64,000 nt of DNA from Fluviicola taffensis DSM 16823 (GTDB taxonomy: Bacteria > Bacteroidota > Bacteroidia > Flavobacteriales_D > Crocinitomicaceae): assembly GCF_000194605.1 (NCBI RefSeq), contig NC_015321.1:3534001-3598000 (forward strand). Reading direction: 5' to 3'. Made by a program: the position numbers and the translations under genes. Below, one piece after another: positions 1-64,000 of this stretch (within the stretch, counting starts at the first letter, position 1; every line of letters begins with the position of its first letter). Under the pieces are notes generated by a model. It searched no databases, had not been told where the DNA came from, and saw only the letters and a program-made list of their open reading frames with translations.

Positions 1-386
1 TAAAAACGTATGTTCAAGTATTAAGCGTCAATGAACACGATTCTTTGCCAAAATATGCTGAGGAATACTACAAAAAGTATCCAAATTTGAATTTAAAAGA
101 TTCGGTTGAATTGAAAGTGTTTTTGGCTGCAGTGCACGATTATAAATCCCCTTTGAGCAAACAATTCTTGAATGATGAGCAGAATGTGAAAAATCAAGAA
201 GCTTATTTAGGGAAAATCAATGATTATTTCATGACGACTTATCAAGCTGCTAAAACGGCTAATAGCTTCGAAATGATGGAAAATATGGTTGTCGAAATTT
301 TTCCGTACCTGCAAAAATGTAACATTCCAGATTTACCTTCACAAGCAGACTATTTGGTGTATGTAAAAGAGCAATTTGGAAAGTAA
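1..386 (+). CDS. C-terminal part of an unknown protein, cut by the window edge
   Basis: The reading frame is open from the left edge of the window to a TAA at 384-386, so the first 44 bases belong to the gene. A TTG at 45 is probably not the start. The visible ~127 residues are hydrophilic, predicted helical, rich in Tyr, Lys and Glu, and lack a membrane segment. I do not recognise the family. A strong terminator follows at 412. Confidence 0.6.
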   Translation, partial: KTYVQVLSVNEHDSLPKYAEEYYKKYPNLNLKDSVELKVFLAAVHDYKSPLSKQFLNDEQNVKNQEAYLGKINDYFMTTYQAAKTANSFEMMENMVVEIFPYLQKCNIPDLPSQADYLVYVKEQFGK

Positions 387-411
387 AATAATTAGTTATA
401 CTTAAGTTCTC

Positions 412-452
412 AATAGAGCCAACTCATTATTAACGAGTTGGCTCTATTTTTT
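412..452 (+). terminator. Rho-independent terminator
   Basis: A perfect 14-bp stem (412-425 with 435-448) has a 9-nt loop and is followed by a T run. It ends the transcript of the gene cut by the left edge and insulates the csbD-like gene. Confidence 0.85.
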
Positions 453-481
453 TGATCTAGATGAACTGTAAGTGAGATTTG

Positions 482-537
482 TGTAACAATCGCGTATTAA
501 TCTGTAATGAATGATGGGTTGTTGTTGGTCACCTTTG
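482..537 (+). promoter_or_regulatory. Stress-regulon promoter, copy A (csbD-like gene)
   Basis: TGTAAC at 482 and TGTAAT at 503 form a direct repeat with 21-bp period. Then 24 bases lead to CTTTG at 533-537, inside CACCTTTG, a near match to the Bacteroidota -7 element TAnnTTTG. Exactly the same spacing recurs at five other places in the first 6 kb. The second half-site lies where a -33 element would be, which suggests activator dependence (inference). Confidence 0.7.
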
Positions 538-573
538 TTGACAAGAAAGAGTATTCATCTTAAAACAAACATC

Positions 574-807
574 ATGTCAACAGAAAAAAACACAAATCCA
601 AGTTCAGAGAACAAAACAGGGTCATTTAAAATTTCAGGTGATTGGGCAAAACAATCTACTCAATTGAAAGAAAAATTCACTCAATTAACAGATTCAGATT
701 TGAAATTTGAACCAGGTAAAGAAAATGAATTACTTACTCGTGTTGAAACGAGATTGAACAAAAAACGCGATGAGGTAATTAACATCATTAACAAATGTGA
801 AGTTTAA
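574..807 (+). CDS. CsbD-like general stress protein
   Basis: A 77-aa hydrophilic protein. The core shows the CsbD pattern: a W in GDWAKQ, then LKEKFTQLTDSDL, then a G-K-E-x-E-L-L block and a C-terminal helix ending in VINIINK. CsbD-like proteins are small, abundant stress proteins of unknown biochemical function. The frame opens upstream at 511, but that start would lie inside the promoter element ending at 537, so ATG 574 is chosen. It is monocistronic between two terminators and sits under stress-promoter copy A. Confidence 0.8.
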   Translation: MSTEKNTNPSSENKTGSFKISGDWAKQSTQLKEKFTQLTDSDLKFEPGKENELLTRVETRLNKKRDEVINIINKCEV

Positions 808-874
808 TCTTCATTTTTGATTAGATCAGAAGTTTAGTAGTATTTGCTAATAGAGTTCTGTTTTAGTGTACAGA

Positions 875-909
875 AAAAGCGTAACCAAGGCATAAGGTTG
901 CGCTTTTTT
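875..909 (+). terminator. Rho-independent terminator after the csbD-like gene
   Basis: The stem AAAAGCGTAACC pairs with GGTTGCGCTTTT (one G-T wobble) and is followed by a T run at about 903-909. Confidence 0.75.
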
Positions 910-988
910 GCTTTGTATCATCTTCAAATCTATTGAACGTTTTTAGCTTTTGAACTCTTTTAACTTGAATTACAACTAGTGTGATATA

Positions 989-1044
989 TGTAACAATTAA
1001 AGCAACTTGTGTAATACATTGAAATAACAAGAAGTTCATCTTTG
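989..1044 (+). promoter_or_regulatory. Stress-regulon promoter, copy B (lipoprotein gene)
   Basis: TGTAAC at 989, TGTAAT at 1010 (21-bp period), then N24 and CTTTG at 1040-1044 within CATCTTTG. It is identical in spacing to copies A and C-F. A short inverted repeat, GTGAA/TTCAC, follows in the presumed 5' UTR near 1050 and is also seen after copies C and E. Confidence 0.7.
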
Positions 1045-1083
1045 TAGCGTGAAAATGAATTCACTATTAATACTCAGTAAGTC

Positions 1084-1527
1084 ATGAAAAAATCAATTTT
1101 ATCCATTATTACTTTTACAGTTTTTAGTTTTCTAATAACTAGTTGTACGTCTCGTCCAGACTCAGGAAAAGTTGAAAATGCAGCAGAAGATGTTCAAGAT
1201 GCAAAAGATGATTTGGATAAAGCAAATAGCGAATATGCAGAAGAAGTGATGAATTATCGTGCAGAAGTGCAACAGAGTATAGATGAGAACAAGCAGTTAG
1301 TTGCTGAATTGAAGAACGAAAAAGCATTAGCGAAGAAAGAGGAAGCACTTGCTAGAAATGAGAAAATTGCTGCAATCGAAAAACGAAACAGAGAATTAGA
1401 ATTGCGTATGACCGATTATAAAGGTGATAGCAAAGAAAACTGGAAAGAGTTTAAAAGAGAATTCAACAATGACATGAATGAATTAGGAAAATCGTTCAAA
1501 GATCTTGGAAAAGATAATGTAAAATAA
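1084..1527 (+). CDS. Coiled-coil lipoprotein, paralogue of the gene at 6023
   Basis: 147 aa. Residues 1-20 form a lipoprotein signal peptide ending in the lipobox LITSC, with Cys21 as the lipidation site. The rest is a long charged helix predicted to form a coiled coil (heptads of E/K with A/L), ending in a conserved tail with SKENWKEFKREFNNDM and GKDNVK. The protein at 6023 shares the same layout and tail, so the two are paralogues under the same promoter type. The likely location is the periplasmic face of a membrane. The function is unknown; the context suggests envelope stress. Confidence 0.8.
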   Translation: MKKSILSIITFTVFSFLITSCTSRPDSGKVENAAEDVQDAKDDLDKANSEYAEEVMNYRAEVQQSIDENKQLVAELKNEKALAKKEEALARNEKIAAIEKRNRELELRMTDYKGDSKENWKEFKREFNNDMNELGKSFKDLGKDNVK

Positions 1528-1612
1528 ATGTGAAAAACAGTTTTCAGAATGAAGATTTTCTATTGCTCAAATCAATAGTAGAATAATTGTTCTGAGAATT
1601 GGAGAGTGGAGG

Positions 1613-1642
1613 AAGGAGTAATGTAAGAGTTACTCCTTTTTT
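1613..1642 (+). terminator. Terminator after the first coiled-coil lipoprotein gene
   Basis: AAGGAGTAA pairs with TTACTCCTT (9 bp, 8-nt loop) and is followed by a T run. Confidence 0.65.
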
Positions 1643-1726
1643 AGTAATAAAAATTTTAATGCTAACAGAAAAATTGAGATTTAGAACCAACAAGTGATCA
1701 GATAAAGGATAACTAAAAAAAAAAAG

Positions 1727-2035
1727 ATGGGAAATTCAATCAGTAAAAGTGAATTAAATTGGTTTCAGTTATTTTTGAATCGACTCAAAATAATGTCTAG
1801 AAGCAAGCGTAAAAGAGCAGAAGTTCATCAGCAAGAAACGATGAAAATCATGGATCGAATTTCAGAAATTAAAAACAAACATCCAGAATTGATTAAGTAC
1901 TTAAATGAAATGCCACAATTTCCTACAAGTGCCAATGATTCTGAAATTCGATTGAAAGATTTGATGCAGTATCACAATTCTTTGTTGGAGCTATTGGAGA
2001 AGTATGAATTGGAATCGAGCACTCATTCTGAATAA
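1727..2035 (+). CDS. Small basic hypothetical protein
   Basis: 102 aa from an ATG preceded by an A-rich stretch. It has no signal peptide or membrane segment. It carries a basic patch (SRSKRKRAEVH), then helices with EIKNKHPELIKYLNEM and a Leu-rich C-terminus (LLELLEKYELE). I do not recognise the family. It lies between two stress-promoter genes but has no copy of the stress promoter directly upstream; it may be read through from 1084. Confidence 0.55.
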   Translation: MGNSISKSELNWFQLFLNRLKIMSRSKRKRAEVHQQETMKIMDRISEIKNKHPELIKYLNEMPQFPTSANDSEIRLKDLMQYHNSLLELLEKYELESSTHSE

Positions 2036-2075
2036 ATCGAATCACGAGTAAAAGAAGGCTTAAAACAGTGATTCA

Positions 2076-2131
2076 TGTAACAAATCGAATCTATTGTGTA
2101 ATGCTTTCAAGAGGAAATGAGTGCAACTTTG
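2076..2131 (+). promoter_or_regulatory. Stress-regulon promoter, copy C (outer-membrane protein gene)
   Basis: TGTAAC at 2076, TGTAAT at 2097 (21-bp period), N24, then CTTTG at 2127-2131 in CAACTTTG. It is followed by a GTGAAA/TTTCAC hairpin around 2137-2152 in the leader. Confidence 0.7.
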
Positions 2132-2167
2132 TTGAGTGAAAATTCTTTCACAAATAAATTCATTTAA

Positions 2168-2809
2168 ATGAATAAAATACTATTTTTTGCAGCAATATTC
2201 GGTGGAATTTCAGCTAATGTTTCTGCACAAGAAGATTCAAAATGGGATCGTCGCGAGAAGTTTACAATTGGTGTGAAAGCAGGTGCAAATTTATCAAACG
2301 TGTGGGATTCAGAAGGTGAAGATTTTGATGCGGATGCAAAATTAGGATTCGCAGGAGGTGTTTTTGTGGGGATTCCAATTGGGAAATTTATTGGAGTGCA
2401 ACCTGAGATTCTCTTTTCTCAAAAAGGATTTAGAGCATCAGGAACATTACTTGGAACCTCTTATTCTTATACAAAAACAACCAGTTACTTGGATGTGCCG
2501 TTGCTATTTCAAGTAAAACCATTGAGCTTCCTAACGATGCTTGTTGGCCCTCAGTTTGCTTTTCAGGTAAGTGAAAGAAACGTATACACGTTTGGAAGTA
2601 ATAGCTCTGCACAGCAAGAAGAGTTTGAAAACGATAATATTCGTAAAAACACATTGGGTATTAATGTGGGATTTGATATTAACATTTCTCATGTAGTTGT
2701 TTCTGGAAGAGCCTGTTGGGATCTTCAAAATAACAGAGGTGATGGAACTTCGACAACTCCTCGCTATAGAAATCAATTTGTGCAACTTACAATTGGATTT
2801 AAGCTTTAA
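2168..2809 (+). CDS. Outer-membrane beta-barrel (porin-family) protein
   Basis: 213 aa with a Sec signal peptide (residues 1-20, cut before QED). The pattern G-V-K-A-G-A-N-L-S near residues 36-44 is typical of the Bacteroidota OMP_b-brl_2 family. Alternating strands follow, with PEILFSQKG, YLDVPLLFQVKP and a C-terminal strand ending in FKL. The predicted fold is an 8-10-stranded outer-membrane barrel. It is the first gene behind stress promoter C and probably shares a transcript with the tiny membrane protein at 2834. Confidence 0.8.
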   Translation: MNKILFFAAIFGGISANVSAQEDSKWDRREKFTIGVKAGANLSNVWDSEGEDFDADAKLGFAGGVFVGIPIGKFIGVQPEILFSQKGFRASGTLLGTSYSYTKTTSYLDVPLLFQVKPLSFLTMLVGPQFAFQVSERNVYTFGSNSSAQQEEFENDNIRKNTLGINVGFDINISHVVVSGRACWDLQNNRGDGTSTTPRYRNQFVQLTIGFKL

Positions 2810-2833
2810 TAGCCCTTTTAACCCTGAGTAAAG

Positions 2834-2995
2834 GTGAAAGGTATACTAAGCACATTGGCCATTCTTATAGTTATTGGTTGGGCAATTGGGTATTTCCGAT
2901 ATCATGTGGAAGGTTTCTTCTTTCACCTCACGTTAGTGGTTGCATTGGTGTCACTTTTTTTACAATTTCTTCCAACCAAAATTACTGGCAAATGA
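2834..2995 (+). CDS. lmo0937-type small membrane protein (GTG start)
   Basis: 53 aa, GTG start, TGA at 2993-2995. The N-terminus ILSTLAILIVIGWAIGYF followed by H, then a second hydrophobic stretch, matches the ~50-aa lmo0937 family: two short membrane segments around an aromatic/His turn. It closely resembles the proteins at 3199 and 6645, which supports both reality and start. It follows the barrel gene by 24 bases and probably shares its promoter. The function is unknown; homologues are associated with stress. Confidence 0.7.
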   Translation: MKGILSTLAILIVIGWAIGYFRYHVEGFFFHLTLVVALVSLFLQFLPTKITGK

Positions 2996-3116
2996 TTGCG
3001 CTTTCAGAAGCTTTTGATGAGGTTGGAAGTTGTTTAGTAGCCACTTAAAATTTTCAGTAATACATTCAATTCGTGTTTAGTTATTCAGGAAGAATCATTC
3101 TGAAATCTGTGATTTA

Positions 3117-3172
3117 TGTAACTTATTACGGTCAATCTGTAATACTTGCGATGTAAAATAATTACAACTTTA
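3117..3172 (+). promoter_or_regulatory. Stress-regulon promoter, copy D (lmo0937-type and ytxH-like genes)
   Basis: TGTAAC at 3117, TGTAAT at 3138 (21-bp period), N24, then CTTTA at 3168-3172 (CAACTTTA, the only one of copies A-E lacking the final G). Confidence 0.65.
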
Positions 3173-3198
3173 AATTTAGAATATTAAATCAGAGTAGC

Positions 3199-3351
3199 AT
3201 GAGTGGTATATTAAACATACTGATAGTTGTATTGGTAGTGGGATGGTTGATCGGATTCTTTGCATTCCAAGTTGGTGGATTGCTTCATTTGCTTTTAGGG
3301 CTTGCATTAATTGCACTTGTTTTACGTCTTCTTCCAGTTAATCGAAAGTAA
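3199..3351 (+). CDS. lmo0937-type small membrane protein
   Basis: 50 aa from ATG 3199 to TAA 3351. Two hydrophobic segments (about residues 4-23 and 27-45) are joined by AFQVGG, and the C-terminus is basic (PVNRK). It is a paralogue of the proteins at 2834 and 6645: the motif GW-x-IG is shared and each ends in a Pro-basic tail. It sits directly behind stress promoter D and ahead of the YtxH gene. Confidence 0.75.
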   Translation: MSGILNILIVVLVVGWLIGFFAFQVGGLLHLLLGLALIALVLRLLPVNRK

Positions 3352-3421
3352 TACAAGGTAACTCCTCCTTTCAAATTAGGACTTCATCTTTTTAATTTTA
3401 GTCATAAAAAAAATAGATAAA

Positions 3422-3649
3422 ATGGTTGAAAAAGACAAAAATAACCAGAAAAAGACGGGTTCAAGCGCTACTGGAAAAGTAGTGGGAGCTTTGGTTGCGG
3501 GAGCGGCTGTTGGAGTGGCTGTTGGAATTTTGACTGCGCCCAAAAAGGGAAGTAAAACCAGAGCTAAGATTTTGGATGATGCGAAGGATTTGGCAAGCAC
3601 GCTAAAGACAAAAGCAGCAGAATTTAAGGAAAAAGGGAACAAGGAATAA
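3422..3649 (+). CDS. YtxH domain protein
   Basis: 75 aa. A lysine-rich N-terminus is followed by one glycine/alanine-rich membrane segment (about residues 18-38). Then comes TAPKKGSKTRAKI, the YtxH signature, and a charged helix. YtxH proteins are small membrane-anchored stress proteins; in Bacillus the family belongs to the general stress response. It lies 70 bases after the lmo0937-type gene and before a strong terminator, so it is probably the last gene of the copy D transcript. Confidence 0.8.
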   Translation: MVEKDKNNQKKTGSSATGKVVGALVAGAAVGVAVGILTAPKKGSKTRAKILDDAKDLASTLKTKAAEFKEKGNKE

Positions 3650-3682
3650 CCTTTTCCAGGAGTTAAAACGTTAAGACATAGA

Positions 3683-3720
3683 CCATTCAACAATACGTAT
3701 TGTTGAATGGTTTTGCTTTT
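3683..3720 (+). terminator. Terminator: 28-bp perfect palindrome plus T-rich tail
   Basis: CCATTCAACAATAC at 3683-3696 is followed at once by its exact reverse complement (3697-3710) and a T-rich tail. It ends the ytxH-like transcript. Confidence 0.85.
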
Positions 3721-3839
3721 GGTTTACTTTTCAATGTGATTGGATTTAATTTATTGAAAATCAATTCAAAACAATCAGTAAAATAGCTAGGAACGGCGGT
3801 AAATTGTCGTAACTTCACACGTATTCAATAAGAACCAAT

Positions 3840-4409
3840 TTGAAAATTTATATAAAGTATATGGTCAGTATCCGCTGCAAAAAATTGGTGGGTACAGAAC
3901 TGAAAAAGTTGGGGGTAGTGATGCCTAAAATTAATCAGGGCATGGTTGAATTTCAAGAAGAATTATCCACAGAACAGAAATCGCAATTTAAGGAACGCAT
4001 TTTGAAATTTGGATTTGAAGTTTTGGACCCTGCCAATAGTCAGTTGTTGGATCGGATTTCAGCAATGATTGTGGAGTTGATCTATAAGCATACGGAAATG
4101 CCAAGAGGGGATTATCCAGTCTATTTGATTGATAAATTGAAATTCGATTATTCGGAGATCACTAATTTGTTTTCTGAAGTTCACGGGATTAATTTACCTC
4201 AATACATTACGATACAGCAAGTGGAGCGTATCAAGGAAATGCTTTTGTATGAAGATTTGAAAGTAAAGGAGATTGCTGTATTGCTTCATTATCGGAATGG
4301 GGCACAGTTAACAAGAACATTTAAAAAGATTACAGGCTTGACTCCCTTTTATTTCAAAAAACTAAAGGAAAAACGGTTGGAAGTTCGGACAGAAAATAAA
4401 TCTGAATGA
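3840..4409 (+). CDS. AraC-family regulator with HMA-like N-terminal domain (paralogue 1, TTG start)
   Basis: 189 aa. Residues 1-75 look like a ferredoxin-like, heavy-metal-associated fold in which the usual MxCxxC loop reads MVSIRC, so the first Cys is Ser. Residues ~95-180 are an AraC double helix-turn-helix, with IKEMLLYEDLKVKEIAVLLHY as first helices and the typical TFKKITGLTPFYFKK end. The TTG start is supported by alignment: the paralogue at 7036 begins with ATG at the equivalent codon and all three begin M-K-[IL]-x-I-K-Y-M-V-S. It probably regulates transcription in response to an unknown, perhaps intracellular, signal. Confidence 0.8.
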   Translation: MKIYIKYMVSIRCKKLVGTELKKLGVVMPKINQGMVEFQEELSTEQKSQFKERILKFGFEVLDPANSQLLDRISAMIVELIYKHTEMPRGDYPVYLIDKLKFDYSEITNLFSEVHGINLPQYITIQQVERIKEMLLYEDLKVKEIAVLLHYRNGAQLTRTFKKITGLTPFYFKKLKEKRLEVRTENKSE

Positions 4410-4456
4410 AAAACGTGCTGGTGTATTTTCATCAGTTACTTTAAAGATAAATCATT

Positions 4457-4816
4457 ATGAAAAGCACTACAGACGGTAAAGAATTAGAAAAAGCAAAATC
4501 TCATATTATCGTCGAAATTATTCACTATGTACCCAATGCTGTTTTGAGTAAAACCATTCTTAAAAAGACTACAGGGAATGTGACTGTTTCTTCATTTGAT
4601 GCAGGTGAAGAGTTGGAAGAAAAGCATTCACCATTCGATACCTATGTGCAAATAATTGATGGTTCTGCTGAACTTATTATTGATGACAGTCCATTCACAT
4701 TGAAACTAGGGGAGGGAATTATTATTCCAGCTCACACAAGACACAAATTCAATGCCAACGAACAGTTCAAAATGATCAGTACCACTATAAAAAGCGGTTA
4801 TGAAAATGAAAACTGA
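4457..4816 (+). CDS. Cupin domain protein
   Basis: 119 aa, no signal peptide. A single cupin barrel spans about residues 35-112. Motif 1 is degenerate (EKHSPFDTYVQIIDGSAEL, with one His and no HxH), while motif 2 keeps GEGIIIPAHTRHKF with two His. Metal binding is therefore uncertain. It lies between two AraC paralogues on the same strand, 47 bases after the first and 60 before the second. A role in small-molecule binding or stress response is inference. Confidence 0.75.
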   Translation: MKSTTDGKELEKAKSHIIVEIIHYVPNAVLSKTILKKTTGNVTVSSFDAGEELEEKHSPFDTYVQIIDGSAELIIDDSPFTLKLGEGIIIPAHTRHKFNANEQFKMISTTIKSGYENEN

Positions 4817-4876
4817 GACTGACTTTTGCATATTTCTTGATTACTAATTATTGATTGTTATTAAATCCCTTATGAT

Positions 4877-5437
4877 TTGAAATTGTACATCAAATACATG
4901 GTAAGTCTTCGCTGTAAAATGGTGGTGAAGGATGAATTGGCTATGTTGGGACTGCATACTATCGCTGTGGATCTGGGAATGGTTGAAATCGTGGAAGAAA
5001 TTTCAATAGAAGATCGTGAGGCCTTGAGAGTGAGTTTGTTGAGGTCTGGATTGGAGCTTCTGGAAGATAAAAGGAGTATTTTAATCGAGCAGATAAAAGG
5101 GGTTATTGTTGAAATGATCCATTACTCCGATAAAACTCCGAAAGTGAATTACTCGGAATATATCAGTGAGAAGCTAAAGTACGATTACACGTATCTTTCC
5201 AACGTATTTTCAGAAGTGAAAGGGATTACAATCCAACAATTCATCATTATCAATAAGATCGAACGGGTCAAGGAACTTTTGCTCTATGATGAATTAAATC
5301 TGACTGAAATATCCTACAAACTCAATTACAGCAGTGTTGCACATTTATCCAATCAATTCAAGAAAATCACAGGACTTTCTCCTTCATTTTACAAACAAAT
5401 GAAACAGAAAAGAAACAGTAATTTAGAGAATATCTAA
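4877..5437 (+). CDS. AraC-family regulator with HMA-like N-terminal domain (paralogue 2, TTG start)
   Basis: 186 aa. It has the same architecture as the gene at 3840: an N-terminal ferredoxin-like domain with MVSLRC in place of MxCxxC, a linker with MIHYSDKTPKVNYSEYISEKL, and an AraC HTH with TEISYKLNYSSVAHLSNQF and KITGLSPSFYK. It is closest to the paralogue at 7036. The TTG start is supported by alignment with that ATG. Between these two copies lie the dps remnant and stress promoters E and F. Confidence 0.8.
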   Translation: MKLYIKYMVSLRCKMVVKDELAMLGLHTIAVDLGMVEIVEEISIEDREALRVSLLRSGLELLEDKRSILIEQIKGVIVEMIHYSDKTPKVNYSEYISEKLKYDYTYLSNVFSEVKGITIQQFIIINKIERVKELLLYDELNLTEISYKLNYSSVAHLSNQFKKITGLSPSFYKQMKQKRNSNLENI

Positions 5438-5483
5438 TTAGATGAGTTTGGAATAAGAATTCTTGTTTCGAACTCACATTAAC

Positions 5484-5757
5484 TTAAGAATTTAGATGTG
5501 ATTCAATTTCTTCCTGTGAAAGCAAGTAGAAAATTTCTTCCTCTAAGGCTGATTTTTTAATCTGATTTTCGATTGTTAGCCGAGCATTAAATAACTCATA
5601 GTCGATTCAGCACCTTGATTGAGATTCACATTCTCACGCTCTAGGCCATCGTAACATCCACCAGTGCAAGGATTTTGGATAATTCCGTTGCAACAGCTTC
5701 GCTATTTTTTGCGGTTAATCCAATACTGATTTTCATTTCGTCGTTATTGACTTCCAT
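5484..5757 (-). pseudogene. Fusion scar: 5' end of dps joined to the 3' end of a glycosyltransferase/glycosidase-like gene
   Basis: Reading from ATG at 5757 on the minus strand, about 31 codons match the start of a Dps protein (MKISIGLTAKNSEAVATELS, then KILA). At about 5665 the sequence continues, in another frame, as NPCTGGCYDGLERENVNLNQ followed by GAESTMSYLM. After a further frameshift it reads ARLTIENQIKKSALEEE to a stop at 5484. I recall the TGGCYDGL...NLNQGAEST motif from the C-terminus of Bacteroidota carbohydrate-active enzymes. A deletion appears to have joined two minus-strand genes. Nothing functional is expected from it. Confidence 0.65.
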
Positions 5758-5788
5758 TTTCTTGTTTTTTTAACGATTTACAATAGTT

Positions 5789-5844
5789 GAAAATTACAGA
5801 TCTTTTAACCGCTGATTGTTATACAATTAATCGGGTTTATTACA
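5789..5844 (-). promoter_or_regulatory. Degenerate stress-regulon promoter, copy F (dps remnant)
   Basis: On the minus strand TGTAAT starts at 5844 and TATAAC at 5823 (21-bp period, one mismatch), followed by N24 and TTTTC where CTTTG is expected. GTGA precedes it, as in B-D. It stands in front of the dps fragment and is the least conserved copy, as expected for a dead gene. Confidence 0.5.
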
Positions 5845-5926
5845 CTTTTCACAGATTTATAAAAAGATTTAAAATGCTTTTTTATAGGTATTTGACTTCT
5901 TTTTTTTAGTTGAAACCTGTAATTTA

Positions 5927-5982
5927 TGTAATAATTCCTCGAATTTTTGTAAAACATTTTTAATTCTTGAAGCACATCTTTG
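5927..5982 (+). promoter_or_regulatory. Stress-regulon promoter, copy E (second lipoprotein gene)
   Basis: TGTAAT at 5927, TGTAAA at 5948 (21-bp period), N24, CTTTG at 5978-5982 in CATCTTTG. It is followed by the GTGGAAATGAATTCAC leader repeat also seen (as GTGAAAATGAATTCAC) after copy B. Confidence 0.65.
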
Positions 5983-6022
5983 TTAGAGTGGAAATGAATT
6001 CACACCTTAAAAAATAGAAATC

Positions 6023-6472
6023 ATGAAAAAGAAAATAATTTACCGAATCCTTTTTTCGCTATTAGTTGTTATTGTAGCGAGTTGTACGGAATCTGAATCA
6101 GACACAGATAAGATTGACAAGGCCGTTGAAGATGTGCATGAAGCAAAGCAGGACTTGGACCGAAAAACAGCTGAATTAGCAGTTGAAGTAGAAGCTTATC
6201 GAGAATCTATGCAAAGAAATCTTGAAAAAAACAGAATGGAAATTGCTAGATTGAAAGATGAGAAGATTCAATCAGCACAAGCCAATGTAATCCGAGTTAG
6301 AAATGAGAAAATTGCTCAATTGGAGCAACGCAATGATGAATTGGAAGCTCGTATGAAAGAATTCAATAGTGATTCTAAAGAAAATTGGGAAGCATTTAAA
6401 AGAGAATTCAAAAATGATATGGATGAGCTTGGTGATGCGTTCCGAGATATCGGAAAAGACAATGTAAAGTAA
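6023..6472 (+). CDS. Coiled-coil lipoprotein, paralogue of the gene at 1084
   Basis: 149 aa. The lipoprotein signal ends in the lipobox IVASC. A long charged coiled-coil helix follows with ARLKDEKIQSAQAN and KIAQLEQRNDELEARM. The tail SKENWEAFKREFKNDMDELG plus IGKDNVK is nearly the same as in the protein at 1084. Promoter and leader are also shared, so gene plus control region were duplicated together. The probable role is an envelope stress lipoprotein; the mechanism is unknown. Confidence 0.8.
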   Translation: MKKKIIYRILFSLLVVIVASCTESESDTDKIDKAVEDVHEAKQDLDRKTAELAVEVEAYRESMQRNLEKNRMEIARLKDEKIQSAQANVIRVRNEKIAQLEQRNDELEARMKEFNSDSKENWEAFKREFKNDMDELGDAFRDIGKDNVK

Positions 6473-6550
6473 TCCAAAGAACTGAATAATGGGATGTTTT
6501 TTCCAAGTTGTTGGGGAATAAATTAACAGGGATATCCCTAGGATGGATAG

Positions 6551-6580
6551 GAGAGGAGGATTGAATTGGTTTCTCCTCTT
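6551..6580 (+). terminator. Possible terminator or attenuator
   Basis: AGAGGAG at 6552-6558 pairs with CTCCTCT at 6573-6579. The T tract after it is short, so read-through into the membrane-protein gene at 6645 is plausible. Confidence 0.4.
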
Positions 6581-6644
6581 TCATCCAATTCGATATCTGT
6601 TTGCAAAGAGCATCAGATTATAAGTTACACTAAAACAAACAATC

Positions 6645-6797
6645 ATGAGAGCGATATTAAGCACGATAGCAATTATAGTTATTATAGGATGGGCAATTGG
6701 ATATTTTGGATACCATACAGGAGGTCTTTTCCATTTGATTCTAGTAATCGCATTGATAGCAATTGTTATTCAGTTAATTCCAGGTAGGAGAAGCTAG
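6645..6797 (+). CDS. lmo0937-type small membrane protein
   Basis: 50 aa from ATG 6645 to TAG 6797. Two hydrophobic segments flank GYHTGGLFH, and the C-terminus is PGRRS. It is very similar to the proteins at 2834 and 3199. It lies downstream of the second lipoprotein gene with only a weak hairpin between them, so it probably belongs to the copy E transcript. Too short for routine gene calling, but the family match is clear. Confidence 0.75.
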   Translation: MRAILSTIAIIVIIGWAIGYFGYHTGGLFHLILVIALIAIVIQLIPGRRS

Positions 6798-6822
6798 CTA
6801 GAATCAAAGTTATTAATTGATG

Positions 6823-6863
6823 AATCCCATTCAATAAGCGGTCTTATTGAATGGGATTTTTTT
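6823..6863 (+). terminator. Rho-independent terminator
   Basis: A perfect 16-bp stem (6823-6838 with 6843-6858), 4-nt loop, then a T run. Confidence 0.9.
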
Positions 6864-7035
6864 GTTATTTGAAGGATATTCTGAAAATGTCAATCTATGT
6901 TAAATAACACCTTCATTTGTTTAATGAGCGCGATTTATTTGTAATTTATTGAAGAATCCGCACTGAAAACTTAAACTTTTAAGATTTAACGATAGCCGAA
7001 TAGGTAACAAGATGTCGCATTAAAAATTAGAAGTT

Positions 7036-7593
7036 ATGAAACTATTTATCAAATACATGGTCAGTCAACGTTGCAAGATATTTGTAAAAGAAGAACTTGT
7101 AAAGTTAGGTTTACGAACAACTAAAATCGATTTAGGAGTGGTTGAAATCAGAGAGAGTCTTTCTGATGAAACTAGAGAAACATTGCGAGTTAATTTATTG
7201 AATTCGGGTCTAGAGCTTCTGGAGGATAAAACAAGTATTCTAATCGAACGCATCAAAAATGTGGTGATTGAAATGGTTCATTACCTCGAGGAAATTCCTG
7301 GAATGAATTATTCCGAATACATCAGTGATAAGCTTCAATCTAATTACACCTATTTGTCCAATACGTTTTCCAAAGAACAGGGTATTACATTACAAGATTA
7401 TATTATTCGAAACAAAATTGAGCGTGCAAAGGAACTGATGCTTTATGATGAATTGAATTTGACAGAAATCTCTTATAAACTAAACTATAGTAGCGTGGCT
7501 CACTTTTCCAATCAATTCAAAAAAATAACAGGCTTTACACCGTCTAGTTACAAGCAGTTGGAATACAAAAGAAGCGCTTTGGAAAGTATTTAG
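7036..7593 (+). CDS. AraC-family regulator with HMA-like N-terminal domain (paralogue 3)
   Basis: 185 aa with an ATG start. The N-terminal ferredoxin-like domain has MVSQRC. The C-terminal AraC HTH reads LNLTEISYKLNYSSVAHFSN then KKITGFTPSSYK. It is a close paralogue of the genes at 3840 and 4877. Its stop overlaps the stop of the convergent aldehyde dehydrogenase by 3 bases. Three such regulators around a set of promoters with 21-bp direct repeats make them candidate regulators of that set (inference). Confidence 0.85.
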   Translation: MKLFIKYMVSQRCKIFVKEELVKLGLRTTKIDLGVVEIRESLSDETRETLRVNLLNSGLELLEDKTSILIERIKNVVIEMVHYLEEIPGMNYSEYISDKLQSNYTYLSNTFSKEQGITLQDYIIRNKIERAKELMLYDELNLTEISYKLNYSSVAHFSNQFKKITGFTPSSYKQLEYKRSALESI

Positions 7594-8954
7594 CGAATTC
7601 CCATGAGTCGCTTTATCCAGTTCAATTTCCCTTCAGAATAAGGAGAATACTTTAATTTTGTTTCAAACCAATTTCCCTTTTCTAAAATGCTTTTGTAGTG
7701 CGAAAAAGTCTTAAATCCCGCTTCTCCATGATAAGAACCTGTTCCACTATTTCCAACGCCACCAAATGGCAAGCGACTATTCGCAATGTGCATGATGGCT
7801 TCATTGACAGCACCGCCACCAAAGGAGAGTTCGTTTAAAAGCTTGTTTTTGAGTTGTGAATCATTGGTGAAAATATAGCATGAAAGTGGTTTTTCACGCT
7901 TCTTTACTTCCAAAATAGCTTCGTTTAAGGAATCATAAGTCAAAACGGGTAGAATAGGGCCGAAAATTTCTTCTTGCATAATTGCATCATCAAATGAAAC
8001 GTTGTGCATCAAAGTGGGCTCGATAAAGCGGGTTGTTTCATCGACTTTTCCTCCTGAATAAATTTTTTCGGGATCGATTAAACGCGATAAACGTTCCACA
8101 TTTCGGGAATTGATGATTTGCACATAGTTTCCATTTTCGACCGAATACTTTGCTTGTTCAATTTCAGCTTTAGCCAAACGCAAAAATTCGTCTTTGAGTG
8201 ATTTTGGAAGTAAAATATAATCGGGAGCAATACACGTTTGACCAGCATTGAGAAACTTTGCCCAAATCAATCGTTTTATTCCCATTTTCAGGTTTGCACC
8301 TTCAGTAAAAATGGCTGGACTTTTACCCCCTAATTCTAAGGTTACAGGAGTCAGATGTTTCGCAGCAGCTTGGTAAACAACTCTTCCAACGGTTGGACTT
8401 CCTGTAAAGAAAATTTTATCAAAACGTTGTTCTAGTAAAGCGGTAGTTTCATCTATTCCGCCTTCTACAACGTGAAAAAAAGCTGCATCAAAGTGAGTAT
8501 TGATCAATTCTGCCATCAATTTACTCGTGTTTGAAGGCAATTCACTGGGTTTGAGAATGACGGTGTTTCCAGCGGCAATGGCAGCAATAGCAGGAGCAAA
8601 TGACAATTGGTAGGGATAATTCCATGCGCCAATAATCAAAGAAACTCCCAATGGTTCAGGGATAATGTAGCTTTTAGCAGGGAAATTCACCCAATTCGTC
8701 CCCACACGCTTGCGTTTGGACCAAGATTTCAGTTTTTTGCAAGCTTCATCAATATCTAGATAAACCAATCCAAATTCATTCGTGAAAGTCTCAAAAGGAG
8801 ATTTCTTAAAATCAGCGTAAATAGCCTTGTCTAAAAGATTTTGATTGGAAATAAGAAGTGTTTTGAGCTTCTGTAGCTGCTCAATCCGAAAAGAGATGCT
8901 TTTCGTTTGATTGGAATTGAAAAAGTGTCGTTGTTTTTCCAGAATTTCTTTCAT
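7590..8954 (-). CDS. Aldehyde dehydrogenase (class 3-like)
   Basis: 454 aa from ATG 8954. It oxidises aldehydes to acids with NAD(P)+. Visible landmarks: GAWNYPY near residue 110, the cofactor loop FTGSPTVGR near 183, catalytic Glu207 in ELGGKSP and nucleophile Cys241 in NAGQTC, then EEIFGPILPV and LPFGGVGNSG. The ~450-aa length and missing N-terminal extension fit the fatty-aldehyde/class 3 branch. Upstream in-frame residues from 8987 are hydrophobic and unlikely to be part of the protein. Confidence 0.9.
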   Translation of the reverse strand: MKEILEKQRHFFNSNQTKSISFRIEQLQKLKTLLISNQNLLDKAIYADFKKSPFETFTNEFGLVYLDIDEACKKLKSWSKRKRVGTNWVNFPAKSYIIPEPLGVSLIIGAWNYPYQLSFAPAIAAIAAGNTVILKPSELPSNTSKLMAELINTHFDAAFFHVVEGGIDETTALLEQRFDKIFFTGSPTVGRVVYQAAAKHLTPVTLELGGKSPAIFTEGANLKMGIKRLIWAKFLNAGQTCIAPDYILLPKSLKDEFLRLAKAEIEQAKYSVENGNYVQIINSRNVERLSRLIDPEKIYSGGKVDETTRFIEPTLMHNVSFDDAIMQEEIFGPILPVLTYDSLNEAILEVKKREKPLSCYIFTNDSQLKNKLLNELSFGGGAVNEAIMHIANSRLPFGGVGNSGTGSYHGEAGFKTFSHYKSILEKGNWFETKLKYSPYSEGKLNWIKRLMGIR

Positions 8955-8999
8955 GAGAGTAAGATAGTAGAAAAAGCAGACAATCAAATTAAATATCTC

Positions 9000-9947
9000 T
9001 CAATAATACTCAATAAATCGTTCTACAATGTAGTATTTCTCATTACTGTTAATCGTTTTTCGAATCCAATTTCCAGTTTTATCAAATTCATAGGTGCACA
9101 GCTCTAAAACAGCGATTACTCCATCAGAATCTACTTCAACGGTTTTAACAATGTTTCCATTTTCAAATGTGTCGTCAATAGATCCATCTGGTTTTCCATC
9201 TTCGTAATCAATCCAGCGCTCTAGGATTTTCGCTTTGTTTTTGTAGTTAAAAGTGGTGACTTCGGCAATGCCTTCTTTGTTGTCTTTCCATTCTTCCTTG
9301 ATCAATTGTTGATTTTCGTTGTATTTGTATTGATGAGTTTCGGTATAATCTCCCTTTGTAAATTCACTTAAAATCAGGTTTTTTAAAGTGTCGTATTGAA
9401 ATGTTTCGATACTGACTCCTGATAGATCTCCAAAGGATTCTGTTTTAATCAATAAATTCAGTGAATCATAGTAGTAAATGTAGTTCGTAGTCGCTTCTGT
9501 TTTTGAATCGGATTTCGAATTGTTTCCAACAGGGCGATTTTCTTTTTGAGAGGAAGCAATTCTATTGAGTGAATCGTAGTTAAAATGATGCGTGAAAAGA
9601 AACCGATTTACACAAATAATCCTGTTTAAACTGTCGTATTTGATCGAATAAACAGCTTCTTTTTTAGATGCTTCAACTTTATTCTCCAAAATTAGATTTC
9701 CTAAGGTATCAAAGAAAGATTCAGAATCATTTTCGAATTCGTATTGCCAGCCTTTAGTTGATTTTGTAATTCCTGTTGTTCCTTTTTTGGCATTGTAAGA
9801 AATTTCCTGCACGGTTTTTACTTTCCCCAAAAGCCCCAAAGTATTCAGATTCTCTGCTTCGATAATAGATTGCTGAGAATAGACTTCGTTGAAGGGAATA
9901 CCCAAAAGAAGTATGAGAAGTAATTTGTGTATCACGTTATTGTTCAA
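9000..9947 (-). CDS. Secreted protein with YD/RHS-like repeats
   Basis: 315 aa with a signal peptide (residues 1-24, ending in VYSQ). The body is built from repeated strands of the type Y-D-S-L-N-R-I and YEFDKTGNWI, which recall YD/RHS-type beta repeats. There is no toxin domain and no T9SS sorting domain. It is likely periplasmic or surface-exposed. The lipoprotein at 9957 lies upstream on the same strand, so the two may be co-transcribed. Function unknown. Confidence 0.6.
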   Translation of the reverse strand: MNNNVIHKLLLILLLGIPFNEVYSQQSIIEAENLNTLGLLGKVKTVQEISYNAKKGTTGITKSTKGWQYEFENDSESFFDTLGNLILENKVEASKKEAVYSIKYDSLNRIICVNRFLFTHHFNYDSLNRIASSQKENRPVGNNSKSDSKTEATTNYIYYYDSLNLLIKTESFGDLSGVSIETFQYDTLKNLILSEFTKGDYTETHQYKYNENQQLIKEEWKDNKEGIAEVTTFNYKNKAKILERWIDYEDGKPDGSIDDTFENGNIVKTVEVDSDGVIAVLELCTYEFDKTGNWIRKTINSNEKYYIVERFIEYY

Positions 9948-9956
9948 GGAATGAAT

Positions 9957-10442
9957 TTAAGGTTTAAATATGTGATTACTTTGCTTTTCACGATACTTTG
10001 AAAGGAAGAACGTAGGTTTCTTTGTGTTATTGGAACTAATCTTAAAATTTCCATTTAAAGTGAGAACAGAGCCTTTTAAGATAAACCCATAAGGCATTGC
10101 TACTTTACCTGTCATTCCTAAGATGAAAAGACTGTCTTTTTTTACCTTCCAGAAACCAATCTCGCGACTTTTTGTTGAATTTGAATCGATTTCCATGGTA
10201 GCGCAAACATTCGATTTTTTGAAATGAAATGCTTGAATGATGGTGTCTTTTGGTACGCGTTGAGTAACGAGATTATCTTCTGCAACAGAATCAATTTTCC
10301 ACATTCCGGTCACTAATTTTTCCAATTCCTTTTTGGTTTTGGTCTCATTTTCTGAGATTTGATTTTTGTTCGATGGGTTACACGCAGAGATGATGATGCT
10401 CAAAGCGAGTAAAATGAGACTTTTAGTAAGTTGAGTTTTCAT
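9957..10442 (-). CDS. Lipoprotein, possibly lipocalin-like
   Basis: 161 aa. A lipoprotein signal ends with IISAC, and Cys21 is the lipidation site. After a charged linker the sequence has the feel of a small beta-barrel of the lipocalin-like type (GMWKIDSV near the start, GFWKVKKDSLFI, then LTLNGNFKI). No catalytic motif is seen. It precedes the YD-repeat gene by 9 bases on the same strand. Confidence 0.55.
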   Translation of the reverse strand: MKTQLTKSLILLALSIIISACNPSNKNQISENETKTKKELEKLVTGMWKIDSVAEDNLVTQRVPKDTIIQAFHFKKSNVCATMEIDSNSTKSREIGFWKVKKDSLFILGMTGKVAMPYGFILKGSVLTLNGNFKISSNNTKKPTFFLSKYREKQSNHIFKP

Positions 10443-10454
10443 AATTTAGAATTG

Positions 10455-10964
10455 TTAATGAATAGTAAACCATTTTTCTTTAATCTCTTTTATTTCGTCT
10501 ACGACTATTGTTCCATAGATAAAAAAATCACCATCAAGTAAGAATTTGGAAGGTTTGAATGATTCAATACTATTCCAAAAATCGATTGAGTTTAATTTTA
10601 TTGCTGGATTAGCTAGCAAATTCTCTGGATTTAAGGAAAATCCCTGATGATTTACAAAGGTATCCATATCATTGACTTCAGTCGGTTTGTCAAAAAGTAA
10701 CCATTGATCGTAATTGTCATAAATTGGGACTTCTAATTCTTGATGATTTACTTTATCAAAGTAAGCGACATCATTTTTGAAATACCAACCCCTTTGTATT
10801 TCTTCATCTGTTCGTACAAATGGTCCACTATCAAAGCAAATAATTGCTAAATGCTTGTCCACTATAAACTGGGAAAAATCCTGAATAAAATGGTTGATTG
10901 TTTTGTCTCCAGATAAAACTTCAATCCAATGATAATCATTCTGAGATCCTGTGGTAAATGTCAT
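10455..10964 (-). CDS. Hypothetical protein following a nitrilase remnant
   Basis: 169 aa from the ATG at 10964, which overlaps the TGA of the nitrilase remnant (ATGA). A longer version from a TTG at 10994 is possible but less likely. The protein is acidic and rich in Asp, Phe and Trp, has no signal peptide, and contains GPFVRTDEEIQRGWYF and YDNYDQWLLFDKPTE. I do not recognise the family. Its size and composition resemble small immunity-type proteins, but that is only an impression. Confidence 0.5.
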   Translation of the reverse strand: MTFTTGSQNDYHWIEVLSGDKTINHFIQDFSQFIVDKHLAIICFDSGPFVRTDEEIQRGWYFKNDVAYFDKVNHQELEVPIYDNYDQWLLFDKPTEVNDMDTFVNHQGFSLNPENLLANPAIKLNSIDFWNSIESFKPSKFLLDGDFFIYGTIVVDEIKEIKEKWFTIH

Positions 10965-11053
10965 AAATTTGGGTTTTCGGTATGTTTTTTCCAATCTTCG
11001 AGCGATTGATGCTGTGTGATTGGATATTGTGCTAAAGCAATTGTTACTTCCAT
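10961..11053 (-). pseudogene. N-terminal remnant of a carbon-nitrogen hydrolase (nitrilase)
   Basis: The minus-strand frame from ATG 11053 encodes MEVTIALAQYPITQHQSLED then WKKHTENPNL and a stop. The first ~26 residues match the N-terminus of nitrilase-superfamily proteins that usually follow a GNAT gene (pattern A-x-Y-P-I-x-x-H-Q-S-F-x-D-W-x-K-H-T-E). The ~250 residues with the Glu-Lys-Cys catalytic triad are missing. The start overlaps the end of the GNAT gene by 10 bases, as in intact operons. Confidence 0.65.
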
Positions 11054-11634
11054 TCTTTTGTCCAAAATAGGAGTTCTTTTTCTGTTTCTTCTCTTTCGTT
11101 TCTGTCTAACCAAGACATTTTGCAGCTAAAATCTTGTTTTGTGTATCCGCGTTTGATCCAAAAAGCATCGTTTGGTCGATAATCCACGGGTCTTAAGGGA
11201 TGATTTTCCGAACGAATAACGGAGCAAAAAGCAGTTGTTTTAAATCCGTTTTCCAATGCGTGTTTTTCGCGGACATCGAAGAATAAATGACCCAAACCAC
11301 GACTTCTGTATTCCGCTAAGAGAATACTTTCTCCGAAATAGAATATTTCATCTAGGTTTAATCCTCGGTCAATAAATGGCTGTTGAATTTCTGTTGATTC
11401 TGCTGTTAATGGTATTCCGGTTGTAGCTCCAACTGGTTTTTCACCGTCAAAAACTCCAAAAGCAATACTTCGCGAATTCTTACTGTAGATTTGTAAATAG
11501 GCTTGTTCGTATTCCAAAGAACCTTCGTACAAATAAGGAAAATCATAGAAAACGGAAATCCGCAATTGACCCAAGGAGGGAATCAATGGGAGAATGTCTT
11601 TACCAGTTGCTAATTGATAGGTTAACTGATCCAC
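11044..11634 (-). CDS. GNAT N-acetyltransferase
   Basis: 196 aa. The acetyl-CoA binding motif A is seen in LAEYRSRGLGHLFFDVREKH (R-x-x-G-x-G/L type). YFGESILL precedes it and RPNDAFWIKRGY follows. This GNAT type is usually found beside an NTF2-like gene and a nitrilase gene. Here the NTF2-like gene is upstream (3-base gap) and only a nitrilase stub is downstream, so the partner enzyme has been lost. Substrate unknown. Confidence 0.8.
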   Translation of the reverse strand: MDQLTYQLATGKDILPLIPSLGQLRISVFYDFPYLYEGSLEYEQAYLQIYSKNSRSIAFGVFDGEKPVGATTGIPLTAESTEIQQPFIDRGLNLDEIFYFGESILLAEYRSRGLGHLFFDVREKHALENGFKTTAFCSVIRSENHPLRPVDYRPNDAFWIKRGYTKQDFSCKMSWLDRNEREETEKELLFWTKEWK

Positions 11635-11637
11635 GGC

Positions 11638-12039
11638 TTATTTTGAAACCAATTCAATCCACAACTCCAAGTTGTAGTAAGTGGTTACTCTTGTTATTTT
11701 TCCGTTTTTGACATCTAAAAACGCAGCTGCAGGAAGAACGTAGTTTTGACCGTTAGCTGGAGGTAATCCTGGCTCTGCTTGTTTGTACGTTCCGTGAACG
11801 ACAAATTCTGCAGCTATTCGACCTTCAGTAGTTGATGAGAAAAGAACGATGTCTTTCAGCGTTTCTGCATAACTTGCATCCATGTGTTGCATGAAATCGG
11901 TAAACAACGCTTTACCAATACGTGTTTTCCCTTGATTGGGCTCATGCGTAATATTTTCGTCGACAAGCGCTAACATTTCGGACCAATTACGAGCGTTAAA
12001 TGCGTCGTAGTAATTTTTCACTGTTTCTAGAGAAGTCAT
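11638..12039 (-). CDS. NTF2/SnoaL-like (ketosteroid isomerase-related) protein
   Basis: 133 aa, cone-shaped alpha+beta fold of the NTF2 superfamily. The start is typical (VKNYYDAFNARNWSEMLALV, then ENITHEPN), with GKALFTDFMQHM in the middle and a terminal strand ITRVTTYYNLELWI. The family includes isomerases and many proteins of unknown role. It is the first gene of the short operon with the GNAT gene. Confidence 0.8.
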   Translation of the reverse strand: MTSLETVKNYYDAFNARNWSEMLALVDENITHEPNQGKTRIGKALFTDFMQHMDASYAETLKDIVLFSSTTEGRIAAEFVVHGTYKQAEPGLPPANGQNYVLPAAAFLDVKNGKITRVTTYYNLELWIELVSK

Positions 12040-12067
12040 TTTTTTAATTTAAAATGAAGGAATTATC

Positions 12068-12106
12068 AATTATCAAGCCTTATTCACGAATCAATTCTTG
12101 ATAATT
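12068..12106. repeat. Hairpin with AATTATCAAG / CTTGATAATT arms
   Basis: Arms of 10 bp (12068-12077 and 12097-12106) flank 19 bases. A hairpin with nearly the same arm sequence lies at 32543-32588. Here it sits between the Kazal gene and the NTF2-like gene on the minus strand and may act as a terminator. Confidence 0.5.
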
Positions 12107-12127
12107 AAACCATTCTTAATTAATCAT

Positions 12128-12337
12128 TTACTGAGGGCATTCTCCCTTTACAAATTTTGTAATTCCATGACACTGTGCGGTGCATGCATTGGAATACGTT
12201 TTTTGATTGCAGCCGCAAACTGGATCATATTCCATGGTGCAGATACAATCATCTTTTACTTTTTCTGTGCAATCTTCTTTGTTACATCCATTTGATGAGC
12301 TAACGGCTAAAATTGAAGCGAATATCAATAGTTTCAT
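12128..12337 (-). CDS. Kazal-type protease inhibitor domain protein, secreted
   Basis: 69 aa: a signal peptide (about residues 1-16) with a possible lipobox-like SNGC, then one Kazal domain. The Cys pattern is clear: C-I-C, EYDPVCGC, TYSNACTAQC, and a final C in KGEC, six or more Cys for three disulfides. Kazal domains block serine proteases by inserting a reactive loop. It lies just downstream of the M28 peptidase gene on the same strand. Extracytoplasmic protection from proteases is likely (inference). Confidence 0.85.
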   Translation of the reverse strand: MKLLIFASILAVSSSNGCNKEDCTEKVKDDCICTMEYDPVCGCNQKTYSNACTAQCHGITKFVKGECPQ

Positions 12338-12348
12338 AATCGATGAAT

Positions 12349-13251
12349 TTAAGCTAAGATACTTAAAAATATTCCGTCAATAACTTGTGCCATCTTGGAA
12401 ATGTTTAGAGTTCCCATCTCATCTGTTTTTTGATGGTAATTCTTGTTTCTGTAAAATGCAGTATCTGTTACCATACAAGCGCTAAATCCCATTTTCCAAT
12501 AGTTCAGATGGTCTGAGAAATCGATTCCAGTTAGTGATTTTGGTCCGTTGAATTTTTTGACTGGAAGTTGTGTGAAATAATCCATCTTTTTAGTGAATTT
12601 TCGGGATCCCTTTCCTTTACCAAATTTATTGACAACGGTGATGTAGTTTCCACGTGAACCGTAAAAAAGCTTCAAAAATCCAATTGGATAATCCTGTGTG
12701 CGTTTGGCTTCGTTGAAATAACCAATCATTTCCAAACAAACCATTCCAACTAGTTCGGTATTCGAGTCTTTGAGTGATTTGGCATGAACAAAACTTCCCA
12801 TATATTCCGTTCTAAAATAAGGAGGTTCTTCTAAGGTGTAAGCAACAAGTTCAATACATTTATTTACCGATTTTCCTTTTAGAAGTCGTGCCAATTCTAA
12901 TAATCCAACAATTCCAGAAGCATTGTCGTCCGCACCTTCCTGATTGCCACAAACATCGTAATGAGCTCCGATGACGAGCTTTTTAGCCTCTTTTTGATTG
13001 AAGCGCGCAATGACGTTTTTATAAGTCAAACCGCGAACTTGGTAGCTTTGATAGAAAACGGTATCTGCATATTCTTGGAAATCATTGAAAATGAAATCCG
13101 CACACAAATTCAACTGATCGATATTTTGATAATTCCGTGGTTTTGGAGTTTTTGTAAGAACGGTTAGAAGTTCTTTGATACGGATTGTATCGGCCTGACT
13201 ATAGCTAATACTACTCAATAGAAATATGCTAAGTAAAGTAAAGAATTTCAT
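12349..13251 (-). CDS. M28-family zinc aminopeptidase, secreted
   Basis: 300 aa with a signal peptide (residues 1-18, ISYSQ). The two-zinc site of M28 peptidases is visible: GAHYDVCG (His ligand, Asp), GADDNASG (bridging Asp), the catalytic Glu in YTLEEPPY, and later acidic and His ligands (CLEMIGY and YHQKTD). There is no T9SS sorting domain, so it is probably periplasmic. It is followed by the Kazal gene 11 bases downstream. Confidence 0.85.
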   Translation of the reverse strand: MKFFTLLSIFLLSSISYSQADTIRIKELLTVLTKTPKPRNYQNIDQLNLCADFIFNDFQEYADTVFYQSYQVRGLTYKNVIARFNQKEAKKLVIGAHYDVCGNQEGADDNASGIVGLLELARLLKGKSVNKCIELVAYTLEEPPYFRTEYMGSFVHAKSLKDSNTELVGMVCLEMIGYFNEAKRTQDYPIGFLKLFYGSRGNYITVVNKFGKGKGSRKFTKKMDYFTQLPVKKFNGPKSLTGIDFSDHLNYWKMGFSACMVTDTAFYRNKNYHQKTDEMGTLNISKMAQVIDGIFLSILA

Positions 13252-13417
13252 AGTTTCTCGGATGAGATGGATAGTACAATTGGAAATATAAAAAGTTTAA
13301 ATCTTCCTAATCCAGAAATAACCTGAAGTTCGGGTTTTGTTGATTGAATGGTAATTTTTCATGACTAATTTTCATTCTCGGGCGTAATATTGCGGAATTA
13401 CGTCTGAATTACTGTTT

Positions 13418-13747
13418 TCATTTTAGAATTCCAAAATCCACATGATAATGATCATCGTGTAAGCTGTCAATTAGTTCACTCAAGTTAGCAGCAAAATAAA
13501 TACCACTAGCCTTTAGTTTTTTGCGGTATTCGCTTGCAAACAAATCATCCTTCAACGCAATTTTTAAAATGACTTTTTCAATTTTTAGTCCATTCTTTTT
13601 TGCTTGAGTATTCAATTCTAAAAGGTGTTGAGCCATCAAATTGAAATCAATGGAGTAAGAAGTGTCTTCTTTTCCAATTTTTAACATACTTCGAGATTTC
13701 AGGATGATATTTTTGCATAATTCAGCCAAAAAGAATAGTTTAGCCAT
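13418..13747 (-). pseudogene. C-terminal fragment resembling a MepA-like murein endopeptidase
   Basis: 109 aa. The body (SIDFNLMAQHLLELNTQAKK then NGLKIEKVILKIALKDDLF) and the end LHDDHYHVDFGI resemble the second half of penicillin-insensitive murein endopeptidase-like proteins of Bacteroidota, whose HxH closes the zinc site. The first half with its own His/Asp ligands and the signal peptide are absent. The 5' end of the subtilase gene occupies that place on the other strand. It may be a dead fragment or a small protein of its own. Confidence 0.45.
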
Positions 13748-13768
13748 TATTCACTGAATTATTACACT

Positions 13769-15742
13769 ATGAAAAACATTTATTTATCTCTCTGTGCTCT
13801 ATTTGGGTTCAGTTTTTTAGGCTTATCTCAAAACCTAGACAGTGTGTCTTATCCCAATGGAGACGGAACATTAAGTTGATGGTACATTCAAAAAGATGTT
13901 ATTCTTTTTCAATGCCAAAACGGTTCAGAATACTCTGGTTATCTTGATACATTTGTTGTTGACGATATGAACTATTATTACAATGAAGCCGCTAAAATGA
14001 ACGAGTTACTATTGAATAGCAATGCCACATACACTGATTTATTAGCCTTAAAAGATTCAATTATTGCATCTGGTCAATTACGAATGTTTGCGCCTGTTTT
14101 GACAAAATACCCTTACAATGCAAATGTGCAACAAAGGTATTACCGCACAGATGATCAATTATTGATTACTTTTCATGATCCTCTTATAGATTCAGCAACT
14201 ATAGCAAGTTTTGCCAATGAGTATCAATTGAAACTAGTGCATAAACCATCTACTTTGCTAAATAATTCCGTAAGTTGGGGGTATATTTTTAAGTTAGATG
14301 CAAAACCAGATACTATTTTGAATACGATTATCATGGCAAATGTCATTGCAACCTATGAATCAGCATTGGTGAAATACGTAACTCCCAATATTATTGGAGG
14401 TGACTTCTTAGACTGTGGGGTTGTATCAGAAATGAATACTTCTACAGGAGGAATTAGTGGTACATGGCATATCCGCAACGAAGGACAAGTTATTTGGAAC
14501 GGACAATCTGGTGTCAATGATGCCGATGCCGATATTTGTGAATGCTGGGGAGCTGGGTTTACTGGTGATGGAGTTAAAATTGGGGTGATCGATGAAGGAG
14601 GGTTTGAATCAAGCCATCCAGATATAAAACCTTTTGGGGCAGGGTTTAATGCCACTTTACCTCTAAATACATATCCTCCTTCTGGTACTGATTTTTACAG
14701 TGATTATTCAGGACATGGGATGGCAGTTTCTGGAGTCATTGGAGCTACACCAAACAACACCTCCTTGGGTGAACGTTGGGCTGCTGGTGTGGCTTATGAT
14801 GCCACGTTGCATCCATACCTTGTTAATCTTTCCGCAACGCAGGTTTTGGAAGCGCTTCAAGCCGCGAACGAAATGGGAATGGATGTGGTAAACATGAGTT
14901 TTCGAATTCCATTTGATGCAAATATAAATAATCATATTACAAATTCATTGACCACTACTCGATTTGTTAATGGTCAATACAGAGGTGTTATTTTTGTCGC
15001 TGCAACTGGTAATGACAATTTGCAAGCGAGTAATTTTCCTGCAAATCATCCGGGTGTTATTGGTGTGGGGATGACTAACCCCGAAGATTATCGTTCGAAT
15101 TACGATCTAGTAAATACTTGGACAACTAATCCAAATAAGGGTTCAACCTATGGACCTCCTAGTTTTAATTACGATGTGGTTGCTCCAGGAGAAATTATTA
15201 TGACCTTAGATTTAAAAGGGGCTAATGGATTTGATGCAGGAGATTATATTGTTCCGCTTGCTGGAACCTCCTTTTCAACACCCATTGTTTCTGGGATAGC
15301 AAGTATTCTTCTTCAAAAGAATCCAAATTTAACGTACGCTGAAGTGAAAAACTTGATTCGAAATGGGGCTGATAAAGTGAGACCATCGACGTATAATTAT
15401 TCCATGTATCCTGGAACTCCTGGATATAATAATGAAATGTTTTATGGACGTGTTAGTTGTATTAATTCTCTCAATCAGGTGCTGGGAATTAATGAGAACA
15501 GCCTTCAAAAATTAACAGTACAAAGTTTCACAAATTATAACTACGTATTGGTTTTACCAGAGTTTAAGGAGAATCAACGGGTAACCATTGTAAATGCCTT
15601 GGGACAAACTGTCTGGGAAGAAAGTGTTGTAGAGAGTAAATATGGTGTTGAATTTTCGATGGAAAAATTTTCAAGTGGGTTGTATCTCTTGAATCTGTAT
15701 GAAAATGAGGTGCTTCTAGGAAATTTTAAGTTAATTAAATAG
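13769..15742 (+). pseudogene. T9SS-exported subtilisin-like (S8) protease, interrupted by an in-frame TGA
   Basis: From ATG 13769 the frame encodes a signal peptide (MKNIYLSLCALFGFSFLGLS) and 16 more residues, then TGA at 13877-13879, then continues in frame without break to 15742. The longest uninterrupted piece starts at 13967 (591 aa) and has no signal peptide. The S8 triad is present: Asp in GVIDEGG, His in SGHGMAVSG, Ser in GTSFSTPIVSG, with oxyanion Asn in AATGND. The last ~75 residues form a type A T9SS sorting domain (GLYLLNLYENE). The cargo is probably not exported unless the stop is read through or is a sequencing error. Confidence 0.75.
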
Positions 15743-15745
15743 AGA

Positions 15746-17242
15746 ATGCGTTTTTGGATGATGTTTGTTTTGTGTGTTGCGCCATTGATTTCAATGGCGC
15801 AACAGGCATTTTTCAAAGAATACTGGAGAGATGAATTTAATGCTCAAAAAAGTATCAAATGCTATACTGCAAGTGAAGTGGCAGATGGTTTTCTCATAGC
15901 TGGGGTAAAATACGATGTGTCTTATTTGGATTCATACACCTTTATAGCAAAATTGGACAATCAAGGAGATTTAATGTCTCTAACCTTAGATAGCACCTAC
16001 TATATTGGACAGTATGTATCGAGTATTATCAAGGATAATTCCATGTATATAGTTGGTATAAAGGAGGATATAGCACCAGTAAAGCAAAGACAAAAATTTC
16101 TTGCAAAATTCACCTTATCTGGTGATATACTTTGGATTAAACCATTTGGTGATACCTCCAAATATCTATTTGATAATTCTGTCCGTAAAATTCAGTCTAC
16201 CGATTCAGGCCTCATTGTTTTTGGTAGCTCTACAGGAACGAATGGTACTACCGATGCAGAAGTTACATTTTTAACTGACGAAGGAGACGTGCAGTACCGA
16301 AAATTGTTCACAACCGAAGAATCGTTACAATTGGCTGATATAATTCATGGTATAGCTAATCAACATGATGGCTATGTTTTATTACTAAAATCTCCTTCGC
16401 CCAGTTTGCAAAACAATCACTATACACTCATCAAGATTGATTTTGAAGGGAATGAGTTGTGGCGGAAAACAATCACCAACATGTCTTTTCCGGAACACAA
16501 CATGGCAGGGCTCATCAATGAAACAAAAGGCATTACCCAAAATAAAGACAATGGAACAGTTGTGGTTTTTTCCACAGAAAATAATCCAGGGGGTCAATCA
16601 AGTCAAATTATTTTGGCCGTATTTGATGATTATGGAAATTTAGTGAATTCAAAAGTGAGTTTGAATGATGCTCATCAATATGTTGTTTATTTTGTGGAGT
16701 CCAATGCAGATTCTGAAGTGTTTTTAGCGGGTTCAAAAACGGGTTCTACTACTGAATCCTATGATCTTTTTACTGCAAAATTCGATTCAGATCTCAATCT
16801 GCTGAGTAACAAGAATTGGTGGTATGAAGGAAATGAATTGTCTAATGATGGTACTTTTTTAATGACAAGTGATGGAGGTGTTTTACTTGGGGGCAGTAAA
16901 TATCGCTTTGAACTGAATGGATTTAATTTTGTACTTGCCAAAACAGATTGCATGGGCAATGTAGAATGGGATAATCACGCATGTATTTCCCCCAGTGAAG
17001 AAGAAGTAGTGGTGATGGGAAATCCAATGATCAATGATTTACTGATCCAGTTTCCGCAACTAGGTTCAGATAATCAGTTAGAGTTTGAATTAATCAATGC
17101 AATTGGTCAGGTGGTGAGAAAACGCCAGTATTCGGGGGGGATCATTACTGAAAATGTGGAAGATCTAAGTCATGGAATATACATCTATACAGTAAAAACA
17201 AGTCAAGGAAATGTCTTTACGGGAAAATTGCTGAAAGAGTAG
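15746..17242 (+). CDS. Secreted T9SS cargo protein with beta-propeller-like repeats
   Basis: 498 aa, signal peptide of ~18 residues (ending SMAQQ). Repeated strands such as FIAKLDNQGDL, FLAKFTLSGDILWIKPFGD, LIKIDFEGNELWRK and VLAKTDCMGNVEW look like propeller or delta-60 type repeats. The C-terminus is a type A sorting domain (FELINAIGQVV, then GIYIYTVKTSQGNVFTGKLL). It starts 3 bases after the subtilase stop, so the two form an operon. No enzymatic motif. Likely surface-bound or released. Confidence 0.75.
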   Translation: MRFWMMFVLCVAPLISMAQQAFFKEYWRDEFNAQKSIKCYTASEVADGFLIAGVKYDVSYLDSYTFIAKLDNQGDLMSLTLDSTYYIGQYVSSIIKDNSMYIVGIKEDIAPVKQRQKFLAKFTLSGDILWIKPFGDTSKYLFDNSVRKIQSTDSGLIVFGSSTGTNGTTDAEVTFLTDEGDVQYRKLFTTEESLQLADIIHGIANQHDGYVLLLKSPSPSLQNNHYTLIKIDFEGNELWRKTITNMSFPEHNMAGLINETKGITQNKDNGTVVVFSTENNPGGQSSQIILAVFDDYGNLVNSKVSLNDAHQYVVYFVESNADSEVFLAGSKTGSTTESYDLFTAKFDSDLNLLSNKNWWYEGNELSNDGTFLMTSDGGVLLGGSKYRFELNGFNFVLAKTDCMGNVEWDNHACISPSEEEVVVMGNPMINDLLIQFPQLGSDNQLEFELINAIGQVVRKRQYSGGIITENVEDLSHGIYIYTVKTSQGNVFTGKLLKE

Positions 17243-17328
17243 TTCTTTTTGGAAATCTTTAATTGTTCTAAACTCTCGTCTTCTAATTCCCCTTAACTTT
17301 AAAAGAAAATTTCATACCACACAAAAAA

Positions 17329-17358
17329 ATCCCGACTCTCGAAGAACGAGGTCGGGAT
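17329..17358 (-). terminator. Terminator of rplS
   Basis: ATCCCGAC and GTCGGGAT pair around an inner CTCG/CGAG stem. On the minus strand the hairpin is followed by a T run (the A run at about 17323-17329 on the plus strand). Confidence 0.85.
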
Positions 17359-17383
17359 CGATATATTGAGATAAATCTTCGGC

Positions 17384-17743
17384 TTATGAGTGAGAGTAGC
17401 TTCTTTTTTCCTTGATACGTGCTGCTTTACCAGTAAGACCACGGAAGTAGAAGATACGTGCACGACGTACAGCTCCACGTTTGTTTACTGTAATTGTATC
17501 AATGAAAGGAGAAGAAATAGGGAAGATACGCTCAACTCCTACGTTTCCTGACATTTTACGAACCGTAAAGGTTTCAGTTGTACCTTGTCCACGACGTTGT
17601 AAAACAACACCTTGAAAAAGCTGAACGCGCTCTTTGTTTCCTTCTTTAATTTTGTATGATACTGTAACTGTATCTCCAGCGCCAAATGCTGGGAATTCTT
17701 TCAATTCTACTAGTTCTTTTTGAAGCTCTCTGATAAAATCCAT
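17384..17743 (-). CDS. rplS: 50S ribosomal protein L19
   Basis: 119 aa, the usual length. L19 sits at the 30S-50S interface. Typical blocks are FGAGDTVTVSYKIKEG, RVQLFQGVVLQRRGQG, TFTVRKMSGNVGVERIFP and RRARIFYFRGLTGKAARIKE. It has its own terminator and is monocistronic here, away from the rpsP-rimM-trmD genes it joins in many bacteria. Confidence 0.97.
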   Translation of the reverse strand: MDFIRELQKELVELKEFPAFGAGDTVTVSYKIKEGNKERVQLFQGVVLQRRGQGTTETFTVRKMSGNVGVERIFPISSPFIDTITVNKRGAVRRARIFYFRGLTGKAARIKEKRSYSHS

Positions 17744-17922
17744 GACTCTAATTTTCTTTCACTATCCCATAATTGGGGGTGCAATATTAGGAATAATTTT
17801 TCAATTTATATAGTATCCCGTTAACTTTTTTTTATTTAAAGTCATTTTTCTGTTCGGAATTGCTTTTTTTCTAATTTCGAAGCTCGAATAAGAATGACTT
17901 AGGTGCAAAGATAGCGAGAAAG

Positions 17923-18369
17923 ATGGAAGTAAAACAAAAGAAAATAATTGGTCGTAAGGATATCATTTCCTTTCCAAGTTTTGAATTGGAACATGTTCCA
18001 GTTAAAATCGATTCAGGAGCATATTCGAGTTCCATGCATTGTCAGTCGATAGAAATTATCGAATTTGGCAATAAAGCTCAACTCCGTGTAGTGTTTTTGG
18101 ACAAGGAAATCAAAGGTTATACAGGCAAAGAGGTGGTGTTTGATGAATTTAAGACGAAAACTGTCAAAAGCTCCAATGGAATTGCTCAAGAACGATTTTT
18201 TGTTAAAGGTACCGCTAGTTTGTTTGGAGAGTCATTTGAAACCGTATTTTCGCTCACGGAACGAACTGGTTTAAGGAATCCCATCTTATTAGGACGACGT
18301 TTATTGAATAAGCGCTTCTTAATTGACACTGCTAAGACTAATTGTTCCTACAAATACGAAAATAAATAA
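17923..18369 (+). CDS. RimK-associated ATP-dependent zinc protease-like protein
   Basis: 148 aa, the single-domain PF05618 type with a retropepsin-like fold. The active-site-like block KIDSGAYSSSMHC near residues 27-39 corresponds to D-T/S-G-A of this family, and GLRNPILLGRRLLNKRFLID is the typical C-terminal block. It lies 43 bases before a RimK-type ligase gene, the usual partner. Actual protease activity is not proven for the family. Confidence 0.8.
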   Translation: MEVKQKKIIGRKDIISFPSFELEHVPVKIDSGAYSSSMHCQSIEIIEFGNKAQLRVVFLDKEIKGYTGKEVVFDEFKTKTVKSSNGIAQERFFVKGTASLFGESFETVFSLTERTGLRNPILLGRRLLNKRFLIDTAKTNCSYKYENK

Positions 18370-18412
18370 CTTATTGATCGAAGGAAAGGGATGAGCCTTT
18401 CACTTATACAGA

Positions 18413-19291
18413 ATGAAAATTGCAATTTTATCACGCAATCCTCAATTATACTCCACGCGTCGTTTGGTTGAAGCAGCAGAAAAACATGGCCACGAAGCTC
18501 ATGTGATAAATCACTTACTTTGTAATATCGAGATTGAGCAAAAAGGACCTTCTTTGTTTTATGGGGCTGATTATTTGGAAGGTTTTGATGCCGTTATTCC
18601 ACGAGTAGGAGCTTCTGTTACTTTTTACGGTACAGCCGTGGTTCGACAGTTTGAAATGATGAACGTTTTTTCGGTAAATAGCTCCAGAGGAATCGTTCAC
18701 TCACGTGATAAACTGCGTTGTTTGCAGGTTCTTTCGAAGGAGGGGATCGGACTTCCGAAGACTGTTTTTACCAATTATTCTCGAAACGTAGAACATGTTG
18801 TTTCATCAGCTGGTGGAGCGCCTGTGGTTTTGAAATTATTAGAAGGAACTCAGGGGTTGGGAGTTGTTTTGGCTGAAAACCAAAATGCTGCTCAATCTGT
18901 TTTGGAAGCTTTCAACGGATTAAAAGCACGTGTAATCGTTCAGGAGTTTATTAAAGAAGCTGGTGGTGCTGATATTCGTGCATTTGTTGTGGATGGAGAA
19001 GTGGTCGGTGCTATGAAACGCCAAGGAAAAGAAGGTGAATTTCGTTCTAATTTACACCGAGGTGGAACAGCAACTATTTTACAATTGACAGAAGAAGAAA
19101 AGCGAACAGCAATCAAAGCTGCTGAAGCAGTAGGATTGGGAGTTGCTGGAGTTGATTTACTTCAATCATCTCGCGGACCGCTTGTTTTAGAAGTGAATTC
19201 CTCTCCAGGATTGGAAGGTATTGAACGGGCTACAGGTGTTGATATTGCTGGAAAAATAATTGCTTTTATTGAGAAGAGTGTAACAAGATAG
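18413..19291 (+). CDS. rimK: RimK-type alpha-L-glutamate ligase (ATP-grasp)
   Basis: 292 aa. An N-terminal pre-ATP-grasp domain ([20 protein letters not shown]) is followed by an ATP-grasp fold with [14 protein letters not shown] (ATP lid), [27 protein letters not shown] and the metal-binding end [14 protein letters not shown]. RimK adds glutamate to a protein or peptide, in E. coli to ribosomal protein S6. The substrate here is unknown. The flanking Zn-protease-like and AstE-like genes suggest a modify/trim pathway. Confidence 0.85.
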
Positions 19292-19293
19292 AA

Positions 19294-20274
19294 ATGGCTA
19301 AAAAATTCTACATACTTGGAAAAGAAATTCTACCTGGACAAAGTGTTGAATTAAGTATGGATGTTGCCAAGTTGCATACACATACGCCTGTTCAGGTTCC
19401 TGTTTTCGTGGAGAGATCATTAAAAGATGGGCCAATTGTGCTTTTGATGGCTGGTCTACATGGAGATGAAATCAATGGAATGGAAATTATTCGACGAGTT
19501 ATTCGGAAAAAATGGAATAAGCCAAATGCTGGAACAATCATCTGTTTGCCTGTTTTTAATATTTTTGGATATCTGAATTTAAAACGTGAATTACCCGATG
19601 GACGAGATTTGAACCGCAGTTTTCCTGGTTCAAAAAATGGCTCATTGGCGAGTCAGTTTGCTTATCAATTCATGAGTCAAATTGCTCCAAATGTGGATAT
19701 TGTCATCGATTTTCACACGGGTTCTGCTCAGCGATCCAATATCGCTCAGGTTCGTTGTTTGATTTCAGATCCAATAAGTATGGAGTTGGCTCAGGTATTC
19801 AATCCGCCATTTATTGTTCATTCCAGATATATTCCAAAATCGGTGCGTGAAGCGTTGAACAAAATGGGGAAGAAAATTCTGCTCTTTGAAGGAGGAAAAA
19901 CGAATTCCATCGATGAAACAATCGTTGAAGAAGGCTTGCTGGGAATACAGCGTATTTTGAATCATTTTCACATGAAAAGCTTTAAGTTGGAATCTATTGA
20001 AAATGAAACAATTATTATCAAATCATCCAAATGGTTAAGAGCGCCAGTATCTGGTGTTTTTCATTCGTTGGTTAAAAACGGGCAACACGTTGAGCATGGA
20101 GAAGTGCTTGGTTTGGTTAGTGATCCTTATGGTTCTATCGAGAAGAAAATTAAATCGAATTCAAAAGGATATATTATTTGTACCAATGAGGCTCCATTAG
20201 TCAATAAAGGAGATGCGATTTTTCATATAGGAAGTGCTCAAAATCAAGGGGAAATAGCAAAAGATTCTGTATGA
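19294..20274 (+). CDS. Succinylglutamate desuccinylase/aspartoacylase-family hydrolase
   Basis: 326 aa. M14-like zinc hydrolase: AGLHGDEINGME carries the His and Glu zinc ligands, DLNRSFPG the substrate-binding Arg, IDFHTGSAQRSN the third His, and FEGGKTNSID lies near the catalytic Glu. The C-terminal ~80 residues form a small beta domain (APVSGVFHSLVKNGQHVEHG) like a biotinyl/lipoyl fold. It starts 2 bases after rimK and overlaps the next gene by 4 bases, so these are co-translated. Confidence 0.8.
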   Translation: MAKKFYILGKEILPGQSVELSMDVAKLHTHTPVQVPVFVERSLKDGPIVLLMAGLHGDEINGMEIIRRVIRKKWNKPNAGTIICLPVFNIFGYLNLKRELPDGRDLNRSFPGSKNGSLASQFAYQFMSQIAPNVDIVIDFHTGSAQRSNIAQVRCLISDPISMELAQVFNPPFIVHSRYIPKSVREALNKMGKKILLFEGGKTNSIDETIVEEGLLGIQRILNHFHMKSFKLESIENETIIIKSSKWLRAPVSGVFHSLVKNGQHVEHGEVLGLVSDPYGSIEKKIKSNSKGYIICTNEAPLVNKGDAIFHIGSAQNQGEIAKDSV

Positions 20275-20747
20275 AAACTTCCAATATTCAAGGGTACTGC
20301 GCAATCGGTATCTATAACGGTAAAACCGATCACAATATAGGAACGCTTTGGAGGTCAGCTTATATATTGGGTGCCGCTTATATTTTTACAGTTGGAAAAC
20401 GCTATAAGAAACAAACATCTGATGTTACAAGAACCTGGGCTCGGATTCCTTACTTTCATTACGATACTTTGGAAGATTTATGCAATAACATTCCGTATGA
20501 TTGTTGTTTAACAGCGATTGAATTGACAGAAGGTGCGGAATTTCTGCATGATTTTGAACATCCAAAAAGAGCGATTTACTTGTTGGGGTCTGAAGATCAA
20601 GGACTTCCTGATTCTGTTTTAGAAAAGTGTCGAAAAGTAATCAAATTACCTGGAAACTCTTCGCTTAATGTTGCTGTAACTGGTAGTATTGTACTGCACG
20701 ATAGGGCGGCCAAATTAAAGTTGGAATTGCCTCCGAATCACCGTTAA
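20271..20747 (+). CDS. SpoU/TrmH-family RNA methyltransferase
   Basis: 158 aa, the size of a single SPOUT domain. Motif 1 is HNIGTLWRSAYILGA, motif 2 YLLGSEDQGLPD and motif 3 KLPGNSSLNVAVTGSIVLHD; together they form the knotted SAM site. It methylates a ribose in tRNA or rRNA; target unknown. It overlaps the AstE-like gene by 4 bases and is the last gene of the operon. Confidence 0.85.
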   Translation: MKTSNIQGYCAIGIYNGKTDHNIGTLWRSAYILGAAYIFTVGKRYKKQTSDVTRTWARIPYFHYDTLEDLCNNIPYDCCLTAIELTEGAEFLHDFEHPKRAIYLLGSEDQGLPDSVLEKCRKVIKLPGNSSLNVAVTGSIVLHDRAAKLKLELPPNHR

Positions 20748-20906
20748 TCACTTTTTTAACTATGTATTTAGTTTTAGTTGATTTTGAGCTTTTGGATTGG
20801 GTTGAAATTCGTAACTAACTGATTTTTATTTTTGGAAAACTGCTTTCGCTGTGTGAATGGTTTGTTTCATTTTTTTAATTTTAGTAAAAAAGTGTTAGGG
20901 AAAAGT

Positions 20907-20914
20907 TATCTTTG
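20907..20914 (+). promoter_or_regulatory. Bacteroidota -7 element for the IgGFc-binding/T9SS module
   Basis: TATCTTTG matches TAnnTTTG. It lies 28 bases before ATG 20942 in a 194-base gap, so transcription should start near 20918 and run into the adhesin-porP module. It also rules out a TTG at 20912 as the gene start. Confidence 0.6.
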
Positions 20915-20941
20915 TGCCTTCTAAACAGAGGTGCTTATATT

Positions 20942-23900
20942 ATGTTCAGATTTCTACAACTTTCTCTACTTGCTTTATGTCTTACTACTGCTGTTAGTTC
21001 TTATGCTCAAAGAGATACTGTTTTTTGGTTTGCTGCTCCTGATGTTTCAGCGGGTGTAGGGCAATCTCCAATTATGTTGCGTTTTCAAACTTACGCACAA
21101 CCAGCAATAATTACGGTCTCACAACCAGCAAACGGTGCATTCGTTCCATTGGTGTTGACAATGTCCACTTACTCAAGTGATAGCATTAATTTGAGTATGT
21201 TTTTTGCTCAGATTGAAAGTCCAGCAGGAAATGTGGTGTCAAATAATGGATTGAAGATCACTTCGACAGGTTTAATCAATGCTGTTTATGAAATCAATGC
21301 TCCAAATAACAAGGAACAATTTAGTTTAAAAGGATCTAAGGCCTTAGGAACAAATTTCTATACGCCTTTTCAAAAGCATTGGAATAACTCAGTAACAGCT
21401 CCTGCTACTTATTCTGGGATTGAAATTGTTGCAATTCAAAACAATACCACAGTTTTAATAACGCCAAGAACAGCAATTACAGGGCATACAGCCAATTCCA
21501 CTTTTTCAGTTGTTTTGAATGCTGGTCAAACCTATAGTGCTCGTGATATGGATGTTTCTGCGCTTACTTCTTTAGCAGGATCTATCGTTTCATCCAATAA
21601 ACCCATTGCATTGACACTTTTTGACGGTCAGTTGGTTGAATCTACTTGCTCGGATATGATAGGAGATCAATTGATTGCAACTCCATCAATCGGTACGGAT
21701 TATGCCATTTATAAAGGAACATCAACAAACGATCGGATTTATGTATTGGCAACTCAAAATGGTTCTACTGTTGAGGTTACTGGAGCAGCAACTACATCTA
21801 CTTTAATCAATTCAAGTGAAACACTGGAGATACCAATGGTTGATGAATTGCTTTATATCAAATCAAGTAAGCCAATTTATGTCTACCATGTTTCTGGTTT
21901 TGGTTGTGAATTGAGTGCTGCAGTTGTTCCGAGTATCAATTGTAAAGGAAATAACAATATGGCCTTTTCAAGATCGAGTGCAGATAGCTTAGGTGTTGTT
22001 TTAGTTACTCGAACAGGCTTTGAAGGTAACTTTTTCTTGAATGGTTCGTCAGGTTTGATTACTCCAGGAATGTTTACAGATGTACCTGGAACAATGGGAC
22101 AATATAAGGCAGCTCGAATTTTCTTCAATACAGCCACAATTCCTATCAATAGTCATAACATGATTGTGAATTTGTCTGATATCTTCACCATGGCCACAAT
22201 TACTGGTGGTGGAGCTAATTCGGGAGCTACTTATGCTTACAATACAGATTTCTTTGCTACTGCATATTCTCAAGCTGGAGCTAATGATACGGTTTGCGCA
22301 AATGTAAGTTATACTTTATACGGGAGTGTAGGTGGAGGTGCGATTTCGGGATCATGGTCAAGTAATGGATATGGTTCTTTTCAAAACGGTCTCAATTCTG
22401 TTCCCAACATTTACGTTCCAAGTCCATTAGACACTTTAATAAGTCCAATTCGTATTATTTTATCGACAACTGGTTTTTGTCCCATAGCGAGAGATACCAT
22501 GTTTTTGGAAGTTACTCCAGCTCCAATAGTGAATGCAAATGCAGATCAATCTATATGCGTGAACAATGCACTTGTTCAGTTGAATGGAATCATTAGTGGA
22601 GGAGCTATTTCGGGAGTATGGTCAACCGTTGGAACAGGAACTTTTCAGCCAAATGCAAATACACTGAACGCAGAATATATTCCTTCGGCAGCAGATCTTT
22701 CACTAGGGACTCTGCAATTTGTGTTAACTTCTACAAATTCAATTTCATGCGCCACGGTAACAGATACGATGAGTTTGGTGTTTACTCCTGCTGCTGTTGT
22801 GCAGGCTGGACCAGATACGTTGGTTGTTTGTGCGAATAATTCAACAGTTGTTTTATCTGGAACTGTTTCTGGACCTACAACTACCGGTAAATGGTTATCA
22901 AGTGGTACAGGTGTATTTACTCCAAATAATAGTTCCTTGAATTGTTCTTACGTACCAAGTGTAGCTGATACTGCTGCTGGGTTTGTATGGCTGTATTTAG
23001 AATCGACATCCAATGGAAATTGTCTTCCAGAACAAGATACTATTTATGTTTCAATTCAAGATGCTCCAAAGGTAGATGCAGGGCCAAATCAATTGAAATG
23101 TGCCAATAGTACATTGGTTCAATTAAATGCGGTTGTTCCAGGAGGAATTTTTGGTGGAACATGGAGTGGTGGTGGTGGAACATTTAGTCCTTCAGCTACT
23201 GCTTTAAATGCAACCTATCAACCAACACCAACGGAGGTGTCAAACGGAAGTGTTGTTTTGACATTGACCTCAACGAATAATGGTACTTGTACGGTTGTTA
23301 ATGATGCGATTCAAATAAATTTTGTTTCTCCCCCATTTGCGAATTTTAGTGGAACAAGTGTTTGTGAAGGAATTCAAAATGTATTTACAGATTTTTCATT
23401 ACCAGGCTCTGGAGTGATTACATCTTGGTCATGGTTATTTGGAACAGGCCAAACTTCTACGAATCAAAATCCGACTCATTTATTTGCTACAGCTGGTTCT
23501 TACCCAGTTGAACTCATTGTGACGAATTCAAACGGATGTAAGGATACGACACTCATTAATGTGGCTGTTTTTGATAAGCCAGTAGCCAATTTTTCAACGA
23601 CTAGTTCTTGTCCAAATAATCAAGTCACAGTTAGTTTTGTGGATGAATCAACAAGTTCAGATGTTATTAATTTTTGGTTTTATGATTTCGGAGGACAAGG
23701 TTCTGCGGCATTAGCAAATGTGAGCCAACAGTTTACAAGTGGTGGAACATATACCGTAACTCATATCATTTCTACAGCTAGTGGTTGTTCAGATACAATT
23801 ATTATTCCTGTAGTAATTGATCCTCTTCCAGATGCTGGTTTCTATTTTAATTCAACTGGAGGAGCCAACATTGGAGCGCCTTATAATTTTATTGACACAT

Positions 23901-24364
23901 CAGATTATGCGTTAAATTATTCTTGGAATTTTGGTGATGGATCTACTTCAAGTTCGGTGAATCCAAGTCATATTTATTATGCAAATGGTAATTACTATGT
24001 TGTTCTGCAAATAACAAACGCTTTAGGGTGTATGGATAGTGCGATTCAATTTATTGCAATAAATACCGTAACGAATGAAATAAGCACTTTGATTCCTACT
24101 ATTATTTCACCAAATGGAGATAGTTCGAATGATGTATGGAAGCTGGAATTCTTGAAATATGGCTATTCTAACGCACACATCGAAATTTACAATGAATGGG
24201 GACAGACAGTTTTTACTTCAGATGGATATGAAAATCCTTGGGATGGAACTTATAAGGGCGAACCTGTTCCTGATGGAAATTACATGTATGTGATTCAATT
24301 GAATGCAGATGCAAGTCCAGACATCTACAAAGGAGTATTAATGGTCTTAAGAAAACGAGATTAA
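20942..24364 (+). CDS. Giant surface protein: IgGFc-binding domain, repeats, PKD domains, T9SS type B C-terminal domain
   Basis: 1140 aa. A signal peptide (ends SSYAQ) is followed by an IgGFc-binding-type N-terminal domain (DTVFWFAAPDVS ... about residues 20-440). Four or so ~85-aa repeats follow, with NGxISGGAISGVWSxxGTG and YIPSxAD. Two or three PKD domains come next (WSWLFGTGQTSTNQNPTH; YSWNFGDGSTSSSVNPSH). The end is a CHU_C/gliding-motility type B domain (PTIISPNGDSSNDVWKLE, EIYNEWGQTVF, PWDGTYKGEPVPDGNYMYVI). Likely an adhesin exported by T9SS. A PorP/SprF gene follows by 1 base. Confidence 0.85.
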   Translation: MFRFLQLSLLALCLTTAVSSYAQRDTVFWFAAPDVSAGVGQSPIMLRFQTYAQPAIITVSQPANGAFVPLVLTMSTYSSDSINLSMFFAQIESPAGNVVSNNGLKITSTGLINAVYEINAPNNKEQFSLKGSKALGTNFYTPFQKHWNNSVTAPATYSGIEIVAIQNNTTVLITPRTAITGHTANSTFSVVLNAGQTYSARDMDVSALTSLAGSIVSSNKPIALTLFDGQLVESTCSDMIGDQLIATPSIGTDYAIYKGTSTNDRIYVLATQNGSTVEVTGAATTSTLINSSETLEIPMVDELLYIKSSKPIYVYHVSGFGCELSAAVVPSINCKGNNNMAFSRSSADSLGVVLVTRTGFEGNFFLNGSSGLITPGMFTDVPGTMGQYKAARIFFNTATIPINSHNMIVNLSDIFTMATITGGGANSGATYAYNTDFFATAYSQAGANDTVCANVSYTLYGSVGGGAISGSWSSNGYGSFQNGLNSVPNIYVPSPLDTLISPIRIILSTTGFCPIARDTMFLEVTPAPIVNANADQSICVNNALVQLNGIISGGAISGVWSTVGTGTFQPNANTLNAEYIPSAADLSLGTLQFVLTSTNSISCATVTDTMSLVFTPAAVVQAGPDTLVVCANNSTVVLSGTVSGPTTTGKWLSSGTGVFTPNNSSLNCSYVPSVADTAAGFVWLYLESTSNGNCLPEQDTIYVSIQDAPKVDAGPNQLKCANSTLVQLNAVVPGGIFGGTWSGGGGTFSPSATALNATYQPTPTEVSNGSVVLTLTSTNNGTCTVVNDAIQINFVSPPFANFSGTSVCEGIQNVFTDFSLPGSGVITSWSWLFGTGQTSTNQNPTHLFATAGSYPVELIVTNSNGCKDTTLINVAVFDKPVANFSTTSSCPNNQVTVSFVDESTSSDVINFWFYDFGGQGSAALANVSQQFTSGGTYTVTHIISTASGCSDTIIIPVVIDPLPDAGFYFNSTGGANIGAPYNFIDTSDYALNYSWNFGDGSTSSSVNPSHIYYANGNYYVVLQITNALGCMDSAIQFIAINTVTNEISTLIPTIISPNGDSSNDVWKLEFLKYGYSNAHIEIYNEWGQTVFTSDGYENPWDGTYKGEPVPDGNYMYVIQLNADASPDIYKGVLMVLRKRD

Positions 24365-24365
24365 T

Positions 24366-25331
24366 ATGTGTAAGAAACTACTTATAACTTGCTTATTTGC
24401 TGCTTTTGGCCTTGTTTCATACGGACAACAGCAAAGTCTTTTTACAAATGTATTTGCAAATCCCTTGCATTACTCTCCTGCTTATGCTGGAAGTACAAAT
24501 TATCATGAAGTGAGTTTTTTCAATAGAAATCAATGGGTTGGATTTAAGAATGCCCCCAAAAATTTCTATTTGAATTTTCAAGGCTCGTATAAAAACAAAG
24601 CGAAACATGGGTATGCCGTTCAAGTGTTAACCGAACAGATAGGTTTGTTAGGTAAAACAGGAATTTATTTGAATTATGCCTATCAAATTAAAATGAACAA
24701 AAAATGGAAAATCGGATTAGGTGTTCGCCCTGGTTTCGTTCAGTACAGAGTTCGTTTATATGATGCAGTTATCGCTGATGCAGGTGATCCAATATTAACT
24801 GGAAATAGTTATTCGGGAAATGCATTCGATGTAAATGCAGGTTTTAGACTTTACAGCGATAAATTAGAGGTTAGTGGAACAATTGATCATTTGATAGGCA
24901 AAGGATTTAATATGCCAACATACAATCAAAATTTACAGTTTCATTATACCTTAATGTCTTCTTACAAGTTTGTATTTAAAAAACATTGGGAATTTAGACC
25001 AGGTATTTTATTCCGTTATACGAAGCCTGTTCCTGCTCAATTTTCAATTCTCGCTCAATTATCCTATAAAGACAAATTTTTTGGAGGATTGAATTTTAGA
25101 ACAAATGATGCCGCAGGAATTTTTCTTGGAATTAGAATCAAGAACCGGTTGAGTATTACTTATGGTTATGACTACAGTTATACGAAATTGAGAAAATACA
25201 GTGCAGGTTCTCATGAAATTGGAATTTCTTTCATAATAACGAAGAACAGACCATCATTGGAAGAAGAAGATGATAAATTGAATAATAGTATTCTTGAGGA
25301 TATCCAAAAGGAAATCGACAAGAATAAATAG
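24366..25331 (+). CDS. PorP/SprF-family T9SS membrane protein (copy 1)
   Basis: 321 aa, signal peptide ending SYGQQ. The family start N-P-L-H-Y-S-P-A-Y-A-G and FNRNQWVGFKNAPKNFYLNF are typical, followed by beta strands of an outer-membrane barrel. SprF-type proteins help type B cargo reach or stay on the cell surface. This gene directly follows a type B cargo gene and precedes another, so it is probably dedicated to these proteins. Confidence 0.85.
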   Translation: MCKKLLITCLFAAFGLVSYGQQQSLFTNVFANPLHYSPAYAGSTNYHEVSFFNRNQWVGFKNAPKNFYLNFQGSYKNKAKHGYAVQVLTEQIGLLGKTGIYLNYAYQIKMNKKWKIGLGVRPGFVQYRVRLYDAVIADAGDPILTGNSYSGNAFDVNAGFRLYSDKLEVSGTIDHLIGKGFNMPTYNQNLQFHYTLMSSYKFVFKKHWEFRPGILFRYTKPVPAQFSILAQLSYKDKFFGGLNFRTNDAAGIFLGIRIKNRLSITYGYDYSYTKLRKYSAGSHEIGISFIITKNRPSLEEEDDKLNNSILEDIQKEIDKNK

Positions 25332-25335
25332 TAGG

Positions 25336-28300
25336 ATGAATTTAGAGCTTATGAAATTACGTCAAATAATAGGACTGCTAGTTTTGATTTTTACGATCGG
25401 ATCATTCGAAAGTAAAGGTCAAATCGATTCGGTTTTTTGGTTCGCAGCCCCATGGGTTACACCAAGTCACTCTGGGAATACGCCAATAGTGTTGAGAATT
25501 TCAACATTCAATGCGCCAACAACAGTAAGGGTTTACCAACCTGCAGGTACTTATGATTCAACTTTTGTTGTACCCGCTAACTCATTAAACTCACACTTTT
25601 TAACTTCGATAGTCAACACTTTGGAGTCAAAACCTGCGGATAATGTACTCAATTATGGAATCAAGATTGAAGCGGATACATTGGTGACTATTGTCTATGA
25701 AGTTGTAACAACCGGTAATAATCCAGAAACCTATTCCCTGAAAGGTCAAAATGCAGTAGGAACAGAATTTGTTTGTCCTTTTCAGACTACTTGGGCGAAT
25801 GGAAGTTATGCGCCAATTCAACCGAAGTCAATGATTTGTATTGTTGCAACGGAAGATAATACAACTGTTTGGATTACACCTAAAGCTACTGTAGTTGGCC
25901 ATCCTGCTGGGGTTACCTATTCAATTGTACTCAATAGAGGTCAAGTTTATACGGTTGAAAACACCTCACAAGCTACAAATACTCCAGGAAATAATTTAGG
26001 AGGAACTATTGTTGTTGCAGACAAACCAATTGCAGTAACTGTTTCTGATGATTCTGTTACGAATTCTGGAGGTGGTTGCCGGGATTTAATGGGAGATCAA
26101 ATTGTTCCTGTTGATGTAGTTGGTACAAACTACATTGTAAACAGAGGAAACATGTTTGCAAACTCTCAGGAAGGAATCTTTATAGTTGCAACGCAAAACT
26201 TTACTTCCGTAACTGTTACGACTACTTTGGGAACCTTTTCACAGCTATTAAATCAAGGAGATACTTGGAAATATGTATTAACTGCCACAGAGGGACTTGC
26301 TTATGTTGATGCAGATAAGAACGTATATGTACTTCAAGCTAGTGGTTTTGGTTGTGAAGTAGGTGAAGCATTACTTCCACCAATCAACTGTGCTGGTTCA
26401 AGTCAAGTGAGTTTTACACGTACGAATGCACAAACATTTATTCTAAATATCCTTTGTCCAACATCAGCGATCAATAACTTCTTGTTAAATGGAAGTAATA
26501 CACTTGTTCCTGGATCGGCTTTTCTACCTGTTCCTGGAACAGCAGGTTTTTGGAGTGGCGCTCAAATTGATTTTCCAGTTGGAAGTATTCCTGTTGGAAC
26601 TTCTAATTTGTTAACCAATTCGAGTGATTTCTTCGGAATGGGAGTAATTAATGGGGGAGCAGGAACTGGATGTTATTACCATTATATGTCAGCCTTCAAC
26701 AGAAAGGTTTATACGAAAGCAGGAAATGATACAACGCTTTGTAATGGAGATCCTTCTGTATTATTAAATGGTTCAGTTGAGGGTGGATCTACAACAGGTG
26801 AATGGACGGTAATCAATGGAGCAGGTTCCTTTGTAAATGCTACGGATTTAACAACTTCATATGTTCCTTCTACCTCAGATTACACGCAAGGAACTTTGAC
26901 TTTTGTATTAGCTTCTACAGGGAATTGTGACCCGGTAAGAGATACCATGATTGTAAACTTCATTCAATCACCAGAAGCAAATGCAGGAACAGATGATTCC
27001 TATTGTAAAAACAATGTTGGAGCAGTTCCAATTACAGGAGCATTTTCTTATTCCGCAGCAGCTACTTGGAGTGGCGGGGATGGCGGAGCATTTGGGAATA
27101 TCGGATCACCTACTACAACATACACACCATCACCAGCTGATTTAGCAGCTGATAGTGTGGTTCTTTTCTATACCACTGCAGGAAGTTTTTTCTCTTGTCC
27201 AAATAAACAAGATACGGTTGTTATTTTCTTTACAGATGCGCCAACAATTGATGCGGGACCAGATCAACTGGTTTGTTCAAATACTACGGATGTTGCATTG
27301 AACGCAGTTATTTCAACAGGAAGTGGAACTTGGACATCGAGTGGAACTGGAGGCTTTTCTCCTTCTCAAACAACCCTGAATGGAAGTTACGTATTAGCTA
27401 CTAGTGATATCTCGAATGGATTGGTGATGCTCTATTTAGTTTCTGATAACAATGGAAATTGTGCTGCTGTATTTGATAGTTTAGAAATTCAAATTATAAA
27501 CTTCCCTGTTGTAACTAATACAACAACGGATTCTATTTGTTCCAATAATGGAACTTTGAATTTAACAGGAACAGTTACTAGTGGGTTCTCAACACAATGG
27601 ACAACCTCCGGATTTGGAACAATAGCGAATCCATCTAATTTATCTACCATTTACTCAATCTCACCTGTTGATGTAACCAATGGATTTATTGATGTCGTTT
27701 TATCTACAACAGGAATTTGTCCAATAGCCAATGACTCGATACGAGTGATTTTTGTTTCTCCTCCTCAAGTAAATGCAGGAACTGACCAGGCTTACTGTCA
27801 AAATGCTTTGGTTCAATTAAATGGACAAATTACAGGAGCTGATACAACAGGAACGTGGTCAACTTTAGGAACAGGAACTTTTCTTCCTGGTCCCAATTTT
27901 TTAAACGGGGTATATGATCCTTCTATAGGTGATGTGTCTGGTGGACCAATTAGTTTGATTTTAACTTCAACTTCTAATTTTGGATGTCCTCCAGATAGAG
28001 ATACTATTGTGATTACGTTTAACAGAATACCAACTGCGGATTTTACATATGCAAATGTTTGTCAAGCTAGTAACATGAATTTTGTCGATGCTTCAGTGGC
28101 AAATACGGGTAGTTTATCTACTTGGAGTTGGGCTTTTGGTGATAATACAAATTCAATAGCCCAAAATCCACAACATGCTTATACAACACCTGGTAATTTC
28201 AATGTGATGATGATAGTTACTTCGTCTAATGGTTGTACAGATACTGTTGTAAAACCGGTTACTGTTTATCCATTGCCTTTGCCTTCATTCAATGCTTCCA

Positions 28301-29031
28301 TTGCTTGTGAAGCTTATCCAACTAATTTTACAAATACTTCTTTCATTCCTTCAGGATCAATTGTTTCTTATTTGTATGATTTTAATGGAATTGGTACAAG
28401 TTCGCAATCAAATCCATCTTTCGTTTTTCCAACAAGTGGGACTTACAATGTAACATTGACGGCTGTTTCTAACTTTGGATGTACGAATTCAGTCATACAA
28501 CAAATTGTAGTTCATGCTATTCCAAATGCATCGTTTACTGCAACTCCTAATCCAGCATTGGTGAATCAAAATATTACTTATACAGACGTAACTGCAGGTA
28601 ATATTATTTCTTGGCAATGGAATTTTGGTGATGGACAAGGGGATAATATCCAAATCACGAATCACAGTTACAATGCCGGTGGAGTATACACTGTAACATT
28701 AACAATTACAGATGATATTGGTTGTATGGATACGATATCTAAGGATATTTCTGTTGCTCTTTTGCCAGTCGTTCCTTCTGGATTTACTCCAAATGGAGAC
28801 GGGGAAAATGATGTGTTTATTATTCGGGGTGGACCATTTAGAAACGTTGATTTTAAAGTGTATAATAATTGGGGACAATTGATTTTCGAGTCCAATGATT
28901 CTTCAATAGGATGGGACGGTACCTATAAAGGGGAACCTGCCCCGCTTGGTGTTTATACTTGGACATTTGTTGTTGATATGGGAAGTGATTTTATTGTCAA
29001 AGAATCAGGTGACGTAACTTTAATTCGATAA
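25336..29031 (+). CDS. Giant surface protein: IgGFc-binding domain, repeats, PKD domains, T9SS type B C-terminal domain (paralogue)
   Basis: 1231 aa from ATG 25336, four bases after the previous stop; ATG 25351 is an alternative and gives a neater signal peptide (MKLRQIIGLLVLIFTIGSFE). The layout copies the protein at 20942: IDSVFWFAAPWVTPSHSG start, Ser/Thr/Gly-rich repeats (TTGEWTVINGAG, TGTWSTLGTGTF), PKD domains (WSWAFGDNTNSIAQNPQHAY; WQWNFGDGQGDN) and a type B end (VPSGFTPNGDGENDVFIIRG, KVYNNWGQLIFES, GWDGTYKGEPAPLGVYTWTF). Probably a surface adhesin; a PorP gene follows by 3 bases. Confidence 0.85.
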   Translation: MNLELMKLRQIIGLLVLIFTIGSFESKGQIDSVFWFAAPWVTPSHSGNTPIVLRISTFNAPTTVRVYQPAGTYDSTFVVPANSLNSHFLTSIVNTLESKPADNVLNYGIKIEADTLVTIVYEVVTTGNNPETYSLKGQNAVGTEFVCPFQTTWANGSYAPIQPKSMICIVATEDNTTVWITPKATVVGHPAGVTYSIVLNRGQVYTVENTSQATNTPGNNLGGTIVVADKPIAVTVSDDSVTNSGGGCRDLMGDQIVPVDVVGTNYIVNRGNMFANSQEGIFIVATQNFTSVTVTTTLGTFSQLLNQGDTWKYVLTATEGLAYVDADKNVYVLQASGFGCEVGEALLPPINCAGSSQVSFTRTNAQTFILNILCPTSAINNFLLNGSNTLVPGSAFLPVPGTAGFWSGAQIDFPVGSIPVGTSNLLTNSSDFFGMGVINGGAGTGCYYHYMSAFNRKVYTKAGNDTTLCNGDPSVLLNGSVEGGSTTGEWTVINGAGSFVNATDLTTSYVPSTSDYTQGTLTFVLASTGNCDPVRDTMIVNFIQSPEANAGTDDSYCKNNVGAVPITGAFSYSAAATWSGGDGGAFGNIGSPTTTYTPSPADLAADSVVLFYTTAGSFFSCPNKQDTVVIFFTDAPTIDAGPDQLVCSNTTDVALNAVISTGSGTWTSSGTGGFSPSQTTLNGSYVLATSDISNGLVMLYLVSDNNGNCAAVFDSLEIQIINFPVVTNTTTDSICSNNGTLNLTGTVTSGFSTQWTTSGFGTIANPSNLSTIYSISPVDVTNGFIDVVLSTTGICPIANDSIRVIFVSPPQVNAGTDQAYCQNALVQLNGQITGADTTGTWSTLGTGTFLPGPNFLNGVYDPSIGDVSGGPISLILTSTSNFGCPPDRDTIVITFNRIPTADFTYANVCQASNMNFVDASVANTGSLSTWSWAFGDNTNSIAQNPQHAYTTPGNFNVMMIVTSSNGCTDTVVKPVTVYPLPLPSFNASIACEAYPTNFTNTSFIPSGSIVSYLYDFNGIGTSSQSNPSFVFPTSGTYNVTLTAVSNFGCTNSVIQQIVVHAIPNASFTATPNPALVNQNITYTDVTAGNIISWQWNFGDGQGDNIQITNHSYNAGGVYTVTLTITDDIGCMDTISKDISVALLPVVPSGFTPNGDGENDVFIIRGGPFRNVDFKVYNNWGQLIFESNDSSIGWDGTYKGEPAPLGVYTWTFVVDMGSDFIVKESGDVTLIR

Positions 29032-29034
29032 GCC

Positions 29035-30021
29035 ATGAAAATTAGAATTTGTTTGTTTGCCATTTTCTTGAGTGGTTTGTCTTATAGTCAGGATGCGCAT
29101 TTATCTATGTATGATGCAGCTCCTTTGTTTTTAAACCCTGCATTGACAGGAGTTGTAGATGGTGATTTCCGCGTTCATGGTCAATACCGTACTCAGTGGA
29201 AATCGGTTAATTTCAAACCGTATACATCGGCATTGATTAGCTTTGATATGCCTATAAAAAAATGGGGATTTGGAGTTCAGATTAATAATTTCAGAGCTGG
29301 TGCAGGAAATTTCAATGTATTACAAGGTTTATTGTCAGCCGCTTATTATATTCCTTTGAACAAGAATAAAACGCATATTTTAAACTTTGGACTTCAGGGC
29401 GGAGTGACTCAAAAATCATTGGAGTATCAGTTGTTGTCATTCAATAATCAATATACGTTGAATAATGGAGGTCAATTTGATCAAACAATTGTATCGAATG
29501 AAAATTTTGGAGCACAGTCGAAGTTCATTCCCATGTTGAATGCGAGCGCTTTATACTATTATTCAAAAGCTCAATCGCGATTAAATCCGTTTATTGGAGT
29601 TTCCGTTTTCAATTTAACGCAACCCAATGAGTCTTTCTTTGGAAGAGAATCGAAGCTTCCATTGCGAATGTATACACACATTGGAACTCGAATTAACATT
29701 ACAGAATTGTTTTATGTGATTCCAAAGGTGTTAATTATGAATCAAAAGAAGTTTCATGAACAAACGTATGCTATTGAAGCTGGATATTTCTTAAAAGGTA
29801 GTGGCGCATATGTTTTAGCGGGTGTTATTGTTAGAGCTAAAGATGCTATGATTGCAACACTTGGAGTTCGAAAAGATCAATTCATTGTTAAATTAGCTTA
29901 TGACTTCAATATTTCTTCTTTGACAGCAACTTCAAAAAGTAAAGGTGGATTTGAACTTTCATTTACGTATGTTCACAAGAAGAAAAAACCAATTGATTAC
30001 AAAGTCTGTCCACGATTATAA
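29035..30021 (+). CDS. PorP/SprF-family T9SS membrane protein (copy 2)
   Basis: 328 aa, signal peptide ending LSYSQ. Family start MYDAAPLFLNPALTGV and HGQYRTQWKSVNF, then barrel strands. It pairs with the type B cargo gene just upstream, as copy 1 does. The closing residues (KKKPIDYKVCPRL) are unusual for a barrel and may be periplasmic. Confidence 0.85.
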   Translation: MKIRICLFAIFLSGLSYSQDAHLSMYDAAPLFLNPALTGVVDGDFRVHGQYRTQWKSVNFKPYTSALISFDMPIKKWGFGVQINNFRAGAGNFNVLQGLLSAAYYIPLNKNKTHILNFGLQGGVTQKSLEYQLLSFNNQYTLNNGGQFDQTIVSNENFGAQSKFIPMLNASALYYYSKAQSRLNPFIGVSVFNLTQPNESFFGRESKLPLRMYTHIGTRINITELFYVIPKVLIMNQKKFHEQTYAIEAGYFLKGSGAYVLAGVIVRAKDAMIATLGVRKDQFIVKLAYDFNISSLTATSKSKGGFELSFTYVHKKKKPIDYKVCPRL

Positions 30022-30035
30022 CTCACATTCCAAAC

Positions 30036-32120
30036 ATGAAATCTAAAATCGCTTGTTTGTTGTTTTTAGTGATATCTTCGATGTCACTTGCACAATCAAA
30101 AAGAATATATATATACAAAGGCAATGAGTATTTCAATAAATTGGATTATGCAAATGCTGTTGAACAATATAAGTTGGCATTATCGGATTCTGTTGCTTTG
30201 GCAACGATGATTTATCCATATGAAACTCAAACGACCAATCAAAAGCTTTCAAAAACGAAAGTTGTTGTAGATAGTACTCTTCGGGTTACTATGGAGCAAT
30301 ATTTACACCATCATGTAGCTTGGTGTTATTATCGACTGCATGATTATCCGAATGCCGAAAAACATTTAAAAAACACAGTTGCGGAGAAAGCATATCCTGA
30401 TGATAGCTATTATTTAGCTCAGAGCTATATGAATAATAATAAGTATGATGAGGCTATCACTCAATTTGAGGATTATATTCGTTCTTCTGGAGCTGATGAT
30501 GAATTATTACACGCCGCTCAAGTAGCTATGACTGGGTGTTATTTAGCGAAAGAAGAAATTGGAAAAACTAGAGAAATCAGTGTTCGCTTAGCAGATACAA
30601 GCGTTTTTAATAAGGGAACTGCAAGTTTTGCTACGATGTATTTTGATAAAGATCAAAAGTTATTGTTTACATCAGCAAGAGAAGGCGGTGTAATTCTAAA
30701 CGAAAAGCAGCAATCTGAGTATTTATGTGATTTGTATTGGGTTTCTTTGAATGAAGATAGCACATGGTCGGCACCAACAAACTTTGGTCGCCCATTGAAT
30801 AGTGCTCAAAATGATGGAGCTGCATCTTTCAATAATAATAACGTGATTTTTTATACACGATGGAGTGAGGAGAAGCGAAAAGAACAAAATATTTATTTGG
30901 CCCGCATGGTAAATATGAAATTCTTCGAAGCTTATAAATTAGATTCTGTGGTTAATTATCCTGGATATCGAAGTATTCAACCTTACGTTTCTATGGATGG
31001 AAGAACGTTGTATTTTTCTTCGAATCGCCCAGGAGGCTTGGGAGGAATGGATATTTGGAAAATTGCCATTGATTCTGCTGGAAATACAATCGGTCAAGCT
31101 GAAAATTTAGGTGCCTTGATTAATTCAGACCAAGATGAAGTAACACCTTTCTTTCACGAAGTTTCTTCCACACTTTTCTTTTCATCTAATGGACATGGGA
31201 GTATGGGAGGATTGGATATCTTTAAAGCTTTGTACGACAGAGAAACTAGTGCTTTTAGTGTTCCGATGAATTTAGGAATGCCCATCAATTCGAATAGAGA
31301 TGATGCCTATATGATGTGGGATTCGCGCTTGTCAAAAGGATTTTTCTCCAGTGATAGAGAACCTTGTAAAGGAGGAAGTTGTTACGACATCTATGAAGTG
31401 GTGAATGAGCCAATTCATATTTACTTAAGCGGTTATTCATACAACAAGGAAACAGAAGAGATTCTTCCAAATGTGAAGCTAAGCTTCAAAGATATTCGCG
31501 GTGCTTTTCCATCGTATACCATTGTAACTGATTCTAATGGATTTTATGAGAAAGAATTGACTTATGGAGTAGAACTTTTTATCAAAGGTCAAAAAATTAA
31601 TTATTTCGCAGATGCAACGAGTGTCAATACGAATTCAATTACACAGACGACAAGTATTACTAGAGATTTTTACTTGAGACCGATTCCACAAGATGAAATT
31701 GAAATTGAAGGAATTGAATACGATTTTAACTCAGATAAATTAAGACCAGCTTCAGAAGCAGTATTGGATAAATTATTGGAATTCTTGGAATTGAATAACA
31801 ACATTGTTGTAGAGATTAATTCTCATACAGATGCCCGTGGTAAAGATATTTACAATTTGGATTTATCACAAAGAAGGGCGAAATCGTGTGTTGATTACTT
31901 GGTTTCAAAAGGAATTACACCTGAACGCTTGATAGCAAAAGGTTATGGAGAAACCCAACCAAATCAATTGTATGGTCCCGATAAAAAACCTGTTTTGGAT
32001 GCGGAAGGAAAACCCGTATTGTTGACCGAAGCGTATATCGATACTTTTAAAGTGAAAGCTGAACGCGAGGTTTTACATCAAAAGAACAGAAGAACTTCGT
32101 TTAAGGTAATTAACCAATAA
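30036..32120 (+). CDS. PorE-like protein: TPR, PD40 propeller, regulatory-like domain and OmpA domain
   Basis: 694 aa, signal peptide ending SLAQ. Order of domains: TPR-like repeats (residues ~25-170, GNEYFNKLDYANAVEQYKLA); a PD40/WD40-like propeller (~180-470, with RTLYFSSNRPGGLGGMDIWK and LFFSSNGHGSMGGLDIFKA); a carboxypeptidase-regulatory-like fold (~480-560); OmpA peptidoglycan-binding domain (~570-694, NSHTDARGKDIYNLDLSQRR, AKSCVDYLVSKG). This matches PorE, which links the T9SS outer-membrane ring to peptidoglycan. It closes the cargo-PorP module. Confidence 0.8.
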   Translation: MKSKIACLLFLVISSMSLAQSKRIYIYKGNEYFNKLDYANAVEQYKLALSDSVALATMIYPYETQTTNQKLSKTKVVVDSTLRVTMEQYLHHHVAWCYYRLHDYPNAEKHLKNTVAEKAYPDDSYYLAQSYMNNNKYDEAITQFEDYIRSSGADDELLHAAQVAMTGCYLAKEEIGKTREISVRLADTSVFNKGTASFATMYFDKDQKLLFTSAREGGVILNEKQQSEYLCDLYWVSLNEDSTWSAPTNFGRPLNSAQNDGAASFNNNNVIFYTRWSEEKRKEQNIYLARMVNMKFFEAYKLDSVVNYPGYRSIQPYVSMDGRTLYFSSNRPGGLGGMDIWKIAIDSAGNTIGQAENLGALINSDQDEVTPFFHEVSSTLFFSSNGHGSMGGLDIFKALYDRETSAFSVPMNLGMPINSNRDDAYMMWDSRLSKGFFSSDREPCKGGSCYDIYEVVNEPIHIYLSGYSYNKETEEILPNVKLSFKDIRGAFPSYTIVTDSNGFYEKELTYGVELFIKGQKINYFADATSVNTNSITQTTSITRDFYLRPIPQDEIEIEGIEYDFNSDKLRPASEAVLDKLLEFLELNNNIVVEINSHTDARGKDIYNLDLSQRRAKSCVDYLVSKGITPERLIAKGYGETQPNQLYGPDKKPVLDAEGKPVLLTEAYIDTFKVKAEREVLHQKNRRTSFKVINQ

Positions 32121-32185
32121 TTGAAAATTGATAAGGAGATCAGCTAAGATCTTTTCAATTATCCATTTTCGATTAGTTTGAATTC

Positions 32186-32500
32186 TCACGGGCATTGGTA
32201 ATTTACCCAGGAGATTCCGTTTTTAAAGATCGTAGTGTGTTCCTTTTCAGCATTCATATAAGAAGTTGCTTGTTGTGCGCTTTTTCCGGTTTCACATATG
32301 AAAATAACGGTATCGTATTTTAATAATTCAGATTTGTGTTTTTCCAGTTCGGGTAGGGGAATATTTACACCTATGCAAGCATGTCCTTGTCTCCAAATAC
32401 TTTCAGTGCGTACATCAACCACAAGTGTTTTTCCATTGGTAGTTTTCTGATTACAAGCGAATAGAGTAGAAAAGAGTATCAAGAATATTGAGTGTTTCAT
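32186..32500 (-). CDS. Rhodanese-domain lipoprotein
   Basis: 104 aa from ATG 32500. The lipoprotein signal ends LFACN. One rhodanese domain follows: LVVDVRTESIWRQGHACIGV, then the active loop CETGKSA with catalytic Cys, consistent with a sulfurtransferase or persulfide-binding protein in the periplasm. The frame extends upstream to 32551, but those residues do not look like a signal. It is convergent with the PorE-like gene. Confidence 0.8.
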   Translation of the reverse strand: MKHSIFLILFSTLFACNQKTTNGKTLVVDVRTESIWRQGHACIGVNIPLPELEKHKSELLKYDTVIFICETGKSAQQATSYMNAEKEHTTIFKNGISWVNYQCP

Positions 32501-32542
32501 AAAAGACAATTGAAGTGGGGAATTATCACTTATCAATGACAA

Positions 32543-32590
32543 AATTATCAAGGAAATCCTAAGAAAGAAGATGATTCCCTTGATAATTAA
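32543..32590 (-). terminator. Probable terminator of the minus-strand OmpA gene
   Basis: AATTATCAAGG... pairs with ...CCCTTGATAATT around ~20 bases, followed on the minus strand by TTTTG. The arms resemble the hairpin at 12068-12106. Confidence 0.5.
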
Positions 32591-32618
32591 TAATTACGTC
32601 ATTTCTAATTTTAGAAAA

Positions 32619-34664
32619 TCACATTCCCTGAATCAAGAAATCAGTTCTACGATTCTTCGCTTTATTTTCTGGTGTATCATTTTCAACTTTCGGTTTCGTT
32701 TCACCATAACCTTTCGCTTCTAATCGATCCGATTCAATGCCTTGAGATTGCAAATAAGCTTTTACACCTTTCGCACGACGATCAGAAAGATCTAAATTTT
32801 TCGCATCGTCACCATCGCTATCCGTATGTCCTTGAACCATTATTTTCACTGTAGGATTGGATTTTAAGAAACGAGCGAACTCACGAAGAATGAATTTTGA
32901 TTTAGTAGAAAGAAAATCAGAGTTGTAGTCATACAAAATGTCATTGATTGTATAAGCTTCTCCAACTTTGAGTTCTTTCACCTCTAAATTATTATTCACA
33001 CGATTCTCTTTTTTGACAATTTCCTCTTTCGTAATTAATTTAGAATCGAAAGCTGCTCCATCTTTTTTCACAGAAACCATGATGTCTTGAGGTTTTTCGG
33101 TCTTCACAACCACTGCATATTTTCCATCATTTCCGTTTACTCGAACTTGTTCTACTTTATCTGAACTCTCGTAAGCAACTTCAATGATAGCATTTTCAAT
33201 AGGTTTACCCGTTGGATCTTTTAGATCTCCTTTGATGATTGTTACCGCTTTTGGACGAGCTTCTTCGTACAAATCAAACCCGTAAATATCCCAGTTTCCT
33301 TGCTGTTGGGATGAATAATAAGCCAATTTACCATCTGTAGAAACAAAAATTCCAATTTCGTCTTCTGCTGTATTGATTGGGTAACCAATATTTTTCGGTT
33401 TACTCCAAACTCCATTTTCCTCACGCATGTAGAAAATATCCAAACCACCAGCACCTTTTCGATCATCTGATACGGTTGAAACAAAATACAAGGTTTCACT
33501 ATCTTGATGTAAAAAGGGGCTCTTGTCTTTTCCAGCAGTGTTTATCTCATCAAATGGTCTGGGCGAACCCCAAGTTCCATCTGGATTTCTCTTTACGACA
33601 AAAACATCGTTATCTTTTGTTGTTCTGCGATTGGCTGTATAGAATAAGGTATTTCCATCCGCTGACATAGAAGGCTGAGCTTCCCAACCGTCTGGTGTAT
33701 TAATTTTTGGACCTAAATTGACTAATTCAGACCATTGATAATCAGAAGGATTGGGACCTGTTTTTTGATAAGTTGTTGAGTATAAATCACAATTCATGTA
33801 TGCCTGGCCATTTACTTCAGCTCTTTTGCAGGCACAAATAATCATTTCTTTGTTATCGACAGACATCGTTGCGCCACCGTAACTTTGAAAAGATCCATTA
33901 TTGAATGGTTTTGGAAATGCTTTTCCTCCATCAAATGAAATACCTTCGTCCATGTGATTGGAATAGGTGTAAACCTCTTGCACATTCGAAACAAGGTCAC
34001 CCAAATTTTTCACATCCTGCTTGCGTGTATAGAACATCAGTAAGTTGTCGGGAGAAATCATTGGGAAGTATTCATCATTTCCTGTCGAAACATTTTGAAC
34101 TTTCTTCGGGTTGAAAGGAACTTGTTTGCTAGCCATTTCAGAATCTTCTTTCTGATTGACCAATAATTTTTTTACGTCCGTAAGTTGTTTGGCATAGTTT
34201 GTTCCATAACGTGAATTATCGGTGTTTTTGAAATCCACAAATTTCTGAAACCACTTATTTGCTTCCTCTTTTTGATCTTGGGTATAATTGATTACTCCTA
34301 AATAATAGAAAATATCAGAATGGTAATCTGGGCACAATTCAGCTGCTTTTACTAGTAATTGTTCTGCTTTTACCCAACTTCTGTCACCTTGTGCGGGGTT
34401 TGCAACCGTTTCATAGGCTTTTTTACCAGATTCGTACGCATACATTCCGAATTCGAAATAAGCACCCGCATTATCAGGAGCCTCTTCAATAGCTTTGGCA
34501 AAATTCTCAGCGGCAGTTTTTGGATCACCAGCATTTTGTCCTGCGAAGATATATTTTTGGGCTTTTTTAGATGGTGCTAAACAAGATGGATCTTCCTCTT
34601 GTGCGTAAAATGATTGGATGGAAATAAGAGATATTCCAGTAATTAACAAGTAGTTTTTCCACAT
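32619..34664 (-). CDS. PorE-like protein: TPR, PD40 propeller, regulatory-like domain and OmpA domain (second copy)
   Basis: 681 aa, signal peptide ending SFYAQE. TPR region at ~30-160 (AENFAKAIEEAPDNAGAYFE), PD40 repeats (GNDEYFPMISPDNLLMFYTR; LFYTANRRTTKDNDVFVVKR; LYFVSTVSDDRKGAGGLDIF), a carboxypeptidase-regulatory-like domain (KGDLKDPTGKPIENAIIEV), then OmpA (MVQGHTDSDGDDAKNLDLSD, AYLQSQGIESDRLEAKGYGE). Only the layout, not the sequence in detail, is shared with the gene at 30036. Having two copies here is notable. Monocistronic. Confidence 0.8.
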   Translation of the reverse strand: MWKNYLLITGISLISIQSFYAQEEDPSCLAPSKKAQKYIFAGQNAGDPKTAAENFAKAIEEAPDNAGAYFEFGMYAYESGKKAYETVANPAQGDRSWVKAEQLLVKAAELCPDYHSDIFYYLGVINYTQDQKEEANKWFQKFVDFKNTDNSRYGTNYAKQLTDVKKLLVNQKEDSEMASKQVPFNPKKVQNVSTGNDEYFPMISPDNLLMFYTRKQDVKNLGDLVSNVQEVYTYSNHMDEGISFDGGKAFPKPFNNGSFQSYGGATMSVDNKEMIICACKRAEVNGQAYMNCDLYSTTYQKTGPNPSDYQWSELVNLGPKINTPDGWEAQPSMSADGNTLFYTANRRTTKDNDVFVVKRNPDGTWGSPRPFDEINTAGKDKSPFLHQDSETLYFVSTVSDDRKGAGGLDIFYMREENGVWSKPKNIGYPINTAEDEIGIFVSTDGKLAYYSSQQQGNWDIYGFDLYEEARPKAVTIIKGDLKDPTGKPIENAIIEVAYESSDKVEQVRVNGNDGKYAVVVKTEKPQDIMVSVKKDGAAFDSKLITKEEIVKKENRVNNNLEVKELKVGEAYTINDILYDYNSDFLSTKSKFILREFARFLKSNPTVKIMVQGHTDSDGDDAKNLDLSDRRAKGVKAYLQSQGIESDRLEAKGYGETKPKVENDTPENKAKNRRTDFLIQGM

Positions 34665-34910
34665 AAGCTTTTAAAATACACAGTTCAATGGGCAATAATT
34701 ATGCCCAACTATCTATATCGTAATTTGACCGAAAAGGTTACTGTTTTTATGAAGAAAGTTCAAAAGATTCAGAGATTCAACCTACAAAACTAACCACTAA
34801 AAACGAATCATTGAACTTTGGCACAATTTTCTCTTACAAATGTATCTTAAGATTTATATTTGAATGGATTCAAAAGCATTTGATTAATTTAAGAGCATAA
34901 AATATAACCA

Positions 34911-35411
34911 ATGACAACAAAAATTCTAGTTTACAGTTTATCGTTTTTATTTACAAGCATTTTGTTTTCTTCCGAACTAAATGCTCAAACCAATTGTAAT
35001 GAGGAAAAAGTAGGGAAGTCGTATTTTTCCATTTGTTCAAAGAATATTGTTACTGAAAAAAAGAAATTGTTTTTGACAACGAAAGCAATTCCAAAACGGA
35101 TTGAAGCCAAAAACACCTTTAAAATTGTTCATTATTATGTTGCAGACAGAAAAAAAGTTGAAACAGATGAAGTTTTCTTAGAATACAGTAAGTTTTTAAA
35201 TAATTTGGAAACGCATACTTTTTTTCTGAATGGAAAGGAATTTACAGGAGTCTTAAAAATTGCTCTTCCATTTAAAAATGAAGGAAAAGAAGTGAGGTAT
35301 GATGGATACGACTTGTTGACTTATGAATTTAAAGAAGGAAAATTTGTTTCTAAAAACAAAGCAATTGATGTAGAATTAGAGAAAGAAAAACCAGTTGTTC
35401 GTCCCACTTAA
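34911..35411 (+). CDS. Secreted hypothetical protein
   Basis: 166 aa with a signal peptide (residues 1-25, ELNAQT). Two Cys near the mature N-terminus may pair. The rest is strand-rich and lysine-rich (KKKLFLTTKAIPKRIEAKNT, FFLNGKEFTGVLKIALPF) with no known motif. It stands alone between divergent and convergent minus-strand genes. Not recognised. Confidence 0.6.
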   Translation: MTTKILVYSLSFLFTSILFSSELNAQTNCNEEKVGKSYFSICSKNIVTEKKKLFLTTKAIPKRIEAKNTFKIVHYYVADRKKVETDEVFLEYSKFLNNLETHTFFLNGKEFTGVLKIALPFKNEGKEVRYDGYDLLTYEFKEGKFVSKNKAIDVELEKEKPVVRPT

Positions 35412-35436
35412 AATGGAGTAATTAGGAAAAAAGGAT

Positions 35437-36078
35437 TCATTTTTTTCTAGCAATCATCACCCCATCTCGTATTGGAAGCAAGATGTTCTCCACACGGGAA
35501 TCATTTTGAATCAAATCGTTAAAATCTTTCAATAACTGAGTGTCTTTGTCAATTTTTCCTTCTGTTTGAATGACTTTCCCCGACCACAATACATTGTCTG
35601 ACAAGATGTATCCGCCTGATTTTACTTTGTTGAAAACCAAATTGTAGTAATTGATGTAGTTCATTTTGTCCGCATCAATAAATACCAAATCAAATTGCTC
35701 TTCTAGGTGTGGAATTTCCTCCATGGCGTTACAAATGCGGTAATCTATTTTAGATGCGTAATCACTTTCTTCGATGTAAGAACGAACAAAGTCTTCCAAT
35801 TGCGCATTGATATCTAGTGTAATTATTTTTCCGTTTTCTGTCAAGCCTTCTGCCATGCACAATGCGGAATAACCGGTGTAAGTTCCAATCTCCAAAATGC
35901 GTTCCGGACGAATCATTTTAGACAATAAACTCAACAAACGACCTTGAAAATGACCGCTCAACATACGAGGTTGCAGTACATTCACATGTGTATCTCTATT
36001 CAGTTTTGCCAATAATTCAGATTCTGCTGACGTATGTACACAACAGTAATCATCCAATGCTTGATCAATGAATTCCAT
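35437..36078 (-). CDS. SAM-dependent O-methyltransferase (class I, COMT/YrrM-like)
   Basis: 213 aa. SAM motif I is ILEIGTYTGYSALCMAEGL, the acidic strand end IITLDIN, motif IV FDLVFIDADKMNYINYY (metal-binding Asp) and SGGYILSDNVLWSG (Asp-Asn ligands). This is the small cation-dependent O-methyltransferase type. Substrate unknown. It lies 3 bases downstream of the DUF1569 gene. Confidence 0.88.
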   Translation of the reverse strand: MEFIDQALDDYCCVHTSAESELLAKLNRDTHVNVLQPRMLSGHFQGRLLSLLSKMIRPERILEIGTYTGYSALCMAEGLTENGKIITLDINAQLEDFVRSYIEESDYASKIDYRICNAMEEIPHLEEQFDLVFIDADKMNYINYYNLVFNKVKSGGYILSDNVLWSGKVIQTEGKIDKDTQLLKDFNDLIQNDSRVENILLPIRDGVMIARKK

Positions 36079-36081
36079 AAT

Positions 36082-36537
36082 CTAAACGCCAAATTGTTGT
36101 AAGTGATGATCTAAATGTTTGTACATTCCCAATCCCCATTGTTCTTTCGTAATTTTCCCGAAAAATGAGTGAGGTGCATCTGTACATTTATCCATTCCAG
36201 CTTCTTGGAACGCTACTAAATGATCTATTAACTCTTTTTTTGCTTTTTCAAAGTCAGAAGTAGTCGTTATGATAAAATCCTTATGTGTCGGACCATTTTT
36301 AGGAATCGGTTTGTCGTTGTAGAAAGATTCTTTCATCATACTTCCTAAGATATAACTCAGAAAAATGCGTTTCAATTCCTTTTCTCCACGAGCTACTTTC
36401 ATGGTTTCACTACAATGATCCAGCATTTGAGAGACATTCATTTTTCCCCAAAGTGGAGTTTTATCTGCTTGTAGTTGATTGATTCGATCGATACTTATTT
36501 GCAAAGCTTGTTTCGAAAAGAGCGTTTTTCTGATCAT
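36082..36537 (-). CDS. DUF1569 (DinB-like) protein
   Basis: 151 aa, helical. The block WGKMNVSQMLDHCSETMKVA near the start and MYKHLDHHLQQFGV at the end place conserved His residues as in DinB/YfiT four-helix metal proteins of the DUF1569 type. No activity is known. It sits in a tight three-gene operon: 3-base gaps on both sides. Confidence 0.75.
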   Translation of the reverse strand: MIRKTLFSKQALQISIDRINQLQADKTPLWGKMNVSQMLDHCSETMKVARGEKELKRIFLSYILGSMMKESFYNDKPIPKNGPTHKDFIITTTSDFEKAKKELIDHLVAFQEAGMDKCTDAPHSFFGKITKEQWGLGMYKHLDHHLQQFGV

Positions 36538-36540
36538 AAA

Positions 36541-37398
36541 TTAACCTTTAATGTATTCCCAATCTTTAATTTCATTAAACTTTGAGTAATCCGCTTTTGT
36601 TTTCGGATGCCACAAAGTTGATTCTGGCGAAACTGTTGGAACTTCGTCTAAAAGTAAATCTTTTCTGATATATATTTGATTCATTCCCAAATCATTTGCA
36701 CCAATTAAACGATATCCCTTCTTTTCAGCGAGATTATTCATAGCAATAACACTTGCTCCGTGGTAAATTGGATGTTTTCCTGGATACATGTAGTTCGAAT
36801 CGTAGGGAACAACAATGTTTTCTAATCCAAATTCGGTATGTGTTTCAATCACGACTACTTTTGGCTGAACGACCGTTAAAGCATCCCAAACCCAATAATC
36901 GTTTCCGTCAATGTCGATAGAAAGAAGTTCAATTTCGCCCGATAAACCTGCGTTTTCAATTAATTGATTAATGTTCTCGCTCTTAATAATTGCTTGAACA
37001 TATTTCGGTTTTGGATGATAAGGCGTTGGAGTTTTTGAATAGAATTTCTCTCCGCGCCGAATCAATTTGAGATCTCCTTCAAAAAACAATCCAGACCAAC
37101 CGAAGTGAATGGCTAAATTGCTGCAATTGCTGTTTATTCCATCGTTCGAACCGATTTCAATGAAGGTTTTTCTTCCTTCGCCCATCAATGAAAAGAGGAA
37201 AAGCAACAAACCATCTTCCTCAAATTGTGAGAAAACTTTAAATCCAGTTGTGTTGAAAGCGGGAACTTGCTTGTTCGCCTGAGCAACCTGATAATGCAGC
37301 ATCAACGCACGCTGCTGAATTCCAACTGAAGGATGCAATTTATCGCGGTGTATGCGTTTGCTGAAATAATATTTAATGAGGTTTTTTAACCAAGACAT
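36541..37398 (-). CDS. FkbM-like methyltransferase-fold protein
   Basis: 285 aa. SAM motif I-like TFIEIGSNDGINSNCSNLAI is followed by LLSIDIDGNDYWVWDAL, a pattern of FkbM-type methyltransferases. The N-terminal ~65 residues are basic and helical. The target is unknown. It heads the operon with DUF1569 and the O-methyltransferase. The start codon lies 4 bases after the promoter-like TAAATTCG (37403-37410, minus strand), so the mRNA may be leaderless. Confidence 0.65.
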   Translation of the reverse strand: MSWLKNLIKYYFSKRIHRDKLHPSVGIQQRALMLHYQVAQANKQVPAFNTTGFKVFSQFEEDGLLLFLFSLMGEGRKTFIEIGSNDGINSNCSNLAIHFGWSGLFFEGDLKLIRRGEKFYSKTPTPYHPKPKYVQAIIKSENINQLIENAGLSGEIELLSIDIDGNDYWVWDALTVVQPKVVVIETHTEFGLENIVVPYDSNYMYPGKHPIYHGASVIAMNNLAEKKGYRLIGANDLGMNQIYIRKDLLLDEVPTVSPESTLWHPKTKADYSKFNEIKDWEYIKG

Positions 37399-37487
37399 AG
37401 TGCGAATTTAGTAAATTGGATTTTAAGACCTCAAGATTTTAAGATATTAGGACTTTAAATCTTGTCCTAACATCCTAATGTCCTAAA

Positions 37488-37832
37488 TTAATACATCAAC
37501 TGCTTCTTACTACTATTTCTCCAGCCTGCTTGACTTTCGTATTCCACGAAGAAAATTTTCAAATCCGCTTGGCTTTCATAATCGACGAAGAAAATGGTCT
37601 TTTTTGCTTGACTTTCATAATCTACAAAAAACCATTTTCCATCATTTTCTCCAGCTTGAGAAGAGTATTTTACTTTGTAAACTTTTAAATCTGCTTGAGA
37701 TTCGTATTGAACTACGAAGACTCTTACATCCGCTTGAGATGAATAGTTTACAGAGTAAACTTGTTGCGAATAAAGGGTATTTGAGGTTAAAAAGAGAACG
37801 AGTACTATAAATAGGTTTTTCATTGTTTTCAT
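37488..37832 (-). CDS. Secreted six-repeat protein of the 7(1) septoil-knot (DUF6150) type
   Basis: 114 aa, signal peptide (residues 1-22, LYSQQ). The mature part is six tandem copies of a ~12-residue unit with the core V-x-Y-[ES]-S-Q-A, for example VYSVNYSSQADV, VFVVQYESQADL and IFFVEYESQAG, followed by the tail WRNSSKKQLMY. I recall these repeats from the family named for its 7(1) knotted fold (DUF6150). No catalytic residues are apparent. Likely periplasmic; function unknown. A TAGATTTG element lies 18 bases upstream. Confidence 0.7.
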   Translation of the reverse strand: MKTMKNLFIVLVLFLTSNTLYSQQVYSVNYSSQADVRVFVVQYESQADLKVYKVKYSSQAGENDGKWFFVDYESQAKKTIFFVDYESQADLKIFFVEYESQAGWRNSSKKQLMY

Positions 37833-37879
37833 TTTAGTTCGGATTTACACAAATCTAATACCATTTTTTTGATTCCTAA

Positions 37880-39412
37880 TTATTCCTTCCGTTTGCGTTT
37901 CTTCAAATCGTAAATGTCTGTTCTACGATCTTTCAGGTTTCGTACCGAACCGTATTGATTGAGCTCACGCAACAAGGTAATGTCTACATCTGCAATCAAA
38001 ATCATTTCTGCATTTGGAGTTGCTTCGGCCTTAATTCCGTTTGAAGGAAAGGCAAAATCACAGGGTGTAAAAACCATGGATTGTGCATATTGAATATCCA
38101 TGTTGTGTACATTCGGTAAGTTTCCAACACTTCCAGCAATGGCAACATAACACTCATTTTCAATTGCCCGTGCCTGTGCACAATGACGAACACGAGAGTA
38201 TCCGTTTTGAGTATCTGTTAGGAAAGGAACAAACAAAATATCCATTCCTTCAGTAGCTAATAAACGACTTAGTTCTGGGAATTCGACATCGTAACAGATT
38301 AAAATACCAATCTTTCCACAATCGGTATCGAAGACTTGGAGGTTATTTCCGCCTTCCATTCCCCAGATTTTGGCTTCATCTGGGGTGACATGAATTTTCT
38401 CGAAACGTTCTATTCTTCCATCACGGTGACATAAATATCCCACATTGAAAAGTCGGTCGTTTTGAATTTCGGGCATACTTCCCGTAATGATATTGATGTT
38501 GTAACTGATTGCTAGCTTGGAAAATTGTTGTACAATTTCTTGCGTATATTGAGCTAATTCGCGAATAGCTTGGGGTTCCGATAAATGGTTATTTTCAGCC
38601 ATCAATGGAGCATTGAAAAATTCCGGAAATAATGCAAAGTCGGAACGATACCCCGAAACTGCATCGACGAAATATTCTGCTTGTTGCATCAATTCTTCTA
38701 AGTTGGAGTAGGGTCGCATTTGCCATTGAATTAAACCTAAACGAACGACAGTTTTTATGGCACTTGGAGCTTCGTTTTTTACCTCATAGTATAAGTTATC
38801 CCATTCCAATAGGACGGCGTAATCTTTGGAGTCGGGATCACCTTCCAGGTAATTTTTTAAAATTTTAGAAGGGTGAAAATCGTTCGACATTTGAAAATCG
38901 AGCACTGGATCGTGAACCTCTTTGCGTTTTACTTTTTCAATGTATTCTTTTGGGGACATTTCCTCCGCGTAACGATGATAGTTGGGTATTCGCCCGCCAA
39001 AAGCAATGCCCTTGAGATTCAATTTTTCGCACAATTCTTTGCGGTAATCGTATAAACGTCTGCCTAGGCGCAAACCACGGAATTCTTTTTTGATAAATAC
39101 ATCAATTCCGTAAAGCACATTTCCATCTGGTCTATGCGTTTTGAAGGTGTAATCACCAGTGATTTGGCGGTAAGTGTGCAAATGCTCATATTTGGAGGAA
39201 TCCACAATAATACAAAGTGCTACTCCAGCAATTTGACCGTTTACTTTAATGGCAACTTGTCCGTCTGGAAACTGATTTATAAGGGTTTCGATCTGATTTC
39301 TGTTCCAAAAAGGATTGGATAAACCCGTGTAGGATTCCACCATGGCCTCTTTCAATGCTTCGTAGTCTGATATACTTAAATAGGTGAGTTCAATATTGTC
39401 AACAATGTCCAT
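37880..39412 (-). CDS. Bifunctional GNAT acetyltransferase/carbon-nitrogen hydrolase
   Basis: 510 aa. Residues ~1-205 are a GNAT domain with the CoA motif FIKKEFRGLRLGRRLYDYRK. Residues ~220-500 are a nitrilase domain with the triad Glu in LFPEFFNAP, Lys in RFEKIHVTPDE and Cys in GILICYDVEFPE. Fusions of these two domains are common in Bacteroidota; the substrate is unknown. The GNAT gene with nitrilase remnant at 11044-11053 is a related but unfused and broken system. A TATCTTTG promoter lies at 39445-39452 on the minus strand. Confidence 0.9.
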   Translation of the reverse strand: MDIVDNIELTYLSISDYEALKEAMVESYTGLSNPFWNRNQIETLINQFPDGQVAIKVNGQIAGVALCIIVDSSKYEHLHTYRQITGDYTFKTHRPDGNVLYGIDVFIKKEFRGLRLGRRLYDYRKELCEKLNLKGIAFGGRIPNYHRYAEEMSPKEYIEKVKRKEVHDPVLDFQMSNDFHPSKILKNYLEGDPDSKDYAVLLEWDNLYYEVKNEAPSAIKTVVRLGLIQWQMRPYSNLEELMQQAEYFVDAVSGYRSDFALFPEFFNAPLMAENNHLSEPQAIRELAQYTQEIVQQFSKLAISYNINIITGSMPEIQNDRLFNVGYLCHRDGRIERFEKIHVTPDEAKIWGMEGGNNLQVFDTDCGKIGILICYDVEFPELSRLLATEGMDILFVPFLTDTQNGYSRVRHCAQARAIENECYVAIAGSVGNLPNVHNMDIQYAQSMVFTPCDFAFPSNGIKAEATPNAEMILIADVDITLLRELNQYGSVRNLKDRRTDIYDLKKRKRKE

Positions 39413-39444
39413 TAATTTGTGTTTTTTATGAAGATACCAAAAAT

Positions 39445-39452
39445 CAAAGATA
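39445..39452 (-). promoter_or_regulatory. -7 element for the GNAT-nitrilase gene
   Basis: TATCTTTG on the minus strand (CAAAGATA on the plus strand), 32 bases before the ATG at 39412. Confidence 0.55.
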
Positions 39453-39620
39453 GTGGATGGATGTTGGGTGAAATATCAATTTTTAAAGGGACTTTAAAAT
39501 GAACTGTAAACTCACTAATAAATTTTAGTTTGATTGAGATCATCTAATTTTGATTCTAAAAGTGAGTTTATACTATTTACGCAACTTCAAATTCGTAACA
39601 AATATTTAAGTGCAATAATA

Positions 39621-40037
39621 TCAGGACTCCGTCTGATTATCTATATCAACTAGACCTTTGATAAGTTCATCTTTAAAACCTGAAAGATTCATAGTAGGTA
39701 ATGTAATAGTATCGAATCCTGACAAAGCTGTTACGGAGGAAATAAATGATCTCACATATGGAAAAACAATTGCAGGTCCATTTAGAGAAAGAAAACTTAA
39801 AAGATGGTCTTCACTTTCTGTTTCAAAATGAAATATGCCAATACAAAACATTTTCAATTTGAAGTCGTTCTCATTATCAATCAATTCAATATCCATATTA
39901 ATATGAAATTGATTTTTAGATCTACTAATCACAGCCTTTGGCTTAATCTTTACTGGATTGTCAGATTTTTCATAGTGCCCCTTCTCGAATAGGAATCTAG
40001 GCACGATAAAATCTATAAAATTTAATTCTGACTTCAT
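39621..40037 (-). CDS. SecB-like chaperone
   Basis: 138 aa. The middle and end read GPAIVFPYVRSFISSVTALS then GFDTITLPTMNLSGF, the SecB pattern of a Pro-Tyr-x-R strand, a helix and a Pro-rich loop ending in N-L/F. SecB binds unfolded proteins. SecB-like proteins outside the sec pathway often act as the chaperone of toxin-antitoxin-chaperone loci. It has its own promoter TACATTTG at 40042-40049 (minus strand), 4 bases before ATG, so it can be made separately from the upstream genes. Confidence 0.7.
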   Translation of the reverse strand: MKSELNFIDFIVPRFLFEKGHYEKSDNPVKIKPKAVISRSKNQFHINMDIELIDNENDFKLKMFCIGIFHFETESEDHLLSFLSLNGPAIVFPYVRSFISSVTALSGFDTITLPTMNLSGFKDELIKGLVDIDNQTES

Positions 40038-40041
40038 TTGT

Positions 40042-40049
40042 CAAATGTA
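40042..40049 (-). promoter_or_regulatory. -7 element for the SecB-like gene, next to the start codon
   Basis: TACATTTG on the minus strand matches TAnnTTTG and ends 4 bases before the ATG at 40037. Transcription should begin at or within a base or two of the start codon. Confidence 0.55.
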
Positions 40050-40073
40050 ATAATTAATTGTAACGATAATGAT

Positions 40074-40355
40074 TTATAGAAAAGAAAAAGGACCCTCTTG
40101 GAGGGTCCTTTTATTAGTATCAATAGTCGGTCTAACCGACTTTCTTTCAATTTCATCGAAAAACTCGAAATGGGTAAACCACGTCGAATCAAAATCTAAA
40201 CATTGATGATCAACTAACAAATGACTTAAAATTGAAAATGATTCTACTTCATAGTGATCAAACTCACTCATGAGAGCATCAAGTTCATTATAATCAACCT
40301 TGTTCAAGAATTCATCATTCTTTTTTAAAGATTCTATCATTTCAGAAGTGTACAT
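40074..40355 (-). CDS. Unknown 93-aa acidic protein, candidate antitoxin
   Basis: 93 aa, acidic, no signal peptide or clear helix-turn-helix. Helical N-terminus (MIESLKKNDEFLNKVDYNEL), middle SFSILSHLLVDHQCLDFD, and an extended C-terminal tail with RPTIDTNKRTLQEG. It starts 9 bases after the 191-aa gene and precedes the SecB-like gene, the position of an antitoxin with a chaperone-binding tail. The last ~11 codons lie in a terminator hairpin (40086-40112), which is unusual. Role is inferred from position only. Confidence 0.5.
   Translation of the reverse strand: MYTSEMIESLKKNDEFLNKVDYNELDALMSEFDHYEVESFSILSHLLVDHQCLDFDSTWFTHFEFFDEIERKSVRPTIDTNKRTLQEGPFSFL
40082..40112 (-). terminator. Terminator hairpin inside the 3' end of the 93-aa gene
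   Basis: AAAAGGACCCTC (40086-40097) and GAGGGTCCTTTT (40101-40112) form a perfect 12-bp stem with a 3-nt loop. On the minus strand it is followed by TTTTTCTTTTC. It lies within the coding frame, before its TAA at 40074-40076. Confidence 0.75.
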
Positions 40356-40364
40356 AACTCTAAT

Positions 40365-40940
40365 TTAATGTATAATTTCCTTTTTTGCAAATTTCATGCT
40401 ACTTTTCTCAATAATGCATAAAATCCAAAGTGGTGACAAATATGTGAAATATTTTTCTCCAGATGCAAATATAATCTTTTCTTTTATTTTAGAATTCTTT
40501 TCATCATCTGGATAGTTTTCATCAGCTCTCAAGTAATTAAAAGGGAAATATACATTATCCTTATTTTTCATTTCTTTAAAAAATTCAATCCATACAGAAA
40601 TTGACCATTTTTTTGATTCTGGACGTTTTTCAATATACATCTCTCTAAGTTCATTGAAAAACGCTAAATCTCGTCTGTTTCCAAAATCTAACAGAATGTT
40701 TTTAGGTATTTCTAAATCTTTAAACTGAATAATATTATACTTCCCATTACAATGTCTACTTCCCCAATCGTGTGCTGCAGTGATATTCTCTTCCCAAAAA
40801 TAATATCCTTCACCTAAAAATGGAATAATAAACCCTTTACCATTTGTTCTTTTGCGTTTATTTGATTTAAATGGTGCATTGAATTCAACATATGCTTTTT
40901 GAGCGAATCTACATGTATGTTGATAATCAAATACTAACAT
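40365..40940 (-). CDS. Unknown 191-aa protein, candidate toxin with ADP-ribosyltransferase-like features
   Basis: 191 aa from ATG 40940. A TTG at 40979 lies inside the promoter element. No signal peptide. The stretch FIIPFLGEGYYFWEENITAA then HDWG resembles the G-x-G-[FY]-Y-F...N...A...W pattern of ART-like toxins and DUF3990-type proteins, where a preceding Tyr-His or Arg would start the fold (YQHTCRFAQKAY here). The rest is Lys/Glu/Trp-rich. It is the first gene before the 93-aa protein and the SecB-like chaperone. The toxin role is inference. Confidence 0.45.
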   Translation of the reverse strand: MLVFDYQHTCRFAQKAYVEFNAPFKSNKRKRTNGKGFIIPFLGEGYYFWEENITAAHDWGSRHCNGKYNIIQFKDLEIPKNILLDFGNRRDLAFFNELREMYIEKRPESKKWSISVWIEFFKEMKNKDNVYFPFNYLRADENYPDDEKNSKIKEKIIFASGEKYFTYLSPLWILCIIEKSSMKFAKKEIIH

Positions 40941-40976
40941 TTTTTGTTTTGAATAATTAGATGGATGCGAATCTAA

Positions 40977-40985
40977 CAAAGATTA
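40977..40985 (-). promoter_or_regulatory. Probable promoter of the candidate toxin-antitoxin genes
   Basis: TAATCTTTG on the minus strand (AATCTTTG against TAnnTTTG, one mismatch), 36 bases before ATG 40940. Confidence 0.4.
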
Positions 40986-41048
40986 TTAACTTAACAATAA
41001 AATGTATATAATATGAGCTAAAATTGAGGGATAGCCCTGCATATACAG

Positions 41049-42086
41049 TTATTTAATAATAATCTGGCGAGATTTTTTTTGACATTCTTCGCATTGAAAT
41101 ACAAAATCACTACCTGAAAATTTCTTAAAACATGTTATACATGTTTTGTCTTTTTTTGAAAAGACATGAGTAAATGAATTGGTTATAAATGTGTCATTAT
41201 TAATAATTGCTATATCATTCAAAACACTTTTATTGGAAGCAATTAAATGATCAATACTAGATCCAAGTTCTTTTTTTAATTTTTTGTCAATTTCAAGAGT
41301 TTCTATTTTTGATTTTAGGTCATCTATTATTTGTTCACGTTCCTTGAGTTCTTCCTCAAATTTTCGTTCCTTATTTTGGAGTTCTGATTGTAAGAATTTA
41401 ATGTAGGTACCCATTTCATCAGCATTGCCAGCTAATCTATTGAACATTAATAAGTATTCTTTTAAAATAGGATTTTCTAGATCATATGGATATCGAATAG
41501 TGTGGTCTATTTCACTCCAAGCCTCTTCAAAGATTGTTCTAATTTGTAATTCGGCTACAAATGACTGTTTTGTAGGACTTGATTCTAAGATATAATGAAC
41601 CGAACGATATCCATATTTGTGTTCCTTTATTTCATATTTTTTGTCTTGATAAATTTTTATTAGTTCCTCAGAATCACCATTTCTTACATTCGCAGTGGGC
41701 GTTTCCTTTGTCTTCCATGTGCTAATTATGTATGAATCGATATAATTCCAATCATCTTTAAATAGATGAAGAGCCCTTACACCAATTATATCACTTATTT
41801 CAGATACATAATTTTCAATAGTGAAAACACGTTTTTTGTCTTCTAATTTCTTCCGAATAATTTTTTCTATTAAATGTTCGGATTCTTTTATTCTATATCT
41901 TACAGAGTGAACACTTTTTACCTTTAATAATCTTTCTGCAATGTCCCTTGCTGTTGGTTCAAAGTCATGACGAATACTATCAAAATGGTTATAAATAGCT
42001 TCCAATTCGGGCCAAATAGCTCCAGACTTTTTAAATTCAGAATCTGATATATTATATTTTTCAAGAAATTCTTTTTTTGCAATCAT
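41049..42086 (-). CDS. RelA/SpoT-type (p)ppGpp synthetase domain with coiled coil and C-terminal zinc ribbon
   Basis: 345 aa. Residues ~60-215 are a nucleotidyltransferase synthetase domain: RYRIKESEHLIEKIIRK, ISDIIGVRALHLF (catalytic Asp region), HKYGYRSVHYILE and VAELQIRTIFEEAWSEIDH. There is no HD hydrolase domain. Residues ~225-285 form a coiled coil (QNKERKFEEELKEREQIIDD). The end has C-I-T-C ... C-E-E-C, a zinc ribbon. It could be a small alarmone synthetase or a toxSAS-type toxin; the accessory neighbourhood favours defence (inference). Confidence 0.75.
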   Translation of the reverse strand: MIAKKEFLEKYNISDSEFKKSGAIWPELEAIYNHFDSIRHDFEPTARDIAERLLKVKSVHSVRYRIKESEHLIEKIIRKKLEDKKRVFTIENYVSEISDIIGVRALHLFKDDWNYIDSYIISTWKTKETPTANVRNGDSEELIKIYQDKKYEIKEHKYGYRSVHYILESSPTKQSFVAELQIRTIFEEAWSEIDHTIRYPYDLENPILKEYLLMFNRLAGNADEMGTYIKFLQSELQNKERKFEEELKEREQIIDDLKSKIETLEIDKKLKKELGSSIDHLIASNKSVLNDIAIINNDTFITNSFTHVFSKKDKTCITCFKKFSGSDFVFQCEECQKKSRQIIIK

Positions 42087-42243
42087 CCAGTGAATTTAAT
42101 AGGGTTCTATTAGTACAAAAATGTTTAATTATTCTAGATTACTAAACTACTGTTTTTTCAGTTCCAAAATTCTCTCGTAATTCATAATTATTGAATAATT
42201 GTTTACCTTTTCACTTTCCCAACATTCAATTGAAAATACCTCC

Positions 42244-42774
42244 ATGATTGGATCCGTAAATATGCAACAAGAATTAAAACAACTCTATCGGAAATGGCCA
42301 GATATTCGACGTTATCTGAAGACTTTGGGCTGCGATTCAGTGAGTGGGGAAGATATTTTTCAGGAAGCCTTGCTTATTTATGTTCGAAAACGTGAATCTT
42401 CGGAATTTGAATTGACTGTTGAACCGTTTTTTTATGTGCGAAATACCTGTAAATTATTGTGGTACAATCAAGCGCGGAAGGAGCAAAAGCACATTTCTAC
42501 CGAATTGCCCGAAAATATAGAAGCCGCTGAAGATGGATGGTTCGAGAAAGAATTGAAAATCCGTGAAGTGGAATCAACGCTTATGAAATTAGGAGCTCAG
42601 TGCCAGGAATTATTACAGTTGTTTTACGGATTGGGATGGAACATGGTAGATATTGCCAAAAAGATTGGCTTGCGGAACGATAAGGTTGCAAAAGCTCAGA
42701 AATACCGATGCTTACAGAAAGCAAAGGAATTAATACAGGAACAAGAATTACACGTTGAACCAATGAAAGCATAA
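42244..42774 (+). CDS. ECF-type RNA polymerase sigma factor
   Basis: 176 aa from ATG 42244; ATG 42262 is an alternative. Region 2 is QQELKQLYRKWPDIRRYLKT with GEDIFQEALLIYVRKRE (D-x-x-Q-E-A pattern of region 2.2). Region 4 is LGAQCQELLQLFYGLGWNMV then DIAKKIGLRNDKVAKAQKYR, an HTH for the -35 element. Its stop is 3 bases before the next gene, a membrane protein of anti-sigma layout, so the pair is likely a sigma/anti-sigma unit. Confidence 0.85.
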   Translation: MIGSVNMQQELKQLYRKWPDIRRYLKTLGCDSVSGEDIFQEALLIYVRKRESSEFELTVEPFFYVRNTCKLLWYNQARKEQKHISTELPENIEAAEDGWFEKELKIREVESTLMKLGAQCQELLQLFYGLGWNMVDIAKKIGLRNDKVAKAQKYRCLQKAKELIQEQELHVEPMKA

Positions 42775-42777
42775 GAC

Positions 42778-43725
42778 ATGGAAACAAATTGGAATCAACT
42801 CATAGAACGCTACTTGCAAAATGAACTTTCGGAAGAAGGAAGAATTGCTTTTGAACAAGAATTACAAGTAAATCCAGAACTCAGAGAAGAATTGGAAATG
42901 CACGAACTTATTCAATCTGCCGCTAAACGTGCTTCACAGCGTGTATTGGTAAATCAAGTTGGGAAAAGCTATCTGCGGAATTTAAGAATCAAACAAGTTG
43001 CAATCGGAGTACTTGTAACAGCTGCTGTGGCTACAGGAATTATTTATGCGCTTCAAAATAAGAAATCGCCTTCAAATGAACCAACGAAAACACTAGCTGT
43101 AGTAGAAATGGAAGAAGCTTCGGAAGAAATTGTTTTTCCGAAAGATACATTCGTAGAAAATCAACCAAACCAAACTGGAGACAAAAGTTCTCTTATTCAA
43201 TCTTCTGATTGGCACGTGGTAGATAAAACGAATAAAAGAAGCACGATTTCAGTGACTTCTGTAAAAAGAAAGAGCGAACCGAGTGCTTTGAAACAGGAAT
43301 CTAAAAATAGCTCGGTTACTCGTCGCGCGGACTCAGTTCCCCATAAAGTAGATTATTCAAAACAGGTTTCGAAAGAAAATTCGTTTGCTCAAGTGATCGA
43401 AAAAGAACCAATTTCTATTCCAGTAGATAAAAGTGCTTCGTGGGTTGATCAGTACGATTCCGTTGGTCGCTTCAATGAGTTGTATTGTGGATACGCGTTG
43501 GTTATGAACGATGCGAAAATTGGATTTGTAGATCGAAAAGGAAAGCTTTTCATCCCGCTAATTTATGATCAAATTGTTGTAACAGTCAATATTCAATCGT
43601 CTAAAAACAAGAATAAACGGAATAAGAAAAAGGTTCTCTATATTCCGAAACGTTCAGGAAGTGAAGTGAAGTATTGTGATGAAGATATTCATCCGATATT
43701 TAAAACAGAATCGAGTGATAACTAA
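42778..43725 (+). CDS. Probable anti-sigma factor with WG-like repeat at the C-terminus
   Basis: 315 aa. The N-terminal ~60 residues (WNQLIERYLQNELSEEGRIA, FEQELQVNPELREELEMHEL) have the anti-sigma pattern without the zinc Cys/His. One membrane segment follows at ~75-92 (QVAIGVLVTAAVATGIIYAL). A Ser/Lys-rich periplasmic linker (~95-225) and one WG-type beta repeat come after it (GYALVMNDAKIGFVDRKGKL, FIPLIYDQI). It likely holds the upstream sigma factor at the membrane. The WG repeat may sense something in the periplasm (inference). Confidence 0.7.
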   Translation: METNWNQLIERYLQNELSEEGRIAFEQELQVNPELREELEMHELIQSAAKRASQRVLVNQVGKSYLRNLRIKQVAIGVLVTAAVATGIIYALQNKKSPSNEPTKTLAVVEMEEASEEIVFPKDTFVENQPNQTGDKSSLIQSSDWHVVDKTNKRSTISVTSVKRKSEPSALKQESKNSSVTRRADSVPHKVDYSKQVSKENSFAQVIEKEPISIPVDKSASWVDQYDSVGRFNELYCGYALVMNDAKIGFVDRKGKLFIPLIYDQIVVTVNIQSSKNKNKRNKKKVLYIPKRSGSEVKYCDEDIHPIFKTESSDN

Positions 43726-43740
43726 AGTAGGAATGAATAA

Positions 43741-44466
43741 CTATTTTTTAGCTCTATGACATTCAATCACAATCGTTTTTTGATCTCCAGCTTTCGTTTG
43801 TTGTTCCATTTTTGGACTTAAAACAGGAATTCCCAAATTCACTCCGCGAAGAATAACGAGTAATCCAATTAAGGAGAGGATGTAGGGAAATGCAACCGTT
43901 AATTTGTTTCGGAATGTTTGGGTAATGCGTTGCGCAAAGAATCCAACACCGAGAAGAGCTGGAAGTGTTCCAAATCCAAAAGCAGCCATGGAAACGGCGC
44001 TCCCAAGTGGATTTTTAGCCAATAATGCATTCGCAAGTGCTAGAAAAATCATTCCGCACGGTAACAAACCGTTTAAAAGCCCAATTCCAAATAGCTTGGA
44101 AGCGCCTTTTTGCTGGAGTAGAAGTGCCATTTTTTTAGAAATCCACTGTTGTAGATTGGACGAACGAAATTCAATTTGTTTTAGCCAATGTTTTCTCCAT
44201 GCAATTGCAATTAACCCAATCCCGAAAAGAATACTGAGTAACTGAAAAATGCGAAAGAGTTGGAGTGAAAACCCAATTGATCCAACGATAAATCCAAGGA
44301 AGATGTAGGTAATGATTCTCCCTAGATTTGCTGCCAATAATCCGATTAGAATACTGCTTTTCGAGCTCCTGTTTAGAGGTAAGGCAAGCGCAATTGGTCC
44401 GCACATTCCGATGCAGTGAAATGAACCAGCGAGCCCCAATAAAAACGAGCCAATTAGAAAAACCAT
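43741..44466 (-). CDS. Sulfite exporter TauE/SafE-family membrane protein of the cco cluster
   Basis: 241 aa with about six membrane segments. It begins FLLGLAGSFHCIGMCGPIAL, the CxxxC-containing first helix typical of the DsbD/SafE-like proteins found next to ccoGH, and it repeats GLLNGLLPCGMIFLALANAL. This subgroup is thought to help copper or cytochrome assembly of the cbb3 oxidase rather than sulfite export. It overlaps the ccoH start by 1 base and ends the operon. Confidence 0.8.
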   Translation of the reverse strand: MVFLIGSFLLGLAGSFHCIGMCGPIALALPLNRSSKSSILIGLLAANLGRIITYIFLGFIVGSIGFSLQLFRIFQLLSILFGIGLIAIAWRKHWLKQIEFRSSNLQQWISKKMALLLQQKGASKLFGIGLLNGLLPCGMIFLALANALLAKNPLGSAVSMAAFGFGTLPALLGVGFFAQRITQTFRNKLTVAFPYILSLIGLLVILRGVNLGIPVLSPKMEQQTKAGDQKTIVIECHRAKK

Positions 44467-44891
44467 TATTGAATAACTACTTGTTGAGACATTTCGTAAG
44501 GTTTTCCTTTAATTTGCCCATTGATAGTGCATGTAAAAACGCCTTTTGGAAAAGATTTTGTAGGTATAATCACTTTTTTCAAAGGAATGGTAGATAGTGT
44601 AAAATCACTTTTTTGGTCATTCGGACGTTGTAGTTCAATAGAAACAGTATTTGTTTGAAATTCCGCTGGAAAGTGAATCAATAAACTGTCTTCTTTGCTC
44701 TGAAACTCAATTTTCCCACGCACAGAAGCATAGTTTTTCTGCGCTTTTAACTGATCTTCATAATTGATTTCCCTTTTGTAGTAATCTTCATGAACCAAAT
44801 CAATCTTTTGACGCATCATAATTGTTACCATCGTTACGATAAATCCGATGAAGAGCGCCATTCCGATAATTATTCCTTTTCCCCAATTCAT
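44466..44891 (-). CDS. ccoH: FixH/CcoH family protein
   Basis: 141 aa. One N-terminal membrane helix (IIIGMALFIGFIVTMVTIMM) and then the family start VHEDYYKREINYEDQLKAQKNY, typical of FixH. A small beta domain follows in the periplasm (GVFTCTINGQIKGKPYEMSQ). It is needed for cbb3 oxidase assembly in other bacteria. It lies between ccoG and the safE-like gene. Confidence 0.85.
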   Translation of the reverse strand: MNWGKGIIIGMALFIGFIVTMVTIMMRQKIDLVHEDYYKREINYEDQLKAQKNYASVRGKIEFQSKEDSLLIHFPAEFQTNTVSIELQRPNDQKSDFTLSTIPLKKVIIPTKSFPKGVFTCTINGQIKGKPYEMSQQVVIQ

Positions 44892-44980
44892 ATCTTTAAT
44901 TAATTACGAATGCCGAATTACGAATTCCAAAATGAAGATTTGTTCGTTCTATTCAGATTCCTTATTCTTTTAACTTTTTT

Positions 44981-46369
44981 TTAAAAACTCGGTCCAATAA
45001 GTTTAATTTTCACCCGATCGATTTCTTTTCCATTTCCAAGTATGATAACATCCATTTTCTGCGTTCCTTTTTCAATAACCGAATACGGAAAACGTGCTAA
45101 AAATCGTTCTCGAATGTGTTTTTCTCCAGGTAATTCGAGTGTTTTATTTGCTAGTTCCAATTGAACACGAGGATCTGTGGAAATTAGTTTTACTTCAAAA
45201 TGCTCTTTTGTTTTATTGGTCAAATCGACTTCGAAAATGTTACTAATGTCATTGTTTTGAGTGATTTGAAAGGTAGATCCTCTTTGGCGTAAAATAGTTG
45301 TTGAGAAATCTTCTCTCATTACGAGCATCGTAATCCAAACGCCAATTAGAACTGCCAAAAGAACGGTATAAGAAACAACTCTTCGGGTCCACTGAAAACG
45401 CGTTCTATTTTTGATTCCGTTTTCGGATACAAATCGAATCAATCCTTTTTCCAATCCTACGCCATCCATCATCGTATCGCAAGCGTCAATACAAGCAGTG
45501 CAATTCACACATTCTAGTTGAGTTCCATTGCGAATGTCTATTCCAGTAGGACACACATGAACGCATTGTGCACAATCAATACAATCTCCTTTTTTTACTG
45601 CTTCTCGATCTTCTCCTTTACGGAATTTCCCACGATCTTCTCCACGCACATAATCGTAAGCCACAACCATGGAGTTTTGATCGAGTAGTACACCTTGTAA
45701 ACGCCCGTAAGGACAAATGGTGGTGCAAACTTGCTCTCTCAATCGTGCAAAAACAAAATAGAAAATAGTGGTAAAAATTCCCATAGAGAACAGTCCTCCA
45801 ATGTGTAATTGAACAGGTTCTGTAATGATTTTGAGTAAAGTTGTACTTCCAATGATGTAAGCCAGGAAAACATTCGCAATGATAAAAGAGATAATCCAAA
45901 AAATACTGTGCTTCAGAATCCGTTTTCCCCATTTTTGTGCATTCCAAGGCGCTTTATCCAATGCTTTTTGCTGAGTCCAGTCACCATCAATCCAATATTC
46001 GATTTGTCGGAAAACGAATTCCATGAAAATCGTTTGTGGACAGAACCATCCGCAGAATAACCGCCCGTAAATTATGGTGAATAGAATTACGAAGACTATA
46101 AAAATAATCAACATGATGGCGAATAAATACAAATCCTGTGGCCAAAATGTAGCTCCGAACAGTGAGAATTTTCGTTCAATAATATTGATCTCAATGAGCT
46201 GGTCTCCATTGATTTTGATAAAGGGAGCAGTTAGTAAGAAAAGGAGTAGGGAGTAACTCAACCATTTCCGACGATTGGTGAATTTTCCCTTCGGTTTTTT
46301 AGGGTAAACCCAAACGCGTTTTCCAGCTTCGTTGACAGTTGCAATGCGATCTCTAAATTCTTCTTCCAT
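44981..46369 (-). CDS. ccoG: Cytochrome c oxidase accessory protein CcoG
   Basis: 462 aa. Several membrane helices (LLFLLTAPFIKI; LFAIMLIIFIVFVILFTIIY), conserved GRLFCGWFCPQTIFMEFVFR, then two 4Fe-4S clusters: CIDCAQCVHVCPTGIDIRNG with CVNCTACIDACDTMMDGVG. The C-terminal ~115 residues form the Ig-like FixG domain. CcoG supplies reduced copper for cbb3 oxidase assembly. It stands between ccoP and ccoH. Confidence 0.93.
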   Translation of the reverse strand: MEEEFRDRIATVNEAGKRVWVYPKKPKGKFTNRRKWLSYSLLLFLLTAPFIKINGDQLIEINIIERKFSLFGATFWPQDLYLFAIMLIIFIVFVILFTIIYGRLFCGWFCPQTIFMEFVFRQIEYWIDGDWTQQKALDKAPWNAQKWGKRILKHSIFWIISFIIANVFLAYIIGSTTLLKIITEPVQLHIGGLFSMGIFTTIFYFVFARLREQVCTTICPYGRLQGVLLDQNSMVVAYDYVRGEDRGKFRKGEDREAVKKGDCIDCAQCVHVCPTGIDIRNGTQLECVNCTACIDACDTMMDGVGLEKGLIRFVSENGIKNRTRFQWTRRVVSYTVLLAVLIGVWITMLVMREDFSTTILRQRGSTFQITQNNDISNIFEVDLTNKTKEHFEVKLISTDPRVQLELANKTLELPGEKHIRERFLARFPYSVIEKGTQKMDVIILGNGKEIDRVKIKLIGPSF

Positions 46370-46417
46370 GATTTTTGTTCTAAAGAAAATGCCTGCCCAA
46401 AGGCAGACATTTCTTCG

Positions 46418-47806
46418 TTATTTTTTCAGATATTCTGTTCCTTGAGGCTCTTTGCCTGGTTTGTATTTCAGACTTAAGACATAAGACGCAACTTCTTGCA
46501 GCTGAACTGGATTTAATTTAGAAGCATGTTCAGGCATTCCGTTCGTAGTTCCATTTTTAATCGTTCCAAAAACTGTTTTTATATCGTTTCCATAAAGCCA
46601 GAAGTTATCTGTTAAGTTCGGGCCAATATCTCCACTACCATCTTTGTGACAAACAGTACAATTGGCTTCAAATAGTTGTTTTCCAGAATTTAAAGCCGCT
46701 TGTTCGGTAAGAAGCGTTACGTTGCTTTCATCTACATTCATGGCAGCATCTTTCAAATAAGCATCTATTTCTACTTTTGCTTTCGCCATTGTACGATTGT
46801 ATTCTGTTGTTTGAGAATCGCCATTGAAAACGTGGTAATACGTGAAATAAGCGAATGCGAATATGATCGTCATGTAGAATCCCCAAACCCACCACGGAGG
46901 TAAGTTGTTGTCCAATTCACGAATTCCATCGTATTCATGATCCATTAGAATGGAGCTTTCTTCTTCAATTGGAACCACATCAACCAAAATTTTGGTAACA
47001 CGACTTTGTTTTGGTTTTACGGCTTTCACTTTACGTGGATAAACCATGTAAAAGAAGTTGTTGAACAAACCTCTCAAGTAAAGAACAACAAGTAAAAGCA
47101 CGAAGTTGATGCTGAAAAGGATGAATAAATCTACCTTTTCTACTAACAACCACGGGTATTCCATTTCCGCTAAATTTGTCTTGTCAGGAGTTCTCATCCC
47201 ATAAGAGATACTTGGAGTTAACAGAGCACCAACTGTGATTAGAAGAACCAGTATTTTGGTTAGATTCTCCTGTTCTTTCAATTTTCGTTTGAAAACATCT
47301 GATTTCACAAAAGTGAGAATGGAAGTACTCATCAAAATGATTGCAAAGAGTAGAATAATCATTAAAACAAGTAAAGCGTAGAAAATCGTAAGATTTCCTT
47401 TGTAATCAGGAAGCAACTCTGGACTATCTTGTTTCGACGGATCTGCAATGTTAGGAGGTGTTTCCACTTTTACATATCCGTCAATATACTCTAATATTTG
47501 ATCAATTTCTTCATTACTTGCTTGTTGTGGTGCCATTTCAGATCCCGAAAAATCTTTAATTGCTAAAGCCATTTTACTTTTTCCACTCGCAATTAGGTTT
47601 TTAGAATTTTTCACCCAATCGTATAGCATTTCAGACTCTCCAGCATCTGCCCATTTTGCTTTTACACCTTTAAGAAGTGGACCAGTAGAGTTTTTATCTA
47701 CCGCATGACATGTATTACATTTGGCTTTAAATAAGGCCTCACCTTGACTGTAAACTGTTGATCCAACAAACAGCGCAGCTATCAGTATTAGTTGACTGAT
47801 TTTCAT
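46418..47806 (-). CDS. ccoP: cbb3 oxidase subunit III (CcoP) with an extra N-terminal cytochrome c domain
   Basis: 462 aa. A signal peptide (VYSQ) and a first cytochrome c domain (CNTCH near residue 30, Met ligand probably in KMALAIKDFSGSEMAP) come before the usual CcoP part. That part has two membrane helices (~145-165 and ~220-245), the N_cbb3-like block YDGIRELDNNLPPWWVWGFY, and a C-terminal cytochrome c (CTVCHKDGSGDIGP, NGMPEH). Electrons pass from such c-type hemes to CcoN. The extra N-terminal heme is not typical. It overlaps ccoQ by 4 bases. Confidence 0.88.
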   Translation of the reverse strand: MKISQLILIAALFVGSTVYSQGEALFKAKCNTCHAVDKNSTGPLLKGVKAKWADAGESEMLYDWVKNSKNLIASGKSKMALAIKDFSGSEMAPQQASNEEIDQILEYIDGYVKVETPPNIADPSKQDSPELLPDYKGNLTIFYALLVLMIILLFAIILMSTSILTFVKSDVFKRKLKEQENLTKILVLLITVGALLTPSISYGMRTPDKTNLAEMEYPWLLVEKVDLFILFSINFVLLLVVLYLRGLFNNFFYMVYPRKVKAVKPKQSRVTKILVDVVPIEEESSILMDHEYDGIRELDNNLPPWWVWGFYMTIIFAFAYFTYYHVFNGDSQTTEYNRTMAKAKVEIDAYLKDAAMNVDESNVTLLTEQAALNSGKQLFEANCTVCHKDGSGDIGPNLTDNFWLYGNDIKTVFGTIKNGTTNGMPEHASKLNPVQLQEVASYVLSLKYKPGKEPQGTEYLKK

Positions 47807-48000
47807 GGTACTTCATTTTGAATGGTTGATACTTCGTTATTCAAAGGAATGTTGCTCAATTCATCGATAGTCGATTTTTTCATTCGCGCGATTCGGATGA
47901 GCACAATTAAGAAAACGAGGGTGAAAACCAACAAGGAAAAAATTCCGTAAAATTCTACACCTGCTTCTGTTGCTAAATGATGTTTAATAAATCGTAACAT
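47803..48000 (-). CDS. ccoQ: CcoQ-like small oxidase subunit
   Basis: 65 aa. One membrane segment (FYGIFSLLVFTLVFLIVLIR) followed by a basic and then acidic tail. The sequence is loosely like CcoQ/FixQ; position between ccoNO and ccoP with a 4-base overlap is the strongest argument. It stabilises the oxidase complex in other species. Confidence 0.7.
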   Translation of the reverse strand: MLRFIKHHLATEAGVEFYGIFSLLVFTLVFLIVLIRIARMKKSTIDELSNIPLNNEVSTIQNEVP

Positions 48001-48008
48001 AATCGTCC

Positions 48009-50192
48009 TTAATTAACTTTTTTGACTTTAATATCAGTTCCTAATCGCTGTAAGTAGGCAACTAACGCGATGATTTCTTTCTTTTGTAATTCGGCTATTT
48101 TGGCATCTTTAGATTGGCCATTTAAAGCAATTTTAGGGGTGTTTTCTACAATGTCCGTAGCAATTACTTTTGCCTGTTTTGTTAAATCATTCATGGCTTT
48201 CGAAGCATATCCTTTTGGATAAGGAACTCCCAATGTTTGCATTGCCTCGATTTTCTTCGGAAGTAGACTCGTATTTAAATCATCTTCACGCAGCCAAGTG
48301 TATGCTGGCATTATGGAACCTGGAGAAAGCGCTTTTGGATCAATCATGTGTTTGTAATGCCATAAATTACCGCGCAATCCGCCTTCTCGAGCCAAATCTG
48401 GACCTGTGCGTTTGGAACCCCATAAATGTGGATGGTCGTAAACGTGTTCTCCTGCTTTTGTGTAGCTACCACTTTCAGCACTTGGGGCATAACGTGCTGT
48501 TTCAAAACGCAATGGACGAATCATTTGCGAATGACAGTTGTTGCAACCTTCGCGAATATAAATGTCTCTTCCTTCTAATTCCAGCGGAGTATAAGGTTTG
48601 ATACTGCTAATAGTTGGAACATTTGATTTTACAGCTATTGTCGGAATGATTTCAGCCAAACCACCAATCGCAACTACAATGATGCTCAACACCATGAATC
48701 GAATTGGTTTTCCTTCAATACTTCGGTGCCAGTATTCTTTCTTTTTAGTTGTGTGTGCTTTTTCTACAGATATTTCAACGGATTCATCTGGAAGGAAAGA
48801 GCCTTTTCGAACCGTTTTAAAGATATTGTAAACCATTATCAATGCTCCTGTAATGTATAAGAATCCACCTATTGATCTTAGAATGTAATACGGTTTCATA
48901 TCGATTACAATTTCTAAGAAATCTTTGTAAACAAGTGTTCCGTCTGGTTTGAATTGCTGCCAACTCAATCCTTGCATGAATCCGGCAATGTACATTGGAA
49001 CGGCGTATAGAATGATTCCTAAGGTTGCAATCCAGAAATGTTGGTTGGCCAATTTTTTGGAGTATAATTCTGTTTTATACATTTTTGGAATCAACCAATA
49101 AATCATCCCAAAAGTCATCATTCCGTTCCAACCTAAACCTCCTACATGCACGTGGGCAACCGTCCAATCTGTGAAGTGTGAGATCATATTGACAGATTTC
49201 AGGGAAAGTAGCGGACCTTCGAAAGTGGCCATTCCGTAACATGTTAAGGCAACAACCATGAATTTCAGCATCGCATTATCACGAACACGATCCCATGCTC
49301 CTCGCATCGTCAATAATCCATTGAGCATTCCTCCCCAAGATGGTGCAATGAGCATCACAGAGAATACAACACCTAAACTCTGTGCCCAATCGGGAAGCGA
49401 AGTATATAATAAGTGATGAGGTCCTGCCCAAATATAGAGGAAGATTAATGCCCAAAAGTGAATGATGGATAATCGATAAGAATAAACAGGTCTGTTCGCT
49501 GCTTTTGGAACGAAATAGTACATCAATCCTAAATAAGGTGTCGTAAGGAAAAACGCCACTGCATTGTGTCCGTACCACCATTGCACCAACGCATCTTGAA
49601 CTCCAGCGTACCAAGAGTAGCTCTTAAAAAAGGAAATTGGTAACTCAAAGGAGTTGAAGATGTGTAGGATGGCAACTGTTACAAACGTTGCGATGTAGAA
49701 CCAAATTGCTACGTATAAATGTTTCACTCTTCGGTTTAGAATGGTTGCAAACATATTCCAGCCGAAAACGACCCAAATAAGTGCAATCAGAATATCAATC
49801 CACCATTCTAACTCTGCATATTCTTTGCTGGAAGTGATTCCAAAAGGTAAGGTGAGAACTGCACAAACAATGATAAATTGCCACCCCCAAAAATTGAGAT
49901 AACTTAGTTTATCACTCCACATTCTAGTTTTGAGTAATCGTTGGAGGGAATAATAAACTCCCATGAAAATTCCGTTTCCAACAAAGGCAAAAATCACCGC
50001 ATTCGTATGCAAAGGTCTTATTCTACCAAACGAAATGTATCTGAAACCGAGGTGGTCGTTGAAAAATTCAGGGAATGCTAATTGCAGAGCTGCAATTAAA
50101 CCTACAAGCATTCCTATGACCGCCCAAAGAATTGTGGCGAATGTGAAGTATTTGACAATTTTATTGTCGTACTTAACTGTTTGTATTTCCAT
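48009..50192 (-). CDS. ccoNO: cbb3 oxidase subunits I and II fused (CcoN-CcoO)
   Basis: 727 aa from ATG 50192; ATG 50213 is possible but would overlap ccoS by 41 bases. Residues ~1-470 are CcoN with 12 or more helices and heme/copper His ligands (RPLHTNAVIFAFVGNGIFMG; QWWYGHNAVAFFLTTPYLGL; TDWTVAHVHVGGLGWNGMMT). Residues ~500-727 are CcoO with one helix and a heme c (GCNNCHSQMIRPLRFE; SIMPAYTWL). This is the proton-pumping, high-affinity terminal oxidase for low oxygen. Fusion of N and O is common in Bacteroidota. Confidence 0.93.
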   Translation of the reverse strand: MEIQTVKYDNKIVKYFTFATILWAVIGMLVGLIAALQLAFPEFFNDHLGFRYISFGRIRPLHTNAVIFAFVGNGIFMGVYYSLQRLLKTRMWSDKLSYLNFWGWQFIIVCAVLTLPFGITSSKEYAELEWWIDILIALIWVVFGWNMFATILNRRVKHLYVAIWFYIATFVTVAILHIFNSFELPISFFKSYSWYAGVQDALVQWWYGHNAVAFFLTTPYLGLMYYFVPKAANRPVYSYRLSIIHFWALIFLYIWAGPHHLLYTSLPDWAQSLGVVFSVMLIAPSWGGMLNGLLTMRGAWDRVRDNAMLKFMVVALTCYGMATFEGPLLSLKSVNMISHFTDWTVAHVHVGGLGWNGMMTFGMIYWLIPKMYKTELYSKKLANQHFWIATLGIILYAVPMYIAGFMQGLSWQQFKPDGTLVYKDFLEIVIDMKPYYILRSIGGFLYITGALIMVYNIFKTVRKGSFLPDESVEISVEKAHTTKKKEYWHRSIEGKPIRFMVLSIIVVAIGGLAEIIPTIAVKSNVPTISSIKPYTPLELEGRDIYIREGCNNCHSQMIRPLRFETARYAPSAESGSYTKAGEHVYDHPHLWGSKRTGPDLAREGGLRGNLWHYKHMIDPKALSPGSIMPAYTWLREDDLNTSLLPKKIEAMQTLGVPYPKGYASKAMNDLTKQAKVIATDIVENTPKIALNGQSKDAKIAELQKKEIIALVAYLQRLGTDIKVKKVN

Positions 50193-50361
50193 CGTTGTTT
50201 TTATTTGCGTCATTAGTAGTTAATTCATCTTCGAAGAGGATTCTCACACTTGGCGAATAATCATCATCATACTGTCCAGTCTTTGTTGCCCATAGAAAAA
50301 TGACCAAGAAAAACACTGCTAAACAGAGACTTACAATTAACATTATATAAATCATTCCCAT
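50173..50361 (-). CDS. ccoS: CcoS, cbb3 oxidase assembly protein
   Basis: 62 aa. One membrane helix (IYIMLIVSLCLAVFFLVIFL) and WATKTGQYDDDYSPSVRILF, matching the CcoS family pattern of helix, G-Q-[FY]-D-D and R-I-L-F/D. It is required for cofactor insertion into cbb3 oxidase. It is the first gene of the operon; TTTCTTTG (50366-50373, minus strand) ends 4 bases before ATG, so the mRNA may be leaderless. Confidence 0.88.
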   Translation of the reverse strand: MGMIYIMLIVSLCLAVFFLVIFLWATKTGQYDDDYSPSVRILFEDELTTNDANKNNDGNTNS

Positions 50362-50365
50362 GGAA

Positions 50366-50436
50366 CAAAGAAAGTGAAGTAATTTTTGTTAAAACATGAC
50401 TTAGATGTGGAAAAAAACTGACTTATATCATGTTTT
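50366..50436 (-). promoter_or_regulatory. ccoS control region: promoter, FNR-like box and inverted repeat
   Basis: The gap 50362-50675 holds no gene. It contains a -7-like TTTCTTTG near ccoS, the FNR-like box TGACTTATATCA (50419-50430; consensus TGAT-N4-ATCA, one mismatch) centred about 62 bases from the presumed start, and arms AAAACATGA (50391-50399) / TCATGTTTT (50428-50436). The rest is very A+T-rich and holds the helicase promoter at its right end. Confidence 0.45.
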
Positions 50437-50663
50437 TCTGATAGGATAATTTTCTTAGAATCACAAAAATGAATCTGTGTCTTTTTCATGAGTGAAATAA
50501 TAATTTAAATTAAATATATTTTTTTTATTTTAACAATTACTCAGAGCTATATAATTTAGTTTGATTCTAAATAAGTGTTTGATAAACCGCTTTTTAATTT
50601 CGAATTTCGAATTTTAAATTCAACCGGGTAAATGCAAATCAAAGAACTCTTCATTGAAAGCAT

Positions 50664-50671
50664 TACCTTTG
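50664..50671 (+). promoter_or_regulatory. -7 element of the helicase gene, 4 bases before ATG
   Basis: TACCTTTG is a perfect TAnnTTTG match, followed by AAGC and ATG 50676. This arrangement implies a leaderless transcript. Confidence 0.65.
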
Positions 50672-50675
50672 AAGC

Positions 50676-51779
50676 ATGAAAACAGAATTATCTATCAATC
50701 CAAAGCTTATAAGTAGGTTAGCAGAACTCGGCTTTTCTGAGCCAACTCCTATCCAAGAACACGCTTGGAAGTATTTGATAGAAAAGCATCAGGATTATGT
50801 TGGGCAGGCTCATACGGGGTCAGGAAAAACAATTGCTTATGGAGTTCCATTACTGCAACGTATTGATGCAAAGGACAAAGATGTCCAAGCTGTTATTTTA
50901 GTTCCAACGCGTGAATTAGTTGTTCAAACGACTAAAGCTTTATACAAACTTTCAAAGAATTTGGATAAATTTTTCATTCAATCCATCGTGAAAGGCGATG
51001 ATATTGAGGAGCAAAAGAGAAATTTACAGCGTCCAACTCACGTTTTAGTTGCAACACCCGGAAGATTGTTGGAATTGATACGCTTGAAAGCTGTTTCGCT
51101 TAGACGTATGAAAACCATCGTTTTGGATGAAGCAGATGAGTTGTATGCGAAAGGTTTCATGAAAGAAATTGATAAGATTTTAGCTGAAACCAATGATTTT
51201 CATAAAAAATGGCTCTTTTCGGCAACAATTCATGGAGAATTGACCAAATGGATTAAAAATACTTTACATCGCGATGCTCCTCAAGCAATTATTGCGACGA
51301 AAAAAGTCATGAATCCGAAGATTGAACACCAGTATGTGGAATGTCAGAAGGAAGATAAAACCATGTTGCTATTAGATTTTCTAACGACGATGAAAAAAGG
51401 ACGAGGAATCGTTTTTTGTAGAACAAAAGGAGATGTAGAGCATGTGGCGCGCTTTCTGAGAACTCATGAGAAAAAGGTGACAGAGATTTATGGTGAAATG
51501 TTTCCAAAAGAACGCGAAAAAGCCATGCGTATGTTTTCTCAAGAACACACACAATACTTGATTGCAACAGATATTACTGCTCGTGGAATGGACTTTCCCG
51601 ATTTAGCTTTTGTTGTTCATTATCAATTACCAGATGATCCCGATTATTACACACATCGAAGTGGTCGTACAGCTAGAGCAGGAAAACGTGGTATTTCTTT
51701 GAGTCTAGTGGAGGCTGTTGAACGCAAAAAACTGCGCTACATTCAAGAATTATTGGACGTAGATTTCATTCAGCTTTAG
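50676..51779 (+). CDS. DEAD-box RNA helicase
   Basis: 367 aa, short for the family: only the two RecA-like domains and no C-terminal tail. Motifs in order: Q motif FSEPTPIQEHAW, I AHTGSGKT, Ia PTRELVVQT, Ib TPGRLLE, II DEAD, III SAT, IV GIVFCRTKGD, V ATDITARGMD, VI HRSGRTARAGKRG. It unwinds RNA with ATP. The cellular target is unknown. Its stop overlaps that of convergent ccoI by 4 bases. Confidence 0.93.
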   Translation: MKTELSINPKLISRLAELGFSEPTPIQEHAWKYLIEKHQDYVGQAHTGSGKTIAYGVPLLQRIDAKDKDVQAVILVPTRELVVQTTKALYKLSKNLDKFFIQSIVKGDDIEEQKRNLQRPTHVLVATPGRLLELIRLKAVSLRRMKTIVLDEADELYAKGFMKEIDKILAETNDFHKKWLFSATIHGELTKWIKNTLHRDAPQAIIATKKVMNPKIEHQYVECQKEDKTMLLLDFLTTMKKGRGIVFCRTKGDVEHVARFLRTHEKKVTEIYGEMFPKEREKAMRMFSQEHTQYLIATDITARGMDFPDLAFVVHYQLPDDPDYYTHRSGRTARAGKRGISLSLVEAVERKKLRYIQELLDVDFIQL

Positions 51780-54148
51780 ACGTCATTAAATTTTCTTCGG
51801 ATAGTTAGAAATGTCGCCAGAGAAACAACGGTAATTGAACTTAAGGGCATTAGGATGGTTGCAACAAATGGAGTTAATTGGCCAGTTACTGCAAATCCAA
51901 TTCCAGTAAGGTTGTAACAAAGTGAAAAGGCGAAACAAATCCGCAAGAATCTTTTTCCATCGCGAATGAATTGAAAATACGCAGCGAGTTTGTTTAAGTT
52001 TTCTGCTTTTAAAATGGCATCTGAAGCAGGAGTAAAGCGTACTAAATTTTCTGAAAGTGCAATTCCTACAAATGCTTCGTTGAGTGCTCCAGCATCATTT
52101 AATCCATCGCCAATCATGAGTGTATAATTGCCTTTTGCTTGCAGATCTTGGATAAATTCCTTTTTCTGAAGTGGTTGTTGTTCAAAATGAAAGCTTGTTC
52201 CTACTGGGAAGAGTTGCTTCAATAATTCTAAATCTTTGGGTTTATCACCAGAAATAACGGCTAATTGGTAAGTTGAACCTAAATTTTGGACAAGTTCTTT
52301 GAGTTGGTTGCGCAATTTGGAATGAAATAGAAAAGTTCCCAAGAGTTTTCCTTCTGCAGCGAAGTAAACTACTGATTCATTTGGATATTGCTCCTCCAAT
52401 CCAAGAAAAGAAGCGGATCCAAGTTGAAAGAAACCAAATGAGATTCCTCTTCCAGGGATTTCAATCGGCGAAATTGTTGCGTCAGATTGTTGAATAGTGA
52501 GAGAAAAATAGTCGTGTATTGCTCTAGCATAGGGATGAATTGCATGCTTGGTCATTTCATGAAGCGCCAATTTTTCAAATTCTGAAAGTGTTCTTCCGGT
52601 GTATTCGATTTGCTTGTGATCTTGTTCTGTTAATGTTCCTGTTTTGTCGAAAACAAGGTAGTTGCATTGCTGAATGCGTTCAATAATGGCTGTATTTCGA
52701 AGATAAAAACCGTTTTTGCCTAATACGCGCAACATATTTCCGTATACAAATGGAACGGATAATGCCAAAGCACAAGGACAAGCCACAATTAGAATGGCTG
52801 TAACAACTTCTGGAATTTGACGAGGATCAATCCAAATCCAAACTATGGAGGAAACAATCGCAAGAATAAGAACTGCAGCAATGAAGTATTTTGAAATGCG
52901 GTCTTGTCGGGTTTGAAAAGATAATTCTGTTCGTTTGGTATGCCTGTCGTTCCAAAGTTGGGTCAAAGTACTTCGCTCGGTGGTTTTAGATACAACCAAT
53001 TGAATAGTTTCTCCAAAATTCTTTCCTCCAGCATAAAGCAAATCTCCCTTTTTCTTTTCAATCCAATCAGCTTCACCACTAACGAAACTGTAATCAACTG
53101 TTGCTTTTTCGGTTAATAAAATGCAATCACAAGGTATGATTTCTTCGTTTCGAATGGAAATTTCATCTCCAACTTGCAGTTTATCAATAGGACAAAGTAC
53201 GGAGTCTGAACTTGTTTTTTTGATCACAGCAACGGGGAAGTAAGCTCTAAAATCGCGTTCAAATGACAGCCATTGATAGGTTTTTCCCTGAAACCATTTT
53301 CCGATGAGTAAGAAAAAGATAAAAGCAGCAAAGGAATCCATGTATCCTGGCCCTTCTTGACTGAAAATGGCCACACAACTACGAATGTAAAGCGCTAAAA
53401 TTCCGATTGCTATTGGAATATCGAGGTTTAAATTACGCAATCTCATTCCCGCAATTGCAGATTTGAAATAATCTCGTGCTGAAAAGAGCAAAACAGGAAT
53501 GGAAACCGCAAAAGAGAGATAAGAGCTAAATTCCCGAATCCCAGAGTAGGTTTGGTCAATTCCCAAATACTCGGGAAAACTCCAAAGCATGATACTCCCA
53601 AAAGCAAATCCTGCAACACCCAATTGGAGCAACAAGCGTTTGTCAAAAGTGGATGCTGATTTGTCGATGGCTTTAAAGTTTGGCTCGTATCCAATTTTTG
53701 TAAGTAAACGTGCTAATTCAGATAGTTTTATGAGTTCTGTAGTGACGGTAATCGTTGCTGTTTTTTTTGGGAAATGAACGGAAGAACTTAAGATTCCTTC
53801 GTTTAATTTATGTAGGTGTTCTAAAAGATAAATACAACTCGCACAGTGGATTTGAGGTAAATGCAAGGTGAGTTTAACGGTGCTTCCTTCTTGAAAATCA
53901 ATATACTTTTTACGAATTTCTAAATCATCTAGAACAGCAAAAGTTTCTTCTGCAGTTTTATTTGGACGAATGCCTGCATTTGCATCTTGTTCGTAATAAG
54001 CTCCGAGTGAATGTGAAGAAAGTAATTGATATACTTGCTTGCAACCGTTGCAGCAAAAGGAATGGTCATCGGCATAAAAAATAGTTGGAGATAAACTATC
54101 GTGGCAATGATAACAGGTATTGTTTTCCGTTTGATTTTCCATGCTCAT
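51776..54148 (-). CDS. ccoI: Copper-type P1B ATPase of the cbb3 cluster (CcoI-like)
   Basis: 790 aa from ATG 54148, two bases after the hemN stop. Order: N-terminal Cys-rich metal domain (CYHC, CCNGC), an HMA domain with HCASC, about eight membrane helices, the ion-binding CPCALALSVP, phosphorylation site DKTGTLT and hinge GDGLNDAGALNEAF. This type exports Cu+ into the periplasm for cbb3 oxidase assembly. It is encoded next to hemN and fnr, opposite the ccoN operon. Confidence 0.92.
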   Translation of the reverse strand: MSMENQTENNTCYHCHDSLSPTIFYADDHSFCCNGCKQVYQLLSSHSLGAYYEQDANAGIRPNKTAEETFAVLDDLEIRKKYIDFQEGSTVKLTLHLPQIHCASCIYLLEHLHKLNEGILSSSVHFPKKTATITVTTELIKLSELARLLTKIGYEPNFKAIDKSASTFDKRLLLQLGVAGFAFGSIMLWSFPEYLGIDQTYSGIREFSSYLSFAVSIPVLLFSARDYFKSAIAGMRLRNLNLDIPIAIGILALYIRSCVAIFSQEGPGYMDSFAAFIFFLLIGKWFQGKTYQWLSFERDFRAYFPVAVIKKTSSDSVLCPIDKLQVGDEISIRNEEIIPCDCILLTEKATVDYSFVSGEADWIEKKKGDLLYAGGKNFGETIQLVVSKTTERSTLTQLWNDRHTKRTELSFQTRQDRISKYFIAAVLILAIVSSIVWIWIDPRQIPEVVTAILIVACPCALALSVPFVYGNMLRVLGKNGFYLRNTAIIERIQQCNYLVFDKTGTLTEQDHKQIEYTGRTLSEFEKLALHEMTKHAIHPYARAIHDYFSLTIQQSDATISPIEIPGRGISFGFFQLGSASFLGLEEQYPNESVVYFAAEGKLLGTFLFHSKLRNQLKELVQNLGSTYQLAVISGDKPKDLELLKQLFPVGTSFHFEQQPLQKKEFIQDLQAKGNYTLMIGDGLNDAGALNEAFVGIALSENLVRFTPASDAILKAENLNKLAAYFQFIRDGKRFLRICFAFSLCYNLTGIGFAVTGQLTPFVATILMPLSSITVVSLATFLTIRRKFNDV

Positions 54149-54150
54149 TT

Positions 54151-55506
54151 TTAGATTGTCATGCTGAATTGTTTCACTGGATTTTGATCTTTCAAATAGG
54201 CATCGAATGCCATGCAGCAATTTCTGATAAAGGGAATTCCTTTGGGAAGAATGCGAACGGTATTTTGATTCATTTCAACAAGGTCATCAGTAATGAGTTC
54301 GTGTAATTGCAGTTCTAATTCCAATTTACTAATAACAGAATTTTCTGGAATTAGGGTTTCAAAACGACACATCAAATTTAATATATGTTGTCGAATTTCC
54401 ATATCTCCTTTACTCATTTCGTGTCCGCGAGTGATAGGCATTTTTCCTTTTTCAATCAATTCAAGGTAGTTAGAAACGGATTTTTCATTTTGAGCAAAAC
54501 CAAATTCACATTCTGAAATTGCCGACATTCCAAGTCCAATTAGTAAATTGGAAGTTTGAGTCGTATATCCCATAAAATTTCGATGTAATTTTTTTTCAGA
54601 AGCTGCAATTGCTAGTGAGTCAGAAGGAAGTGCGAAATGATCCATACCAATTTCTATATATCCTTCAGTTACAAAAGCTTGCTTTGCTAATTCGTATAAT
54701 TGCCGTTTTAAAGATGCATCGGGAAGATCTTCTTCGTTGTATCCGCGTTGTCCAGTTCCTTTTATCCAAGGTACATGTGCGTAAGAATACAAGGCAATTC
54801 GCTGCGGTTTGAAATTCAAAGTTTGTTGAATAGTTTTCTGAAATCCACCTAGGTTTTGTTTTGGTAAACCATAAACGAGATCGTGAGAAATTCCAGTAAA
54901 TCCAGTCTCTTGAGCATTTTTATGGCAATTAGCAACTTGATCTACAGTTTGGATTCGGTGAATGGCTTGTTGCACGATTGAATCGTAATCTTGTATTCCA
55001 AAACTAACTCTGCGAAATCCTTGTTGGTGAAGTGTTTGCAAATGTTCCAAACTAGTAGAATTAGGATGCGCTTCAAAACTCAATTCCGAATTTGGAGTGA
55101 AAGGGAAAATGTACTTAATTCCTTCAATCAATCTGCTCAATTCTGATGCAGCAAAAAAAGTGGGGGTTCCACCACCCAAATGAAGTTCATTGATTTGGGT
55201 GTTTTTATCCAAAGATATTGCAAGAAGCTGCCATTCTTTTAAAACCGCATCGATGTATCTTTTTTCTACTTGGTGATTCTTGGTGATGTGTTTGTGACAA
55301 CCGCAGAAGGTACAAAGTGAATCACAATAGGGTAGATGGATATAGAGCGAAAGGTTTTTTGATGCATTCTTCTGCTGAGACATTTGAATCAATTTCAACC
55401 ATTTTTCTGATTCCCATTGTTGCACATTCCAATAGGGAACAGTAGGATAAGAGGTATATCTCGGACCTGGAACATTATACTTTGCAATCAGACTTGAATC
55501 GATCAT
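54151..55506 (-). CDS. hemN: Oxygen-independent coproporphyrinogen III oxidase
   Basis: 451 aa from ATG 55506. Radical-SAM cluster motif: YIHLPYCDSLCTFCGCHKHI (C-x3-C-x2-C-x-C of HemN). The start NVPGPRYTSYPTVPYW and LHLGGGTPTF and SFGIQDYD are typical. It turns coproporphyrinogen III to protoporphyrinogen IX without oxygen, so heme is available for the oxidase at low oxygen. A TAGTTTTG promoter lies at 55518-55525 on the minus strand. It is transcribed with ccoI. Confidence 0.93.
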   Translation of the reverse strand: MIDSSLIAKYNVPGPRYTSYPTVPYWNVQQWESEKWLKLIQMSQQKNASKNLSLYIHLPYCDSLCTFCGCHKHITKNHQVEKRYIDAVLKEWQLLAISLDKNTQINELHLGGGTPTFFAASELSRLIEGIKYIFPFTPNSELSFEAHPNSTSLEHLQTLHQQGFRRVSFGIQDYDSIVQQAIHRIQTVDQVANCHKNAQETGFTGISHDLVYGLPKQNLGGFQKTIQQTLNFKPQRIALYSYAHVPWIKGTGQRGYNEEDLPDASLKRQLYELAKQAFVTEGYIEIGMDHFALPSDSLAIAASEKKLHRNFMGYTTQTSNLLIGLGMSAISECEFGFAQNEKSVSNYLELIEKGKMPITRGHEMSKGDMEIRQHILNLMCRFETLIPENSVISKLELELQLHELITDDLVEMNQNTVRILPKGIPFIRNCCMAFDAYLKDQNPVKQFSMTI

Positions 55507-55517
55507 GATTTTTTTCA

Positions 55518-55593
55518 CAAAACTAGGAGCTAATATCCGTGTAAAAAATGATGTGGATCAGGTTTTTTGAATGGAGTATTTTGGCTACCTTTG
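55518..55593. promoter_or_regulatory. Divergent hemN/fnr control region with one FNR-like box
   Basis: TGATGTGGATCA (55549-55560) matches the FNR core TGAT-N4-ATCA exactly. The hemN -7 element TAGTTTTG is at 55518-55525 (minus) and the fnr -7 element TACCTTTG at 55586-55593 (plus). With starts ~4 bases past each element, the box is centred about 41 and 42 bases upstream of the two start points. Confidence 0.65.
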
Positions 55594-55622
55594 TTAAAAT
55601 TTTTTGTTCTAAAAACAAGTCT

Positions 55623-56318
55623 ATGGTAGAAAAATCGCATAAACATGTGAGCTGTGAAGCTTGTGCCGTTAGAACAAATAGTTTGTTTGGTCAGTTTACT
55701 GCAGATGAAGTACATGATTTGAACCACCATAAATCGTGTCAGTTTTATAAAAAGAATCAAACTATTTTTGTCCAAGGAAGTTTTCCAAGAGGCGTTTTCT
55801 GTATCAATCACGGAAAAGTGAAGGTTTATGCTTTGGGTGATGAAGGAAAGGAACAGATTGTGCATATTGCAAAAGCAGGTGAAGTCATTGGGTTTAGAGC
55901 CATGCTGAGCGGAGAGCAATATAAATTATCAGCTACAACACTTGAAGATTCCAACGTTTGTTTTGTATCTAAGGATGATTTTTTGAATATGATGGATACA
56001 AATGTTAGTTTACGGAATTCACTCATTCAGGAATTATCCAAAGAATTGGGCGAGCGCGCAATTTTTATAACGAACCTTGCTCAGAAAACAGTTCGCGAAC
56101 GCTTAGCTTATTCCTTGATGATTCTAGCAGATATTTATGGAGAAGATCCCATTAATTTATCTCGTGAAGATTTGGCCAATTTCGTTGGAACTGCAACTGA
56201 AACATTGATTCGTTTACTCAAAGAAATGAAAGAAGACGGGTATATCGATACCCAAACCCGCAAAATTTTTATTCTCAAAAAAGAAGAGTTGATTCAACTT
56301 GCTGGTGGACATCGGTAA
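55623..56318 (+). CDS. Crp/Fnr-family transcription regulator
   Basis: 231 aa from ATG 55623. The earlier in-frame codons lie in the promoter. Residues ~10-40 hold C-E-A-C and a later Cys, but the third Cys of the E. coli Fnr cluster (C-x2-C-x5-C) is absent, so a [4Fe-4S] cluster of that type is doubtful. The cyclic-nucleotide-like domain has FVQGSFPRGVFCINHGKVKV. The C-terminal HTH is LSREDLANFVGTATETLIRL with Glu and Arg of the E-x-x-x-R recognition motif. It is likely the regulator of hemN, ccoI and the cco operon. Confidence 0.88.
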   Translation: MVEKSHKHVSCEACAVRTNSLFGQFTADEVHDLNHHKSCQFYKKNQTIFVQGSFPRGVFCINHGKVKVYALGDEGKEQIVHIAKAGEVIGFRAMLSGEQYKLSATTLEDSNVCFVSKDDFLNMMDTNVSLRNSLIQELSKELGERAIFITNLAQKTVRERLAYSLMILADIYGEDPINLSREDLANFVGTATETLIRLLKEMKEDGYIDTQTRKIFILKKEELIQLAGGHR

Positions 56319-56325
56319 GTTCTAA

Positions 56326-58302
56326 TTATCGATAGTATTGCAGTTTATTTTTCATCCGCTTCAAATTACGAAGTGTCCAGCTCAAATTTTCGTTGTTTAG
56401 TGGATTGTCACACAAAGTATCCAGTTTTTGTTTCAAGGCATTTAAGACCTTTCTCTGCAGATTTGTTTGTTCGTAAGGTCCATCGACTTCATATTCCATT
56501 TTTTGATCAAGATACATGTCGCATAAAGCACTGAGCTTTTCAGCATCTGTTTTTGTGCACATCTTTTGGTTGTCAATTGATTGGATTAATTCAAGAGCAT
56601 TTTTTGCATACTGATCCCGTAGTTGTTTCACTTTCGTTTGATCTACTTTGCTTAATGCTAGGAAATAAACTTCCAGAAACTTGTAATCATTTTTAGCAAT
56701 TCGTTCCTTCAGGTTCAATTGTTTGCTAAATTCCTCAAAGGTTTTATGAGATGGATCTTGCAGTGTTAAATCGTTGAAAAAATAGTCCAGTAATCTCGAA
56801 CCAGTGATATTTCGTATCAGATCTTTATCTGACTGGAAATTCACCCTGTTCGCACGGATTGCTTTTTCCAAATAACTGAACGATTGATCGTCCCAGGTAG
56901 AATTACTGGTTACGGCTGTCAATTCGTAGATCATATTTCTTTTTGCAAAAAAATTCATCAACGGTGAATCATAGAACATAGAAGGAGTTGAAGAGTAGAA
57001 TACACGCTCCGGATTGCAGTGAATAAAATCCAATAAACACAAATCAACGGCCGGCATAAATCCATTTTTCACCGAAAGCTCCTGCTTTACTCCCTGAATT
57101 GAAAGACTCAACATGTTTGCACCTTGCGGCATATCTTCATACCCTAAAAGTTCTTTTGGAGCGATTTGTCGTGGCTTTTTACTCGCCTTCAGCTGTTTTA
57201 TCCATTCCGAATAGGGAAGAACCGGTTCGTTTTTAGGATTTAGAATCAAAGCTGTTCGGCAATAGAATTGGTATTCTTCCTTGGACAAAGAAGTTTTCAC
57301 CGAAGTTGTACCTTTTATTAAATCGAAATACCAGGCAGTTTGAAGCAGTGAATAATTGATCACCGTGACATCTTTTCGAAAACCAAGTACTTCCTGAACA
57401 TACCAAAGTGGAAATGTATCCGAATCGCCTGCTGTGATTAGAACGCCATTTTTGGCACAATCAATTAATAATTCTTTGGCGTATGCAATGGCTTCTTCAC
57501 CATACTTGGCTTGTTTTAGAAAAACCGCTGCACGTTCATTTTCCCGAACGGATAACATCGTATGGTAATAGTTAAGAATATCGTGATTGATCTTTAGATT
57601 CAAATCGTCGAAAACCAAGGGTTTGAATGTTGGATCTTTTTGCTGAATTTTTCGGTAACAGTCCAGACTTTTTTCGCTGAGTTCCATAAAGGAAGTGATT
57701 CTGTTCTTTGGGAGTTTCTGATAACCTAATTCAGGAAGGTCTTTTGTTTTCAGGATATCGCTTCCCATCTGATTCGGATGAATATAATCGCATGCTTCAT
57801 CGGAATAAGCTCTTGCCAGCATTTCCAATTCAGGGGAAGTAAGATCTTCCTGATCTTTCAGTAGTTCGATTAGTTCATGGGTAGAATTCGGGTAACCAAA
57901 TAAATAGTTCATATCGTAAGACGTTTCAAAGCTTTTGGAAGCTATTAATCCCTGATCGTAAACTTGACCGCTGTATGCTTGTTTATCTATGTATGGAGAT
58001 AAATCCGGTTTTAGATATTTTTTTGTTTCAGCATCCCAAACTTTCAGGAATGTAGGATCTTTTAATTTGTTTTCTTGCCATGAAACGATCTTCAGGTAAT
58101 ATCCATCTGCTTTTTTAGCTAAATTGAATTGACAATTATTTCCCGGTGCGGTAATCAGTTTATTTACTTGTGTATAAACCTCTTCAAATGCAGGAAACGG
58201 ATTTTCCCGTAGAGCAGATAACGAGTTTGATGAAGCACTTTGGCAGCTGGTGATTATTAGAAATAAAGCAAGGCCGGATAGTAATTTAAGTGTCGCTTTC
58301 AT
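56326..58302 (-). CDS. Lipoprotein resembling the soluble C-terminal part of DUF2723 proteins
   Basis: 658 aa. A lipoprotein signal ends IITSC. The block CAKNGVLITAGDSDTFPLWY then VQEVLGFRKDVTVINYSLLQTAWY is the motif of the soluble region of DUF2723 membrane proteins (protein O-mannosyltransferase-like), but here there are no membrane helices. The C-terminal third is helical. It may share a ligand with DUF2723 proteins. It is convergent with fnr. Function unknown. Confidence 0.6.
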   Translation of the reverse strand: MKATLKLLSGLALFLIITSCQSASSNSLSALRENPFPAFEEVYTQVNKLITAPGNNCQFNLAKKADGYYLKIVSWQENKLKDPTFLKVWDAETKKYLKPDLSPYIDKQAYSGQVYDQGLIASKSFETSYDMNYLFGYPNSTHELIELLKDQEDLTSPELEMLARAYSDEACDYIHPNQMGSDILKTKDLPELGYQKLPKNRITSFMELSEKSLDCYRKIQQKDPTFKPLVFDDLNLKINHDILNYYHTMLSVRENERAAVFLKQAKYGEEAIAYAKELLIDCAKNGVLITAGDSDTFPLWYVQEVLGFRKDVTVINYSLLQTAWYFDLIKGTTSVKTSLSKEEYQFYCRTALILNPKNEPVLPYSEWIKQLKASKKPRQIAPKELLGYEDMPQGANMLSLSIQGVKQELSVKNGFMPAVDLCLLDFIHCNPERVFYSSTPSMFYDSPLMNFFAKRNMIYELTAVTSNSTWDDQSFSYLEKAIRANRVNFQSDKDLIRNITGSRLLDYFFNDLTLQDPSHKTFEEFSKQLNLKERIAKNDYKFLEVYFLALSKVDQTKVKQLRDQYAKNALELIQSIDNQKMCTKTDAEKLSALCDMYLDQKMEYEVDGPYEQTNLQRKVLNALKQKLDTLCDNPLNNENLSWTLRNLKRMKNKLQYYR

Positions 58303-58458
58303 GAAGTAATTTTTGCTAAAAATAAGAAGAGGATTGGAAATAACCGGAATTAAGTGAGAATTTAAAGTTCTTCTTTTCTAAATAATAGGTTTCCAATGAT
58401 GTAGATGACCATGAACTTAATTTAACTTTTTGATTCGTTTTTTATGCGATTTGATTGC

Positions 58459-58466
58459 TAAATTTG
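58459..58466 (+). promoter_or_regulatory. Possible -7 element for the HugZ-like gene
   Basis: TAAATTTG matches TAnnTTTG, 109 bases before ATG 58576, giving a long leader. The rest of the 273-base gap shows nothing distinct. Confidence 0.35.
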
Positions 58467-58575
58467 CGCCAATGACAATTCTCTGACAATCTTCTGATAT
58501 TTTTTATATAATAAAAATTTGAAGTTTTTTGTGAATAGTCAATTTAGACATGAATTATCTTAAATAGTAATACAA

Positions 58576-59109
58576 ATGGCAGCAGAACACAACGCAGCAG
58601 CAACAAAACCAATTGAGCCGAAAGTAAATGAACTTATTGGATCACGTAAATCAATCATTCTTGCAACAGTAGATGCGGAAGGAAATCCTACTTCTAGTTA
58701 TGCACCGTTTGCACGATCAGGGAATAAATTCTATATTCTTGTTTCGTTTATGGCTCGTCATACGAAGAATTTAAAAGAAGTTGGTAAAGTTTCAGCCATG
58801 TTTGTTGAAGATGAATCAGAAACCAATCAGATTTATGCGCGTCACCGATTGACATTGGATGTTTCTACAAAAGAAATCGCAAGGGATACACCAGAGTGGG
58901 AAGAAGGAGTTTCAAAATTACAAGCTGCTCATGGAAAGATTTTAGATATTTTAGTTGGAATGCAGGATTTTATTATGATTGAATTAACTACAATCAAAGG
59001 GGCTTATGTAAATGGCTTTGGAAGTGCATACTTTGTAGATGAGAACTTGGAAATTCTTCAGCATAGAAATGATATTAATCACCAACCGGTGGAGAAGTCT
59101 TCGAATTAA
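58576..59109 (+). CDS. HugZ-like heme-utilisation / pyridoxamine-oxidase-fold protein
   Basis: 177 aa, split-barrel FMN-type fold. The block SIILATVDAEGNPTSSYAPF is the typical first half, and FMARHTKNLKE, VSAMFVEDE with QIYARHRLTLDV is close to HugZ-family heme oxygenases. The C-terminal heme-binding extension of HugZ is short or absent. It may degrade heme or bind flavin; uncertain which. Monocistronic. Confidence 0.75.
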   Translation: MAAEHNAAATKPIEPKVNELIGSRKSIILATVDAEGNPTSSYAPFARSGNKFYILVSFMARHTKNLKEVGKVSAMFVEDESETNQIYARHRLTLDVSTKEIARDTPEWEEGVSKLQAAHGKILDILVGMQDFIMIELTTIKGAYVNGFGSAYFVDENLEILQHRNDINHQPVEKSSN

Positions 59110-59198
59110 TCATTCGTTTTTTTGAATAAAATGGTCCTCGAATATAACTCTTTTGGTTGTTTCGGGGATTTTTTATGTTCAGCTGTGAAGGAACTCAG

Positions 59199-59206
59199 TA
59201 TGTTTG
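59199..59206 (+). promoter_or_regulatory. -7 element of pepT
   Basis: TATGTTTG matches TAnnTTTG and lies 30 bases before ATG 59237. It overlaps a TTG at 59204, which cannot therefore be the start. Confidence 0.55.
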
Positions 59207-59236
59207 GGCTTCGCTTTTCTGAAAACTTCTACCTTT

Positions 59237-60502
59237 ATGAAAAAAAATAGTACATCTATGAAAAACTCTCCATATTCAGTAGAAGAACGTTTTGTGCGCT
59301 ATGTACAAATTGATACTACTGCAGATCCTAATTCACCTTCTTTTCCTTCCAGTGAGAAACAAAAAGATCTTTCTCATTTATTAGTGAAAGAATTGAAGGC
59401 ATTGGGAATAGAAGATGCTGAATCGGATCAGTGGGGGTATGTGTATGCAACGATTCCTGCTACATCGGCAAAAGAGAATATTCCGACGATTTGTTTTTGT
59501 TCGCACATGGATACTGCTCCAGATTGTTCAGGAACAAACGTAAAACCAATTATTCACCGCAATTATACAGGTGCGCCGATTACACTTCCAGATGATCCGA
59601 CTCAAATTATTACAACTGAAAAACACGCGTATTTAAAAGAGAAAATCGGTGATGACTTAATTACTGCTTCTGGCTTGACTTTACTTGGAGCAGATGACAA
59701 AGCAGGAGTGGCAATTATCATGGATTTGGCGGAACAATTGATGAAGAAGAAGGATATTCCTCATGGGAAAATTCGTATTCTGTTTACTCCAGATGAAGAA
59801 GTTGGAAGAGGGGTAGAACAATTGGACATGGAAAAGCTGTGTGCTGATTTTGGTTATACCTTGGATTCTGGAGAATTGGGAGCTATTGAAGACGAATCTT
59901 TTTCTGCAGATGCTATGACTTTTGTAATTACAGGAGTGAGTGCACATCCTGGTTACGCAAAAGGAAAAATGGTTCATGCCATGAAAGTTGCAAGTGCATT
60001 TGTAGATGCATTGCCAAAAGATGAATGGTCGCCCGAAAGTACAAGAGATAGAGAAGGTTTTGTTCATCCAACAGCTATTACCGGTGGATTGGAAGAAGTA
60101 ACGGTAAGTTTTATTATTCGAGATCACATTACAGCCAAGCTTTCAGAGTATGAAACACGTTTGGAAGGGATTTTGAAAGAAACTATCACCAAATTCCCTG
60201 GAGCAACTTATACTTCAAAAGTGACGGAGCAATACCGTAATATGAAAGAGATCATTCAAGATGTTCCTTTCGTTACCAATTATGCCATCGAAGCAATGGA
60301 AAATGCTGGAATCACTCCAAAACCAACAATTATTCGAGGAGGAACAGATGGTTCGCGTATGTCTTTCATGGGCTTACCATGTCCGAATATTTTCACTGGA
60401 GAAATGGCCATTCACAGCCGACACGAGTATGTGAGTATTCAGGATATGCAGAAGGCGGTGGATACTTTAGTAGAATTGGTACAGATTTGGGAGAAACACT
60501 GA
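59237..60502 (+). CDS. pepT: Peptidase T (tripeptidase)
   Basis: 421 aa from ATG 59237; ATG 59258 is an alternative. M20 zinc peptidase: FCSHMDTAPDCSGTNVKPII (His and Asp), TLLGADDKAGVAIIMDL (bridging Asp), FTPDEEVGRG (catalytic Glu and Glu ligand), SFSADAMTFVITGVSAHPGY, and GGTDGSRMSFMGLPCPNIFT near the C-terminus. It removes the N-terminal residue of tripeptides in the cytoplasm. Confidence 0.93.
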   Translation: MKKNSTSMKNSPYSVEERFVRYVQIDTTADPNSPSFPSSEKQKDLSHLLVKELKALGIEDAESDQWGYVYATIPATSAKENIPTICFCSHMDTAPDCSGTNVKPIIHRNYTGAPITLPDDPTQIITTEKHAYLKEKIGDDLITASGLTLLGADDKAGVAIIMDLAEQLMKKKDIPHGKIRILFTPDEEVGRGVEQLDMEKLCADFGYTLDSGELGAIEDESFSADAMTFVITGVSAHPGYAKGKMVHAMKVASAFVDALPKDEWSPESTRDREGFVHPTAITGGLEEVTVSFIIRDHITAKLSEYETRLEGILKETITKFPGATYTSKVTEQYRNMKEIIQDVPFVTNYAIEAMENAGITPKPTIIRGGTDGSRMSFMGLPCPNIFTGEMAIHSRHEYVSIQDMQKAVDTLVELVQIWEKH

Positions 60503-60561
60503 CAGGTTCAAAAGTTCCAATGTTCAAAAGGTTTAAAATTGATAAAATGGAAAGTTTTTAT

Positions 60562-60631
60562 TTGAACTATTGAACTATTGAACTATTGAACTATTGAACT
60601 ATTGAACTATTGAACTATTGAACTATTGAAC
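60562..60631. repeat. Octamer tandem repeat TTGAACTA, 8.75 copies
   Basis: The unit TTGAACTA is repeated perfectly for 70 bases. It ends 15 bases before the ATG (60647) of the aminotransferase gene and begins 59 bases after the pepT stop. Slippage would change spacing between any promoter in or before the repeat and the gene. Confidence 0.95.
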
Positions 60632-60646
60632 ACGATTTATTTAGCA

Positions 60647-61831
60647 ATGGAAGAATCAGAAAACATCTTGTACAACAATCTGAAAGAAGCGTTTATGCTT
60701 CGTGAAGACATTACCTTTTTTAATTTTGGTTCTTTTGGTGCTTGTCCAAAGCCGATTTTTGAAGAGTATCAGCGTTTTCAGCGTGAATTGGAGTACGAAC
60801 CTGTTCAGTTTATTGTAAACAAAGGTCCTGAATATATGAAAGAGAGTCGGGTTCGATTGGCAGAATACTTGACTTGCGATTCGGATGACTTGGTATATGT
60901 TCCGAATCCAACGTATGCAGTGAATATTGTTGCTCGTTCTCTGGATTTGAAAGCTGGAGATGAGGTGTTGAGTACAAATATTGAATACGGTGCTTGCGAT
61001 AGAACTTGGGATTTTTATTGCGCAGAGAAAGGTGCGAAATACATCAAACAAACCATTTCATTGCCTTTGACTTCGAAAGAGGCGTTTTTAAGCGATTTCT
61101 GGAAGGGTTTTAGCGATAAAACGAGATTGGTATTTCTTTCACAAATAACATCGGCTACGGGGTTAATTTTACCTGTAAAAGAGATTTGCGAGGAAGCGAA
61201 GCGAAGAGGAGTATTGGTTTTTATTGACGGGGCTCATGTTCCAGGACATATTCCGCTAAATCTCACAGAGCTAAATGCTGATTTTTATACAGGTGCTTGC
61301 CATAAATGGATGTTAACTCCTAAAGGTTCAAGCTTTTTACATGTGAAATCGGAACATCAAAAACAATTAGATCCGTTGGTTGTGAGTTGGGGTTATAAAT
61401 CTGATTTTCCAAGTCAATCACAGTTTTTGGACTATCATCAATTCAATGGAACGCGCGATTTTTCTGCTTATCTGACGATTCCGAAGGCCATTGCATTTAT
61501 GAAATGGAATAATTGGTTAGGAGAAGCTGAAGATTGTAGGATTCTCGTTCAAAAGTGGCTTCCAAGATTGTGTGAGTTGGTTGGTTCTAAACCTTTGGCT
61601 CCAGTAACGGATGAATTTATTGGTCAAATGGGAAGTATTCCTGTAGAATGCGACAATCCAATTGACTTGAAGAACATTCTCTACAACGAATTCAAAATTG
61701 AAATTCCAGTGATGGTGCAGAACGGACAAGCGTATATTCGTTTTTCGATCAATGTGTTTAATACGGAAGAGGATTTGGTGAGATTGGAAAATGCACTGAA
61801 AGATTTAAAGGAACGCAAATTAATTTTTTAA
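60647..61831 (+). CDS. Class V aminotransferase (isopenicillin-N epimerase-like)
   Basis: 394 aa from ATG 60647. A TTG at 60626 lies within the tandem repeat and is not used as start. PLP fold type I: NPTYAVNIVARSL, LVFLSQITSATGLILPVKEI, Asp in VFIDGAHVPGH (binds the PLP ring nitrogen) and the PLP lysine in GACHKWM. The group is often annotated isopenicillin N epimerase but works on unknown substrates. It is followed by aroK after 9 bases. Confidence 0.85.
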   Translation: MEESENILYNNLKEAFMLREDITFFNFGSFGACPKPIFEEYQRFQRELEYEPVQFIVNKGPEYMKESRVRLAEYLTCDSDDLVYVPNPTYAVNIVARSLDLKAGDEVLSTNIEYGACDRTWDFYCAEKGAKYIKQTISLPLTSKEAFLSDFWKGFSDKTRLVFLSQITSATGLILPVKEICEEAKRRGVLVFIDGAHVPGHIPLNLTELNADFYTGACHKWMLTPKGSSFLHVKSEHQKQLDPLVVSWGYKSDFPSQSQFLDYHQFNGTRDFSAYLTIPKAIAFMKWNNWLGEAEDCRILVQKWLPRLCELVGSKPLAPVTDEFIGQMGSIPVECDNPIDLKNILYNEFKIEIPVMVQNGQAYIRFSINVFNTEEDLVRLENALKDLKERKLIF

Positions 61832-61840
61832 CCGCAAAGA

Positions 61841-62386
61841 ATGGAAGAACGCAAAGATGGGAAGCAACATATCTTCCTAATCGGTTTCATGGGAAGCGGT
61901 AAATCTACCGTTGGTGAATTACTTGCTGAAAGATTGAGCTTGCCCTTTATTGATTCAGATAGAGAAATTGAAAAGTCGGAAGGGAAGTCGATTGACGAAA
62001 TTTTTTCAAGAGAAGGAGAGAAAGCTTTTCGAGATATGGAGCTTAATTTTTTAGTTGAATTAAAGGGGTTAAAACCATCTGTTGTTTCTCTAGGAGGAGG
62101 GCTTCCTGCAATTAATGGAGCTCTTGAATTAATGCATCAATTTGGATTAGTTATTTATTTGAATACGAGTTTATTGACATTGATTCAGCGATTAAAAAAT
62201 GAGAAAGACTTACGACCTTTGTTAAAAGATTTAAGCGATGCTGAATTTCACCCATTTGTGGAAGATTTATTGAGTCAGCGGGTACATTTTTACAAGCAAG
62301 CAAAACTCATTATGCCAAATGAACGAAATTCACCTATTGAATTAGTTGATAAATTAACAAAAGAATTAAATAAACTTAATTATTAG
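61841..62386 (+). CDS. aroK: Shikimate kinase
   Basis: 181 aa. Walker A is GFMGSGKST, the shikimate-binding Asp is in PFIDSDREIEKSEG with SIDEIFSREGEKAFRDMEL (conserved Arg), then VVSLGGGLPA and lid Arg region NEKDLRPLL. It phosphorylates shikimate at the 3-position on the way to chorismate. It is 9 bases after the aminotransferase and probably shares its transcript. Confidence 0.93.
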   Translation: MEERKDGKQHIFLIGFMGSGKSTVGELLAERLSLPFIDSDREIEKSEGKSIDEIFSREGEKAFRDMELNFLVELKGLKPSVVSLGGGLPAINGALELMHQFGLVIYLNTSLLTLIQRLKNEKDLRPLLKDLSDAEFHPFVEDLLSQRVHFYKQAKLIMPNERNSPIELVDKLTKELNKLNY

Positions 62387-62389
62387 TTA

Positions 62390-62989
62390 TTAATCTTCTT
62401 CCTCAATCCCAAAGAAATTAGTGCTATCTCCGTTTGCTTCTCGGTTTAAGAAATAGTAATGAAGACTCGAGTGACCGATGAATAAAAAGAATGCAATCTT
62501 ATCGAAAGTTGTTGTGTCATTGTACCAATAAGAAAAGCCGAGCAAGAACCACATTGAAAGTAAATAAACACCTCCAGAAATCCATATAAAGTATATGAAA
62601 TAGGTTCTTTTTCGCCACTGAAGAGCTAATCCAATAAATATTCCAGTCCAAGTAATTAGCGCAATGTTGTAAAATGTAATGAGGCTGCTTTGAAAATCTG
62701 TTCCAATAAAACCCAAGGCTTGGCCTCGACTTTCAATCAAAGAATGCACATCCAAGCCTTTTTCTTGCTCAATCCACTCGGTATTTGTCAGAACCACATA
62801 TCCAAGGATTATCCAAATCAAAAAAATCAGCCAAATAACGATTCCGAGATAGAAACTTACTTGTGTATAAGCATCAGGTGTTTCTTTTCCAAAGATTAAG
62901 TTACGTAATCGACTTAAAATAGGAATTGGGCTTTCTAAATGAGCCTCAAAATTTTCCCGAAAGGAGTTTTTTTTATCTGAATCCGTCAC
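62390..62989 (-). CDS. Four-helix membrane protein of unknown function (GTG start)
   Basis: 199 aa with a GTG start at 62989. About four membrane segments: FYLGIVIWLIFLIWIILGYV, SLITFYNIALITWTGIFIGL, TYFIYFIWISGGVYLLSMWF, and IAFFLFIGHSSLHYYFL. The C-terminus is acidic. I do not recognise the family. The GTG follows the -7 element TAAATTCG (62994-63001, minus) by 4 bases. It is convergent with aroK and divergent from the transglutaminase-like gene. Confidence 0.65.
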   Translation of the reverse strand: MTDSDKKNSFRENFEAHLESPIPILSRLRNLIFGKETPDAYTQVSFYLGIVIWLIFLIWIILGYVVLTNTEWIEQEKGLDVHSLIESRGQALGFIGTDFQSSLITFYNIALITWTGIFIGLALQWRKRTYFIYFIWISGGVYLLSMWFLLGFSYWYNDTTTFDKIAFFLFIGHSSLHYYFLNREANGDSTNFFGIEEED

Positions 62990-62993
62990 TCAA

Positions 62994-63011
62994 CGAATTT
63001 AACTAATTTCG
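62994..63011. promoter_or_regulatory. Back-to-back divergent -7 elements
   Basis: TAAATTCG (62994-63001, minus) and TAATTTCG (63004-63011, plus) lie side by side in a 26-base gap. Each is 4 bases before its start codon (GTG 62989, ATG 63016). Both have C for T at the seventh position of TAnnTTTG. Any -33 elements must lie inside the opposite gene. Confidence 0.5.
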
Positions 63012-63015
63012 TAGA

Positions 63016-63702
63016 ATGAATGAGTATCTATCCAAGGAAAAATGGAATGAATATTTGGTTGAAACGGAGCAAATGAACTTTTCTAGCCCAGAAGTTCAAG
63101 CCTTCATACAAACGATTCCGCGTTTTCCGGATTCAGTTTCACAGGCAGTAGCGATTTATGAAACTGTCCGCGATTCATTTTTATATGATCCATATCACTT
63201 GGATTTGCGACCAGAATTCTTGAAAGCGAGTATTGTAGCTAATAAAAACAGAGCTTGGTGTGTTGAAAAATCACTTTTGGCGGCTGCTTGTTTTCGTTTT
63301 TTTGGTTACCCAGCCAGATTGGGTTTTGGTATTGTGAAAAATCATATTGGAGTAGAAAAACTAAAATCCTATTTGAAAAGGGATGAAATTGTTTTTCATG
63401 GCTATGTGGGAATTTGGCTTGAAGGAAAATGGAGTAAATGTACGCCTGCTTTCGATCCTCGGATTTGTAAGTTAAGCGGAGTTCCTTTGTTAGAGTGGGA
63501 TGGAAGGAGTGATTCTCTTTTTCAGGCATATGTTGAAAATACTCAGTTTATGGAGTACATCCATTTTTATGGTGAATTTGAGGATGTTCCTTTTAAGCTG
63601 ATGCATGCCGAAATGCAAAAGTATTATCCTGATTTGTTTGAAAATCCAATTGCTTCTAAAGCATTCTCATTTCATTTTGATCCAAAATTTGTATCAATCT
63701 AA
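63016..63702 (+). CDS. Transglutaminase-like (cysteine protease-fold) protein
   Basis: 228 aa, no signal peptide. The core follows the transglutaminase pattern: Cys in KNRAWCVEKSLLAAACFRFF, GYPARLGFGIVKNH, His in FHGYVGIWLEGKWSKCTPAF and Asp in the following DPRICK. The family hydrolyses or transfers amide bonds in peptides. The substrate is unknown. It appears leaderless. Confidence 0.8.
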   Translation: MNEYLSKEKWNEYLVETEQMNFSSPEVQAFIQTIPRFPDSVSQAVAIYETVRDSFLYDPYHLDLRPEFLKASIVANKNRAWCVEKSLLAAACFRFFGYPARLGFGIVKNHIGVEKLKSYLKRDEIVFHGYVGIWLEGKWSKCTPAFDPRICKLSGVPLLEWDGRSDSLFQAYVENTQFMEYIHFYGEFEDVPFKLMHAEMQKYYPDLFENPIASKAFSFHFDPKFVSI

Positions 63703-63827
63703 TCGAATTTGAAAATTTCCAAATTCCCGAATTCGCAAATTCTCGTGTTCACAAAGATATGAACAGATTTATATTTAAGTTATTGATAATCATTATATTG
63801 ATGTTTCAATGTGATTTAGTAATTTTC

Positions 63828-64000
63828 TTAAACCTCTACTTTCCCATTCGAAATAGGTAGTTCTAATTTCGAGTTTCTCACTTTTACGAATTTGGGTTCC
63901 AAAATTAAAAATGTGCAGTCATCCGTTTGTTCGCCTTCTCCCTTCCAGAAAGCAAACTGATTCATGAGTCGGTTGTATAAAACACTGCTGGATTGGTTGT
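63828..64000 (-). CDS. C-terminal end of a PP2C/SpoIIE-like phosphatase or similar protein, cut by the window edge
   Basis: The minus-strand frame is open from the right edge to TAA at 63828-63830 (~57 residues). RLMNQFAFWKGEGEQTDDCT followed by FLIL resembles the end of PP2C/SpoIIE phosphatases, where E-Q-T-D-D carries the metal-binding Asp pair. The rest lies outside the window. Confidence 0.45.
   Translation of the reverse strand, partial: NQSSSVLYNRLMNQFAFWKGEGEQTDDCTFLILEPKFVKVRNSKLELPISNGKVEV

Follow-up and report, generated by a model that had tools for sequence, protein, structure and literature searches.

A conserved operator-promoter element linked to AraC-type regulator genes marks a putative stress regulon in Fluviicola taffensis and other Bacteroidota

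Why do unrelated genes at one locus of Fluviicola taffensis share a promoter layout, and which protein reads it? The window, i.e. the whole stretch of 64,000 nucleotides that was analysed, had been credited in a preliminary description with six promoters of one rigid pattern, TGTAA(C/T)-N15-TGTAAT-N24-CTTTG. Both spacings recur in five of these; the sixth (5844, minus strand) has no CTTTG element, so the full pattern stands in five promoters and not six, while the half-site period of 21 bp is indeed the same in all six.

The promoter element and the genes behind it

Exact matches to the pattern start at 482, 989 and 2076, and one-mismatch sites at 3117 (CTTTA for CTTTG) and 5927 (TGTAAA as second half-site). 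A pattern scan of the 4.63-Mb genome with up to one mismatch found these five only, all in one 5.5-kb cluster, and a reversed control pattern gave 0 matches in that genome; 100 dinucleotide shuffles gave 0 exact matches. Across Bacteroidota the recurring element is GTGAWTTA-TGTAAY-N15-TGTAAY-N21-[C/G]AnCTTTG. Its -7 box, described earlier as having C instead of T, starts with C or G phylum-wide (in 111 of the 121 ungapped rows that the 124 best of 150 aligned sites provide). A 49-site alignment was made from 57 matches at two mismatches or fewer, after five had been removed by eye and then three more. The held-out profile R2, built from other genera only, placed the five window sites at ranks 1–5 in the Fluviicola genome; its training sites were chosen at up to two mismatches from the window's own pattern, so R2 is not wholly independent of the window.

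The five intact sites lie on the plus strand, as do the genes behind them. Operator-promoter 1 (474..537; GAGATTTG TGTAAC N15 TGTAAT N21 CACCTTTG; exact; profile R1 E 8.3e-11, held-out R2 E 1.3e-5) ends 36 bp before the start of a gene for a CsbD/YjbJ-like small protein of 77 amino acids (574..807). This protein alone scores far below the Pfam CsbD cut-off (E 0.11; 12.8 bits versus 40), and its proposed CsbD-like identity is supported by a profile of 20 homologues that matches YjbJ (1ryk, E 3.5e-7) and PA4738 (1yww, E 1.7e-6). Operator-promoter 2 (981..1044; GTGATATA TGTAAC N15 TGTAAT N21 CATCTTTG; exact; R2 E 1.5e-9) precedes by 39 bp a coiled-coil lipoprotein of 147 amino acids (1084..1527) with a below-cut-off match to the NCBIfam sll1863 stress family (4.3e-7; 30 bits versus 35). 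Behind operator-promoter 3 (2068..2131; GTGATTCA TGTAAC N15 TGTAAT N21 CAACTTTG; exact; R2 E 1.1e-9) an outer-membrane beta-barrel protein of 213 amino acids (2168..2809; Pfam OMP_b-brl_2 3.8e-22) starts after 36 bp, and a gene for a DUF5670/lmo0937-family membrane protein (2834..2995; Pfam 7.1e-8, NCBIfam 2e-11, above cut-offs) is possibly read through from the same site. Operator-promoter 4 (3109..3172; GTGATTTA TGTAAC N15 TGTAAT N21 CAACTTTA; one mismatch; R2 E 3.7e-6) is followed after 26 bp by another DUF5670/lmo0937-family membrane protein (3199..3351; Pfam 1.7e-10), whose gene probably shares a transcript with that of a YtxH-like protein (3422..3649; Pfam YtxH 3.3e-14). The barrel, DUF5670/lmo0937 and YtxH identities given earlier thus pass their profile cut-offs. 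Operator-promoter 5 (5919..5982; GTAATTTA TGTAAT N15 TGTAAA N21 CATCTTTG; one mismatch; R2 E 0.0012) precedes by 40 bp a coiled-coil lipoprotein of 149 amino acids (6023..6472), a paralogue of that at 1084–1527, with a third DUF5670/lmo0937-family membrane protein behind it (6645..6797; NCBIfam 1.2e-15).

The decayed site 6 (5789..5852, minus strand; GTGAAAAG TGTAAT N15 TATAAC N21 TAATTTTC; R1 E 0.009 over model positions 1–52 only) has kept both half-sites and lost its -7 box. It faces a dps remnant (5641..5757, minus strand; tblastn with the L216 Dps, 2e-5), in which only the first 24 codons of the reported dead dps are recognisable.

Regulator genes and their linkage to the sites

Three AraC-HMA-like proteins are encoded on the plus strand (alignment A3): the divergent paralogue 1 (3840..4409, MVSIRC, 44% identical to paralogue 2), paralogue 2 (4877..5437, MVSLRC), which is the proposed activator, and paralogue 3 (7036..7593, MVSQRC, 70% identical to paralogue 2). 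All three had been put forward as candidates; two belong to the subfamily linked to the sites. A small cupin (4457..4816, plus strand; Pfam Cupin_2 7.2e-7) lies between the first two and has relatives behind sites in other genomes. No regulator gene in the window carries or abuts a site.

Paralogue 2 scores 57.5 bits against Pfam HTH_18 (E 1.7e-15; cut-off 33.6) and 47.7 bits against HTH_AraC (cut-off 26.6), and Foldseek matched its DNA-binding domain to AraC-type domains. Its N-terminal domain was modelled by AlphaFold (pLDDT 88.6) with the b-a-b-b-a-b order of the Atx1/CopZ ferredoxin-like type; Foldseek matched it to Atx1 (2xmv) with a TM by target of 0.71 at an E of only 0.05, and a Pfam search found no HMA family at E ≤ 1. 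The MxCxxC metal site is absent from the window proteins, which have MxSxxC instead: of 32 homologues in alignment A3, 29 have Ser and 3 have Cys at the position of the first putative metal ligand, and one Cys is invariant (32/32). The two types also differ in their neighbours. A CopA copper ATPase gene lies within 3 kb of 29 of 46 MxCxxC proteins and of 0 of 135 MxSxxC proteins; CsbD adjoins 57 of the 135 and 0 of the 46. One MxCxxC protein is encoded upstream of CopA in the same genome (C1:4254233-4254793). A family tree (180 of 194 proteins, quick search, midpoint root) supports this split; the evolutionary change may have run from the copper to the stress type.

Linkage was counted for AraC family genes only. 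The order-wide figure of 64 of 133 R1 sites within 5 kb of a regulator gene (expected 0.94) is inflated, because most of the sites used to train R1 were regulator-linked. Fairer figures come from the raw pattern outside the Fluviicola genome, where 9 of 12 exact matches (expected 0.14) and 22 of 83 matches with up to one mismatch (expected 0.40) fall within 6 kb of an AraC family gene, and from the phylum scan, in which at least 48 of 119 R1 matches do so for AraC-HMA genes (expected 0.80). At least 42 of 44 motif genomes of the phylum have such a gene. The fraction of AraC genes that have a site no more than 6 kb away declines as identity to paralogue 2 decreases: 18/20, 10/13, 7/24, 9/27 and 1/13. 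At 42 of 78 named loci (the set without three short partial matches, E < 1e-3) the last AraC codon is followed after 8–81 bp by the start of a site; at 27 loci this distance is exactly 8 bp, and there the operator overlaps the stop codon of the regulator gene. The regulator itself accounts for 9 of the 207 ORFs behind sites.

Other sites are distant from any such gene: order-wide, the nearest regulator gene is over 10 kb away for 63 of 133 R1 sites, and in the phylum it is over 6 kb away, among the AraC matches listed, for 71 of 119. At E 1e-15 no AraC match was found in eight motif genomes of the order, nor, among the matches listed, in two of the phylum. In the phylum, at least 76 genomes encode the AraC family but lack a site at E 1e-3; many of these are probably of the copper type.

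A proposed activator and the alternatives to it

Given the observed element, spacing, conservation, linkage and family split, we consider that the five sites are activator-dependent, class II promoters of one regulon under an Atx1/HMA-AraC activator (probability roughly 0.8). The earlier suggestion that the regulon has an activator of its own finds strong support in conservation across genera and orders, in tight linkage to one AraC subfamily and in target families that recur behind the sites, including CsbD, YtxH, Dps, BON and Usp. The activator, most likely window paralogue 2 or 3, would bind two direct half-sites 21 bp apart, with the GTGA box as part of the distal half-site and the proximal one standing where a -33 box would be. 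The -7 box is off consensus ([C/G]AnCTTTG for TAnnTTTG), and for these two reasons the main sigma factor is predicted to start well only with the activator adjoining it. Binding and activation are read here from sequence. The regulator would be the sister of the MxCxxC protein found by the copper ATPase gene with an operator of the same geometry, Ser having replaced the first putative metal ligand in the stress branch. Its targets would be small proteins of the membrane and envelope or with protective roles, resembling those that general stress regulons contain in other phyla.

Slightly more probable than not is the wider proposal of a phylum-wide general-stress regulon under a repurposed copper sensor in place of a sigma factor. 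This sensor would be a fusion of Atx1 and AraC domains in which one metal ligand was lost and the operator geometry retained, often with the operator across its own stop codon. The stress role is suggested by gene content. It is less probable, though a serious alternative, that the AraC protein is the activator and answers a narrow signal (metal, thiol or envelope stress) with no general stress response: the N-terminal domain resembles copper chaperones and has its invariant Cys (32/32), the sister branch adjoins copA, and several targets are envelope proteins. However, no MxSxxC gene has CopA within 3 kb (0/135), and single targets such as Dps, Usp, BON and ice-binding proteins suggest a broader signal.

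We think it unlikely that the motif is read by a different regulator (LytTR, some other response regulator or an alternative sigma factor), with the AraC gene only a frequent neighbour or a member of the regulon. In its favour, direct repeats with a period close to 21 bp are also typical of LytTR sites, roughly half of the sites have no AraC gene nearby, and ten motif genomes have no AraC match among the matches listed. Against this, linkage to one AraC subfamily is 20–60 times chance, operators overlap the AraC stop codon, some AraC genes are themselves preceded by a site, and copper-type AraC genes are followed by a variant operator with identical geometry; a sigma factor would leave a pair of half-sites near -37 and -58 unexplained. 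The LytTR and sigma-factor readings rank below the AraC activator, and the proposal has no need of LytTR regulators. That the window promoters are alike merely through local duplication of genes with their promoters, as the paralogous lipoprotein pair and the three paralogous DUF5670 genes might imply, is very improbable, being contradicted by the held-out profile search, by an element common to unrelated genes whose boxes are constant while spacers vary, and by the same boxes in other genera and orders.

The proposed activator resembles class II AraC/XylS activators (AraC at araI1-I2, MarA/SoxS) in its AraC-type DNA-binding domain and in two direct half-sites 21 bp apart, the proximal one at the -35/-33 region. 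It differs in its regulon of small stress-type genes with a Bacteroidota -7 box and in its sensor, which is Atx1/HMA-like where AraC has a cupin-type arm. The copper-linked MxCxxC proteins of Bacteroidota share its domain layout, a site just behind the stop codon, the N15 and N21 spacing and the -7 box, but keep both HMA cysteines and have half-sites such as CATAAC or TACAAC. By comparison with the main-sigma promoter of Bacteroidota, given as TAnnTTTG (PMC9723704), the window -7 box shares the TTTG end and probably the place (-12 to -5), but starts with C/G rather than T and has a half-site for the -33 box. CsbD and AraC are absent from the main text of that source.

Target genes and extent of the regulon

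Across the phylum, sites lie mostly 22–60 bp before start codons, and the genes behind them encode CsbD-like, lipoprotein, DUF5670, YtxH, BON, Dps, Usp and ice-binding proteins. Fifteen recurrent families take in 150 of 207 ORFs behind sites and 57 fall in none, with family profiles seeded from the very set that they count; this set leaves out seven plus four sites with no downstream ORF, and A5 comprises 113 of 117 ORF references. Profile counts gave 39 CsbD-like, 5 BON, 5 cupin and 2 YtxH ORFs, with Dps and Usp represented by single ORFs. For OsmC and DUF892 the distance from site to gene start is 241 and 264 bp, which makes these genes less certain targets than the rest.

SigB of Bacillus and Listeria and RpoS of E. 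coli control general stress regulons that include CsbD/YjbJ, YtxH, Dps, BON/OsmY-like and Usp proteins. These families are shared with the regulon proposed here, as possibly are OsmC and YciF-like proteins; the latter regulon adds ice-binding, OmpA/PD40 and small unknown families, and is defined by an operator for its proposed activator and a -7 box like that of the main sigma factor, not by an alternative sigma factor. To our knowledge, SigB and RpoS are not known from Bacteroidota, and the part of the literature available to us held no description of this regulator, operator or regulon. General stress response organisation in this phylum could be framed as one regulator family, one operator and a target list, testable in many species together. 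Numerous small 'hypothetical' genes would thereby gain a context, and the family offers a clear case of two sister regulators, one linked to a metal and one to stress, with one shared promoter layout.

The regulon had been called small; with up to 12–13 sites at E ≤ 1e-3 in some genomes it is neither small nor local. A single-locus reading for Fluviicola, suggested by the clustering of the strict sites, was rejected. A second stress locus is suggested by two weaker sites, one at 551593-551659 (minus strand; R2 E 0.037), before a lipoprotein and DUF2383 pair, and one at 549383 (plus strand; R2 E 0.10), with a DUF5670 gene downstream, though both sites are below any safe threshold. A site at 3152164 (R2 E 0.0089), with no known target family behind it, ranks above both.

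The promoter element and its distribution

The preliminary description proposed six promoters of one rigid layout, two TGTAAY half-sites followed by a -7 box, with a dead dps among the genes behind them. Scanning of the window gave exact matches to this pattern at 482, 989 and 2076 and one-mismatch matches at 3117 and 5927; nowhere else in the 4.63-Mb genome does a sequence come within one mismatch of it. A reversed control pattern gave no match at this level in the genome and the pattern was absent from 100 dinucleotide shuffles; at three mismatches the genome scan was no longer clean (127 matches versus 69 for the control). The common layout therefore stands for five sites. The sixth, on the minus strand, retains both half-sites but has TAATTTTC as its -7 box, and only the first 24 codons of the dps gene behind it are left; this promoter and its gene seem to have decayed jointly. 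Three-mismatch matches at C1:268894, 655434, 675414, 1527512 and 3082748 of the same genome are an identical 56-base stretch which, occurring at five places, is a repeated sequence and not a regulon member. Weak sites were found at a further locus (L278, C1:547000-554000) before a lipoprotein and DUF2383-like pair and upstream of a DUF5670-like gene; this is possibly a second stress locus of F. taffensis.

Alignment of 49 sites from this and related genomes gave the ungapped consensus GnGAWTTA-TGTAAY-N15-TGTAAYR-N21-[C/G]AnCTTTG, in which bases outside the search pattern are also strongly conserved: a G at both -8 and -6, an A at -5, and the [C/G]A that opens the -7 box. When 99 spacing combinations were tested in 60 loci, N15/N24 gave 33 matches, a count inflated in absolute terms because some loci were fetched by the pattern; N15/N25 gave two and the other 97 combined gave eight. 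A profile restricted to other genera (R2), whose 16 sites had been selected by allowing at most two mismatches to the pattern of the window, placed the five window sites at ranks 1 to 5 in the F. taffensis genome (E 1.1e-9 to 1.2e-3). When all 49 sites were used instead (profile R1), 58 of the 249 order genomes had matches at E <= 0.01, as had 45 of the 247 phylum genomes at E <= 0.001. R1 also matched 170 times at E <= 0.1 in the named loci (80 chosen by AraC similarity and 78 scanned, two Fluviicola loci being left out), which total 1.1 Mb and include Empedobacter, Chryseobacterium, Dyadobacter, Algoriphagus, Aquimarina, Chitinophaga, Bacteroidales and a Melioribacteraceae MAG. That a regulon exists is, in our judgement, almost certain.

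The -7 box is off consensus and there is no -33 box, a half-site sitting in its place, and we read this geometry as that of class II AraC activation. For F. psychrophilum, the -7 octamer of SM-type promoters has been reported at -12 to -5 (PMC9723704); if the same holds here, the two half-sites would cover about -39 to -34 (proximal) and about -60 to -55 (distal). At 43 of the 51 order-set sites, the chosen ORF began 22-60 bp downstream of the -7 box.

Genes behind the sites

Fifteen recurrent families covered 150 of the 207 ORFs behind sites: CsbD-like (39), coiled-coil lipoprotein (17), ice-binding (13), a second lipoprotein family (11), a 38-residue basic protein (11), barrel (10), DUF5670 (9), AraC (9), OmpA/PD40 (8), BON (5), cupin (5), another secreted family (5), an IWMDHxxAH-motif family (4), YtxH (2) and DUF2383 (2). 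By origin, they accounted for 47/51 ORFs in the order set, 80/116 in named loci and 23/40 at regulator-distant sites. The CsbD assignment was backed by profile matches to YjbJ and PA4738, and single examples had Pfam support as ferritin/Dps, Usp, Ice_binding, BON, DUF2383, OsmC and DUF892, the OsmC and DUF892 ORFs starting 241 and 264 bp behind their respective sites. Several target families are SigB or RpoS targets in other bacteria. We somewhat favour a broad stress role for the regulon.

The 38-residue protein, KEKRAAKAAKRKEKR, is very basic and its 11 sites are in named loci (L233, L207, L194, L226, L225, L202, L199, L222 and others). In the order, 11 sites distant from regulator genes precede members of a small lipoprotein family (CKKDYTCEC; L241, L244, L250, L256, L262 and L265).

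An AraC-type candidate activator

Four AraC-type genes of one family are present in F. taffensis, three in the window and one elsewhere. In other genomes, such a gene lay no more than 6 kb from 9 of 12 exact pattern matches (chance 0.14) and from 22 of 83 with up to one mismatch (chance 0.40); in the phylum scan the same was true of at least 48 of 119 R1 matches (chance 0.80). An AraC-family gene was found in at least 42 of 44 phylum genomes with the motif versus at least 76 of 202 others (Fisher 1.5e-13, kinship ignored). In 42 of the 78 named loci the last AraC codon is followed after 8-81 bp by the start of a site, the distance being exactly 8 bp in 27; on strict re-reading, 26 of 30 candidate loci had the AraC stop codon inside the GnGA box (TGA in 21, TAA in five). 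As this box also occurs at sites with no preceding AraC gene, such as those of the window, it is part of the operator. The ORF behind the site was the regulator's own gene in 9 of 207 cases. Ordered by falling identity to paralogue 2 (4877..5437, plus strand), AraC genes had a site within 6 kb in 18/20, 10/13, 7/24, 9/27 and 1/13 cases, shares partly inflated by profile training. Against this linkage, however, 63 of 133 order-wide sites were more than 10 kb from any regulator gene, eight motif genomes of the order had no AraC match, and two of the phylum had none among the matches listed. In one draft genome an AraC match interrupted by seven internal stops (L127, G084:C79:11275-11820) adjoins a strong site (R1 E 2.9e-10) and appears to be the remnant of a regulator gene.

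AlphaFold predicted a ferredoxin-like N-domain joined to an AraC DNA-binding domain (mean pLDDT 88.6). Top Foldseek matches were AraC-type domains; the N-domain matched the copper chaperones Atx1 (2xmv) and GolB (TM by target 0.71, E ~0.05), and the Pfam HMA profile did not match the regulator. Cys13 was invariant in 32 sequences; residue 10, the position of the first ligand in MxCxxC, was Ser in 29 and Cys in three. Paralogue 2 is the window paralogue nearest to regulators abutting operators elsewhere. The AraC-HMA-like protein is very probably the regulon's activator, and we give the combined statement, a regulon with an AraC-type activator and the signal left open, a probability of about 0.8. 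Neither AraC activators nor stress regulons are new in themselves. Searches of open-access literature found no description of the regulator, its operator or the regulon, however, and the combination, its phylum-wide spread and the copper-linked sister branch appear to be new.

Copper-linked and putative stress-linked branches

The family survey covered 194 distinct proteins in 181 loci, nearly all picked by AraC similarity, a few by motif and none by copA: 46 MxCxxC, 135 MxSxxC and 13 other or unread. CopA lay within 3 kb of 29/46 MxCxxC proteins versus 0/135 MxSxxC proteins, and CsbD within 8 kb of 0/46 versus 57/135 (Fisher 5.6e-22 and 1.5e-9 respectively, kinship ignored). A quick tree separated the types with three changes versus 41 for shuffled labels. 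The branches differ at N-domain positions Y7/N7, S10/C10, K14/I14 and L59/F59 and DNA-binding positions K115/E115 and Q120/E120. In about half of the copper-type genes the stop is followed at 7-16 bp by a recognisable site. Its half-sites read, for example, CATAAC or TACAAC, its spacings (N15, N21) are unchanged and its box resembles [C/G]AnCTTTG; inspection by eye revealed no site behind the stop of the others.

At locus L280 (C1:4248997-4254793, minus strand), the fourth F. taffensis paralogue carries the motif MVCNRC and is directly followed downstream by a copper P-type ATPase, two small HMA-type proteins and a multicopper-oxidase-like protein (names by eye from sequence). Just behind the paralogue's stop is the variant site TACAAA-N15-GGTAAC-N21-CACCTTTG.
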